Virus record (IMG/VR): IMGVR_UViG_3300046517_001002
Location: 1 to 40,764 of that record
DNA from: a virus
Strand: one strand, 5' to 3'
Length of the DNA stretch: 40,764 bases
The position numbers were made by a program, and so were the translations under genes. Below are positions 1 to 40,764 of the stretch, piece after piece. The notes beneath the pieces were generated by a model. That model searched no databases. It worked only from the letters and a program-made list of their open reading frames with translations, and was not told the DNA's origin. Each line of letters starts with the position of its first letter. Positions within the stretch are counted from its first letter, which is position 1.

Positions 1-133
1 GGCGAGTGTGGTGGCGAGTTCCGCCAGCGCGTCCTCGATGCCGTAGACGTTCCAGGCGATGGCGATGGCGAGTCGTTTGGCGTCGTGTCCGCCCCAGTTA
101 CGTAGGGCGGCTGCCTCGGCCCGGTGCGGCGTG
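1..133. repeat. Left copy of terminal direct repeat (circular overlap)
   Basis: This 133-base stretch is repeated at 40632-40764 with a single difference (C at 127, T at 40758). Joining the two copies restores an uninterrupted reading frame through the junction, so the repeat most likely marks closure of a circular or circularly permuted genome of about 40,631 bp. It lies inside a coding gene and the mismatch is synonymous (Pro). A true terminal redundancy is the alternative, but a repeat this short inside a gene looks more like assembly overlap. Confidence 0.9.
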
Positions 134-153
134 AACAGTGGTTGGCTGCTCAT
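1..153 (-). CDS. Hypothetical protein, N-terminal part (split by contig ends)
   Basis: The ATG at 153-151 overlaps the TGA of the RecT-like gene (ATGA). The frame stays open to base 1 and continues at 40631 on the circle, ending at 40359. Joined, the gene encodes 141 residues. This part gives the first 51, beginning MSSQPLFTPHRAEAAALRNW. The product looks largely helical and soluble, with no recognised motif. Its place between a RecT-like annealing protein and a RepA-like helicase suggests a role in replication or recombination; that is inference from position only. Confidence 0.75.
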   Translation of the reverse strand, partial: MSSQPLFTPHRAEAAALRNWGGHDAKRLAIAIAWNVYGIEDALAELATTLA

Positions 154-1040
154 GTCGTTGCTGGTTGTTCGTCCAACAGGAACGGGTCGGCCTCATCAGG
201 GGCGTCGCGTGGCTCGGCGGTGCGTTTCAGCGCCTCGTGGATGATGTGGTTGAGTTTATCGCGCGCGTTGCCGGTGAGGCGGTCCTGGGCCTGTTGCACG
301 CGGTCGCGCGACAGGATCTCTTCGAGGCCCGGGCCGTCGCACGCGGCGCATTCCAGCGCGAGCTCATCGAGCCATTCGCCGGTGGTCTGGCGTTTGGGCG
401 CGGGTGGTGGCTCGACCGTGGGTTGTTGGGGTTCTTCGCGCCGCGTCGGTTCCGGTTCCGCGTCGAGCGTGATGCCCATCAGCGTGTCGCGGTCGAACTC
501 TTCGCCGCTGTAGACGCCGAGCATGATCTCGGGCGCGTGCCGTCTGGCCCACGCGCGGGTGCCGAAATAGACCAGTTGCTGATCCGGTTGTCGTTTCCAC
601 AACGGATTGGTCGTCTGCGCTTCGCGCAGGCTGACGGTGATTTCGCGCGGTTCCTTTTCGCCGCGCAGCGTGCCGCGCACGGTGACCTCGCGCGTGTCGT
701 TAACGCCTGTGAACGAGTATGACAGGCGCCTCGCCAGCGCGCCCGACGCGTTGATGGCGGCGGCGACGAGTTTACCCTCCAGCATCAACTTGCCCTGTAT
801 GACGCTGGTGCATTGCGCGACGGCGAACGGGCTCATGTTGAAGCGCATGGCGAGCTCGACCACCATGAGACAGTCGCCGGGGCTTTTTTGCAGGTGCGCG
901 GGGACGAGTTTGCCGGTGGCCATCATTTCGGCCAGGCGCATCGCGGCGGTCATGTCGGTGGGCACCATCGACGTGGCGGACGCCGTGGTGGGGCGGAAAG
1001 GTACTATTGGCGCGTTCGTCTGATGTTCCGGCGCGTTCAT
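150..1040 (-). CDS. RecT-like single-strand annealing protein
   Basis: This 296-residue protein has the look of phage RecT/Bet-type recombinases, which anneal single-stranded DNA during phage recombination and replication. The core lies at about residues 35-190. It includes a block starting LMVVELAMRFNMSPFAVAQC, then QGKLMLEGKLVAAAINASG, and later a WARRHAPEIMLGVYSGEEF-type segment. The C-terminal third is charged and proline-rich, probably a flexible tail. The ATG overlaps the stop of the Gp157-like gene (TGATG) and its own stop overlaps the next ATG, so it sits in a tightly coupled operon. No exonuclease partner of the Red-alpha or RecE type was recognised, although two nuclease-like genes lie upstream. 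The RecT family call is from remembered pattern, not a search. Confidence 0.7.
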   Translation of the reverse strand: MNAPEHQTNAPIVPFRPTTASATSMVPTDMTAAMRLAEMMATGKLVPAHLQKSPGDCLMVVELAMRFNMSPFAVAQCTSVIQGKLMLEGKLVAAAINASGALARRLSYSFTGVNDTREVTVRGTLRGEKEPREITVSLREAQTTNPLWKRQPDQQLVYFGTRAWARRHAPEIMLGVYSGEEFDRDTLMGITLDAEPEPTRREEPQQPTVEPPPAPKRQTTGEWLDELALECAACDGPGLEEILSRDRVQQAQDRLTGNARDKLNHIIHEALKRTAEPRDAPDEADPFLLDEQPATT

Positions 1041-1573
1041 CAGCGTGTCCTCAGTGTGAGTGTCGGCGGCGAATTTGTCAGCGTGGCGCCGGGCACGTCT
1101 TCGCCGCTTCTGAGCACGCTTTTAATCACGGCTTTGTCGATGTGCCGCTCCACGCGCACGTAGAGATCGGGGATTTCGTCTTCGTTGGTGATCTGGACGG
1201 AGGGTTGGCCGGCGCGGATCGATGCCGTCAGGTCGGGCAACTCGACCTTTGAGCGCCCTAAGGCGTCGAGAATGGCGAACGCGGTGGCGCGGAACGCCTC
1301 GGTGCGTCGGGCGAAGCGGGCCTTGCGGGCCTGCATGTCCTCGATCAGTCCGGCGCTGGCCTCGGCCATGGCCTTGGCATCGCGGGCCGCGCGGAGCAGG
1401 CGGGCGAGGATGTCCTCCACGTCGCCCTCGGCGGCGCCGAGCAGTTCATCGAGCGATGCCTCGTCGCCTTCCAGTCCGCTGTCCTCGGCCAGCAGGCGGC
1501 CGCGCGCGGATGCCCAGGCCGCCATCGCCTGTTCGACGCGATAGCCTGACGGCGGCCGTGATATTTCGTTCAT
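1040..1573 (-). CDS. Gp157-like phage protein
   Basis: The 177-residue product matches the Siphovirus Gp157 pattern. A long helical, charged N-terminal half (about residues 40-110) is followed by a C-terminal block with IRAGQPSVQITNEDEIPDLY, then VERHIDKAVIKSVLRSGEDV and PGATL. Gp157 relatives are common beside phage recombinases and were linked in Streptococcus thermophilus phages to host resistance phenotypes; the molecular role is unclear. The ATG at 1573 overlaps the stop of the preceding 47-residue gene (ATGA) and its stop overlaps the RecT-like start, so it is translated within the recombination operon. The pairing with a RecT-like gene supports both assignments. Confidence 0.8.
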   Translation of the reverse strand: MNEISRPPSGYRVEQAMAAWASARGRLLAEDSGLEGDEASLDELLGAAEGDVEDILARLLRAARDAKAMAEASAGLIEDMQARKARFARRTEAFRATAFAILDALGRSKVELPDLTASIRAGQPSVQITNEDEIPDLYVRVERHIDKAVIKSVLRSGEDVPGATLTNSPPTLTLRTR

Positions 1574-1713
1574 TCGTTCGCGCTCCTTTCATCAGTTGGC
1601 AGGCGCAGCCATTCCGGTATTGGCACGTCGGGTTGGGGGATGGCGCGCGGGTCGCGCTCGATCGCGGCCTGGAAGTCGAAGGGCTCGGGGTCAACAGGCG
1701 CCGCGTTACCCAT
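1570..1713 (-). CDS. Hypothetical 47-residue protein
   Basis: The ATG at 1713 shares eight bases (ATGGGTAA) with the stop of the MT-A70-like gene. The stop overlaps the start of the Gp157-like gene (ATGA). This double coupling is the main evidence that the short gene is real. The product is proline- and acid-rich, containing DPEPFDFQAAIERDPRAIPQ and PIPEWLRLP, with no recognised domain. A start 60 bases further upstream is possible but would lie fully inside the methyltransferase. Confidence 0.55.
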   Translation of the reverse strand: MGNAAPVDPEPFDFQAAIERDPRAIPQPDVPIPEWLRLPTDERSANE

Positions 1714-2695
1714 CGGCGGCCTCGGTGCCCCAGGCATCCCAGCCGAGACGTTGCCCTCGCGCGAACAACTCAACGGCGGGGACGTTGGGGAACATCTCCT
1801 CGATCATCTCAGCGAACGCCGCCGGCTTGCGGCTGTGTTCCGCGACGGCGCCATCGATCGCGGATGAGTATTGCTCGCCCGGCGCCGGGGCGGGCACCTT
1901 GGCGCCGCGCGTTCCGACCAACAGCAGCTCATGCTGATTGCGGAACCAATATCCGGTGCCGATCCGGTCCTTCACCCACACGCAGTGGCTCTTGTAGGTG
2001 AAGCCCCACGCCGCCATGACCGCCAGTGCCTGCGGCAGCATCGGCGCGGTCGCCCAGAGGAACAGCACGCAATCCGGCGCGGCTGGCACCGCCATGGCCT
2101 TGATCGCGTCGATGCTCATCGTTTCGTAATGATTATCGGCGGCGCGATCCATTCCGCTCTCGCGCGAGCGGGGCTCGAACCGCCACGGCGGGTCGGCGTA
2201 GATCACGCCGTAGGTTTTCACGCCGAGGTTCTTCATCGCCTTCTTCGTGATCTCCGCGAACTCTCGTTCCCGTTGTTCGCGCCGGGGTTTCTTCAACAGG
2301 CCGTTGGTGGTCGGTACGGTGGCCTTCGCCAGCGCCGCCTCGACCTGTTCACGTGGCAGGGCGGCGAGCTGCTGCCAGTGCGACGACTGGGTTTTACTGA
2401 TGCCGAGGTCCGACAGTTTTGACGCGGTAGCGCCGTTCGACCGCGTCGTCGCGCCCCGGTTGGTTTCTGGCTCTCGCGCACCCCGCGCCTTCTCCATGAC
2501 CGCCAGCAGCTCGCCAGCCTTCAGTTCGGCGCGGACGCGGATCTGGCCGCAGCGTTTGGTCGCTTCCTTGTTCTTCGCCTGGCGCGCGTAGTGTTCCAGG
2601 GCGAGCGCCTTGTCGCGGATGTCCTTGACCTCATCCACGGCATGCGCTGCTTCGATCGCGCGGCACATGGCATCGTAGCGGACCAGATCCTTCAC
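1706..2695 (-). CDS. MT-A70-type adenine methyltransferase with N-terminal helical domain
   Basis: The GTG at 2695 overlaps the previous stop (GTGA) and gives 329 residues. A longer frame exists upstream, but its first ~98 residues run antisense-like through the neighbour. Residues 1-150 are helical and charged, with a possible helix-turn-helix near GATASKLSDLGISKTQSSHW, as in phage proteins with a ParB-like or DUF3102-like N-terminus. The C-terminal half holds the catalytic motif DPPW (168-171) within YGVIYADPPW, then LFLWATAPML and FRNQHELLLVGTRG, all typical of MT-A70-like N6-adenine methyltransferases. It probably methylates phage DNA. A second adenine methyltransferase lies three genes upstream, and a putative PD-(D/E)xK gene is immediately adjacent. 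Confidence 0.85.
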   Translation of the reverse strand: MKDLVRYDAMCRAIEAAHAVDEVKDIRDKALALEHYARQAKNKEATKRCGQIRVRAELKAGELLAVMEKARGAREPETNRGATTRSNGATASKLSDLGISKTQSSHWQQLAALPREQVEAALAKATVPTTNGLLKKPRREQREREFAEITKKAMKNLGVKTYGVIYADPPWRFEPRSRESGMDRAADNHYETMSIDAIKAMAVPAAPDCVLFLWATAPMLPQALAVMAAWGFTYKSHCVWVKDRIGTGYWFRNQHELLLVGTRGAKVPAPAPGEQYSSAIDGAVAEHSRKPAAFAEMIEEMFPNVPAVELFARGQRLGWDAWGTEAADG

Positions 2696-3294
2696 AGGCC
2701 GCGCTCGCGCAACAGTGATTTGACGGCGCCGGAATATCGCTGGCGCGCGGTCATCACGTGCGAGCGGGCGTGCAGCCCGTAGAGGCGGCCGAGGTCGTCC
2801 AGCATCAGGCCCTCCTTGAGACGCAGAGCGCCACCGACGAAGACGATATGGAACCGAACGTTCTCGGCCGGGAACAACGGCAACGCCGTTCGCAGCAGGC
2901 CTGGGATATCGATCAGATCGCGCCGGAACGAGTGCAGGGTTCGCGAATCGTGCTGGGTGCCGCGTTTGATTTCGAGCGCGACCATCCACCCCCGGTCTCG
3001 CAATTCGAACTGCACATCCGGAATGCGTTTGAGCTTATGATTGACCACGAGCAACCGCAGATGGTCCGACTGCTCCACCGCGTCCATGATCGCCGCCTCA
3101 AGGATCAGGCCCTCGCGTTTCTCGGCTGATGACATCAGCGATTTACGGAACGAGTCGGCGGCGTCCCAGAGCGGGTCTTGTTCGAACTGGGCGACCCGCA
3201 GGGTTTCAATGGTGCGAAGTATCGCCGCGTCGGCGCGCGGTATACCGCTCAACCCCACCGGCCGCAGGTGCGGTGCGGGGCTAGACCGGCTCAT
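2692..3294 (-). CDS. Putative PD-(D/E)xK nuclease-like protein
   Basis: This 200-residue protein starts at ATG 3294, 14 bases inside the preceding gene, and its stop overlaps the methyltransferase GTG. A start at 3318 would add eight residues. Residues 61-110 hold a plausible PD-(D/E)xK arrangement: a Glu in helix LILEAAIMDAVE (near 66), Asp93 in KRIPDVQFEL, and Glu108-Ile-Lys110 in WMVALEIKRG. The rest is helical and basic. PD-(D/E)xK folds occur in restriction enzymes, Holliday resolvases and recombination exonucleases. Adjacency to an adenine methyltransferase raises a restriction-modification-like pair, but a phage recombination nuclease is equally possible. The whole functional call rests on a short motif. 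Confidence 0.5.
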   Translation of the reverse strand: MSRSSPAPHLRPVGLSGIPRADAAILRTIETLRVAQFEQDPLWDAADSFRKSLMSSAEKREGLILEAAIMDAVEQSDHLRLLVVNHKLKRIPDVQFELRDRGWMVALEIKRGTQHDSRTLHSFRRDLIDIPGLLRTALPLFPAENVRFHIVFVGGALRLKEGLMLDDLGRLYGLHARSHVMTARQRYSGAVKSLLRERGL

Positions 3295-3517
3295 TGAGTT
3301 CACCGTTCGCCGCGGCATCGATCGGCGCCGCCGTGGGGCGCCGCGCTCGTTTCGGCAGGCCGCCGGGCTCGATCGGGTCGGTGGTCATCTTGCCGAGGCT
3401 GGCGATCTTATGCGTGCTCGTTTCCTTGAGCCACGCGCGCACTTCCGGCGAGACGTTGTAAAAGCCGAGCTCGTCGGCGGTGACGGGAAACGTGAAGCGC
3501 ACAACGAGGGATTTCAC
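3281..3517 (-). CDS. Hypothetical 78-residue protein
   Basis: The GTG at 3517 overlaps the stop of the VRR-NUC gene (GTGA). The product begins VKSLVVRFTFPVTADELGFY and continues NVSPEVRAWLKETSTHKIAS, with a basic, proline- and alanine-rich tail. No family was recognised. It lies between two nuclease-like genes in a chain of overlapping reading frames, which supports expression. Confidence 0.6.
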   Translation of the reverse strand: MKSLVVRFTFPVTADELGFYNVSPEVRAWLKETSTHKIASLGKMTTDPIEPGGLPKRARRPTAAPIDAAANGELNEPV

Positions 3518-4074
3518 AGCAGACCCTTTCGGTTGAGGCGGTGATATCGCGCCACCGACATGGCATTGAGCGGTCGCGGCGCTTTGGCGCGCGGGCGTTT
3601 TTTCGGCAGGCGTTCGTTCTGTTCCGCGATGCGGTCGCGGATGCCGGTGACGGTGGCGCGGAGCGGAATGCCGGCGTCGATCAGCGCGGCTTCCAGTTCC
3701 TCGGTCGTGCGCGCGAGCGCCCACAGATGGCCGTTCGCGGTGATACGTTCGCGGAACATCTTCTGCGCCGGCGACAGTGACGAACCGGCTTTGAGTTCAA
3801 CCCAGAGCGTCGTGCCGTCGTGAACGATCAGAATGTCCGCGATGCCCGGCAGCACGCCTCTGGCGCGTCGCAGCATGCCCTGACGCGCGGAGCCGGCCGA
3901 GCCGATGTCGATGGCCGTGACGTAGGCTGTCGGCGGCAGGGCTCTCGACAGGAACGCGTTGCACATGCGCTGGAACGCCCACTCGCGCTGGACGGGTTTG
4001 TCGGTCACGACGGGCAGCGCTCGGGCGTGGCGGCTGACCAGTGCGCCGTGCCGCCGCCGCTCATGACGCGCCAT
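3514..4074 (-). CDS. VRR-NUC domain nuclease
   Basis: Starting at ATG 4074 (14-base overlap with the Dam-like gene) the product is 186 residues; ATG 4095 is an alternative. Residues 73-130 match the VRR-NUC branch of PD-(D/E)xK nucleases: GVLPGIADILIVHDGTTLWV places Asp80, then ELKAG gives Glu93-x-Lys95, and SLSPAQKMFRERI supplies the conserved Gln104. Such stand-alone VRR-NUC proteins are widespread in phages and are thought to resolve or trim branched DNA during replication or recombination. A basic C-terminal tail (RLPKKRPRAKAP) may bind DNA. Neighbours are methyltransferases and a RecT-like gene, which fits DNA metabolism. Confidence 0.8.
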   Translation of the reverse strand: MARHERRRHGALVSRHARALPVVTDKPVQREWAFQRMCNAFLSRALPPTAYVTAIDIGSAGSARQGMLRRARGVLPGIADILIVHDGTTLWVELKAGSSLSPAQKMFRERITANGHLWALARTTEELEAALIDAGIPLRATVTGIRDRIAEQNERLPKKRPRAKAPRPLNAMSVARYHRLNRKGLL

Positions 4075-4555
4075 CGAGCACGAAGCAGGCGACATGGCGC
4101 CCGGTGCCGTTGCCCTCGGTGCCGTCTTCCGTGGCGAGCCATCGCACGTCGCCCAGATTGCGGACGGTCGCGCCCGCCTCCAGCAGCATCAGCACCCACT
4201 TATCGACGGGGTAGACGAGCACCACCCGCTTGCCCTGTCGCGCCTCGGCGATGGCTTTGCGGACCCAGGCTGTCGGCCCCTTTTTCTTCCCCTGATGGAT
4301 GATCGAGCCGAATGGCGGGTTGACGTAGCTGGACGATCCCCAGGCGCAGGTCAGGCCATCGAAGCCATCCGGAAGCGGCCACGGGCACGGGTCGAAGGTG
4401 AACCGAAACTCAGCGTGCAGCGACGCATACAGACCGGGCGGCGTGATCCAGTAGTGCTTGCCGTCGTCGCCGTTGCCCGCGTGAAACTTGTTGTCATCCG
4501 GCACCGTCCGGCTCTGGTGCGGCGGGTCGATGTCACAAAGGAGATCGCGCTCCAT
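4061..4555 (-). CDS. Dam-type phage N6-adenine methyltransferase
   Basis: The 164-residue product matches phage DNA N-6-adenine-methyltransferases of the Dam family. It has HYWITPPGLYASLHAEFRFT, then FDPCPWPLP, and the catalytic motif NPPF in SSSYVNPPFGSI, followed by a Lys-rich segment and RVVLVYPVDKW. The ATG at 4555 was chosen because conserved sequence begins soon after it (MERDLLCDIDPPHQ); the frame stays open upstream without family features. A strong hairpin ends eight bases before this ATG (4563-4608) and may limit its translation or transcription. Its likely job is methylating phage DNA, for instance against host restriction. It also has an MT-A70-like partner in the same operon. Confidence 0.85.
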   Translation of the reverse strand: MERDLLCDIDPPHQSRTVPDDNKFHAGNGDDGKHYWITPPGLYASLHAEFRFTFDPCPWPLPDGFDGLTCAWGSSSYVNPPFGSIIHQGKKKGPTAWVRKAIAEARQGKRVVLVYPVDKWVLMLLEAGATVRNLGDVRWLATEDGTEGNGTGRHVACFVLDGAS

Positions 4556-4562
4556 TACCAAA

Positions 4563-4608
4563 AGACCCCGGCGCCATCTGGGGTCTCCTGCGTCACATGG
4601 CGCCGGGG
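4563..4608 (-). promoter_or_regulatory. Competing hairpins before the Dam-type gene
   Basis: On the minus strand, CCCCGGCGCCAT (4608-4597) pairs perfectly with ATGGCGCCGGGG (4577-4566) around a 19-base loop. An alternative stem pairs AGACCCC (4586-4580) with GGGGTCT (4569-4563), followed by TTTT. The two stems share the same GGGG, so only one can form. The second resembles a weak intrinsic terminator. The start codon at 4555 lies just after. The arrangement resembles attenuation or translational control; function is inferred. Confidence 0.55.
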
Positions 4609-4695
4609 CAGTTTGGCAGTGGAACAGCTTACGTCGGCGGGCATCGCGCCGCCCGTAACGCGATCGGCGCCGGGGGATCGTTGGCGCCAAATCCG

Positions 4696-5001
4696 TCACT
4701 GGAACAGATCCGCTTGCGCCGCCGACGCCGGGCGCGGTTGGTTGGTGCTCCAGTTGGCCTCGCACATCGCATGGCAAAACCAGCGGTATATCTCGGTCGC
4801 CCGGTCGGGCGCGGTGAGCGGCACGCGTCGGCTCGCGCCGGGAGCGCCGCAGAACCCGCAGGCGTAGTGAGGCGTGGCATGGGCCTCGACCATCTCGCGC
4901 AGGGCTTTGGCGCAGTACGTCTCGTCACCGATTGGGCCATGCGCCCGCCGCACCGCGTCCAGCGCGTCCTGTAACGCCTGCCGTCGCGCGTCGGCGTTCA
5001 T
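4696..5001 (-). CDS. Hypothetical protein with possible zinc-binding cysteines
   Basis: This 101-residue protein starts at ATG 5001, which overlaps the stop of the 28-residue membrane peptide gene (ATGA). It has a helical N-terminal half (MNADARRQALQDALDAVRRA) and two cysteine pairs, YACGFCGAP and WFCHAMCEAN, about 27 residues apart, which could bind one zinc ion. The C-terminus is short and glutamine-rich. No family was recognised. It is the last gene before the hairpin region at 4563-4608, with about 90 bases of non-coding sequence between. Confidence 0.65.
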   Translation of the reverse strand: MNADARRQALQDALDAVRRAHGPIGDETYCAKALREMVEAHATPHYACGFCGAPGASRRVPLTAPDRATEIYRWFCHAMCEANWSTNQPRPASAAQADLFQ

Positions 5002-5084
5002 TGCACGAGCGCCCAGAGCGCCCACAGCCACACGCCCACGACGGCGGCGGCGACGGCCCGCGCGGCGAGCGGCAGGTGGCTCAC
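4998..5084 (-). CDS. 28-residue single-span membrane peptide
   Basis: A GTG at 5084 overlaps the previous stop (GTGA) and the TGA at 5000-4998 overlaps the next ATG (ATGA). The peptide reads MSHLPLAARAVAAAVV followed by GVWLWALWALVQ, one hydrophobic helix rich in Trp at its end. Perfect coupling on both sides is the main evidence that it is translated. A small membrane-active role is possible; nothing more can be said. Confidence 0.5.
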   Translation of the reverse strand: MSHLPLAARAVAAAVVGVWLWALWALVQ

Positions 5085-5260
5085 GCCCCGATCTCCGGCT
5101 CGGCGAACGCCCGCTCGGCCCGCTCGTCTTCAGGATCGGCGACCGGATGCCGCGCCACGAGCGCCGCTTCGTCCGCCATTTCCCGCTGTCGGCGCATCAC
5201 GCGCCCGACGACGCGGGCCATGGCCTCACTGATCGGCACGAAGTCGCGGAGCGGGGTCAT
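5081..5260 (-). CDS. Hypothetical 59-residue protein
   Basis: The ATG at 5260 overlaps the preceding stop (ATGA) and the stop overlaps the next GTG start. The product begins MTPLRDFVPISEAMARVVGR and is a charged helical protein ending in an acidic stretch. No family was recognised. It belongs to the run of small early genes downstream of the Cro-like regulator. Confidence 0.6.
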   Translation of the reverse strand: MTPLRDFVPISEAMARVVGRVMRRQREMADEAALVARHPVADPEDERAERAFAEPEIGA

Positions 5261-5460
5261 GGGTCGCACCGGATCAGCGGCGCCTGCCCGGAGCCGCAAC
5301 AATCGCACGACCAGAAGAGATAATTTACCTCGGCGACGGGCCGCGCCTCGAAGCAAGCGCCCTCTTCGAACCAATCGAAATCGATCACTGAAATACCGCG
5401 ATGCTTGCCGCTGATCTCAACGCGCGAGCCTCGTTCGGTGCGGTAGTTTTCGGTCGTCAT
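5257..5460 (-). CDS. Hypothetical 67-residue protein with C-terminal cysteines
   Basis: The gene begins six bases after the stop of the Cro-like gene and overlaps the next gene by ATGA. The product begins MTTENYRTERGSRVEISGKH and ends with WSCDCCGSGQAPLIRCDP, four cysteines that could bind a metal. There is no recognised family. Position makes it the second gene of the early leftward operon. Confidence 0.6.
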   Translation of the reverse strand: MTTENYRTERGSRVEISGKHRGISVIDFDWFEEGACFEARPVAEVNYLFWSCDCCGSGQAPLIRCDP

Positions 5461-5466
5461 GGCATC

Positions 5467-5688
5467 TCAGTCGGCCAGCGCGGCGGCGCGGCACGGCGCC
5501 CGGCAAATATCAGGCCGCAGCCGCTCGCGTGGGATGCCGGTCAGCGCCTCGATCTCGGCCAGCCGCTCGGCCGGCACGCGGTGCCAGCGCGTGACCGCCC
5601 CGCGCGTCAGGCCCAGTCCGCGCGCCACTTCCGCGAGCAGCCCGCGCCGCGATCGGATCAGGTCCATGCCATCGGTCGCCATCGCCAT
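5467..5688 (-). CDS. Cro-like (YdaS-type) helix-turn-helix regulator
   Basis: The 73-residue product is a small helix-turn-helix protein. DLIRSRRGLLAEVARGLGLT and RGAVTRWHRVPAERLAEIEA form the DNA-binding core, followed by LTGIPRERLRPDI. This pattern is typical of Cro/YdaS-type phage repressors. It is the first gene of the leftward early operon and diverges from a CI-like gene. A 19-bp palindromic operator lies only about 15 bases upstream of its start. It probably shuts off the lysogenic repressor and tunes its own operon. The ATG at 5688 is closest to the operator; internal ATGs at codons 3 and 8 are alternatives. Confidence 0.8.
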   Translation of the reverse strand: MAMATDGMDLIRSRRGLLAEVARGLGLTRGAVTRWHRVPAERLAEIEALTGIPRERLRPDICRAPCRAAALAD

Positions 5689-5703
5689 GCGGCCAGATCA
5701 GCA

Positions 5704-5722
5704 TGCTTACCTGTGGTAAGCA
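5704..5722. promoter_or_regulatory. Operator 1, perfect palindrome
   Basis: TGCTTACCTGTGGTAAGCA is an 8-bp perfect inverted repeat with a 3-base centre, lying just upstream of the Cro-like gene. Nearly identical 19-bp sites occur at 5733-5751 and 6232-6250. The position between divergent CI-like and Cro-like genes makes it a very likely repressor operator. Confidence 0.8.
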
Positions 5723-5732
5723 ACCCCGGTGT

Positions 5733-5751
5733 TGCTTACCTGTGGTTGACA
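5733..5751. promoter_or_regulatory. Operator 2, overlapping likely CI promoter
   Basis: TGCTTACCTGTGGTTGACA shares its first 14 bases with operator 1, while its right half is degenerate. That half forms TTGACA (5746-5751), a consensus -35 element pointing rightward to the CI-like gene. No good -10 element sits 17 bases further on (AACAGT at 5769). Binding here would directly affect CI transcription. Confidence 0.7.
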
Positions 5752-5765
5752 AACCGGCCAGAGGA

Positions 5766-5819
5766 ATGAACAGTGGGACGGTTGTGGGCTGCATGAACAG
5801 TGGGACGGTTGTGGGCTGC
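5766..5819 (+). repeat. 27-bp perfect tandem duplication carrying ATG
   Basis: The unit ATGAACAGTGGGACGGTTGT plus GGGCTGC occurs twice head to tail (5766-5792 and 5793-5819) immediately before the ATG of the CI-like gene. It is in frame, so starts at 5766 or 5793 would add two or one copies of MNSGTVVGC to the repressor. It may equally be 5' untranslated sequence. Confidence 0.85.
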
Positions 5820-6197
5820 ATGGACATTGGTGACCGTATCGCCCTGGCGCGCGGTCTCGTTGGTCTGTCTCAGACGGACCTCGCAGCCATGCTCGGCGTC
5901 AGCCGGGGCCTCGTCGGGCAGTGGGAAAGCCACAGAAAAAAGCCGGGCCGGGAGAACGTATCGAAAATCGCCCAGGCCACGCTCGTCGGCGTGGGGTGGC
6001 TGATGGGCGAGGACGACGCCGCGATGGACCGGCTAACAATCCGCCCCGACGCCGACCAACTCGCCATGCTGCGTTATTTCGCTCGGCTGCGGCCGATCCC
6101 GCGCGAGAATTTCCTCGAGGGCATTGCTCGTACCGCCGACATGCCGGATAAAATTGAAGCGGAAAGCGAACCAGTCGAAGGCCAGATCATGGTCTGA
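5820..6197 (+). CDS. CI-like XRE-family repressor
   Basis: This 125-residue protein begins MDIGDRIALARGLVGLSQTD and has a classic XRE/Cro-CI helix-turn-helix (LAAMLGVSRGLVGQWESHRK, about residues 18-40), then KIAQATLVGVGWLMGEDD. The C-terminal region lacks a visible LexA-type protease domain, so if it is a prophage repressor it is a short type without obvious RecA-induced self-cleavage. In-frame ATGs at 5766 and 5793 lie in a tandem duplication. No clear ribosome binding site separates the three, and I chose the start where family sequence begins. Two operators precede the gene and a third follows it, so it likely represses both the leftward early operon and the rightward genes from 6282. Confidence 0.85.
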   Translation: MDIGDRIALARGLVGLSQTDLAAMLGVSRGLVGQWESHRKKPGRENVSKIAQATLVGVGWLMGEDDAAMDRLTIRPDADQLAMLRYFARLRPIPRENFLEGIARTADMPDKIEAESEPVEGQIMV

Positions 6198-6231
6198 CGC
6201 ACCGGCGAGTGGGTGGACCGCTGGACGTATC

Positions 6232-6250
6232 TGCTTACTCACGGTAAGCA
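6232..6250. promoter_or_regulatory. Operator 3, before the rightward operon
   Basis: TGCTTACTCACGGTAAGCA repeats the arms of operator 1 with a different centre. It sits 34 bases after the CI-like stop and 31 bases before the next gene, suggesting that the same repressor controls the rightward operon. A small CCGGTC/GACCGG hairpin follows at 6256-6271. Confidence 0.75.
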
Positions 6251-6281
6251 TCTTGCCGGTCAAACGACCGGAGCCGCTCGC

Positions 6282-6635
6282 ATGCCTCATCCTTTGTCAG
6301 TCCCCTCTTTCATGACACGGCTCGGCAACGCCGCGCGTCAGGGCACCTCCGACGAGCGTCAGGTAATATGCCCGCAACCCGACAGTATTGTCGAGTCGCG
6401 CGCCGTCACATTTCCACGCGAAACATTGACGGAATATTGTGATAATTGCGAGGGCGGAACCGTTTGGGTGCCCCGTCGCGGACCCAACGACCCTGACGGC
6501 CAAATGGTCAGATGCGACCGTTGCGACGGCGGCGGAACGATCCCCGTCGCGTGCGACACGTGCGACGAACCGGCCGATGCGTGGTTTAACCTGCATGCCT
6601 TTTGTCAACGATGCGTTGATGAGGCCCGACGATGA
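6282..6635 (+). CDS. Zinc-ribbon-like small protein
   Basis: The ATG at 6282 has GGAG eight bases upstream, giving 117 residues starting MPHPLSVPSFMTRLGNAARQ. A start at 6213 would place the operator inside the gene and is less likely. The C-terminal half has four cysteine pairs: YCDNCEGG, RCDRCDGGGT, ACDTC and FCQRC. This resembles the DnaJ-type zinc ribbon spacing and should bind two zinc ions. It is the first gene after operator 3, so it is probably repressed in lysogeny. The partner, DNA or protein, is unknown. Confidence 0.7.
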   Translation: MPHPLSVPSFMTRLGNAARQGTSDERQVICPQPDSIVESRAVTFPRETLTEYCDNCEGGTVWVPRRGPNDPDGQMVRCDRCDGGGTIPVACDTCDEPADAWFNLHAFCQRCVDEARR

Positions 6636-7087
6636 GGAAAGCCGTGCCGGATCGATTGTCGCGGGCGCGCGTGCGAAGCGGTCCTTACGGCTCGGACGAC
6701 GGTTACGGCATGAACGGCGCGTTTCGCCTCGCCGGGCCGAACGGCGCCCAGCTTGTCATCATGGCCTCCGACGCCGCCGCGCCCGAGGTGGACGGGTGGG
6801 AGCACGTGTCGGTTTCCGTGGTGAACCGCTGCCCGAACTGGCCGGAAATGTGCTTCGTCAAGAGCCTGTTCTGGGAGCCGGAGGAAACGGTGCTCCAGTT
6901 CCATCCGCCCGAAAGCACCTACGTTTCGAACCACCCGTACACGCTGCACCTGTGGCGGGACACGCGTCACGAGACCCGGATGCCGCCGCCGATCCTGGTG
7001 GGCGTCAAGGCGGCGGGCGATCTGACCGGGCGCAGGGACGAGGTCGCGCGGCTGGAGCGGCTACGGGACGCGGGGAAGCTGACATGA
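6632..7087 (+). CDS. Conserved phage protein (DUF7694-like)
   Basis: The 151-residue product starts at an ATGA overlap with the preceding stop. It contains NGAFRLAGPNGAQLVIMASD, WEHVSVSVVNRCPNWPEMCF, VKSLFWEPEETVLQFHPPES and NHPYTLHLWR. I recall this pattern from a conserved phage family of unknown function (DUF7694-like); the number needs checking. It is soluble and carries no catalytic motif I can name. The gene is part of the rightward operon of overlapping small genes behind operator 3. Confidence 0.7.
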   Translation: MRKAVPDRLSRARVRSGPYGSDDGYGMNGAFRLAGPNGAQLVIMASDAAAPEVDGWEHVSVSVVNRCPNWPEMCFVKSLFWEPEETVLQFHPPESTYVSNHPYTLHLWRDTRHETRMPPPILVGVKAAGDLTGRRDEVARLERLRDAGKLT

Positions 7088-7290
7088 CGACCAGCGCCGA
7101 GGACATCGAGCGGATAGCCGACGAGGTCAGCCCGTGGTCCGCCGCCATCGCGACCCGGCTGCGGGCCGTGGCGTGGCGCGTGGGGCGGCTGGAGCGCGCG
7201 GCCGATGAGATCGTGGACGACGCGCGCGTGACTGAGCGCCGGGCCGCCTGGGTGGCGCGCAAGCGGCTGCCAATGGGGCATGTGGGGTAA
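7084..7290 (+). CDS. Hypothetical 68-residue helical protein
   Basis: The ATG overlaps the preceding stop (ATGA), and the stop overlaps the next start (TAATG). The product begins MTTSAEDIERIADEVSPWSA and is a charged amphipathic helix through most of its length, perhaps a coiled coil (RLERAADEIVDDARVTERRA). No family was recognised. Confidence 0.65.
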   Translation: MTTSAEDIERIADEVSPWSAAIATRLRAVAWRVGRLERAADEIVDDARVTERRAAWVARKRLPMGHVG

Positions 7291-7508
7291 TGACGATCTG
7301 TGATTGCTGCCACCGTGAAGTTGATTACGTGCGCCACTCGATGTGGCATGGCCACGCGGCCATCTGCCTCGCGTGCTTTTACGTCTGGTATGACTGCGGC
7401 GACGAGATTTCGTCGGACCCCGTGAAGATCAAAGCCTATGTGCTGCGCGCCCACGCGAGCGGCGAGTGGCCGTTCACCGCCGATCTCGAGCGGGCGCGAA
7501 GACGGTGA
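7290..7508 (+). CDS. Small putative zinc-finger protein
   Basis: The 72-residue product begins MTICDCCHREVDYVRHSMWH and continues GHAAICLACFYVWYDCGDE. CDCC and CLAC are about 22 residues apart and could form one zinc knuckle, as in many small phage proteins. Start and stop both overlap neighbours (TAATG; GTGA). Its function is unknown. Confidence 0.65.
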   Translation: MTICDCCHREVDYVRHSMWHGHAAICLACFYVWYDCGDEISSDPVKIKAYVLRAHASGEWPFTADLERARRR

Positions 7509-7795
7509 CCGGCCCCGCGCCCCGCTACGGCCGGCGGGTCCAGTATTACGGGCTGGTGCCGTCAACGATGGCATACGCCTGTTACAAGTTGGCCCACGAT
7601 CTGCGGAACGAGGCGGCGATGGGCTGGGGACCGGTGCCGATGACGTGGACCACCGGCGAGGGCGGCGGCAGGTATCACAACACGATCAGCCGGCTTGAAG
7701 CGGCCGAGCGCCTGACGGAGCAGGGCGACAGATGGGCGGCGGAGGCCGCGACCGGTGTGCCGAACACAACAGACCGCGCCAAAATCGGCGGGTGA
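7505..7795 (+). CDS. Hypothetical 96-residue protein
   Basis: The GTG at 7505 overlaps the preceding stop (GTGA). The product contains YYGLVPSTMAYACYKLAHDL and a C-terminal segment NTISRLEAAERLTEQGDRWA. It has no recognised domain. It is the last gene of the rightward run and converges on the minus-strand RepL-like gene. Confidence 0.6.
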   Translation: MTGPAPRYGRRVQYYGLVPSTMAYACYKLAHDLRNEAAMGWGPVPMTWTTGEGGGRYHNTISRLEAAERLTEQGDRWAAEAATGVPNTTDRAKIGG

Positions 7796-7805
7796 TGGCG
7801 TGCCA

Positions 7806-8339
7806 TCATGCCACCGCGCGCAACTCCGTGAACGGATACCGGTTTGACACGCCGGCGATTTCAGGCGCCGCCCGTTGAGCGATCTCTCGGGGTTCCAGCG
7901 GCAGGTTCGTGGCCACGCGGGGGTTGACGCGGTAGCGGAAAAACCGCCCGTCGCGCTCCCGCAGCAGGGCGTTGCATCTGGCGAGGTCGGACAGCATCCG
8001 TCCGAGATCGCGCACGCTGGTCTCCATCTCTGCGGCCATTTTCGGTCGGTCGATCGGCACCTCGCCGTCGAAGCGGTCGGCCAACTCCAGGCACAGATCC
8101 CAGAGTTCGCTGGTTTTGACGCTTCGTTTGGCGTTCAGCCGCAGCCATTTCCGCATGGCGCGGACACGAAACATATCGACCATCATGAAGCCCCATCCTC
8201 CTGTTCCCGTTTCGGTCTCACGTTCGACCGTCCCGACAATAGCCATTCTGACGCGGTGAGGCACGTCAGGGAAGTTCAGAACCAACTGTTGGAGCCGGGT
8301 CGCCTGGGGCACGGTCAGCAGGTCGTGGCGACGGGGCAT
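7806..8339 (-). CDS. RepL-like winged-helix protein (possible replication initiator)
   Basis: This 177-residue protein is read against its neighbours. Residues about 50-145 resemble the winged-helix arrangement of RepL-type plasmid and phage replication proteins: GWGFMMVDMFRVRAMRKWLR, SELWDLCLELADRFDGEVPI, then a recognition-helix region PKMAAEMETSVRDLGRMLSD, and a wing ending FFRYRVNPRVATN. RepL proteins initiate replication of small plasmids. Its upstream region (8340-8542) holds a consensus DnaA box, tandem TAGAT repeats and a CG run. A transcriptional regulator with the same fold is the main alternative. No catalytic residues are expected or seen. Confidence 0.5.
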   Translation of the reverse strand: MPRRHDLLTVPQATRLQQLVLNFPDVPHRVRMAIVGTVERETETGTGGWGFMMVDMFRVRAMRKWLRLNAKRSVKTSELWDLCLELADRFDGEVPIDRPKMAAEMETSVRDLGRMLSDLARCNALLRERDGRFFRYRVNPRVATNLPLEPREIAQRAAPEIAGVSNRYPFTELRAVA

Positions 8340-8428
8340 TGTGCATAACTCCGACTCGGGCCGAGGACTGGTGTTCTTTTACGTACCCGACTGTGGTCTA
8401 TTCGGGACACCTGTCAACCCGCCCAACA

Positions 8429-8499
8429 CGCGCGCGCGCGCGTAGATTAGTAGATCGTTAGATCTACCCTTGATGTACTCCGTACCAACCTGTGGATAA
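8429..8499. promoter_or_regulatory. Origin-like intergenic region with DnaA box
   Basis: This region lies between divergent genes. It contains a (CG)7 run (8429-8442), three TAGAT repeats spaced exactly 8 bases apart (8443, 8451, 8459) flanked by GTAGAT/ATCTAC arms, and TGTGGATAA (8491-8499), the exact complement of the DnaA box TTATCCACA. The combination looks like a small replication origin or a complex control region. One DnaA box alone could occur by chance. Confidence 0.4.
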
Positions 8500-8542
8500 C
8501 CCGTTGATCAAGCAAGCAAGATTGCTCAGGAAAGGGAGACCG

Positions 8543-8791
8543 ATGGACACCACCGACCACGTCAGCCAGACGCTGACCCGCTACCGCCGAGGTGATGCCC
8601 TGTCGGCGCGCGACATCGCGGTGTTGCGTGTGTGGCTACGGTCGTGGATCGATGACCGGCACCGGCGAACGATCGGCGCCGACCGCCTGTATGCCGAGAT
8701 CGACCAGATCCTGACGCGCGCCGGGGTCGACTGGTGGATCGAGCGGGCCCGCGACGTTGGCATCGACCCGCTGCCTGACGCTGTGCTATAA
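8543..8791 (+). CDS. Hypothetical 82-residue protein
   Basis: The ATG at 8543 was chosen because AAAGGGAG lies just upstream; an earlier in-frame ATG at 8492 overlaps the DnaA-box-like site. The product begins MDTTDHVSQTLTRYRRGDAL and is helical and basic, ending VDWWIERARDVGIDPLPDAV. No family was recognised. It is divergent from the RepL-like gene. Confidence 0.65.
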   Translation: MDTTDHVSQTLTRYRRGDALSARDIAVLRVWLRSWIDDRHRRTIGADRLYAEIDQILTRAGVDWWIERARDVGIDPLPDAVL

Positions 8792-8859
8792 AGGGCGGGC
8801 CGGGCGGCGCTGCTAACGCCGGTCACCGGCCCTGACCGACCACGAGAAGGAACCTCGCG

Positions 8860-9072
8860 ATGGCTACCCCGCACATAATCGCGCTCGCCGCGCTCGTCAT
8901 CCTGGCGCAATACAATCCCGCCGGCCCCAACGGGCCGTGGGCGCCGCGTCAGTATGCCCCCGTGCCCAACACGACGGGCCACTGGATGCCGCCCACGCTG
9001 CCCCCGGGCAGCCCAGGCATCACGATACCGGACCCCACCCCGCCCGCCCCGCCGCTCGGCTGGAGACGCTGA
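8860..9072 (+). CDS. Small proline-rich protein with signal-like N-terminus
   Basis: This 70-residue product has AAGGA eight bases before the ATG. Its first 17 residues (MATPHIIALAALVILAQ) form a short hydrophobic segment like a signal peptide or membrane anchor. The remainder is proline- and glycine-rich (NPAGPNGPWAPRQYAPVP, PPTLPPGSPG). There is no lipobox cysteine, so an outer-membrane spanin is not supported. It is paired with a membrane protein gene two bases downstream. An envelope role is possible. Confidence 0.6.
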   Translation: MATPHIIALAALVILAQYNPAGPNGPWAPRQYAPVPNTTGHWMPPTLPPGSPGITIPDPTPPAPPLGWRR

Positions 9073-9073
9073 C

Positions 9074-9244
9074 ATGTGGGCGCTCCTGGGCATCCTGTTC
9101 ATAGCGGCGCTGGTCTTTCCGCCGCTCGGCATGGTTCTGGTCATGCTCGTGGCCTGGGCGGCCGAATACTGGTGGGTATTCGTGCCCGGCGGGATTTTTT
9201 GGTTCGCCATCATGAGCGGCGGTTGCCACCACCGCGATTACTGA
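9074..9244 (+). CDS. 56-residue two-span membrane protein
   Basis: The ATG at 9074 follows the preceding stop by one base (TGACATG). MWALLGILFIAALVFPPLGM, VLVMLVAWAAEYWW and FVPGGIFWFAIMSG indicate two close transmembrane helices, with a short polar tail GGCHHRDY. The FPPLG and PGGIF elements loosely recall Pmp3/YqaE proteolipids. A holin-like lysis role is also possible given the small size and lack of another candidate, but no endolysin is adjacent. The last 7 bases overlap the convergent virion gene at 9238. Confidence 0.6.
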   Translation: MWALLGILFIAALVFPPLGMVLVMLVAWAAEYWWVFVPGGIFWFAIMSGGCHHRDY

Positions 9245-11280
9245 CCTGAGAGATACCCGAGCAAGCCGGCCACCTTGGGGTCCATCGGCAGGCGTGGCCC
9301 CGGTGGTGTCGATGCCATTCTGATCCCCAGAGGCGAAGTCAGCGCTTTGGCCGTGACATACGGCGCCGCGTCGGTCGCCACGGCGGCGGCGAGAGCAGGC
9401 AACCCGCCATAATGGTGCGCCATCGCCCAACGAACCGGTGCCGTCACCGCCTGCCCGGTCTGCAACGCCCCGGAGGTGTTGGACGTATTCATCAGCCGCT
9501 CGGTTTCCTTGACGTTGCCGGCGGCTCTCAACAGGTCGCGCAGGTTCTGGGCCACCGTTGGGTCGCCGTATAGCGCCGCCGTCCCCTCGGGTCGGTCGAT
9601 TTGCTGGCCGCGCATTCTGGTCAGAAACGAGCCGGCGGACGGTACGTCCGTGGCGCCCTGCTGTCCCGCGGTGGCCAATACGGCGCGGCGGAGTTGATAG
9701 GCCGCGAGCGCGTCGGCCGCCGCGGGCACCCGGTCGCGAAGCTGTTGCATCGCGTCGTTGCTGTTGAGCAGAGCCGTCGCCGCCGCGTCGGGGCTGGTTT
9801 TCTCCTGCCCGGGGTTACGCGCGGTGATCGCTTTCGCCAACGTCGTGTCGATGAAATTGTGCGCGTCGACCGTGCTCTGGTTGGCCGCGCCGAACTCCTT
9901 GGCCAGCCCGGCACCCTCGGCGGTGCCCTTCATGCCTTCCGAGATCCCGCCGTAAAGCGAACGCAGCCGGTCCATCCCCAGGCTGTCGATGATTTCCGGC
10001 GTGCCCATCGCCTTGCCGATCTGGCTCTTGATGGCGTGCGCCTGTTCCCACGTCATCGTCTTGCCCATCGGCAGATCGGCCGTCAGCGCGTCCAGCCAAC
10101 CTTGCGCGGTGCCGGACCCGAAAGCTTTTTGCGTCGCGGGCATGCCCGCCAGCGCCGGGGGGTTGGCCATTTCGGTCAATGCCATGCGGTAGGCTGTCGG
10201 GTCCACCGGCGCGCCGGCGAGCTTTTCGTTCAACGGGTTCCACACCGCGGCCTGCTCTTTCGGGAACGTGTTGGCGTGCCAGTCCTGCAAGATCCGCTGC
10301 ACGCTGCCCCCGGCTTCGGCTTTTGTCGCCTCGGGGCCAAGCAGTCTGGCGGTGTCCTCCACCGCGGCATGGAACTGACCCGACGTGTCGCGCTGGGCCG
10401 GTTGCATCACACCAGCCGAAAATGGCGCCTTCGTCACTCCCGCCTCAAGGACGCGCGTGTTGGGGTTCTCCGTGACCGACCCCGCCGAGCGCGGGAATAT
10501 CCGTAACCGTTCCAGGGCGGCGGCCATATCCGTCAGCGCGCCCTGGCTCATGTTCCACAGCTTGCCGACCGCGTCGGATATCTTGCCCGTCACGCCGGCC
10601 CCGACGACGTTGCCCGCCAGCCTCACGGACGGCTTGAGCCAATCCGGCACGTAATCCGATGACGCGGCGGCCTCGCCGGCGGCCGCGCCGGCGCCACCGG
10701 CGGCGACCTGACCAGCCGCCAGTGGGCCGGAACTGACCGGGGCCGTCCCCACGAACGGACGCACCAGGGCGGGCGCCGCGTCCACTACCTGGGGCAATTT
10801 CGTGCCGATCCCCATCGGCGTGATCATCGAGGCGCCGGCCTCGTTCACCAGCGACCGAGCCGCCTCCGCCCGGTCCTGCGGCGTGCGTAGCTTCGGATCT
10901 TGCTCCGTTCTGGGCAGGCCGATCCCGGTCAGCAGGTTTTGCAGCATATCCGAGGGCGCGGTGGCGGTCCCGCCCGCCGCGCGAACGCCGACGCGCGGCA
11001 GCCACGTCCCCAGGTCGAGCGCGGCGGTCAATGGGGTGGCGAGGCCCGTGATCACGTCCCGCGTTCCGAGCCCAAGGCCACGCCCCTGCGCCGCCAGCCA
11101 GTCGTCCCATGATTGGCCCGGGCCGGTCGCGGTCGGTAATTTCTTCATCGACGTGGACAGTATCGACGGCGTTCTGACCGGCGCCGTGTCATCGTCGGTC
11201 GCCGCCGGCGCGGTCGCGCCAGCCGGGAGCGTGGTGCCCATGCTGTTGAAGCGAATGGGGGCGTCGTCTCCCTCGGCCAT
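9238..11280 (-). CDS. Internal virion (ejection) protein
   Basis: This 680-residue, alanine- and glycine-rich, mainly helical protein is the last gene of the virion operon, one base after the stop of the transglycosylase-bearing gene. No enzymatic motif was seen. Its size, position and low-complexity N-terminal 250 residues fit the large internal or ejection proteins that short-tailed phages release into the cell envelope with DNA. A hydrophobic, alanine-rich segment (PLAAGQVAAGGAGAAAGEAA) lies near residue 190. Helical blocks such as NFIDTTLAKAITARNPGQ follow. The assignment rests on context, not sequence similarity. Confidence 0.6.
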   Translation of the reverse strand: MAEGDDAPIRFNSMGTTLPAGATAPAATDDDTAPVRTPSILSTSMKKLPTATGPGQSWDDWLAAQGRGLGLGTRDVITGLATPLTAALDLGTWLPRVGVRAAGGTATAPSDMLQNLLTGIGLPRTEQDPKLRTPQDRAEAARSLVNEAGASMITPMGIGTKLPQVVDAAPALVRPFVGTAPVSSGPLAAGQVAAGGAGAAAGEAAASSDYVPDWLKPSVRLAGNVVGAGVTGKISDAVGKLWNMSQGALTDMAAALERLRIFPRSAGSVTENPNTRVLEAGVTKAPFSAGVMQPAQRDTSGQFHAAVEDTARLLGPEATKAEAGGSVQRILQDWHANTFPKEQAAVWNPLNEKLAGAPVDPTAYRMALTEMANPPALAGMPATQKAFGSGTAQGWLDALTADLPMGKTMTWEQAHAIKSQIGKAMGTPEIIDSLGMDRLRSLYGGISEGMKGTAEGAGLAKEFGAANQSTVDAHNFIDTTLAKAITARNPGQEKTSPDAAATALLNSNDAMQQLRDRVPAAADALAAYQLRRAVLATAGQQGATDVPSAGSFLTRMRGQQIDRPEGTAALYGDPTVAQNLRDLLRAAGNVKETERLMNTSNTSGALQTGQAVTAPVRWAMAHHYGGLPALAAAVATDAAPYVTAKALTSPLGIRMASTPPGPRLPMDPKVAGLLGYLSGQ

Positions 11281-11281
11281 G

Positions 11282-13576
11282 TTACTGCCCTATCTCGATG
11301 CGGGTGAGCGTGCCATCCGGCAGACGCACCAGATTGCCGTGCCGCAGATTGTTCTGTCGCAAAAACTCGTGCTGCGCGGCCGGTGGGCGGGCGGCGAAAT
11401 CGGCGGGCATCTTCACGACGTAATCCGGCAGGCTCGCTTCGGCTTTGCGGCGAGCCTGCGCCCATGTAACGCCAGATTTGCCGTCGTCATAAAAGTCCTC
11501 GACCTTGTTCATGAAGTCGCGCTTACGAAACTCCGACTGTTCCAGATATGAAATCACATCGGCGCGCGTCGTCGGGTCTTGCAACTGGCTCGGCCCAAGA
11601 TGTTGCAGAAACCGCATGTCGCCATCGGACAGCGATCCCATCGAGAACCCTGACCGCAGCCCCATGATGGTTTTGTTAATCAGTCCCTCGAACGCCTGTT
11701 GCGCGCCCCATTTCTCTTTTTGCGCCTGGGTACCCAGACCGGCCGAGACCAGAATATCGCGCCCCGTGTGGCCGCCATAATCGAAGTTTTCGAGCGGTGT
11801 GGATTTGCCGGCGGCATCGCTGAACGCCTTCAGCATCTGAAAATTATCGATGTTGTTTCGTATCTGATCGCGCGCGGTGTCGAACTCGTCGCGCTGCTTG
11901 GAGACGCGGGTGCCCTCGGTCGCCGCCGCCGCTGTCTTGCGGGCTTGCTCGGCCCTGGCCTCTTCAAGCGCCAACGCGTTCTTCTGTGTCGTTTCGGTAT
12001 CAGCCTGCTTGCGCGCGTCGTCGCGTTCCTTGGTCCACGCGTCGAACCGCTGCTTGTCCTGCTGCTCGATCCAGCGCGCCTGCTGCTCGACGGCGAGCTT
12101 GCGCGCGTTCTCGCGGAGCGTGTTTTCCTTGTCGAGGATCGCATTGTAGTCCTCGCGCGCCTTCCCCGCCGCCGCCGGGTCCGCGCCGCGCCTGGCCTGC
12201 TGGTAGAGCAGCTCGGCGTTTTTCTTCTGTTCCGCGATCTGGCGTAGCTGGTCAGCGTCGGGCTGCGCGTTGAACAGCCGCTGCTGGTCGGTGCTCGGCG
12301 GCGCGATCGGGTGCGCCTGTTGGTATGCCTCGTAGCTGTCGGGGGCCGGCGCGGTCGGCCCGCCTGGCCCCGCCGCCACGACCACGCCGCCCGGCGCCGG
12401 GGCGGACCCTGGACCGGGCGCCAGCGTCGTCGGATCGGCGCCGGCACCGACCATGCCCGCGCGAATATCGGCCACGTCGGCGGCCGTGCCAGGCATCGTC
12501 GGCGCCGGCCCACCCGTGGTGGGTGCTCCCGGCCCGGCGACCTGGGCGCCGGCCGATGGCGCGATCGGCGCCTCGGGTGCTGGTAGCGTGGGCCGTGCCG
12601 TCGCCGTTCCCGGCGTGGGTGCGCCAGGGGGTGCCGCCGCGGTCGTCTTCGCCCCCGGCACGTAGCGCAGGACATGGTTGACGTAGTCCGGATCGCCGCC
12701 ACCGTTGTAGAGTTTCAGCGCCTTGGCGATGCCTTGCGGCGTGCTGAAGTCAGCGCCGTTGGCTTTCGCCTTGGCGGCGAAGTAATCGGCGGCGAAGTTG
12801 ATGTTGGTGCGCGGGTCGCGCAGTTGCGCCGGGTTCTTGATCCCGGTCATGCCGTAGCCTGGATCGGCCGCCGTCTTTGGCGATATCTGGCCGATGCCGA
12901 TCTCCCCCGCCGCGCCGGTGGCGCCTGGGTTGAAGCCGGACTCCTGCCGGTGCTGCGCGATGAGTATCTCGACCGGGATGCCCGTGCGCGCCGACGCTTC
13001 CTGATAAAACGGCATGTATTCGGGCGGCACCTCAACCGAGCCGCCACCGGCCGTGCCGATATTGGTGTTTGTCCCCCCGCCGGCGAGCGTGGGCGGCAAC
13101 CCCTGCATCTGCTGCATCTTCTGTTGCAGCGTCAGCAACGGGATCGCGTCCTTGATCCGCGCGAGCTGGTCCTGTTGGCCCTGCCGCTGCTGGTCGTAAG
13201 CCGCCGCGGCACGGGCCGCCGACACGCTTTGCGTCTCGCCCAGGCTTTGCCGCGCGCCCATCTGGCCCTGCGCGATGATCGAGCCCAGCGTGTGCGGCTG
13301 GTAGCTGTAATCCGACGCCGCCATCATCCGCAGACCCATCGCCTGCGCCGCCGACAGCCCGCCCTGCTCGCGTTCCGCCGTCGAGCCGTATTGCTGACCG
13401 CCGCCGAGCGCCTCGCCCAGCAACGACAGGAAACCGCGTCCCTCGTGGGACGAGGCGGTCGGCGCGTTTGATTGCGCCACCGGCGGCGGGCGTAGCGTCT
13501 GGGCGATGAGTTGTTGCAACGTCGCCTGATCCAGGCCACCCGCGGCGGCGGTGTCAGGCGTGGTGTCGTCGGCCAT
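11282..13576 (-). CDS. Internal virion protein with SLT lytic transglycosylase domain
   Basis: The ATG at 13576 overlaps the previous stop (TAATG) and yields 764 residues; a longer frame upstream runs through the neighbouring gene. Residues 183-308 match a soluble lytic transglycosylase (lysozyme-like) fold: IPVEILIAQHRQESGFNPGA places the catalytic Glu212, followed by GEIGIGQISPKTA, NINFAADYFAAK and ALKLYNGG. The N-terminal 180 residues are Gln/Ala-rich. A Pro-rich linker (about 310-460) leads to a long charged coiled-coil region. Lytic transglycosylase domains on large virion proteins of short-tailed phages cut peptidoglycan locally to let DNA through, as in T7 gp16. It is also the only murein hydrolase recognised in the genome. 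Confidence 0.85.
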   Translation of the reverse strand: MADDTTPDTAAAGGLDQATLQQLIAQTLRPPPVAQSNAPTASSHEGRGFLSLLGEALGGGQQYGSTAEREQGGLSAAQAMGLRMMAASDYSYQPHTLGSIIAQGQMGARQSLGETQSVSAARAAAAYDQQRQGQQDQLARIKDAIPLLTLQQKMQQMQGLPPTLAGGGTNTNIGTAGGGSVEVPPEYMPFYQEASARTGIPVEILIAQHRQESGFNPGATGAAGEIGIGQISPKTAADPGYGMTGIKNPAQLRDPRTNINFAADYFAAKAKANGADFSTPQGIAKALKLYNGGGDPDYVNHVLRYVPGAKTTAAAPPGAPTPGTATARPTLPAPEAPIAPSAGAQVAGPGAPTTGGPAPTMPGTAADVADIRAGMVGAGADPTTLAPGPGSAPAPGGVVVAAGPGGPTAPAPDSYEAYQQAHPIAPPSTDQQRLFNAQPDADQLRQIAEQKKNAELLYQQARRGADPAAAGKAREDYNAILDKENTLRENARKLAVEQQARWIEQQDKQRFDAWTKERDDARKQADTETTQKNALALEEARAEQARKTAAAATEGTRVSKQRDEFDTARDQIRNNIDNFQMLKAFSDAAGKSTPLENFDYGGHTGRDILVSAGLGTQAQKEKWGAQQAFEGLINKTIMGLRSGFSMGSLSDGDMRFLQHLGPSQLQDPTTRADVISYLEQSEFRKRDFMNKVEDFYDDGKSGVTWAQARRKAEASLPDYVVKMPADFAARPPAAQHEFLRQNNLRHGNLVRLPDGTLTRIEIGQ

Positions 13577-13911
13577 TAAACCCTCCCCAGCAGGCCGGGC
13601 ACGGCCGCGCCTTGGGGCGTGCCCTGGCGCTGCTGTAGCATTTGCATGATCTGCTCGAGCGTCATCCCCGCACCCGGCGCCCCGCCCCCAATGCCCCCAA
13701 CGCCCCCGCCACCAGCGCCCGCCGTGGGCCGCGATGTCCACCCCGCCGCGGCGATCGATTGCGCCTGCGCGGCGTTCTGGGGTTGGATGTTCGTCCCCAT
13801 CATCTGCCCGAGGTTGGTCCAGAAATCATTGCCCTGAGAGGTCGGGTCTTGCCAGTTGCCCGGCGGGGACCACGTCTGTTGCTGCTGCTGGTCTTTGGGG
13901 TCATCGGCCAT
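13576..13911 (-). CDS. Small glycine/glutamine-rich virion-module protein
   Basis: The 111-residue product starts at 13911, one base after the preceding stop, and overlaps the next gene by TAATG. It begins MADDPKDQQQQQTWSPPGNW. A glycine-rich linker GAGGGGVGGIGGGAPG is followed by MTLEQIMQMLQQRQGTP. It resembles its neighbour at 13913-14326 in composition, ending similarly in GLLG. A structural or chaperone role in the internal core is inferred from position. Confidence 0.65.
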   Translation of the reverse strand: MADDPKDQQQQQTWSPPGNWQDPTSQGNDFWTNLGQMMGTNIQPQNAAQAQSIAAAGWTSRPTAGAGGGGVGGIGGGAPGAGMTLEQIMQMLQQRQGTPQGAAVPGLLGRV

Positions 13912-13912
13912 G

Positions 13913-14326
13913 TCAGAAACCTAACAATCCTGTTGCCCTGGCCGCCGGCATCGACTGCGCGGTCTGCCCGACGCCGGTGGCTGAATTGAGCAACGCCTCG
14001 CGCCGCTGTTGCAGCAAGCGCACGAGCTGATCGAGCGACGATGGGGCGTGCGGCTGCCCGGTGGGGCCGACGCCTGGGGACGGCGCCTGTAGCGGCTGAC
14101 CGCCGGCGGCCGGGGCGTTGCCGCCCATGCCCTTGCTCAACCCCGCCAGTGCCTTGGCCAGGTCGCCGGAACTGGCGCCCGTGGTATCCGTGCCGCCGGC
14201 GTAGGTCGGGGTAAATTCATTGGCGTTAAAGCCGCTCGGCAGCGACCCCGATGGCAGCGAATAGGCCGACCCCGCGCCGGTGGAGAACAGACTGTCCAGA
14301 AAAGCCGGGTCGATCGTGCCTGACAT
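13913..14326 (-). CDS. Small virion-module protein
   Basis: The ATG at 14326 overlaps the stop of the preceding gene (TGATG), giving 137 residues. It starts MSGTIDPAFLDSLFSTGAGS, continues through a Gly/Ser/Pro-rich middle, and has a C-terminal helix SSLDQLVRLLQQRREALLNS. It ends ATGLLGF, resembling the downstream neighbour's tail. No family was recognised. A virion or assembly role is suggested by its place in the internal-protein cluster. Confidence 0.65.
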   Translation of the reverse strand: MSGTIDPAFLDSLFSTGAGSAYSLPSGSLPSGFNANEFTPTYAGGTDTTGASSGDLAKALAGLSKGMGGNAPAAGGQPLQAPSPGVGPTGQPHAPSSLDQLVRLLQQRREALLNSATGVGQTAQSMPAARATGLLGF

Positions 14327-15486
14327 CAGCCGAGTGCTCCCAACAATCCGCCTACCACGGCACCCGCCGCGGCGCCGTAGGGTCCGAACGCCGCTCCGGT
14401 GGCCGCGCCCGACAATGCCCCGCCGGCGACACCGCCCGCCACGTTCTTGCTCGATGTCGCGGTCTGGCTGCTGGTGCCGGTGCTGTTGGTCGAATAAGGC
14501 ACGCCGCCGAGCGTGCCGAGCAAAAGGTCTAAATTCTGCACGGGCCAGCCCTGCTGCTCGTAAAACTGGCTCATCGCCGCGTTGTCTTGCTGCTGCTGCT
14601 GGTTCTGCTGCCCGGCGCCGATCGTCTGCAACAGGCTGGCGTCTTTTTGGTTGGCGAGCTGCTCGGCCGTGGCCGCGCCGGTGAGGCCCGACGCGGCGTT
14701 CAGGCCGCCTTGCAAATTGAGGTTGGCGATGTTGCCCGCCTGTGTCGCGGCGTTGCCGTAGCCGGTCGAGGCGAGGTTCGACAGCAGCCCGGCCGCGCCG
14801 TAAGCCTGCTGTCCGCCCTGCAACGCGAGCTGACTGGCCGGCGCCAGCGCCTGACCCCACCCGGTTTGCAACATATTGCCGATCTGCTGCTGCGTGCCCA
14901 ACGCCGTCTGCGCCGACGCCACGCCCTCGTTGACGCCCTGGCGCGAGCCGCCGAACGCCCCGACATTGGCCGCCTGACCGGCGATTTTCTGATTTGCGAG
15001 CGCCAGTTGCTGCTGCCCGGCCGCGATGGTCGGGTCGATCACCTGTTGCGCGTAAGGCGACATCAACGCACTGGCGTTGTTCCCGACCTGTTGCGCCGTC
15101 GCCGGGCCGCCGGCGGCGAACTGCCCGAGCAACCCCTGCGCCGGGTTAATTACGTTCTGTTGATAACCGCCGTAGAGCTGCGAGGCGATGTCGTTGACGC
15201 CGCCGGCCGTGATCGGATTGACCGAGCCCAACAGGTTGCCATACGCGCCCTTCGCCGCGTCGAAAGCGGGCGTCTGCTGGCCCTGCATGTCGCGGACCTG
15301 TTGATACGACTGCGCCGTGTCGGCGCCCGGCTGGGCCACGATCTGGCCCGTATAAGGGTCGTAAGGTCGTTGGCTGAGATCCTGGCCCGTGGTGACCGCC
15401 TGCTGCGCGGCGTTGGTCAGCCAGTCAGGGATCTGGGTGCTGGATGACGTTTCGGCGGTCGTCGTCTGCGGCTTGGATTTGCTCAC
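14326..15486 (-). CDS. Gln/Ala/Gly-rich internal virion protein
   Basis: The GTG at 15486 overlaps the previous stop (GTGA), giving 386 residues; the open frame further upstream lies within the neighbour. The N-terminus (IPDWLTNAAQQAVTTGQDLS, then RPYDPYTGQIVAQPGADTAQ) is a pattern I recall from virion proteins of environmental short-tailed phages. The middle is a long helical Gln/Ala/Asn-rich region, ending in a QQQQQ run. The C-terminal 50 residues are hydrophobic and glycine-rich (GGVAGGALSGAATGAAFGPY, then GAAAGAVVGGLLGALG) and could insert into a membrane, as expected for an ejected protein. This is inference. Confidence 0.65.
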   Translation of the reverse strand: MSKSKPQTTTAETSSSTQIPDWLTNAAQQAVTTGQDLSQRPYDPYTGQIVAQPGADTAQSYQQVRDMQGQQTPAFDAAKGAYGNLLGSVNPITAGGVNDIASQLYGGYQQNVINPAQGLLGQFAAGGPATAQQVGNNASALMSPYAQQVIDPTIAAGQQQLALANQKIAGQAANVGAFGGSRQGVNEGVASAQTALGTQQQIGNMLQTGWGQALAPASQLALQGGQQAYGAAGLLSNLASTGYGNAATQAGNIANLNLQGGLNAASGLTGAATAEQLANQKDASLLQTIGAGQQNQQQQQDNAAMSQFYEQQGWPVQNLDLLLGTLGGVPYSTNSTGTSSQTATSSKNVAGGVAGGALSGAATGAAFGPYGAAAGAVVGGLLGALG

Positions 15487-15860
15487 GTCGCGGGCTCCGT
15501 CAGAGGTTTCCACACCGGGAACATATGCGGGCGTGGCCGCCAGCCGGTCTTGCGCGCGTGGTAGAGCCAACCCTTGCGGCCGGTTGAAATCGCCATCGTG
15601 CAACCCTGGTCGCCCGCCCACGACAGGATGTCGTCTTCCAGCGCCATGCAATCGGGGACCGTGCCCGACATCAGCCAGAAACTGACCGCCCGGAAGCGCG
15701 GATACTCGTACAGCTCCGTGATGATTACGCCATCGCCACGCTGCCAGAATTGCGCCTTTCCGGCTCTGACAAGATCAGTCACGTCCGCGACGGTGTGCGT
15801 GTTCCCGCCATAGTCCAGTGCCTTTTCGAACCGGGCTCGTTTTTCCTCTGGCGTCAACAT
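15483..15860 (-). CDS. Conserved phage protein, possibly GNAT-like
   Basis: The 125-residue product contains QFWQRGDGVIITELYEYPRF, then LEDDILSWAGDQGCTMAIST and GRKGWLYHARKTGWRPRP. This order, with a final GRxGW...GW element, is known to me from small phage virion-module proteins with an acyltransferase (GNAT)-like fold. Catalytic function is doubtful. The next gene starts by a GTGA overlap. Upstream, the usual tight spacing is broken by the plus-strand HNH-like gene. Confidence 0.6.
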   Translation of the reverse strand: MLTPEEKRARFEKALDYGGNTHTVADVTDLVRAGKAQFWQRGDGVIITELYEYPRFRAVSFWLMSGTVPDCMALEDDILSWAGDQGCTMAISTGRKGWLYHARKTGWRPRPHMFPVWKPLTEPAT

Positions 15861-15961
15861 GGCAATGCTCCCAGAGCATGGTATAACCGGAACGGCATTG
15901 GTGCTGAAACACCAACGCCGCCCCTGACCACGACCCCTGATGCGATCAAGGATCGAAGCTG

Positions 15962-16489
15962 ATGCCCCTTAAAGACCAAGACGCGCGTCGTGCCTATAAC
16001 CGGCAAGCCGCCCGCGACTGGCGCGCGGCCAATCGCGAAAAACACCGAGCATACATGCGTGAGCGGTACGTTCTGACTGACGGAGCCGGGCATATGCGCG
16101 AATGGCGGTCGCGCGATCCTGAAAAAACCAAAGCAACAGCCAGGAAGTCGAAGGCCACCCAGAAGGAGAAAGACCCGATCCTGTATGCTTATCTGGGGCA
16201 TAAGAAGAACGCGAAAAAACGTGGAAACGCGTTTCTGCTGACGTTTGAGGAATGGCTTAACATCTGGATTGAAAGCGGCCAGCTTGATCAGCGTGGCAGA
16301 GGAAGACAGAACTACTGTATGGCGCGCAGTGGTGACATTGGGCCGTATGCGATGGGCAACGTTCGCATTTGCACGAACCAGGAGAACCTCGCGGAGGTTC
16401 TTGAACGCCGCCGCGGCACGCCAGTAAGCCTGGAGACACGCCAGAAAATGTCCGCCGCGTCGAAAATCCGATGGGCACGCGACAGGTAG
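15962..16489 (+). CDS. HNH-like homing endonuclease, inserted in opposite orientation
   Basis: The 175-residue product has AAGGA nine bases upstream of its ATG. The N-terminal 70 residues are very basic (RRAYNRQAARDWRAANREKH). Residues 121-142 (ARSGDIGPYAMGNVRICTNQ followed by EN) match the conserved end of small phage HNH-type endonucleases. Residues 156-171 (SLETRQKMSAASKIRW) resemble a NUMOD-type DNA-binding repeat. It is the only plus-strand gene within 28 kb of minus-strand virion genes, and it stops two bases from the 3' end of its convergent neighbour. Its base composition is visibly less GC-rich than that of its neighbours. These traits suggest a mobile, free-standing homing endonuclease. 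No intron is evident. Confidence 0.65.
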   Translation: MPLKDQDARRAYNRQAARDWRAANREKHRAYMRERYVLTDGAGHMREWRSRDPEKTKATARKSKATQKEKDPILYAYLGHKKNAKKRGNAFLLTFEEWLNIWIESGQLDQRGRGRQNYCMARSGDIGPYAMGNVRICTNQENLAEVLERRRGTPVSLETRQKMSAASKIRWARDR

Positions 16490-16491
16490 CA

Positions 16492-16716
16492 TCATCTCGG
16501 CACGACCTCCGTGTGAACGACGCCGGCATTGTCCACCGATAGTTTCCATGTGGTCCCGTCAGGCGACAGCAGCCCGACGAACTGGACCGCCGTATTGCCG
16601 ACGCCGGCGTTGGCCTTGCGGTTGAGCTCGACGGCGATGGCGTTCAGCCGGTCCTCGATCGTGCCCCCCGCCGGGACACTGAACGGCGGGGGCGGGTGGT
16701 AGGGGCGCATCGCCAT
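16492..16716 (-). CDS. Hypothetical 74-residue virion-module protein
   Basis: The gene starts three bases after the stop of the nozzle-like gene. MAMRPYHPPPPFSVPAGGTI is followed by a helix EDRLNAIAVELNRKANAG and a beta-rich end VGLLSPDGTTWKLSVDN. It probably belongs to the virion operon. Its 3' end faces the convergent HNH-like gene two bases away. Confidence 0.65.
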   Translation of the reverse strand: MAMRPYHPPPPFSVPAGGTIEDRLNAIAVELNRKANAGVGNTAVQFVGLLSPDGTTWKLSVDNAGVVHTEVVPR

Positions 16717-16719
16717 CGG

Positions 16720-18264
16720 TTAACGCCGCCCGCCGGGGCGCATCTCGAGGCGTGGCCTGCCCACCGCGAACGAAGCGTCAGAGAGGGCTTCCATTCGCAT
16801 CCTGACCGAGCGGCCAGAGAAACGCATGTCCATGAGCCCGCCGTGGATCTCGGTATAGAGCCCGGTGTCGAACTCGCCCGCCGTGTCGGACGGTTGCTCA
16901 CGGACAAAGAACCGATACCCGATCGGCGCCGCGGACGGGTCGGCGTCGAACACGAGTTGTTTTGTGTGATACCTTTTATCGCCTTCGCCCAGCACGATGT
17001 TGCCGCTCTCCGCGTAGACCTCGCCCGCCGGCGCGCGGGGCACGCCATTGTCTGTCCAGCCATACTCATGCAGGAACAGGCTCCCGCCCACCCCGAGCGG
17101 ACCACCTAGCACGGGGTAATCCATCGTCCCGGCCGGATCGGCTGCCGTGCGGCGCCGAACCCCGATGGTCCAGGGGTGCGCGGGGTCACCGAAATTGAGG
17201 GCGAGGTAACGGTCGCACTCCAGCGACCCCTCGTCGGGCCAGTCCCACCACATCTCGGAAAACGATGGGTTGGGAGAGCCGAACACGCGCCCGACCATCG
17301 AACGATTGAGCAGAGAGAAGAACCAATCCATGACATCGCATTTCAACGGCTGCACGGTGCCGTTGTAACTCCAGAACGTTTGCGTGCCCGGCCACGCCAG
17401 CAGCGAGCCGACGCCGACCACCGCGCGCGGCGACAGCGGGCCGCACCCGGCCGCGATCTGGTTGATGCCGTAAGCGTAAGGCGCGCCGACATATTGCATT
17501 TTATGCACGTCGTTGGCGGTGAAGATCAGGATGCCGTCGCTGACCTTCGCCGCCGTCATCGCGTAGGACTGTGTCTGTAGCATTTTGTCGCCCGCGAGGT
17601 TGGTCACGTCGGCCACCCAAACGCTCGGGTTCTCCTGATCCGACCACGCGATCTTGCGCGGGTCGCCACCCGACGCGAGCAGCACGACGTGCCGCTGGTC
17701 GGTCACGATGACGCCGCGGTTCTGGTCCGGCGCGCCGGTCACCAACGCGGCGGCCACCGTTGGCGTCAGGGGCGACCAGCGGAACAGGTGTCCGTCCTGC
17801 GTCGGAACGACCAACAAATCCTCGCCAAACGTGTCCATCGACCATCGATCGCCCATCGTCGCGGCGATATCCTGCGGGCCGATGTCGCCGGCGTCCCGAC
17901 TGGTGCCGTAAGCGTCCGAGCCGTAGTCGCCCAGGCCATACCCGTCGAGCGCGCCCGGCGGATCAAGCGCGCCGACACCGGCGGGCGTTACATCCGTTAG
18001 CGCCTGTGTATCGAAACGATATACATACAGCTTCGTGTCGGTGCCGAACGCCGCCCAGCGGACGCGCGAATTGTCGTGCCACGTGAGCATGTCGCGCGGC
18101 AGGTCGGAGACGCCGGAACCGACGATCGCCACGTTGCCGCCGATCGGCTGGAGCTGCCCGCCCCGGAACCGGACCAGGTTACAATCGAACCATCGCCCCG
18201 GTGTCGCCTCGGGCGTGGCGTTCCGCACGATGCCCGGCGGGGGTGCCTGTGGGACGCGTGGCAT
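16720..18264 (-). CDS. Tail nozzle / packaged-DNA stabilization protein (P22 gp10-like)
   Basis: The 514-residue protein opens with PPGIVRNATPEATPGRWFDC and NLVRFRGGQLQPIGG, a start typical of the phage protein group related to the P22 gp10 tail accessory or nozzle family. Beta-propeller-like repeats follow, for example RWAAFGTDTKLYVYRF, FGEDLLVVPTQDGHLFRW and KVSDGILIFTANDVHKM. In short-tailed phages this protein closes the portal channel and joins the adaptor to the fibre or needle. It is flanked by the collar fibre gene and internal proteins. Exact family membership needs a profile search; a tail role is likely. Confidence 0.65.
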   Translation of the reverse strand: MPRVPQAPPPGIVRNATPEATPGRWFDCNLVRFRGGQLQPIGGNVAIVGSGVSDLPRDMLTWHDNSRVRWAAFGTDTKLYVYRFDTQALTDVTPAGVGALDPPGALDGYGLGDYGSDAYGTSRDAGDIGPQDIAATMGDRWSMDTFGEDLLVVPTQDGHLFRWSPLTPTVAAALVTGAPDQNRGVIVTDQRHVVLLASGGDPRKIAWSDQENPSVWVADVTNLAGDKMLQTQSYAMTAAKVSDGILIFTANDVHKMQYVGAPYAYGINQIAAGCGPLSPRAVVGVGSLLAWPGTQTFWSYNGTVQPLKCDVMDWFFSLLNRSMVGRVFGSPNPSFSEMWWDWPDEGSLECDRYLALNFGDPAHPWTIGVRRRTAADPAGTMDYPVLGGPLGVGGSLFLHEYGWTDNGVPRAPAGEVYAESGNIVLGEGDKRYHTKQLVFDADPSAAPIGYRFFVREQPSDTAGEFDTGLYTEIHGGLMDMRFSGRSVRMRMEALSDASFAVGRPRLEMRPGGRR

Positions 18265-18267
18265 GGC

Positions 18268-19350
18268 TTAATGCGGCCCCCTCGACGGGCTGCTCATGAC
18301 CCGCCGCGTGGCCGGCATCAGCAACGCCTTCAGCGCGGCGAGTTCCTCGCGAATGGCCGCCATCTCGTCCGTGGCGTCAGCGAACGAAGCGGGCGCCGGG
18401 GCGGCGTCGAGCACCGCGCGCGTGGAGGCTTGTGTGCCAGCGTAGACGATCTTGGTCACCGTCAGCACCGGCGACAGCACCAGCATCGGCACGCCGCCGC
18501 CGCCCAGGTTGACCGCGTGCGTGTGAACGCCATCGACGTTGATGACGTGCTGATGATCGCCCGCCGCGAAGACGCCATGCGTATGAGCGCCGTCCGTCTG
18601 GATGAGATGCGTGTGCGTCGTGTTTTCGCCGCCGGTCGTGAAAGTGTGCTGATGGTTGGCCAGGCCGCCGTTCGACGTGGCGCTCAGCGTGGGTGTCACC
18701 GTGGCCGAGCCACCGGCCGCGAGCGAACCGCTGCCCGGCGTGGCCATCAAATACGCGTGCTGATGCTCGCCGGCGAGATCGGTGGTGCCGCCGTGAAAGT
18801 GGGTCGCGCTCTCGGTTCCGGTGATACCGCCGTGACTGTGGCTGCCCTGCGTGTCGAGCGAATGCCCGTGGTTGCCCGCGGTAGCGGACGCCCCACCGTG
18901 ACTGTGTCCGGCGGCGGTGCTGACGGTGAGGTTGTAATTAGGTAGGTTGCTCTGCGCGACGGTCTGGTAGACGAACCCCCATTTCGTCGCGAAACCGAAA
19001 CCGAACGCGAGGCCGCCCTGGTCCGTGACGGTGCCCGCGCCAACGCCCGACCGGCCCCTGAAATCGGGCAGCGCGAACGTCGTGGAGCCGTCGCCCGCGC
19101 CGAACGCGGTGCCCACCACGCCGAACAAATCGCTGTAGGTGACACGGGAAATCGCCCGGCCGTCACAAGCCAGCCAGCCGGACGGCGGTGTGCCGCCCGC
19201 GAAGTCGAGCAGGCCGCCAATCGGCATGGCCTGGGAGACGTACTGGTCGAGGATGCTTGCGTTATTGTTCCATTTCGCACCCCAGCTGTCGCGCGAGGCG
19301 CCGACCTCGGGCTGGGTGAGACCGAGCACCGGGGTCGTGGCGTCTGGCAT
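18268..19350 (-). CDS. Tail collar fibre protein with histidine-rich region
   Basis: This 360-residue fibre protein overlaps the preceding stop (TGATG). Residues about 42-105 match the phage tail collar domain: MPIGGLLDFAGGTPPSGWLA then CDGRAISR, FGAGDGSTTFALPDFRGRSG. Residues 145-285 contain many HxH or GHxH motifs (AAGHSHGG, NHGHSL, GSHSHGG, THFHGG, GEHQHAY, THTHL, GAHTHGV, GDHQHV, GVHTHAV), like the metal-binding needle segments of T4 gp12 and lambda side fibres. The C-terminus is a short helical segment (DEMAAIREELAALKALL). It likely trimerises around iron or zinc ions and contacts the host surface. Confidence 0.85.
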   Translation of the reverse strand: MPDATTPVLGLTQPEVGASRDSWGAKWNNNASILDQYVSQAMPIGGLLDFAGGTPPSGWLACDGRAISRVTYSDLFGVVGTAFGAGDGSTTFALPDFRGRSGVGAGTVTDQGGLAFGFGFATKWGFVYQTVAQSNLPNYNLTVSTAAGHSHGGASATAGNHGHSLDTQGSHSHGGITGTESATHFHGGTTDLAGEHQHAYLMATPGSGSLAAGGSATVTPTLSATSNGGLANHQHTFTTGGENTTHTHLIQTDGAHTHGVFAAGDHQHVINVDGVHTHAVNLGGGGVPMLVLSPVLTVTKIVYAGTQASTRAVLDAAPAPASFADATDEMAAIREELAALKALLMPATRRVMSSPSRGPH

Positions 19351-19649
19351 CAGCGCACCCCGGCCGGGGGCCGCATCGCCGTTGGTGGCGTCACCAGGGT
19401 CGTCTCGACGCTGTCATCGGCCAGCGAGATATACCACGTCCCGGCCGGGTCTCTGGGCACCCGCATCAACCACCCGCCGATCCCGCGGCTGCCGGACCAT
19501 GATCCGTTGCGCCGCCAGTAGTCGCGTCGGGTGCCGGTCGAGGGGAGTACGGTGTGCGGTCGCGCCGGGTTGGGCAGGTTGGCGTAGCCATAGTGATATT
19601 TCCCATCCGCCGCATACCATTGCGGATCTCCGGGTGGTGTCTGGCTCAT
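19350..19649 (-). CDS. Small tail-module protein
   Basis: The 99-residue product begins MSQTPPGDPQWYAADGKYHY, is rich in Trp, Tyr, Gly and Arg, and looks beta-rich (GTRRDYWRRNGSWSGSRG, TWYISLADDSVETT). It lies between the spike and collar-fibre genes, which suggests a small tail or fibre-chaperone role. No family was recognised. Confidence 0.65.
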   Translation of the reverse strand: MSQTPPGDPQWYAADGKYHYGYANLPNPARPHTVLPSTGTRRDYWRRNGSWSGSRGIGGWLMRVPRDPAGTWYISLADDSVETTLVTPPTAMRPPAGVR

Positions 19650-19684
19650 CTAGCCCGCGTTGGTCGCCATCTCAGTCTTTCTCC

Positions 19685-21283
19685 TTATGCCGTCGTGCCG
19701 TCCGTTATCAGGCCGAGCGCGGCCAGCGCGGCGGACAATGCCTTGCCGGCGGCATTGCCCGCCCACGCGCCGGTCACGTTGGGCTTCGCGATCGGCGCCG
19801 TGTTGTTGAAGCCCACGTTTCCCGTGACCCGGAGCGCGCCGCCCAACGTCACGAGCCCCGTCGCGCGGTCGATCGCCAACGCGTTCAGCAGGAACGCGCC
19901 GGCGTCGTTAAAACAGGCGACGTTCCAGTTGCTGTCGGCAAGCGCCCCGGCGATCATGCCGTGCCGGAAGCGGGCCACGCCGCCGGTCGTGGCCAGGAAG
20001 TTCCGCGCCTGCCCGCCCGTCGCGCCGTCGAGCGTGATGGCCGATTTGCCCGACGTGTCCGGCGTCAGCGTCACCAGCCCGGTGATCGCCCCGCCCTTCA
20101 ACGGCAGCGAGCCGTCGCTGTTACCCTGGTTATTGACGACCGTCTTGTGCGTTCCGGTGCCCTGGTCGAACACCGCCGCGGCGGTATTACCGGATATCAG
20201 GTTGCCTATGATCTCGTAACGATCCGACGCGCCGGAATAAACCGCGATGCCATAGCGCATGGTCGGCGTCGTCTGCTGGTCGATGATCAGGTTGCCGGAA
20301 ATGATGAAGTCCGTCACCCCGGCGGCGACCACCACGGCGTCACCGACGCCGCCGCAATTTCGCACCGCGTTCCCGGTGAACGCCGTTCCGTTGCCAAAGA
20401 TGGTGATGGCGGCGATCGGCTGCCGGTCGATGGCGTTACCGGAAATAACCATACCGGGGTTCCACGCCTCGATACCGCCGCCCTGTGGGCCGCCGGGAGG
20501 GCCGATCGTGTTGCCGACAACGGCCTGCCCGGTTCCGACGCCACTACCCAGCGTGACGTAGTACGACGCGATCTGACCGCCGGATCTCCCGGTCCAGGTG
20601 TGGCACCCGGAGACCCTGTTGCCGACGACCTGGGAGCCGTCGCCGTCAAAGCCGATGGCGTCGATGCCGGTGCCGGTGATCGTATTGTGGTCGATCATGA
20701 CGGTAACGTGATTGACCGCCCAGATGCCATAACCGCGTTCCGTGGTGAGCACCGTGCCGAGGCCGGTTATCGTGTTGCCGGTGGCCCGGCTGTTCTGTCC
20801 GGCGAGCGAGAGGCATCCCGGCCCGGCGTTGTTGATGAACGACACGCCGCGCACGAGGCCGTTTCGCCCCGTGACACTGACATCGAAGCGTGACGCGACG
20901 ACGGAATTGCCATCGACCGTGAACCCGTCGAGCACGCAACCCGTGCCGCTCGCGTCGATCAGCAGACCGCCGGTGAACGCTGAAGCACGGCGAATGACCG
21001 TGGCCGGTGAGGGCGCCGTCAGCCGCGTGTTGGGTTTGGTGATGCTTAATGTCGCGCTCACGGTATAAGTCGTATTGGATGACAGCATGACCTCGCCGCC
21101 GGTGGCCGGCAGGCTGTCGATGGCGGCCTGGATGGACCCGCCATAATCCGCGACATAAGCAATCTCACCGCGCAGCGCGTCCAAAGCATCGCTGTTGAGG
21201 TTCAGATGCGTGCCCCACGCGTTGTCGTCGGCGTTTGGCGCCGGTTTATAAAGACCAAGTCTGGGGGTCAGCGTGTAGCTCAT
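19685..21283 (-). CDS. Tail spike with right-handed beta-helix
   Basis: The ATG at 21283 overlaps the previous stop (ATGA), giving 532 residues. The N-terminus (MSYTLTPRLGLYKPAPNADD) is a common virion-attachment start of phage spikes and fibres. Residues about 55-400 show parallel beta-helix repeats of the pectate-lyase type: VRGVSFINNAGPGCLSLAGQ, NSRATGNTITGLGT, IDHNTITGTGIDAIGF and ISGNLIIDQQTT. Such spikes often bind or cleave surface polysaccharide, but I cannot name catalytic residues. The C-terminal 130 residues (LPLKGGAITGLVTLTPDTSG onward) look like a fibre trimerisation region. Confidence 0.8.
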   Translation of the reverse strand: MSYTLTPRLGLYKPAPNADDNAWGTHLNLNSDALDALRGEIAYVADYGGSIQAAIDSLPATGGEVMLSSNTTYTVSATLSITKPNTRLTAPSPATVIRRASAFTGGLLIDASGTGCVLDGFTVDGNSVVASRFDVSVTGRNGLVRGVSFINNAGPGCLSLAGQNSRATGNTITGLGTVLTTERGYGIWAVNHVTVMIDHNTITGTGIDAIGFDGDGSQVVGNRVSGCHTWTGRSGGQIASYYVTLGSGVGTGQAVVGNTIGPPGGPQGGGIEAWNPGMVISGNAIDRQPIAAITIFGNGTAFTGNAVRNCGGVGDAVVVAAGVTDFIISGNLIIDQQTTPTMRYGIAVYSGASDRYEIIGNLISGNTAAAVFDQGTGTHKTVVNNQGNSDGSLPLKGGAITGLVTLTPDTSGKSAITLDGATGGQARNFLATTGGVARFRHGMIAGALADSNWNVACFNDAGAFLLNALAIDRATGLVTLGGALRVTGNVGFNNTAPIAKPNVTGAWAGNAAGKALSAALAALGLITDGTTA

Positions 21284-21525
21284 GCCGCCACCTTCCACGC
21301 GCCCGTGCCGCACCCGGCCGGGTTCGTCCAGACGCCCGTGGCGCACCCCGGCACGGCCGCCCAGGCGCCCGTCTCGCACGGCGCTCTCTGGGGCGCCCAG
21401 GCGAACGCCACGCCGCCGCGCGTAGCCACGCCGGCCACCGCGAGCCCGGCCAGCTCGCGCACAATATAAGTCGGCCAGGGGCCGACGCCGTAAGGCCCGA
21501 CGCCGTAAGGGCGCGTCCCGCTCAT
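21280..21525 (-). CDS. Small protein with three 11-residue C-x-T-G-x-W repeats
   Basis: The 81-residue product overlaps both neighbours by ATGA. The first part holds a PYGVG duplication, from a 15-bp tandem DNA repeat. A hydrophobic stretch IVRELAGLAVAGVATRGGVA follows. The C-terminal 32 residues are three tandem units: CETGAWAAVPG, CATGVWTNPAG and CGTGAWKVAA, with Cys at 50, 61 and 72. The function is unknown. The regular Cys/Trp spacing suggests a compact solenoid or metal site. Its position directly before the spike gene suggests a tail component or chaperone. Confidence 0.6.
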   Translation of the reverse strand: MSGTRPYGVGPYGVGPWPTYIVRELAGLAVAGVATRGGVAFAWAPQRAPCETGAWAAVPGCATGVWTNPAGCGTGAWKVAA

Positions 21526-21689
21526 CCCGGCGCGGCCCGCCGCAGCCGGATGATCTCGGCGCGTAGGATCATCTCGCGATTGAGCGCCTCAGACAGCATC
21601 TGCTGGAGCGCCTCGCTCTCGGGTGGCGGCGGCTGTGGCGCGCGAGCCTCGCGGGCGAGAATGTCGGGATCGTAATCGACAGCGTCCAT
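21522..21689 (-). CDS. 55-residue helical protein
   Basis: The ATG at 21689 follows the stop of the large fibre gene (TGACATG) and the stop overlaps the next gene (ATGA). The product reads MDAVDYDPDILAREARAPQP, then a helix SEALQQMLSEALNREMILRA and EIIRLRRAAPG, probably a coiled coil. Tight spacing on both sides supports translation. A small tail-module role is likely by position. Confidence 0.65.
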   Translation of the reverse strand: MDAVDYDPDILAREARAPQPPPPESEALQQMLSEALNREMILRAEIIRLRRAAPG

Positions 21690-21690
21690 G

Positions 21691-24600
21691 TCATACCCTC
21701 GATGATTTGGTCATCCGCACCTGACCGCCGCCCGACCAGGTCAGCGAGGTCGGTGTGACCGTGATATTGATCGCGCCCAGCGTCGTGTCGGCTGCCGGCG
21801 CGGAGATCCCGATCGCCGCCGGGGCGCCCGCCGTGGCCCACACCTGGGTCCAGGCCGGGGCACCGATGATCGCCGTCGTGCTCGCCGTCGCGCCCATCCG
21901 GGCGCCAAACTCGCAGGACCAGCAGATCGCCTCGCCCGTGGTCGAGCGCATGACGATCCGCGCCTCGCAATGAATGGCGCTGTTGATGCCGAAATTCAGT
22001 GTGTTGCCGGCCATGACCAGCGCGACCGTCGCCCCGGTGCCCGCGCCCGACACCGAAGCCGTGGCTTCCGCCGGGACGCCCGTGCCGGGGTTGTAGACGC
22101 CGACCTTGGCCACGACGTTGCCCTGGCCCTGGATGGCATTGACGACCGCGCCCGCGCCGCCCGTGACCGTTACCGTTGGATTGGACGTGTAGCCGGAGCC
22201 GGTGCCGGTCTTGATCGCCTCGTAGATGAACGATGACGCCGCGGCCCCGTCGCTGGTCAGCCTTGTCGCCCCGGTGATCCCGTTCGCCTGCAACGGCACG
22301 GTCTGCGAATAAGGAGCGCGGGAGTGAAACGCGCCGACCGTGGTGTTGCCGTGATCGAGATTGGACGCGACGGTGGCGACGGCGGCGGCATTATCGCGCC
22401 CGACATAGGTCAGTTTCGCCTTCGGATCGAACGGATTGGCGGCGCTCTGGTCGATGAAGCGCGTGCCATACATCAGATCCGCGACGGCCCCCGCCTGGGC
22501 CGCGATCAACTGGCTCATGTTCTCGTTGAGGTAGCCCCTGACCTGATGCGTGCCGAGCACGACGTTCAGTTGCTGCGTGATCGCGGTGTAGCTCGATCCG
22601 GTTTCGGCTGACGTGTCGATCTCGAAACCGCTGCTCCCGAGCACGTACGTCGCGCCGTTCTGGATCTTCGCCACGGCGTTGAGCCCGTTCAGCGCGCCGG
22701 TATAGAGCGTACTGATGCCGCCGAGATTGGACCGGCCCCAGGCGTTGATGACCGCGCCGGAGGAAATGCCGGAGCCGGTGATCGTACCGCCCTGGCTGGA
22801 GCCGAGTTGAATCAACGAGGCGGTGAACGCCGAACGCGACCCGCTCGCCGCGTTGCCGTTGGGCGCGATGTTGTGCGTGATGCTCACGCCCTGCACGTTG
22901 CCGTTGATGCTGACGATGTCGTTGATCAGGTAGTTGTTGACGGCGCTGATGCCGGTAAGCGGCGTGCCCGCGCCGCCGCTGTTGCCGACCCAGATGAAAC
23001 TGACCATCCACGGGTCGGTGTGCGAGGCGATGTTGTTGGACGTGATGTTGTAGGTATAGTTCGACGGATTGACGTGCTGAAGGTTGCCGCCGATCTGCGT
23101 CGCCCCGCCCGAGGGTTGCAGCGACAGCGCCGTGTTAGCGGCCCACGCCACATTGACGGTGAACGCGCCGCCGTTGACGGGGTTGAGGTTGGTCAACGTC
23201 AGCGTGGCGGGGGAGGTCGCCGAATAGGGCTGCGACCCTTGCGCCAGCGCCGCCGCCGTCACCACGCCGCCCGTCACCGCCGTCGCTTTCCAGACGCCGG
23301 GCACGTCGGCGTTGTCGATGTAGAGATCGCCTGACGTGTTGCCCGTGCCCCCGCCAGCCACGGAAACGTAAGACCCAACGTTGAGCGGCACGTCGATGGC
23401 CACGCCGGTCGCCGTCTGAGAGATGCGGCTGTTGAAGTGGTATGCCGTCCCGTCGCCCTTGAGCACGTGCCGGGTGCTGGCCCAGGCATCCCCGGAAATC
23501 GCGCCGACGCGCAGATCGACCCCCGCCTTCGCCGCCGGCGGCTTCGTCGCCACGTTGCCGGAAGGCACCCAGTGGATGATCGAGCCGTTCACGCTGTCCA
23601 GTGGGTCGGACGCGACACCGGCGCCGATCTTGATCAGGTCGGCCCACCCGGCGGCGTTGCCCTGATCAGCGAACAACAGCGCCGCGTCATCCATCGCGCC
23701 CTGCACGGCGTGGCCGGTCAGGTGCGCGATCGTGAGGCCCATCTGACGCAGCATCGAAGAGCCTGCCTCGGCCGCGATGTCCATCTCAAAGCCGACATTG
23801 GCGTACCAGTTGGTCGCCCCCGCGTGCAGCCGCGCGTAGCCGCCACCGGTGAAATTATGGCCGCGCGCGGCGGCGGCCGTCAGCGCCGTGCCGCCCTCGT
23901 TGAACGACGCGTCGGCGGCGAAGTTGACCGCCTGGTAGTATTTATCGGCCGTTCCGTTGCCTGTTTGCGCCTGCTGGTTGCTATGGATATTCAGGATGAT
24001 GCGGCCGCCGGTCATCGCGGCGCCGCCCCAGTTGCCCTGAATGTCGAGCATGTAACAATTACCGCCAGCGCCGACATTCACGGTATCCGACGCGGTGGCC
24101 CACTGCATGTAAGGGAAGTATCCGCCGGAAGGCGTCGGGCTGCCGCTGGCGGCGAACGTCATGGCCAACGGTGACTTGCTCGTGGAGTAAGCCCCGGAGA
24201 AGACGATCGGGCCTTGCACGCGGTTGTAGCGGCTGACGACCAGGGTATTGTTGGGCGAGAAGTCGAAGGTGTGCTGTGTGGAACTCGCGGTCGCGAGGAA
24301 AAGGTTGCCGCTGCCCCCCGTTCCGGCGAGTGCCAGGGTATGTCCGTTGCCGCCCAGACTGAGGATGAGGTTCTGACCGGGCGCGACCGCCATGCTCCCG
24401 CTGGTGAATGTCAGAGGCGCCGCCGAGCCGTAGGCAAGCGTGGACGCCCCCGTCACCCCGAGCGTGCCGCCGACGACCAGATTGCCCGGCCCGTTCAATG
24501 AGCCGCCCGTCGTCGGCAGGAACGGCCCGCCGCCGCCGCTCGCGCCGCCGCCATCAATATACTGTTTCGTCGCCGCGTGCATCGGCAGCGTCGGATCGAG

Positions 24601-25239
24601 AGCGAGGGTGAAATTGCCCGACGCCATCGCGCTGTCGCCGGTGATCGTCGCACCTCCCGCCAGCGCGGTGGGTCCGGTCACTGACAGCGGGCCGCCGAGC
24701 GTGGCCGCCGCGCCGGTGACGGTGAGCCAGCCGCCCACCGTCAGATTGCCCGGCGAGGCCAGCGTACCACCGACCAAAGGCAGGAACGCCCCTCCCGCGG
24801 CCCCGGCGCCGGACGGCCCGATCCGCACCCCGAGCGCGCCGGCCGAGAAACGCAACACGTCGCCCGCCGAGACGCTCAGCGTGATCGGCGTCGTCCCGTC
24901 CGCCGGATCGACCAGCGCGCCCCAATAGAGGCGGTTGCCGCCCGCGGGCGCGTCCCATAGTTCGAAATACCCGAGCACGCCCCACGGCGCCGATGCGATC
25001 GGGAAGGCCACGGTGGTCGTGTTGGCGGCCATGTTGGGCGGGCTGGCCAGCACCTGAAACGAGGCCGCCATCCGCGCGTAGCCGTTGCCGGAAACCTCGC
25101 GTCCCACCGTCCGCTCATCGGGCACCAGCGAGGCGAGGCACAAAGCCACGTAAGCACGGCTGACCGCCGCCACCGGGCCGATGCCCAGCGTGTGGGACAA
25201 CATGGCCTGCTCGACGCCGAGAGAGGCGCTGCCGCTCAC
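21691..25239 (-). CDS. Large tail fibre protein
   Basis: The GTG at 25239 overlaps the stop of the preceding gene (GTGA), giving about 1182 residues; the frame stays open further upstream inside that gene. The N-terminus reads VSGSASLGVEQAMLSHTLGI. A beta-rich domain follows (FQVLASPPNMAANTTTVAFP, YFELWDAPAGGNRLYWG). The remainder is repetitive and rich in Gly, Ala, Thr and Asn, with typical fibre repeats such as LPLVGGTLASPGNLTVGGWL. It is probably trimeric and contacts the host. No enzymatic motif was seen. It is the longest gene in the window. Confidence 0.75.
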   Translation of the reverse strand: MSGSASLGVEQAMLSHTLGIGPVAAVSRAYVALCLASLVPDERTVGREVSGNGYARMAASFQVLASPPNMAANTTTVAFPIASAPWGVLGYFELWDAPAGGNRLYWGALVDPADGTTPITLSVSAGDVLRFSAGALGVRIGPSGAGAAGGAFLPLVGGTLASPGNLTVGGWLTVTGAAATLGGPLSVTGPTALAGGATITGDSAMASGNFTLALDPTLPMHAATKQYIDGGGASGGGGPFLPTTGGSLNGPGNLVVGGTLGVTGASTLAYGSAAPLTFTSGSMAVAPGQNLILSLGGNGHTLALAGTGGSGNLFLATASSTQHTFDFSPNNTLVVSRYNRVQGPIVFSGAYSTSKSPLAMTFAASGSPTPSGGYFPYMQWATASDTVNVGAGGNCYMLDIQGNWGGAAMTGGRIILNIHSNQQAQTGNGTADKYYQAVNFAADASFNEGGTALTAAAARGHNFTGGGYARLHAGATNWYANVGFEMDIAAEAGSSMLRQMGLTIAHLTGHAVQGAMDDAALLFADQGNAAGWADLIKIGAGVASDPLDSVNGSIIHWVPSGNVATKPPAAKAGVDLRVGAISGDAWASTRHVLKGDGTAYHFNSRISQTATGVAIDVPLNVGSYVSVAGGGTGNTSGDLYIDNADVPGVWKATAVTGGVVTAAALAQGSQPYSATSPATLTLTNLNPVNGGAFTVNVAWAANTALSLQPSGGATQIGGNLQHVNPSNYTYNITSNNIASHTDPWMVSFIWVGNSGGAGTPLTGISAVNNYLINDIVSINGNVQGVSITHNIAPNGNAASGSRSAFTASLIQLGSSQGGTITGSGISSGAVINAWGRSNLGGISTLYTGALNGLNAVAKIQNGATYVLGSSGFEIDTSAETGSSYTAITQQLNVVLGTHQVRGYLNENMSQLIAAQAGAVADLMYGTRFIDQSAANPFDPKAKLTYVGRDNAAAVATVASNLDHGNTTVGAFHSRAPYSQTVPLQANGITGATRLTSDGAAASSFIYEAIKTGTGSGYTSNPTVTVTGGAGAVVNAIQGQGNVVAKVGVYNPGTGVPAEATASVSGAGTGATVALVMAGNTLNFGINSAIHCEARIVMRSTTGEAICWSCEFGARMGATASTTAIIGAPAWTQVWATAGAPAAIGISAPAADTTLGAINITVTPTSLTWSGGGQVRMTKSSRV

Positions 25240-26435
25240 GTCGTCACCCCGTCCAGCTCCGACTGGCCCATCAGGCGCGGCCAGTAGCGTATCCGTCGCG
25301 CCCACAGGCTGACCTGGCTCTGAGCGCCAGCCTGGTTGGCCACGAGCAGGCTGGTGATGACCGGCAGCACACCGTTGACGCCGGTATTCGACACCGTACC
25401 GCCGCCGTCGTGTGAGCCGCGCGTGACATCACCGAGCGCCCACGACACCGCGCCGCGATGTATCGCGCCGACGGGCACCGGGGCCGGGCTGTAATCGCCC
25501 GACGCCTGATTGACGCCGCCGGCGCGCGTGCGCGCGGCGAACATGGTGGGTGCTGTCCCAGTGGCGCCCGCGGACGTGAACTGGTCCGCGTAAATGAAAT
25601 CATTGGTCGTACTGGCGCCGACGAACGCGATCGGCGCGGCGAAACCAGGGGTCCAACCCTCCAGCGCGTAATCGAACGCCAGCGTGCCCCTCGTCTGGTC
25701 AAACCCGGTGATGCTGGCGATCGGATAGCTGAGTTGGTCGCGACCCCGGCCCACGCTGGCGCCGGCGGTCGGCATGTAGCTGCCCGGGAACGGCGATGCT
25801 TCCAGCTGCCCGTTCACCGCCGAGCCGGTCACGGTGCAGGTCAGTGTCCCGGCGGCCGGGGTGAATGTCAGCGAGACCCTGGCCGGCGAGGCGCCGGTGC
25901 CCACCAACGTCGCCGTCGAGGCCCCGGACAACGTCACTGTGCCGGTGCCTTCGAACGCGAGCGTGTAAGGCTGCGCCGTGACCGCCACGGATTGCGTGAC
26001 GAGCGTCGCTGAATTGAGCAGCAGGTTCGTGGTGGTGTTTTCCAACAGCAGCCCGCGAGCCGCGTGGGTCACCGGATCGAAGTCGAAACGCGGCGCGTTG
26101 ATCGCGGACGACACCAGCGCGCCCGCGGCGTTGTAAGACATCGCCGTCGAGGTGCGCGCGTACGTGGCGCCGGTGCCGAGGACGCCGCCGACCACGTAAT
26201 CGAGCACGAAGGACGGCGGGGCCGACACGTCGGAACCCACGTAGCCGGCCGACGACATGCGTTGCACCATCTCGCGCGAGTAGTACTTGCACCACCCACG
26301 TGGCGAGACCGGCCCGATGACCTTGCCGCACCAGCCCTGCGGCATGAAATAGCGGCAGTAGGCGCACTTCTCGACGCCGCCGGCGGGCGTGTAGCGCGCC
26401 GCCTGGGGCGAAACGCGGTGCGTGATGACGCTCAA
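25236..26435 (-). CDS. Virion spike-like protein with HiPIP-like cysteine motif
   Basis: The 399-residue product has two parts. Residues 20-52 (VEKCAYCRYFMPQGWCGKVI, then GPVSPRGWCKYYS) place cysteines at 24, 27, 36 and 49, C-x2-C-x8-C-x12-C ending in GWC. This resembles the 4Fe-4S motif of high-potential iron-sulfur proteins. Residues 75-395 form a beta-rich domain as in phage head-spike or fibre proteins (FDFDPVTHAARGLLLENTTT, FPGSYMPTAGASVGRGRDQL). It starts by overlap with the adaptor gene stop and precedes the large fibre. Cluster binding is inferred; a structural zinc site is the alternative. Confidence 0.7.
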   Translation of the reverse strand: MSVITHRVSPQAARYTPAGGVEKCAYCRYFMPQGWCGKVIGPVSPRGWCKYYSREMVQRMSSAGYVGSDVSAPPSFVLDYVVGGVLGTGATYARTSTAMSYNAAGALVSSAINAPRFDFDPVTHAARGLLLENTTTNLLLNSATLVTQSVAVTAQPYTLAFEGTGTVTLSGASTATLVGTGASPARVSLTFTPAAGTLTCTVTGSAVNGQLEASPFPGSYMPTAGASVGRGRDQLSYPIASITGFDQTRGTLAFDYALEGWTPGFAAPIAFVGASTTNDFIYADQFTSAGATGTAPTMFAARTRAGGVNQASGDYSPAPVPVGAIHRGAVSWALGDVTRGSHDGGGTVSNTGVNGVLPVITSLLVANQAGAQSQVSLWARRIRYWPRLMGQSELDGVTT

Positions 26436-27100
26436 CCGAAACTGACCAGTTCAGAGCGGAACGGCGCGCCACCGTAGTCCGATTGCTGCTTCCACGTATT
26501 GGCCCGCGTCACCGCCTGTTGCCATTGCGCGTCGGCCTGCGCGGCGCGGTCGTCGTCCAGCTCAAACAGCGCGCCCATCTTGAGCACGCCCCACAGATAG
26601 ACGCCGTAGAGCTGCTCCAACACCGCGTTGGTGTCAGACGGCAGCAGCAGGGGCTTTGGTTTCGCGTACCATCCCATAAGGATTTGCTGCGGTATCCACG
26701 TGGGATCAGGCGGATCAGGAATGATGGGATGGGGCAGGAACTCGATGCAGTCGTGTACCAGCCGGTAAGCGGTGCTCGGCTGACCGACCGCCACCGACGC
26801 GCCATCGACCCACACACGGCCGTTGCCGCCGCCCGTCCACGAGCCGGACCACTCGTCCTTCAGCTGAAACAACTCGCCCGAGGTGGCGTCCCTGATGCTC
26901 TCCATCTGCGCGAAATCGGGCGGCAGCGTGATATACGCCGCGTCGATCGGCTGCGTGCCGCTGGTGACCATACACCTGGCGCGCAGCGTTTCCGCGATCT
27001 CGGTCTCGACCATCGCGACCCAGCCGGGGATGCGGCTGACGATGTCGCGACGGTTCAACCAGCCGGCGACATCGTCAGTCAGTTGCTGGTAGCTCGCCAC
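26432..27100 (-). CDS. Head-tail adaptor protein (SU10 adaptor-like)
   Basis: The 222-residue protein starts at GTG 27100, three bases after the previous stop. It shows the adaptor pattern of short-tailed phages: a helical N-terminus (YQQLTDDVAGWLNRRDIVSR then IPGWVAMVETEIAETLR), a central LPPDFAQMESIRD segment, and a C-terminal helical part (VLEQLYGVYLWGVLKMGALF). Adaptor rings bind below the portal and carry the nozzle and fibres. Placement downstream of the capsid gene and upstream of spike and fibre genes agrees. Confidence 0.75.
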   Translation of the reverse strand: MASYQQLTDDVAGWLNRRDIVSRIPGWVAMVETEIAETLRARCMVTSGTQPIDAAYITLPPDFAQMESIRDATSGELFQLKDEWSGSWTGGGNGRVWVDGASVAVGQPSTAYRLVHDCIEFLPHPIIPDPPDPTWIPQQILMGWYAKPKPLLLPSDTNAVLEQLYGVYLWGVLKMGALFELDDDRAAQADAQWQQAVTRANTWKQQSDYGGAPFRSELVSFG

Positions 27101-27103
27101 GGA

Positions 27104-27388
27104 CTATGCCGCCGGGGTGATGACCGGCTCGTTTTGCGAAGCGACGGTCTCGGCGCCCGCCTTCGCGGTGGCCGCGCCCGCCGCCATCGCCTTGCCCCGC
27201 GCCTCGGCGTTGTTGACCGCCTCGGGGTAAAGCCGGACCAAAAGCACCGGGTCCATGTCGTCGGGCAGCGTCGGGGCCTGTGGCGTCACGGTCGAGGCCG
27301 CCGCGGGGGCGTCCCCCTGACGCGCCACGCCGGGTGTGGGCTTCTGCGTCGGCGCGTCGGCTTTATGGTCGGTGGTGCTCATCGCCAT
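27104..27388 (-). CDS. Hypothetical small virion-module protein
   Basis: The 94-residue product overlaps the preceding stop (TGATG). It is Ala/Pro/Thr-rich and probably disordered for the first 50 residues, with a short ordered segment LPDDMDPVLLVRLYPEAVNN. Alanine-rich helices end the chain. No family was recognised. It may be a minor capsid or connector protein by position. Confidence 0.6.
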   Translation of the reverse strand: MAMSTTDHKADAPTQKPTPGVARQGDAPAAASTVTPQAPTLPDDMDPVLLVRLYPEAVNNAEARGKAMAAGAATAKAGAETVASQNEPVITPAA

Positions 27389-27699
27389 CAGATTTTCCTT
27401 CCGTCATCGACGCGAAAAACGCGGTTGTCGCGCTCATCGAGCCACTTATTGAAAGCCTTTTCGTCTTTGGTGATCCCGAGCTTTTGGAGGTGGTTCCAGA
27501 TCACCATCGGGATGCGCGCGACGTGGACGGTGTCGCGGCGCACGTGCGGATCGAACGACGCGGCGAGCGCCTTGGCGCTCTCCACGACCGGGCGGGTGTC
27601 CTGCGAATGCACGAAGACGAGACCGGCCTCGGCGTCGGTCTCGACCTCCGTGCGGCGCCGCGTCAGCGGGTCGTCGCGCTCATAGATGATCTCGCCCAT
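27388..27699 (-). CDS. Conserved phage protein near major capsid gene
   Basis: The 103-residue product contains TVHVARIPMVIWNHLQKLGI and TKDEKAFNKWLDERDNRVFR, a pattern I associate with a small conserved phage protein encoded beside SU10-type capsid genes. It begins six bases after the capsid stop and overlaps the next gene by TGATG. The function is unknown; a capsid-accessory role is possible. Confidence 0.65.
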   Translation of the reverse strand: MGEIIYERDDPLTRRRTEVETDAEAGLVFVHSQDTRPVVESAKALAASFDPHVRRDTVHVARIPMVIWNHLQKLGITKDEKAFNKWLDERDNRVFRVDDGRKI

Positions 27700-27705
27700 T
27701 GCACG

Positions 27706-28689
27706 TCACTGGTTCAGATCGAAGATCGTGGCGTGGCTCTTGGGCGCGGTGGGGGTGATGCATCCTTCAAAGATGATGCCTCCCTGCGTGTTGTCGCCCG
27801 TCTGCGCGTACGATTGCTCAATGAAATCGCGCCCAGGTAGTGGTGCCAGCTCGATGTAATCGGTCGAAACGAGCAGGATCTGATGCGCCGGGCAGAAGCG
27901 ATCCGGAGCGAGCTGGATGGTGCCGAAATTCGTCCGGTATACGTCCACCGCGCCCATGATCGTGACGCTTTCAGAACTCGTGACATTCTGAATATTCTGC
28001 GCGACCACCGCGTTGCCCGTGCCGCCCTGAGACAGCGTGGCGAAATACGCCTTGATGTTGCCGCTCATGATGCCGAGCGTCGGCTTGCCGCCGGCCTGCC
28101 AGCACTGCTGCATGGCCGTGTCCATCATCGAGAGCGTCAGGTCACGGAGCGTCCCGGGCGTTCCGGCGTTGGAACCATCTCCGACAGGCATCACGCCAGC
28201 GCCCGCGCCACGCGAACCGTTCAACGTGTAACAGGGTAGGCCGCTCATGTGCCGCGGGTCGGTTATCGTTCTGACTAAAGGGCTGGTGATGGCCAACTCG
28301 AGGTCGCGCTTCAGCTCCATGCCGCGCAGGACCAACTGACGGTTGTACTCGTCTTCACCGCCGACCATGTCGACCGCGCGCAGCGTATTCGATACGCCAA
28401 CGGTTCGAGCTAATAGCTGGCAAACGTTGTTCATCCGCACCGGTTTAATCACCGCCTGCATGGACGCGGTGAAGCCCTCGGGCTGCGCGTTATCGGCGGC
28501 GGTGTTCAGTTCCTGAACGAGCCACTCGTGCAAAATCTGGTTGGCGCCGACGCCGGGGCACGCGCTGACCAGTGGCGTCTCGTCCGGGTCGATGCGGAAA
28601 ATAACGTCGCGAACGTCCTCGCGAACGCCAACGGCAGCCGTCTCGATGTACGTATTACTTGGGGCCGCGCCCTGTGCGCCCAGTGCCAT
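27706..28689 (-). CDS. Major capsid protein (SU10-type, DUF5309-like)
   Basis: The 327-residue protein matches the SU10-type major capsid family. Key stretches are GVREDVRDVIFRIDPDETPL, EWLVQELNTAADNAQPEGFT, VCQLLARTVGVSNTLRAVDM and NRQLVLRGMELKRDLELAIT near the N-terminus, and LAPDRFCPAHQILLVSTDYI and IIFEGCITPTAPKSHATIFD at the end. It should adopt the HK97 fold and form the shell. GGAG lies ten bases before its ATG. A sigma70-like promoter about 205 bases upstream would give extra transcript. The scaffold gene precedes it, as expected. Confidence 0.9.
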   Translation of the reverse strand: MALGAQGAAPSNTYIETAAVGVREDVRDVIFRIDPDETPLVSACPGVGANQILHEWLVQELNTAADNAQPEGFTASMQAVIKPVRMNNVCQLLARTVGVSNTLRAVDMVGGEDEYNRQLVLRGMELKRDLELAITSPLVRTITDPRHMSGLPCYTLNGSRGAGAGVMPVGDGSNAGTPGTLRDLTLSMMDTAMQQCWQAGGKPTLGIMSGNIKAYFATLSQGGTGNAVVAQNIQNVTSSESVTIMGAVDVYRTNFGTIQLAPDRFCPAHQILLVSTDYIELAPLPGRDFIEQSYAQTGDNTQGGIIFEGCITPTAPKSHATIFDLNQ

Positions 28690-28892
28690 TGTCTCATTAC
28701 TCCATCGCGGCGTGGGCGCGCTCTGGGGCGGCCACGCGGTGAAAACCGGGGGATTGGGTTTTCGCGATGGGATGAGGGCGGCTGGATCGGGTGGGTGCGG
28801 GCACTCCCGAGAGCCGGCGGTCAGCCAGGCGACGGCACGGGGCGGACCACGGTGGGTGCCTTTACGGCACTCCGGGGCGCGTCAGGTGCGGT

Positions 28893-28920
28893 ATTATGTT
28901 AAGTCGCGGGGTTTCGTCAA
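28893..28920 (-). promoter_or_regulatory. Candidate sigma70 promoter for the major capsid gene
   Basis: On the minus strand, TTGACG (28920-28915) is followed after 16 bases by CATAAT (28898-28893), a good -35/-10 pair in otherwise GC-rich DNA. It overlaps the scaffold stop and lies at the head of the longest gap in the head module (28690-28916). That gap is otherwise non-coding, apart from a small GTGCC/GGCAC hairpin near 28858-28872. Confidence 0.5.
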
Positions 28921-30044
28921 CCGCGCCCGTTCGACAAAGCCGCCCGCCTGGCGCCGAGGAGAGCGGCGCCGGCGCGGATGCTGGGGCGGTCATCGAACGC
29001 CTGTTGCGCGGACGCGATCCGCTCGGTGGGGGCCGGTGGCGGGGGTGACCCGCGCGCGGGGGCGATCATCGCCGGGGCCGATCCCTTGGCCGACTCGACC
29101 CACTTGTCGAACAGGGATGCCTTGAGCATCGCTTTGAGGTGGTGCGGCGAGGCCAACCCGCTGAGTTCCTGGCGCGTGTAGCCGCCTTTCGTGGTCGCCC
29201 ACTGGACGATCTGCTGCTGGGCCACGAGGCGCTGGGCCGGGTCGCCCCAGAACGGAAATTCGCGGGTGAGCTGCTCATTGCCCGCGGCGACCGCCTGCTC
29301 CATCGCGCGGGCCTGCGCCTGCGCCTGCAAGCTATTGATGTTGGCCAGCCGGCTTTGCTCCTCGACGGCGTGCTGCCAGTGCGCCTGCTCGCGCAAATAC
29401 TGCTGCGGGTTGGTCTCCAGCAATTGCGGGTCCGGCCGGTTGACCGGTTGGGCGATCGTCTCGGCCAAACGCGCCAGCTCGGGCTGGATCAACGGCAAAA
29501 CGGTCGCCAACGCCTCTTGCTGCGCCTGCACCTGACGCCGCGCGTCGGCCACTTCCTGCGTCTGTTGCGTGAAATGCGCCGATTTGCGCCGGGCGAACTC
29601 CCGGACATCATCGATCGTCCGCAGCCGCTGCCCCTCGATCTCGATCCCCTCGCCCAACGAAACGGGCGCGGCGTCAGCGGCGGGAGCGGGAGTTGGAGAT
29701 GGGGCGCCTTCCGGCGCGGCGACACCCGGCACGCCCAACGCGCGCTCCATGGCCGACAGCCCGGTATCGGCCGGGGCGGCGGGCGCGGGGGCCGGGGTGC
29801 TGGGCGGACGCGCCGCGAGCTCGTTGGCCGATGGGCGCCGACCGGCGTCAGCCGGGGCGGGAGCTGGCGCGGCGCCATCGGCCGGGGCGGCCTGACGGCG
29901 TTGGCGGCCGAGCAGGCGGGCGGCCTCACTTATACTGATGGCCGGCTGGGTATTGGCGGGCGGGCTGCCCTCACCCGCGCCGGTGCCGGGAGCCGGGCCG
30001 GCCGGGACTGATGCGGTGGCGGGGGCGCCGGTGCTTTCGCTCAT
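28917..30044 (-). CDS. Scaffolding protein
   Basis: The 375-residue protein directly precedes the major capsid gene and has scaffold composition. A disordered Pro/Ala-rich N-terminal 130 residues is followed by helical, Gln/Glu-rich coiled-coil sequence (FTQQTQEVADARRQVQAQQE, LARLAETIAQPVN, WQHAVEEQSRLANINSLQAQ). A C-terminal globular helical part (YTRQELSGLASPHHLKAMLK) follows. Such proteins direct capsid assembly and then leave. Its start overlaps the preceding stop (TAATG). The call rests on composition, length and position. Confidence 0.8.
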   Translation of the reverse strand: MSESTGAPATASVPAGPAPGTGAGEGSPPANTQPAISISEAARLLGRQRRQAAPADGAAPAPAPADAGRRPSANELAARPPSTPAPAPAAPADTGLSAMERALGVPGVAAPEGAPSPTPAPAADAAPVSLGEGIEIEGQRLRTIDDVREFARRKSAHFTQQTQEVADARRQVQAQQEALATVLPLIQPELARLAETIAQPVNRPDPQLLETNPQQYLREQAHWQHAVEEQSRLANINSLQAQAQARAMEQAVAAGNEQLTREFPFWGDPAQRLVAQQQIVQWATTKGGYTRQELSGLASPHHLKAMLKASLFDKWVESAKGSAPAMIAPARGSPPPPAPTERIASAQQAFDDRPSIRAGAALLGARRAALSNGRG

Positions 30045-30169
30045 TATTCGCGCAACTCCGGTGGGATCTGCTGCTCATCCTCGGATGTCAGCTCGTCGTC
30101 AGGCACGCGCCGCCCCCAGTTGAGCCGGATGTAATTATCGCGCGTGATCGGCGTGCCACGGCGCTTCAT
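30044..30169 (-). CDS. Small conserved phage protein, 41 residues
   Basis: MKRRGTPITRDNYIRLNWGR is followed by an acidic end (DDELTSEDEQQIPPELRE). I recall this RG-P-TR-NYI-L pattern from short proteins encoded next to scaffold genes in many phages. The ATG at 30169 is preferred, with a GTG slightly upstream as an alternative. The stop overlaps the scaffold start (TAATG). Confidence 0.65.
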   Translation of the reverse strand: MKRRGTPITRDNYIRLNWGRRVPDDELTSEDEQQIPPELRE

Positions 30170-30194
30170 CGTCTCCAGCACCGGGTAGTGAGCG

Positions 30195-31946
30195 TCAGGG
30201 CGCGTGCCAGTTTGGGTCGCGGATGCCGCGGGCGAGGAGTTGCGACCGCGCGTCGGCGGGGTTGACGGTGCCATCGGATACCGATCTCCACAGATCGTTG
30301 TTGCTTCGCATCAGCGGTTTGCTGGTGCGGTCAGCCTCATTATATAGCCCACGAATGCCTTCCCACGTTACTGATTGAACCTGGCGCGGTAACACGCCCA
30401 GGTTGTCAGCGACCCGCCGATACGCCTCCGCGTAGAGCGGATACATGCCGGACAGGCCACGCGGCGCGCTGTCCATCGTGGTCGGCCAGGGGTCGGGATT
30501 ATCGGCGGCGCGCCACGGCTTCACCTTCACCGGCGAGCCCAGGCCATAGGAAACCTCGGGATTGGACGAGCCCAGCGGGCGCAGTAGCGCGCCGGCGATG
30601 GCGTGCGTGTCGATCGTCACGTCGTGGCCGCCATCGGGCGAGACGATGTTGTTGTAGAAATTGCGGACCTTGTGCGCCTGACTGAGCGACTGGCTGATAT
30701 TGGGCAGGCTGTCGTCGCGCAGCACCGAAATGGCGTTGCCGATGTCGCCAAGCGTGCCCCAACGCAGCGGATCGGGCCGACCGTCGTCCAACCGCAGCAT
30801 GTCGCCAAACGTGCCATCCGGCTTCACGATCCGGACGTTGTTGTCGGGTGCGTAAGCCCGATCGTGCAGGCGCACCCACAACGCGGCCTCGGTCGGATCA
30901 GTGATCTGGCTAAGGGTCTTGCCCTGGATCGCGTCGAAATGCTCCTGCCAGCCAGGGTTGTTCTCCGCGAAGGACGGCTGGACGTTGCCGTTGGCCAGGG
31001 TTTTTGGCTGGTTCCACGCCGCGTCATGATCGGCGCTCCACGGCGTGTCGCTCTGGTTGGTGACAATGTCAGCCACCCGGTGGCTGCCCTCGACGTTATG
31101 CTCCCACTGTCGCTGTGGACTGAGGGCGGCGAGGTTCGCGGCCTGCGCCCTGACCGATGTGCCGAACCGGTCGGCCATGTTTTCAGCCATCGTCCTGGCG
31201 CCATTATACCAACCCATGGCGCCGCCACGCCACGTGTCGGGGACCGCGTCCCACAACGCGCGGATGTTGCCGGTCAGATGGTCGATGAAGCCCTCGGCCG
31301 AAGGGTCGGTAACGCCGACATGGCGGGGGATCACCTCATCGACCCGGCCGGGGTAAGCGTCCCGGGCGGGGTTCTTCGTCGGCGCCAGAAAACTGTCGTA
31401 GTCGACATTATAGTCCGCCGACGTGTGCGCGTCCGGCGTCAGGCTGGGCAGGCGGGTGCTGATGCGATCGTTAAAGCCCACGGCATCGGGATTGAGGCGG
31501 GCGACGGACGGGGGCAGGCGCGCCTCGCCAGCCGCGGCGCCGAGCAGCGTGGTCGATGGGGGCGGGGCCACGTCGGGCGCGGACAACGCGCCGGCCAGCA
31601 GCCCCTTCGTGGCGGCGCGGCGCGCCATCAGGCCGATGCCGCCGCTGTCGAAATTCATGGCCGGGTTGTCGTCGTAACGCTCGTGGCCTCGCGTCGTCAT
31701 CTGGCCGGTCTTCGTGTCGAAATACTGCCCAACCGGCCCGCTGTAGTTGGTCGGCTGGGGCATGCCGATCGACTGCGTCGTCTCGGTGCCCACCGGGTTG
31801 TCGGCGTAACGAAACGCCATTTCCGGCGTGCCGTTCATGTAGCCGGTGACCTTCTTGTAGAGCTCGCCCAGCGCGGCGCTGACCGGGTTGGTATAGTCCG
31901 TCGCGTCGGGGCCTTGGGGCGGGTCGAGGAGGGACGCGGGCATCAT
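30195..31946 (-). CDS. Phage protein with HhH-GPD-like domain (DUF7178-like)
   Basis: The 583-residue protein starts at an ATGA overlap. Its N-terminal 170 residues are low-complexity. Residues about 220-460 hold WYNGARTMAENMADRFG, AANLAALSPQRQWEHNVEGS, KVRNFYNNIVSPDGGHDVTI and DTHAIAGALL. The ALSPQxxW ... KVxNFYxNI ... DTHA order is one I associate with DUF7178-like phage proteins, which look like HhH-GPD DNA glycosylase relatives with a catalytic-type Asp in DTHA. Its place between portal and scaffold suggests packaging into the virion. Enzyme activity is inferred only. The C-terminus (YPLYAEAYRRVADNLGVLPR) is helical. Confidence 0.55.
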   Translation of the reverse strand: MMPASLLDPPQGPDATDYTNPVSAALGELYKKVTGYMNGTPEMAFRYADNPVGTETTQSIGMPQPTNYSGPVGQYFDTKTGQMTTRGHERYDDNPAMNFDSGGIGLMARRAATKGLLAGALSAPDVAPPPSTTLLGAAAGEARLPPSVARLNPDAVGFNDRISTRLPSLTPDAHTSADYNVDYDSFLAPTKNPARDAYPGRVDEVIPRHVGVTDPSAEGFIDHLTGNIRALWDAVPDTWRGGAMGWYNGARTMAENMADRFGTSVRAQAANLAALSPQRQWEHNVEGSHRVADIVTNQSDTPWSADHDAAWNQPKTLANGNVQPSFAENNPGWQEHFDAIQGKTLSQITDPTEAALWVRLHDRAYAPDNNVRIVKPDGTFGDMLRLDDGRPDPLRWGTLGDIGNAISVLRDDSLPNISQSLSQAHKVRNFYNNIVSPDGGHDVTIDTHAIAGALLRPLGSSNPEVSYGLGSPVKVKPWRAADNPDPWPTTMDSAPRGLSGMYPLYAEAYRRVADNLGVLPRQVQSVTWEGIRGLYNEADRTSKPLMRSNNDLWRSVSDGTVNPADARSQLLARGIRDPNWHAP

Positions 31947-32200
31947 TCCATGCTCCTGGCGTGCCGATCGGCGGCTTCCTCGGCCTCGGGCAGCTCGGCG
32001 GCGGCGATCAACTCGTTGCGGACGCGGCTGACGGCGATGACGAGCTGACGGGCCTGCTCGCGGGCGTCCTGATGGTCGAGAAACATCGCCTGGCCGGCGG
32101 CGTTCGCGACGATCGCGTCGAGCACGGCCTGAAACTGCTCGTCATCGAGCATGCGGCGCGCGGCCAGGGCGCGGACCATCTGCTCGCTGGTCAGGGGCAC
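31943..32200 (-). CDS. Small helical connector-region protein
   Basis: The GTG at 32200 was preferred because the conserved-looking sequence begins there (VPLTSEQMVRALAARRMLDD); ATG 32233 would add 11 residues. The 85-residue product is helical and charged (EQARQLVIAVSRVRNELIAA). Similar short helical proteins occur between portal and scaffold genes in other phages. Its stop overlaps the next ATG. Confidence 0.6.
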   Translation of the reverse strand: MPLTSEQMVRALAARRMLDDEQFQAVLDAIVANAAGQAMFLDHQDAREQARQLVIAVSRVRNELIAAAELPEAEEAADRHARSME

Positions 32201-32259
32201 GTCAGGGCCGCCCTGACGACCAGAAACGCCCATTCAAGCAGCTCGCGGGACGGTTTCAT
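32191..32259 (-). CDS. Possible 22-residue peptide
   Basis: The frame MKPSRELLEWAFLVVRAALT followed by CP fits between the membrane protein and the helical protein gene, overlapping the next GTG by ten bases. Spacing is the only support. It may be untranslated leader. Confidence 0.25.
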   Translation of the reverse strand: MKPSRELLEWAFLVVRAALTCP

Positions 32260-32269
32260 CAGTACGTCA

Positions 32270-32434
32270 TCACCAGTAACCCCACCGCGACCCGCCGAAC
32301 GCGCCGACGAGGAGGAGCACGAACAGGATAATGAGAATGATGCCCAGCGGGTCGCCCAGGCTGTATCCGGCGCGGTAACCCCACCCGCCACCGGCGAGGA
32401 GCAGGACCAACACGATGATGAGGAGCAGGGTCAT
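32270..32434 (-). CDS. 54-residue membrane protein (DUF3309-like)
   Basis: The ATG at 32434 overlaps the portal stop (ATGA). The sequence MTLLLIIVLVLLLAGGGWGY is followed by RAGYSLGDPLGIILIILFVL and LLVGAFGGSRWGYW. There are two hydrophobic helices separated by a Gly/Tyr-rich turn, as in DUF3309 membrane peptides found in many alphaproteobacteria and their phages. It may act as a small holin-like protein or a virion membrane peptide; nothing shows which. Confidence 0.65.
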   Translation of the reverse strand: MTLLLIIVLVLLLAGGGWGYRAGYSLGDPLGIILIILFVLLLVGAFGGSRWGYW

Positions 32435-35115
32435 TGGGTCGGACCTCCAGCCTGTGGCAGCGGCGGGCCGGCCGGACCCATCAGGGGCGACAAGGCGGCG
32501 CGTTGGGCGAGTTGGCCATACGCGGTGGGCATCCGCCCGCTCGCCAGCGCGCCCCTGACGGCCATCGCGGTCGCCGGGTCAGCCGGCGCCTGTGGCGGTC
32601 CACGTGGAGCCATCGACGGTGGCGGCGGGAGCATCAGCGGGCGCGGCGACTGCTGCTGTCCGAGCATGGGCGGCGGCGGGCCGCCGAGGGGTTTGGGCGG
32701 CGGTTGACCGGTGGCCGGCGGGGCTGGGCTGTTGGGCGAGGGCAGATCCGCCAGCATCGCGATCGACGGGGCCGCGCTCTTCATCGCTTGTTTGAACTCA
32801 TCGAAGCTTGGCACGGGCGTGCCGAACTGGGCGCCGGCGACCCACGCCTTCGTCCACGCGTCGAGCGCGGCCTTGTCACGCTCACGGTCGTCCGCCAGCA
32901 GCAGCGCGGCCCGGTCGGTCTGCTGTTTCGCTCTGTCGTTCTCCACGTCGGCCGCCGTTTTTTGCTTCTGTACTTCCGCCAATAACATATCCGTATTCGG
33001 CGGCGGCGGGGCGGGCGGGGGCGGCTGAAAGCCGGGCGGGAGCGCCTTGAAGTAGCTGCTGACATCAGCGATGTTGACGGTCTCCAGCATGCGGGCGAGC
33101 GTGTTTCTGTATTCCGGTATCCCGGCCAGCGGATTGCTCATGCCGCCAAGCTGCATGATTTGTTCTTGTTTCGATGCGATCTGCGCGAGCATTTGCAGCC
33201 GCTCGCTGGGCATGCCCTTGCCGCCGACGTTCACCGAGGTCTCCCACATCGTGGCGAGCGCGCGGGGGTCGATCGGTATCCACTGGCCCCTGATATGAAT
33301 GGCGTTAGGCCGGTCCTGCTGTCGCGCCAGCATCTTTAAGAGGCCGGCGTAGAGCGGCGCCAGACCGGTTTCCGCCATCGTGCGGGCGACCATGTCCAAA
33401 CGATCCTGCGCGGCGCTGGATTGTTGGCTGACGGCGATCGGGGCGGTGCTCTGCAACTCATCGATCGTCAGGCCGGATGACGCGCGGGTGATGCCGGTGC
33501 GGCTTTCCCTGATGGATTCAAGGACTTCCATGATGGGCAGGGCCTCTTTGCCCATAAATGGCTTCGTCAGTTCCTGCACCGCGCCTTGTTGCGCTACTCT
33601 TATGATCGAGCCGATGGCGGTCTGCCTGACATCGGCCATATTGGCCTGACCGATGACCATGGTGGTGCGCGGGAACATGGACTGGCCGAGGCTGTCGAGC
33701 ACGCCGCGCATCACGCGGCTTTCGACACGCTGGAGGTCCATCACCATGTCGGCCTGCGATGAGCCGATGACGCGGCCGGGCTCCCTGTACGGCGTCATGC
33801 ACGCGAGCGGGATCTCATCGACCCGCTCCCACTGGATCAACGTGGTCGCGTTGCCCAGTAGGTGGACGTGGATCAACTCGCTTCTGTTGTCGCCGTCGGT
33901 GTCGCACCGTATCCAACCCTCGGCGTAACGGACGAGCTGCTGGCTCTTGTCGTTGGGCGGGGCGCCGGCGAGGTTGTAACCGGCCGCGGCGCTGCGCGCG
34001 ATGGCCTCCTGACGCTGCCGCGCGTTGCCGCCACTTTGCGCCGTGCCGCGATGGGCCAGCACCTTGTCCGCCGGAAGCCCGGCCTCGATCAACGCCGAGA
34101 CAGTGGTGTCCCTGACATGGAAGACGGCCCGCGCGCTCTCGACGGTGGCGGCGTCGGATACGATCCACACGCACTCCGCGGGCACGTGCTCCACGATCGG
34201 CCACGGCTGCGTCGCTGACCGCGTCACGGTGGCTGACCAGTATTCGGCCGGCGCGCCCTGGCCCAAATACATCTGCCCTTCCTGCGTCTTTTGCAGCGCC
34301 TGCTGCTCGTGGTCGAGCATGGGGCGGCGAACGATGCGGGATGCCTCGATGCCCGGTTCCGCGAGGAGCATCTGAAGTTGGGGGAGAAGCAGACCCTCGC
34401 ACACCTCCGTGCGTATTTGTTGCTTTTTGCCCCAGTGCCACCTGATCCAGCCGGCTTTTCTCGTCAGCGCGTCGAGAATGGCGTCGTGCAGGATCTGCCA
34501 GCCGTTGTTCGCCGTGAACAACGCCCATCGGGTGTAATCGGTCGCCTGACGAGCGAGCGCCGTCGCCGTCTGGTCGTCCCCGCCCGCCGGCTCGGCGCTG
34601 ATCGGGGCGAATGACACGGGGTCTTCAACGGCGGTGAACAGCCTTAACAGGCTCGGCAACGTCTGGCGGATCGTGTCGCGCACGACGGTCATCACGAGCT
34701 TTGATCGACCGTCCTCCAACGGGCCGTCAGGCAGCCCGGCGTAATACTGCGACGCGGTGACACGCTCGCGGCTTAAGTACTGGTCGTAGGACTGCGCGGC
34801 CTGGAAATAGAAGCGGGCGATGGCGGTGATGTCCTGATCGGTCTTGCCGAGGCGCTCGAAAACGATCTCGCTTTGCCATGCCGCGCCGGTCGGGCGTACC
34901 GTCGGGCGCAATCCCGCCGCATAAGGTCTCAGCGTGGCGGGGAGCGCCTCGTCACTGTCTTTGAGCGGCTCATCGCCCCGTTTCGGGGGGAGAAGAAAGG
35001 CAAGCATCTGTTCAGACGGGAAATTCAGCCCCGTTGGGCGCATGCCGTGGGGGATGAGGCCGGGGATATTCGGCAAAGGCGGCGGGCCGTTGTTGGGCGG
35101 CATCGTTTGGCTCAT
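32431..35115 (-). CDS. Portal protein (SU10-type)
   Basis: The ATG at 35115 overlaps the large terminase stop (ATGA), giving 894 residues; a longer frame upstream lies inside the terminase gene. The N-terminal core shows SU10-type portal features: RSKLVMTVVRDTIRQTLPSL then LRLFTAVEDPVSFAP, ATDYTRWALFTANNGWQILH and DAILDALTRKAGWIRWHWGK. Later come YREPGRVIGSSQADMVMDLQ and RESRTGITRASSGLTIDEL. The C-terminal 200 residues are Pro/Gln-rich, with PPPPAPPPP stretches. A portal dodecamer forms the DNA entry vertex and docks the terminase. Its length is large for a portal because of the disordered tail. Confidence 0.85.
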   Translation of the reverse strand: MSQTMPPNNGPPPLPNIPGLIPHGMRPTGLNFPSEQMLAFLLPPKRGDEPLKDSDEALPATLRPYAAGLRPTVRPTGAAWQSEIVFERLGKTDQDITAIARFYFQAAQSYDQYLSRERVTASQYYAGLPDGPLEDGRSKLVMTVVRDTIRQTLPSLLRLFTAVEDPVSFAPISAEPAGGDDQTATALARQATDYTRWALFTANNGWQILHDAILDALTRKAGWIRWHWGKKQQIRTEVCEGLLLPQLQMLLAEPGIEASRIVRRPMLDHEQQALQKTQEGQMYLGQGAPAEYWSATVTRSATQPWPIVEHVPAECVWIVSDAATVESARAVFHVRDTTVSALIEAGLPADKVLAHRGTAQSGGNARQRQEAIARSAAAGYNLAGAPPNDKSQQLVRYAEGWIRCDTDGDNRSELIHVHLLGNATTLIQWERVDEIPLACMTPYREPGRVIGSSQADMVMDLQRVESRVMRGVLDSLGQSMFPRTTMVIGQANMADVRQTAIGSIIRVAQQGAVQELTKPFMGKEALPIMEVLESIRESRTGITRASSGLTIDELQSTAPIAVSQQSSAAQDRLDMVARTMAETGLAPLYAGLLKMLARQQDRPNAIHIRGQWIPIDPRALATMWETSVNVGGKGMPSERLQMLAQIASKQEQIMQLGGMSNPLAGIPEYRNTLARMLETVNIADVSSYFKALPPGFQPPPPAPPPPNTDMLLAEVQKQKTAADVENDRAKQQTDRAALLLADDRERDKAALDAWTKAWVAGAQFGTPVPSFDEFKQAMKSAAPSIAMLADLPSPNSPAPPATGQPPPKPLGGPPPPMLGQQQSPRPLMLPPPPSMAPRGPPQAPADPATAMAVRGALASGRMPTAYGQLAQRAALSPLMGPAGPPLPQAGGPTQ

Positions 35116-36563
35116 ACATAATCCCCCGCCGACAGAGACATCCTGACCGCCTGGTTGCTGTGCAGACCGCTCGTCATCCCGCTGCCCACGCCCAACCCAT
35201 GCTGCGTGAACGTCAGGTTCAGCGCGTCGGCATGGTCGCAACTGGGCAACCCACGCGCGCGCATGCTGTTCTTGCTTTCGACCTGGAGGCGGCCGTCGCT
35301 GAGAAACTGGTACCTGGGCATCACCAGATCGTCCCTGAGCCGCTCATGGTTCGGCAACCGAACGTTCCGACCGCCTAACCATTCCTTGCACCTGACCCAG
35401 AGCTCGTCCCTGAGACGGGCATAACGTCCGGTCGTGCTGGCGGTCTCGCTGACGTTGATGCCCAGCACCGGCAGATCCTGCTCGTGCAGCCGGTCAACCA
35501 CGCCCGCGCCAATGCCGATCACGTCAATCGCGATGAGGTGCGGGCGGCTCGCGTTGGGCGTGATGTCATACTCGTTCTTGATCGCGCCCGCCGTCTGCAT
35601 CGTGTCATACTGGTGCCACGTCCGCGGCATCTCAGGCACCACGTTGCCCTGGCGCTTGATGAGCACGGACGCGTCAGTGCCGAAACGGGCGACATCAACG
35701 CCCCAATATACCGGCTGGCTCTGGTCGAGCGCGACATCGCGGCGCATCGCGCTGTCCACCAGCTCGGCGCCGATCAGCGTGTTGTCATCGGCGTTGGGGA
35801 ACTCGCCCAGCACACGCACGCGATACGCGTTGCTGTCGATGCCGTATCTGTTGGCGATCTCTTCAACGAATTGCGGCGTGACACGCTTGCTGTCCGCGCT
35901 GCTGACCTTAAGCGTATACCAACGATCGCGCTCGATGGTGTGCGCGCGATGAAAGAAACCCGACGCGCGCACGGGGTTGCCGATGAGGAGCGTGGTGGCG
36001 CCGTGGCTCGACATGCTGCCGGACGCCGCCTCGAAAACGGGCTCGGGAATGCCGGATGCCTCGTCGGCCACGAGCAGGATCGACCTGCTGTGCAGGCCGG
36101 CCATCGCTTCCGGCGTCTCGGGCCTGCTCGTGCGCGCGGTGATGAAACACTCCTGATCGGCCTTGAGCACTATGCGCGATGAGGTGATGTCCCAGAGGTC
36201 GCGCCAGCCGGCGGGCAGAATGTGCATCCACTTGATGAGCTCGGGCCACAACGCGTCGAACAATTGAGGTGATGACGGGGCCGTGACTGCGATTTTGAAG
36301 GGGGCGCGCGTGTTCGCGTACCACGTGATGACCCACGCGGCGAACGCGGTCTTGCCGACGCCGTGACCGCTGCGGATGGCGATGCGCGTGTGGCCCTTGG
36401 CGATGGCCCTTAGCGCGTCGAGCTGCCACGGGTCAGGCTCGGCCATCAACACTTCTCTGACAAAGGCGACGGGCGCGCGGGCGTAACGGGTGATCGCGAC
36501 GTGGAACGGGTTCTCGGCCTTCGCGATGGCCTCGGCCCAGTTCGTCGCCGGGGCGCCGCTCAC
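35112..36563 (-). CDS. terL: Terminase large subunit
   Basis: The GTG at 36563 overlaps the preceding stop (GTGA), giving 483 residues. Walker A is SGHGVGKT (65-72), Walker B ILLVADE (162-168), and the coupling segment TTLLIGNP (190-197). The nuclease domain begins with WGVDVARFGTDASV (Asp290), continues IAIDVIGIGAGVVDRL, and ends near LPSCDHADALNLTF. This is a complete phage packaging motor: an ATPase that pumps DNA through the portal and a nuclease that cuts genome ends. The putative small subunit lies two genes upstream. Confidence 0.95.
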   Translation of the reverse strand: MSGAPATNWAEAIAKAENPFHVAITRYARAPVAFVREVLMAEPDPWQLDALRAIAKGHTRIAIRSGHGVGKTAFAAWVITWYANTRAPFKIAVTAPSSPQLFDALWPELIKWMHILPAGWRDLWDITSSRIVLKADQECFITARTSRPETPEAMAGLHSRSILLVADEASGIPEPVFEAASGSMSSHGATTLLIGNPVRASGFFHRAHTIERDRWYTLKVSSADSKRVTPQFVEEIANRYGIDSNAYRVRVLGEFPNADDNTLIGAELVDSAMRRDVALDQSQPVYWGVDVARFGTDASVLIKRQGNVVPEMPRTWHQYDTMQTAGAIKNEYDITPNASRPHLIAIDVIGIGAGVVDRLHEQDLPVLGINVSETASTTGRYARLRDELWVRCKEWLGGRNVRLPNHERLRDDLVMPRYQFLSDGRLQVESKNSMRARGLPSCDHADALNLTFTQHGLGVGSGMTSGLHSNQAVRMSLSAGDYV

Positions 36564-36862
36564 TTCACATGCTCCATCGAACGCACACGCTCATCCAACC
36601 GGCCGATAACCTCGCGCGTGGACGCGTCGCTGGCCTCCAGCTGTCTCCTTACATCTGAAACTATCTTGCGGTTCTCCAACATCGTCGCCTGCATCACCGT
36701 CACGTCGCCGCGGATGACATCAACCCGCTTCTCCAGATGCTCGACACTCGCCAGCCACAACGTGCCCGCGATGATGCCGCCAACGATCGTCCCCAGAACA
36801 GCGACAATGGCGACCGCCACGCCAAGGTTCGTCCGGACCCAGTGGGCGACGGTGTCGGGCAT
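36560..36862 (-). CDS. Membrane-anchored coiled-coil protein
   Basis: The 100-residue product has one transmembrane helix (LGVAVAIVAVLGTIVGGIIA, about residues 13-37), then a charged coiled coil (SVEHLEKRVDVIRGDVTVMQ through REVIGRLDERVRS). This shape fits inner-membrane spanin-like or hemolysin-XhlA-like accessory proteins, but it sits just before the large terminase and no outer spanin is obvious. No clear ribosome binding site was seen before its ATG. It overlaps the terminase start (GTGA). Confidence 0.65.
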   Translation of the reverse strand: MPDTVAHWVRTNLGVAVAIVAVLGTIVGGIIAGTLWLASVEHLEKRVDVIRGDVTVMQATMLENRKIVSDVRRQLEASDASTREVIGRLDERVRSMEHVK

Positions 36863-37189
36863 GTCACGCTGTTGCGATACCGAAAGGAGGTTGGTGGGGG
36901 CGTGGGAAAATTTGGAGGGGGGGACAGTGCCATTGCGCTATCGCGCCCGAGGGGGGAGGGGGCGCCGGCCTCGCTGGCGCGCTCCGGCTACGCACCGGCC
37001 GGGCCGAGGCGTCGAGGGCGTAACGATGGCCCAGATCCGCCATTGTTAGTGCCGCGCGACAGCCCGTACAAACCTCGGATGCATGTGCAAACGACCGTTT
37101 GGAAAGGTGGCCATGTCGCTGTAAATACGGATGAGCCTACTCTCGCAACGCTTTCTTTCATCACGTCGCGGGAATTATTACGCACACGC
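36863..37189. other. 327-bp gap between TerS-like and membrane protein genes
   Basis: No convincing gene is seen here on either strand. The sequence has several G-runs on the plus strand (around 36917-36925 and 36951-36962) and is less GC-rich near 37060-37180. A plus-strand AAAGGAGG (36883-36890) has no well-spaced start. It may be a transcript leader or a packaging-recognition (pac/cos) region, as often found near small terminase genes; that is speculation. Confidence 0.4.
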
Positions 37190-37591
37190 TCACTCTGTCG
37201 GCGTCGGCGCGTCGAGCAGATTCACCGGCGGCGCTTCGTGCTCGATGGTCGGCGCGGTGATGGCTTCGAGCAGTTCACCCGACACGACACGCGCGGCGAC
37301 GAGGTGCAGCTCGAGCGCGCCTGCCGCTCCAGCCACGTTAACTTGTTGATTAGGCTTGCCAAATCCACGGTCGAGCAGCGCGGTCGCGGCGGCGAGGCGG
37401 ATCTTGCGGTCGCCGTCCGTCAGCATCGCGGCGATCACCTCGACGCAACGCGGGCCGTGTTTGCGCGCCAGCTCACCGATGTCCACCGGCACAGGCGCAC
37501 GCCCTTTTGGGTTTCCGGACTGCCCAGGGCGCCATGATCCAGGCGTCGCATAGCGAACCGGTGCAGTTGAACTACTAGCAGCGTGTGACAT
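37190..37591 (-). CDS. Putative terminase small subunit (DUF5681-like)
   Basis: The 133-residue product contains GSWRPGQSGNPKGRAPVPVD, the hallmark of DUF5681 phage proteins, then a helical domain (IGELARKHGPRCVEVIAAML, KIRLAAATALLDRGFGKPNQ). Proteins of this kind occupy the small terminase position in many phages. It is the first gene of the virion operon, two genes before the large terminase. It should recognise the packaging site. The C-terminus is acidic and proline-rich. The small-subunit role is by position and remembered pattern. Confidence 0.65.
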   Translation of the reverse strand: MSHAASSSTAPVRYATPGSWRPGQSGNPKGRAPVPVDIGELARKHGPRCVEVIAAMLTDGDRKIRLAAATALLDRGFGKPNQQVNVAGAAGALELHLVAARVVSGELLEAITAPTIEHEAPPVNLLDAPTPTE

Positions 37592-37682
37592 TCATCAATC
37601 GCGCTCATGCGGTATCCCGCTACCACACGCACACTAACCCGTGTCGTGTCAAGCCCGATAGGTCAGCGTCACTGCCACGAAT

Positions 37683-37704
37683 GTCACGCCTCGCGAAGCG
37701 TGAC
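37683..37704. promoter_or_regulatory. Inverted repeat in divergent intergenic region
   Basis: GTCACGC (37683-37689) and GCGTGAC (37698-37704) form a 7-bp perfect inverted repeat with an 8-base centre, between the leftward virion operon and the rightward short operon. It could be an operator for a regulator such as the helix-turn-helix protein at 38350, or a hairpin. Confidence 0.45.
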
Positions 37705-37745
37705 CTTTGATGAAAGACAATCTTCCCCACCCCCACGAATAACCA

Positions 37746-37774
37746 TTGACGAACTTAACGCCAGATCGTATATC
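37746..37774 (+). promoter_or_regulatory. Sigma70-like promoter of rightward short operon
   Basis: TTGACG (37746-37751), a 17-base spacer and TATATC (37769-37774) form a good -35/-10 pair, 40 bases before the ATG at 37814. Confidence 0.6.
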
Positions 37775-37813
37775 CCTGTCATCAACACAGACGAACAGAC
37801 AGGAACACACGCC

Positions 37814-38041
37814 ATGACCACCAAATACACATTCGCTCGCCGCATGACCGCTCATTACGCCGGCCGCTTTGTAGTGGTCCCGGACCAGGTCGAGGCTGAC
37901 CAGCACGGCTATGACGGCAAGACATTCCCGGCGCTTTTGCGGGTCGCGGGCGGCGACAAGAAAATCCGCGTGCGGCTGGATGGCGATGCTTATGGCCTGA
38001 ACACGCCGGGAACCGGGGACATGGTTGTCCGCGCCGCCTGA
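37814..38041 (+). CDS. Hypothetical 75-residue protein
   Basis: The ATG at 37814 has AGGAA upstream and a promoter 40 bases before it. An earlier in-frame start would lie in the promoter. The product begins MTTKYTFARRMTAHYAGRFV and looks like a small beta-rich protein (ALLRVAGGDKKIRVRLDGDA, then YGLNTPGTGDMVVRAA). No family was recognised. It is the first gene of a three-gene plus-strand operon. Confidence 0.65.
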   Translation: MTTKYTFARRMTAHYAGRFVVVPDQVEADQHGYDGKTFPALLRVAGGDKKIRVRLDGDAYGLNTPGTGDMVVRAA

Positions 38042-38046
38042 CCCTC

Positions 38047-38061
38047 CGGGGCTTTGCCCCG
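38047..38061 (+). other. Small GC hairpin
   Basis: CGGGGC-TTT-GCCCCG forms a 6-bp stem between two plus-strand genes. There is no T-run after it, so it is more likely an mRNA stability or processing element than a terminator. Confidence 0.35.
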
Positions 38062-38092
38062 CTCCCCTGCCACGAACGAAGGAACAGCGAAC

Positions 38093-38353
38093 ATGACCAC
38101 CTACACCCTGATCATCGCCGAGAATTACCTGCTGACGACCATCCCTGACGGGTCCGACATCGAGGCCGCGATCGAAGCGGCCGTCGCGGATGCCCGGATT
38201 GAGCGGGAGGACCGCTACGACGTGGTGCCGGGCTGCGTGCTGACCGATGACGAGCCGGAGGACGACGCCGCCATCGCGTGGCGTAGCGGCGGCAACGGCT
38301 GGACCATGGACGAAAGCGGCCAGGACTGGCGTTTCGCGGTGCGCGGCGCATGA
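38093..38353 (+). CDS. Hypothetical 86-residue acidic protein
   Basis: The ATG at 38093 follows AAGGAA by eight bases. The acidic product begins MTTYTLIIAENYLLTTIPDG and continues SDIEAAIEAAVADARIERED. Its stop overlaps the next gene (ATGA). The low charge and small size would suit a DNA mimic or inhibitor, but nothing specific supports that. Confidence 0.65.
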   Translation: MTTYTLIIAENYLLTTIPDGSDIEAAIEAAVADARIEREDRYDVVPGCVLTDDEPEDDAAIAWRSGGNGWTMDESGQDWRFAVRGA

Positions 38354-38703
38354 CCTTCGCCCCTCTTTCGCTCCCCGTCGCCGCGGCCCTGGACGCCCCT
38401 GAGAGGCCCGTACAGCCTCCCGAGGCTCCCGCCGCTGTCACCCACGCCCCGGCTCCGTCCCTGCCCCCCGGCGCCCGTCTGAGCGCCGCCTTGCGGACGA
38501 TCCGCTGGACGGTTGGCGTTCTCGCGGTTGAACTCGGCCTCAGTCCGTCCACGACGCGCAACTGGACGTTGGGTCGGCAGCCGATCGCGCCGGAGATCCT
38601 GGCGTGGGTCGAGGATCTCGCCGCGTGTCACGTCAGCCGCCCGCCGCCTCCGGTGCCTGACGGTCGAGTGCCGATCCTGAAGCCGCCCGCTGGCACGGGG
38701 TAG
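38350..38703 (+). CDS. Helix-turn-helix DNA-binding protein
   Basis: The 117-residue product has a proline-rich N-terminal 38 residues. A helix-turn-helix domain of the phage regulator type follows (RLSAALRTIRWTVGVLAVEL, GLSPSTTRNWTLGRQPIAPE, ILAWVEDLAA). Similar domains are common in short regulators of high-GC alphaproteobacterial phages. It is the third gene of the operon behind the 37746 promoter. Its last 76 bases overlap the convergent 38628-38987 gene. It may control the divergent region upstream of 37814. Confidence 0.65.
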   Translation: MTFAPLSLPVAAALDAPERPVQPPEAPAAVTHAPAPSLPPGARLSAALRTIRWTVGVLAVELGLSPSTTRNWTLGRQPIAPEILAWVEDLAACHVSRPPPPVPDGRVPILKPPAGTG

Positions 38704-38987
38704 CGCCTCGCGGGCTTCCTGACCGCCTCCGGGCGCGCTGGCGGGGCATACCACCGTTGTAGCGCGGCCAGTTGGCGGCGTTCCTCTCTGGCGTGCGGGT
38801 TCGTGCTGTTGAGGCGGACGAGGCCGCGCCGGGCGGCTGTCTCCTGCGGGTCGATGATTTCGATGCCGAGGTCGCGGCGCATATGCTCGCGGATGGCGTC
38901 GGCCGAGAGCGGCGTGCGGCACCACAGGTGCTCGAACGCCTCCCAGGCCTCGGGGGTCATGAACGGGGCGCGGCGTCGGGCGTTCAT
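38628..38987 (-). CDS. Hypothetical basic protein
   Basis: The ATG at 38987 gives 119 residues. They include FMTPEAWEAFEHLWCRTPLS and ADAIREHMRRDLGIEI, possibly a helix-turn-helix, then a basic, Pro/Gly-rich tail. The weak ribosome binding site and the long convergent overlap with the gene at 38350 lower confidence. It lies downstream of the iteron array and transcribes away from it. Confidence 0.5.
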   Translation of the reverse strand: MNARRRAPFMTPEAWEAFEHLWCRTPLSADAIREHMRRDLGIEIIDPQETAARRGLVRLNSTNPHAREERRQLAALQRWYAPPARPEAVRKPARRYPVPAGGFRIGTRPSGTGGGGRLT

Positions 38988-39050
38988 CGCCGGGGCGCGG
39001 ACCACAACCGCCAGTTGTTCAGGTAAGCCGCCTCTGGGCTGCCACAATTT

Positions 39051-39238
39051 GGGACAAAATTAGTTTTGTCCCACCCCCTATTTTGTCCCACCCAAGCCCG
39101 GCTCTCCCCGGTGGGCTGGGACAAACATGGGGGGTATGGGACTAAATACGTAGTATTTTGTCCCACCCCTATTTTGTCCCACCCTTCCGGCCGGGACAGA
39201 ATTAGTTTTGTCCCACCCGACCCTATTTTGTCCCACCC
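39051..39238. repeat. Iteron array with palindromes (putative replication origin)
   Basis: Six exact copies of TTTTGTCCCACCC start at 39064, 39081, 39156, 39172, 39206 and 39226. Partner inverted half-sites GGGACAAAA, GGGACTAAA and GGGACAGAA precede three of them (39051, 39138, 39193), making palindromes such as GGGACAAAA-TTAG-TTTTGTCCC. Another GGGACAAA lies at 39118. The result is three modules, each palindrome plus a direct copy. The array begins 8 bases after the RepA-like helicase stop. Iterons beside a RepA helicase suggest an origin of replication; a multi-site operator is the alternative. No gene is convincing across it. Confidence 0.75.
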
Positions 39239-39246
39239 CCCCAAAT

Positions 39247-40353
39247 TCATGGAATGGAGACCCAACCGTCGGTTGCAACAACATGACCTTGAGCGATCAG
39301 AACGTCACGGTCTCGACGGAAGGATTTACGCTTGGTCTCGGGTGGATCGTCCGGGGCGGTTTCTCGGAAGACGGCATCGCGCCACAGCGCCACGGCGACT
39401 GGTTGTAGGCTATTCTCGTTGAGGATACGAGCCAGGATTTCGAGCACTTTGTCAATGCGTCTCGCGTTTGACTTTCGTCCAACGCCGTTCTTTGGCATGG
39501 GTGTTTCGTCGGGTGCGAGGGGGACGAGGACGCAGGACGAGACTGGTTCGCCGGACGCGTCGATGATGTCCTTGACGACTTCGAGGCGGAACGGGAACGG
39601 CTCGGACGCGGCGTCGTCCTTGGCCTCTTCGATTGCCCATGTGTGGCTTTTGTCTTCCATTTTCTGGACCATGACGAGGGTATCCGCGGCGCCCATGAGC
39701 GAGACGGAGCCGGCGGGCGAGGTGCCGCTCTTGCTGGTATGGTGGACGAGGGCGACGGCGCAGCGTCCGTCCGCTATGGCCTGGGCGGCGCCGACGTAGG
39801 CGTTCATGTGGCTGCTGTCGTTGACGTTGCCGCCGCCGAAGGAGCGGAACACGGTGTCGATGATGACCAGCACCGGCGCCTGTCCGTAGTGTTGTTCGGT
39901 TTCGGTTATGGCGTGCTGGATGTCGTCGGGGTTCGGCACCCAGGCGTAGCCGCGTCCGTCGTCGTTTCGGATCAGCATGGGTCGTCCGGTGGCCAGCGCG
40001 AAGTGATTGGGGACGTTGCGTGCGGCCTGGAGGCGTTTCCAGAAGCCGCCGTGTCCTTCGCAGGCGACGTAGAGGACGGGTCCGTGCTGGAGGATACGTT
40101 GTCCCATCCAGTAGTCGATATCCGGGTCAGCGACGGCGAGCGCGGCCGAGGTGACCAAGAACGACTTGCCGCTTTTCGGCAGTCCGTAGAACAGCGTGAT
40201 TGAGCCTTTGTGGAACAGTCCGCGGACGACGGTTGTCTGGTCTGGCGCGGCGATCGCGGCGTCGGCGCCGAACGCGAGCGTGAGCCTGACCGGGGTACGT
40301 TGGGCGGCTTTGTCGCCGGCGAGGGCGTAGACGCGGTCTGAGTAGAGATCCAC
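39247..40353 (-). CDS. RepA-like RecA-fold helicase
   Basis: The GTG at 40353 was chosen because AAGGAGG lies 11 bases upstream, within the end of the preceding gene; GTG 40383 is an alternative. The 368-residue product has Walker A GLPKSGKS (residues 57-64) and Walker B VLVIIDTVFRS, with ALVHHTSKSGTS and ADTLVMVQK beyond. This is the AAA_25/RepA pattern of hexameric replicative helicases of plasmids and phages. A C-terminal region beginning RRIDKVLEILARIL probably forms a winged helix. It likely unwinds DNA at the adjacent iteron array. No primase or polymerase was recognised, so host enzymes would finish replication. Confidence 0.85.
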   Translation of the reverse strand: MDLYSDRVYALAGDKAAQRTPVRLTLAFGADAAIAAPDQTTVVRGLFHKGSITLFYGLPKSGKSFLVTSAALAVADPDIDYWMGQRILQHGPVLYVACEGHGGFWKRLQAARNVPNHFALATGRPMLIRNDDGRGYAWVPNPDDIQHAITETEQHYGQAPVLVIIDTVFRSFGGGNVNDSSHMNAYVGAAQAIADGRCAVALVHHTSKSGTSPAGSVSLMGAADTLVMVQKMEDKSHTWAIEEAKDDAASEPFPFRLEVVKDIIDASGEPVSSCVLVPLAPDETPMPKNGVGRKSNARRIDKVLEILARILNENSLQPVAVALWRDAVFRETAPDDPPETKRKSFRRDRDVLIAQGHVVATDGWVSIP

Positions 40354-40358
40354 GGCAT

Positions 40359-40764
40359 TCAGGCCCTCCTTTTTGCGCGCCACAGCGCGATGTTGAAAGC
40401 GGCGTCGATCATGTCCGGGGGCGCGTTGGCGCTCCGCGCGATATCGGCGGCGGCGTTGGCGGCGGCGATGCGGTCGCGCGGGTCATTGGCGAGGCGTTGG
40501 GTGGCTGCGTCGATCATTTGCTGGCGGACGGCGTGATGGCGCCAGTCGAGCGCGATCATTTCGTCATCGAGCATGGATGCGGCGAGTTCGCGGCAACTGA
40601 CGGAGCGGATGCGTGCGCGTTGGGCGTGGTCGGCGAGTGTGGTGGCGAGTTCCGCCAGCGCGTCCTCGATGCCGTAGACGTTCCAGGCGATGGCGATGGC
40701 GAGTCGTTTGGCGTCGTGTCCGCCCCAGTTACGTAGGGCGGCTGCCTCGGCCCGGTGTGGCGTG
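40359..40764 (-). CDS. Hypothetical protein, C-terminal part (split by contig ends)
   Basis: This is the other part of the 141-residue gene whose start is at 153. The frame is open from the right end and stops at 40359. Across the junction the sequence reads DALAELATTLADHAQRARIR, then MLDDEMIALDWRHHAVRQQM and a helical end NALWRAKRRA-like. The stop lies six bases before the preferred helicase GTG. The last 133 bases duplicate the left end with one synonymous change. The function is unknown. Confidence 0.75.
   Translation of the reverse strand, partial: TPHRAEAAALRNWGGHDAKRLAIAIAWNVYGIEDALAELATTLADHAQRARIRSVSCRELAASMLDDEMIALDWRHHAVRQQMIDAATQRLANDPRDRIAAANAAADIARSANAPPDMIDAAFNIALWRAKRRA
40632..40764. 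repeat. Right copy of terminal direct repeat (circular overlap)
   Basis: This copy is identical to 1-133 except T at 40758 (C at 127). See the left copy for interpretation. The mismatch sits seven bases from the contig end and may be sequence variation or end error. Confidence 0.9.

Follow-up and report, generated by a model that had tools for sequence, protein, structure and literature searches.

The window, by which we mean the whole 40,764-nucleotide stretch of the viral record IMGVR_UViG_3300046517_001002 that was analysed, is stored as a record without end repeats, yet is effectively circular: positions 1–133 and 40632–40764 overlap by 133 bp with one C/T mismatch, and the record thus represents a circularly mapping phage genome of approximately 40.63 kb. 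Its genes include those for TerL, the portal, the major head protein, RecT, Gam, and a CI-like repressor (5703–6197), with a helix-turn-helix (HTH) gene at 38350–38703; the window ORFs that were scanned include no primase. A helicase gene and a closely spaced repeat array lie next to each other, with the following features:

39064–39076, + strand: iteron 1 (TTTTGTCCCACCC), module 1, exact copy
39081–39093, + strand: iteron 2, module 1 direct copy, exact
39156–39168, + strand: iteron 3, module 2, exact copy
39172–39184, + strand: iteron 4, module 2 direct copy, exact
39206–39218, + strand: iteron 5, module 3, exact copy
39226–39238, + strand: iteron 6, module 3 direct copy, exact
39050–39059, − strand: inverted half-site, module 1 palindrome (TGGGACAAAA; given as GGGACAAAA from 39051)
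39117–39125, − strand: inverted half-site, outer arm of the large central dyad (TGGGACAAA; given as GGGACAAA from 39118)
39137–39146, − strand: inverted half-site, module 2 palindrome (TGGGACTAAA; given as GGGACTAAA from 39138)
39193–39201, − strand: inverted half-site, module 3 palindrome (GGGACAGAA)
39117–39184, no strand: central four-half-site dyad centred on ATACGTAGTAT, kept in L007 and L008 with compensating arm changes
39247–40383, − strand: AAA_25/RSF1010-RepA-type helicase, 378 aa, proposed self-targeting initiator (Pfam AAA_25, 1.3e-27)
39250–39474, − strand: predicted C-terminal winged-helix domain, residues 304–378, proposed iteron reader (AlphaFold2 model)
39292–39342, − strand: putative recognition helix, residues 348–364, containing ETKRKSFRRD (placed from the model; covaries with the motif in relatives)

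The six exact iterons reported in a first-pass annotation of this DNA are all present and all on the + strand and, as it also described, the array directly follows the helicase gene: the iteron nearest to the helicase (39226–39238) is separated by 8 bp from the stop codon at 39247 and, because the helicase is encoded on the − strand, the array is on the 3′ side of its gene, occupying positions +8 to about +200 relative to the stop. The inverted half-sites that it took to match the iterons are present, although not all of them are exact (those at 39051, 39138 and 39193), and its division into three modules places the six direct copies correctly but misses the fourth inverted half-site at 39118, with which the middle module becomes the larger, four-half-site dyad. 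The array contains ten half-sites within about 190 bp, with six GGGTGGGACAAAA half-sites pointing in the direction of the helicase gene and four (39051, 39118, 39138 and 39193) inverted. With up to two mismatches allowed, TTTTGTCCCACCC has eight matches in the window compared with 0.57 expected and a maximum of three in 100 shuffles, and the core TTTTGTCC occurs seven times in the 40.6-kb circular genome, in the array only. The AT content around the array is only 0.40–0.52.

The helicase contains an AAA_25 domain only, without a primase domain. Its profile matches RSF1010 RepA (1G8Y; 6.8e-13) and Foldseek matches its core to RSF1010 RepA (1NLF; TMt 0.68), such that both fold and profile place it among proteins with the RecA-fold core of the RSF1010-RepA-type hexameric helicases. 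In an AlphaFold2 model built with 42 sequences the RecA-type core is accompanied by a confidently predicted C-terminal domain with the helix-helix-helix-strand-strand order of a winged helix (helices 304–323, 331–342, and 348–364; strands 369–371 and 374–376), with a mean pLDDT of 86–94 per ten-residue block from residue 311 onwards; this model replaces a three-sequence model that was discarded because of a poor core and Foldseek noise. Sequence and profile searches of Pfam and the PDB returned no credible family that covers the C-terminal domain.

Arrays beside related helicases

Near-DNA searches of phages and plasmids using the window region gave no match, the window helicase found no relative in a search of genome contigs, and the exact tandem-iteron pattern is not matched in viral contigs, as the relatives have changed the core. 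Two IMG/VR contigs encode a helicase with 89% identity and have an array at the same place, in which TGTCCG replaces TGTCCCA as the core and the two arms of each palindrome have changed in concert; in close relatives the architecture is thus kept and the letters drift. More distantly, tblastn identifies AAA_25 primase-helicases in cultured phages (24–31% identity), and a mixed direct and inverted array occupies the gap that follows the gene's 3′ end in two Rhizobium phages (16-3, in which the gene is p101 and the array measures 360 bp, and RHph_X2_25), in Salicola CGphi29 and Idiomarinaceae 1N2-2, and in the Roseobacter CRP phages, with that of CRP-406 spanning the end of the helicase gene. 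Each has its own motif (CGTGACA, GGGGACA, CGGTACA, GTATAAA, CTACAAA, and GGCTGGA). The N-terminal partner of these helicases is either Prim-Pol (16-3, X2_25) or Toprim_3 (Salicola, Idiomarina, CRP-406), and the CRP-831 helicase has no named N-terminal domain; because the N-terminal domains vary, the constant part consists of the motor, the putative reader and the array.

The comparison with related genomes that the first-pass annotation proposed was extended by two core-only queries, which gathered 110 viral loci, and 120 loci were scanned for the best mixed-orientation 7-mer in the 450 bp around and after the helicase stop against 60 dinucleotide shuffles. An array recurs 3′ of the helicase in 104 of the 120 loci, in each of which it beats all 60 shuffles. 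Arrays with at least five copies are present at 97/120 loci, compared with 1/225 upstream or core windows and 0/108 windows further downstream, and inspection by eye of eight weaker loci revealed a degenerate array in seven. Copy numbers of 5 to 19 are seen, and 33 distinct motifs are represented among the 120 loci, which are partly redundant. Phage P4 served as a positive control: crr, its annotated cis-required replication region with mixed type 1 repeats, lies 46 bp beyond the 3′ end of alpha, and was recovered at +52 when scanned in the same way. With the same kind of repeats in P4 crr and more than 100 arrays here, the fixed mixture of direct and inverted iterons is not the unusual arrangement that it had first been thought to be.

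Arrays of this kind are also present on plasmids. A 35-kb Methylobacterium (M. currus) phage-plasmid encodes Toprim, an AAA_25 helicase and ParA, with eight CGCAACA copies at +5 and no other Rep in its PLSDB annotation; in Caenibius p1 twelve GCGGAAG copies begin at +10, and six TGCGGCA copies are present at +14 in a Klebsiella plasmid of 17 kb. As the PLSDB annotation is incomplete, these three plasmids support an origin function indirectly.

A 3′ array is absent from seven records with related AAA_25 helicases (GB2A, Madraxi, Mae-JY30, a Salmonella houtenae element, Baka, AnClar, and ct76p945), and we note that GB2A (L022) and AnClar (L027) annotate their own DNA polymerase. In ctyzp037 (L021) the densest repeat is inside the helicase gene, with seven TGAACGT/ACGTTCA copies at 5000–5200 between the N-terminal part and the AAA_25 core, and could be either an intragenic origin or a coding repeat. 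At another locus without an array (L130) the helicase reading frame continues beyond its usual end, possibly reflecting loss of the system. Many arrays contain short hairpins flanked by iterons (L016 at 5112–5145, L034, L138, L132, and L140 at about 9850), with a CTTTAG or CTATAG centre about 100–140 bp past the stop. Such a hairpin is a possible priming or melting site; as an independent feature it was dropped, as 39 of 79 beat 12 shuffles and the flanking depends on the iterons.

Co-segregation of the motif and the helicase C-terminus

Several patterns emerge when the motifs are compared with the helicases beside them. First, among pairs of Roseobacter phages with core identities of 85–95%, the C-termini share 77% identity when the motif is the same and 49% when it is different; in the Rhizobium group the corresponding values are 57% and 35%. 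With core identity controlled for, pairs that share a motif tend to have more similar C-termini (partial r 0.41 and 0.70; 0/2000 permutations), whereas the contribution of the core given the C-terminus is small (0.01 and 0.18); adding the downstream gene as a further control changes the C-terminal correlation little (0.36 and 0.70). Secondly, for 21 Rhizobium-group loci the core tree requires 10 motif changes compared with 9.8 when shuffled, and the C-terminal tree requires 7 (with a minimum of 6) compared with 9.7, with none of 200 shuffles as low. The C-terminus adjoins the array and linkage therefore inflates the co-segregation, although the downstream gene does not co-segregate in this way.

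Thirdly, individual genomes can be compared. Roseobacter phages CRP-811/823 and CRP-821/831 constitute a natural swap, with CTACAAA in the former and GTATAAA in the latter; their helicase cores are about 99% identical and their C-termini about 67%, such that C-terminus and motif differ as a block. The window and L009 share 94% identity in the core and 77% in the C-terminus, with the motif changing from TGGGACA to CCGGACA, and between the window and a close relative the modelled recognition helix changes from TKRKSF to TKGKSF. L125 is an informative exception, with a C-terminus of the GTGACA clade (62–65% identity) and yet a GGGACA motif; its helix residues are KKKRFQR, with FQR in place of FNR, those of the GTGACA clade KRQRFNR, and those of the GGGACA clade ARKQFQR. 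At the level of sequence comparison, then, the motif tracks the hypervariable C-terminal domain and not the core, the downstream gene or the nearby wHTH regulator.

The wHTH regulator encoded upstream is ruled out as the binder in the Roseobacter phages, as CRP-831 and CRP-823 differ at one position in its 65 residues and nonetheless do not share a motif, contrary to what would be expected if it were the reader. Among the three binders suggested by the first-pass annotation, these comparisons favour the helicase, which would bind by its C-terminal winged helix. The 38350 HTH protein gains no support, because the arrays of 16-3, Salicola, and the M. currus plasmid have no HTH gene annotated next to them and it is the helicase C-terminus that the motif tracks. 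Nor is a RepL-like protein supported, as Pfam and PHROGs searches of the subset of window ORFs scanned found none.

These observations also bear on whether the array could be an operator, at which a phage repressor or the helicase winged helix controls transcription of the genes beyond it. The sites are palindromic, and the genome encodes both the CI-like repressor and the HTH protein; however, TTTTGTCC is nowhere outside the array, including at the repressor gene, there is no sigma-70-like promoter in 38300–39600, and the gene content beyond the array varies between lineages. With the near-identity of the Roseobacter regulators beside different motifs, and with copy numbers that are high for an operator, we regard this role as improbable.

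A candidate origin and its relationship to known systems

We propose that the array is most probably the phage replication origin, and that it is read by the adjoining helicase via its C-terminal winged helix, with the helicase acting as its own initiator. The earlier suggestion of an origin-like array tied to the helicase is thus supported, as far as the comparison of relatives can indicate. The winged helix would bind each GGGTGGGACAAAA iteron in both direct and inverted orientation, and bound subunits, being clustered, would open the DNA close by and form helicase rings on it, such that a RecA-fold replicative helicase serves as its own initiator; synthesis would then be begun by host primase and polymerase or, in the relatives, by the fused Prim-Pol or Toprim primase domain. 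We infer from the comparisons that physical binding, melting, ring loading, and the start of replication all occur at the array. The GC-skew check that had been recommended lends no support to an origin here, the detrended extremes lying away from the array at 7.9 and 27.2 kb in a genome in which skew is weak and nearly all genes are on one strand. Other points that count against the proposal are the modest AT content of the region, the seven AAA_25 records without a 3′ array, the lack of sequence similarity between the C-terminal domain and that of P4 alpha, and the absence of a primase from the window ORFs scanned.

The closest parallels are with initiator helicases of other families. P4 alpha/crr is like the window in that the helicase gene adjoins mixed direct and inverted short iterons on its 3′ side. 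P4 alpha belongs to a different helicase family from the window helicase, and its C-terminal domain has no detectable sequence similarity to that of the window (hhalign probability 0.1); taken with the predicted winged helix, the likeness is therefore one of fold class only. P4 alpha binds its repeats through a winged helix (PMC4234260). SaPI Rep and SCCmec Cch2 are self-loading helicases, each with a C-terminal domain that recognises iterons lying just past its own gene (PMC7581432), and PICI origins are immediately 3′ of rep (PMC6092414). The window likewise has iterons immediately 3′ of a helicase gene, but the SaPI/PICI helicases are of the DUF927 or Primase_Cterm/D5 families and the window helicase is AAA_25 only, in a setting of tailed phages and phage-plasmids with RecA-fold helicases. 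The system is not a member of the P4 or SaPI systems, which is excluded by helicase family and C-terminal sequence; the best reading of these comparisons is that it would work like P4 alpha/crr and SaPI Rep/ori, on a RecA-fold helicase.

Other systems share single elements. RSF1010 (IncQ) RepA has the same helicase core fold with the match confined to the core, and RSF1010 initiation uses separate proteins, three polypeptides in all (PMC4234260). The pRN1 ORF904 origin is directly 3′ of a primase-helicase with a C-terminal winged helix, an architecture that stays as the sequence varies (PMC4234260). However, pRN1 has an SF3 helicase and a stem-loop without iterons, whereas the window has a RecA-fold helicase and iterons. 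Rep_3-type iteron plasmids such as pPS10 contain iterons plus inverted half-sites; in the window, by contrast, no Rep_3-type initiator was matched in Pfam or PHROGs among the subset of ORFs scanned, and the candidate binder is the helicase.

Besides crr, P4 contains another iteron region, ori1, at a distance from the gene, and the M. currus plasmid encodes ParA, as might be expected if replication in fact began elsewhere and the helicase bound the array for copy control, incompatibility, or partition. We find this hard to credit, to about the same degree as the operator: the window has no second motif cluster, the record phages examined have no annotated partition genes close to their arrays, and in SaPIs the iterons at this position constitute the origin (PMC6092414). 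It is least probable of all that the array acts as an RNA or single-stranded DNA structure, serving either in termination or, like the pRN1 stem-loop, as a hairpin origin, since its strong single-stranded fold (z −6.5 and −7.7) arises because the iterons are inverted and, in spite of the iteron-flanked hairpins of many arrays, direct copies outside the hairpins are equally conserved, the region has no terminator call and no Rfam match, and the motif follows a protein domain.

If the array is an origin read by the helicase, then the origin of an AAA_25-helicase phage could be found just past its helicase gene, and each such phage would provide a recognition helix together with the site that it matches. 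The records of AAA_25 primase-helicase phages that we examined contain no mapped origin and no named initiator, and a 2025 paper on roseophages, five genomes of which are used here, discusses the helicases but says nothing of repeats, iterons, or arrays between genes (PMC12629253). RecA-fold helicases would then be targeted to the origin by a fused domain. To our knowledge, such targeting has been described so far for other helicase families. More generally, we judge it slightly better than an even chance that AAA_25/RepA-type RecA-fold helicases of tailed phages and phage-plasmids find and open their own origins without a separate initiator or loader, with winged helix and iterons diversifying or being swapped as a block beside a near-constant motor, giving dozens of incompatible specificities and a natural recognition code. 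That near-identical motors differ in specificity suggests that selection has favoured either incompatibility among phages that coinfect a cell or escape from interference, an idea that becomes testable, and the covariation of helicase tail and repeat across more than 100 related viruses makes a code linking the two testable. We also note that arrays of TGAGAA and GAGTGT, far from the GGGACA type, are present beside more distant helicases (L137 and L135).
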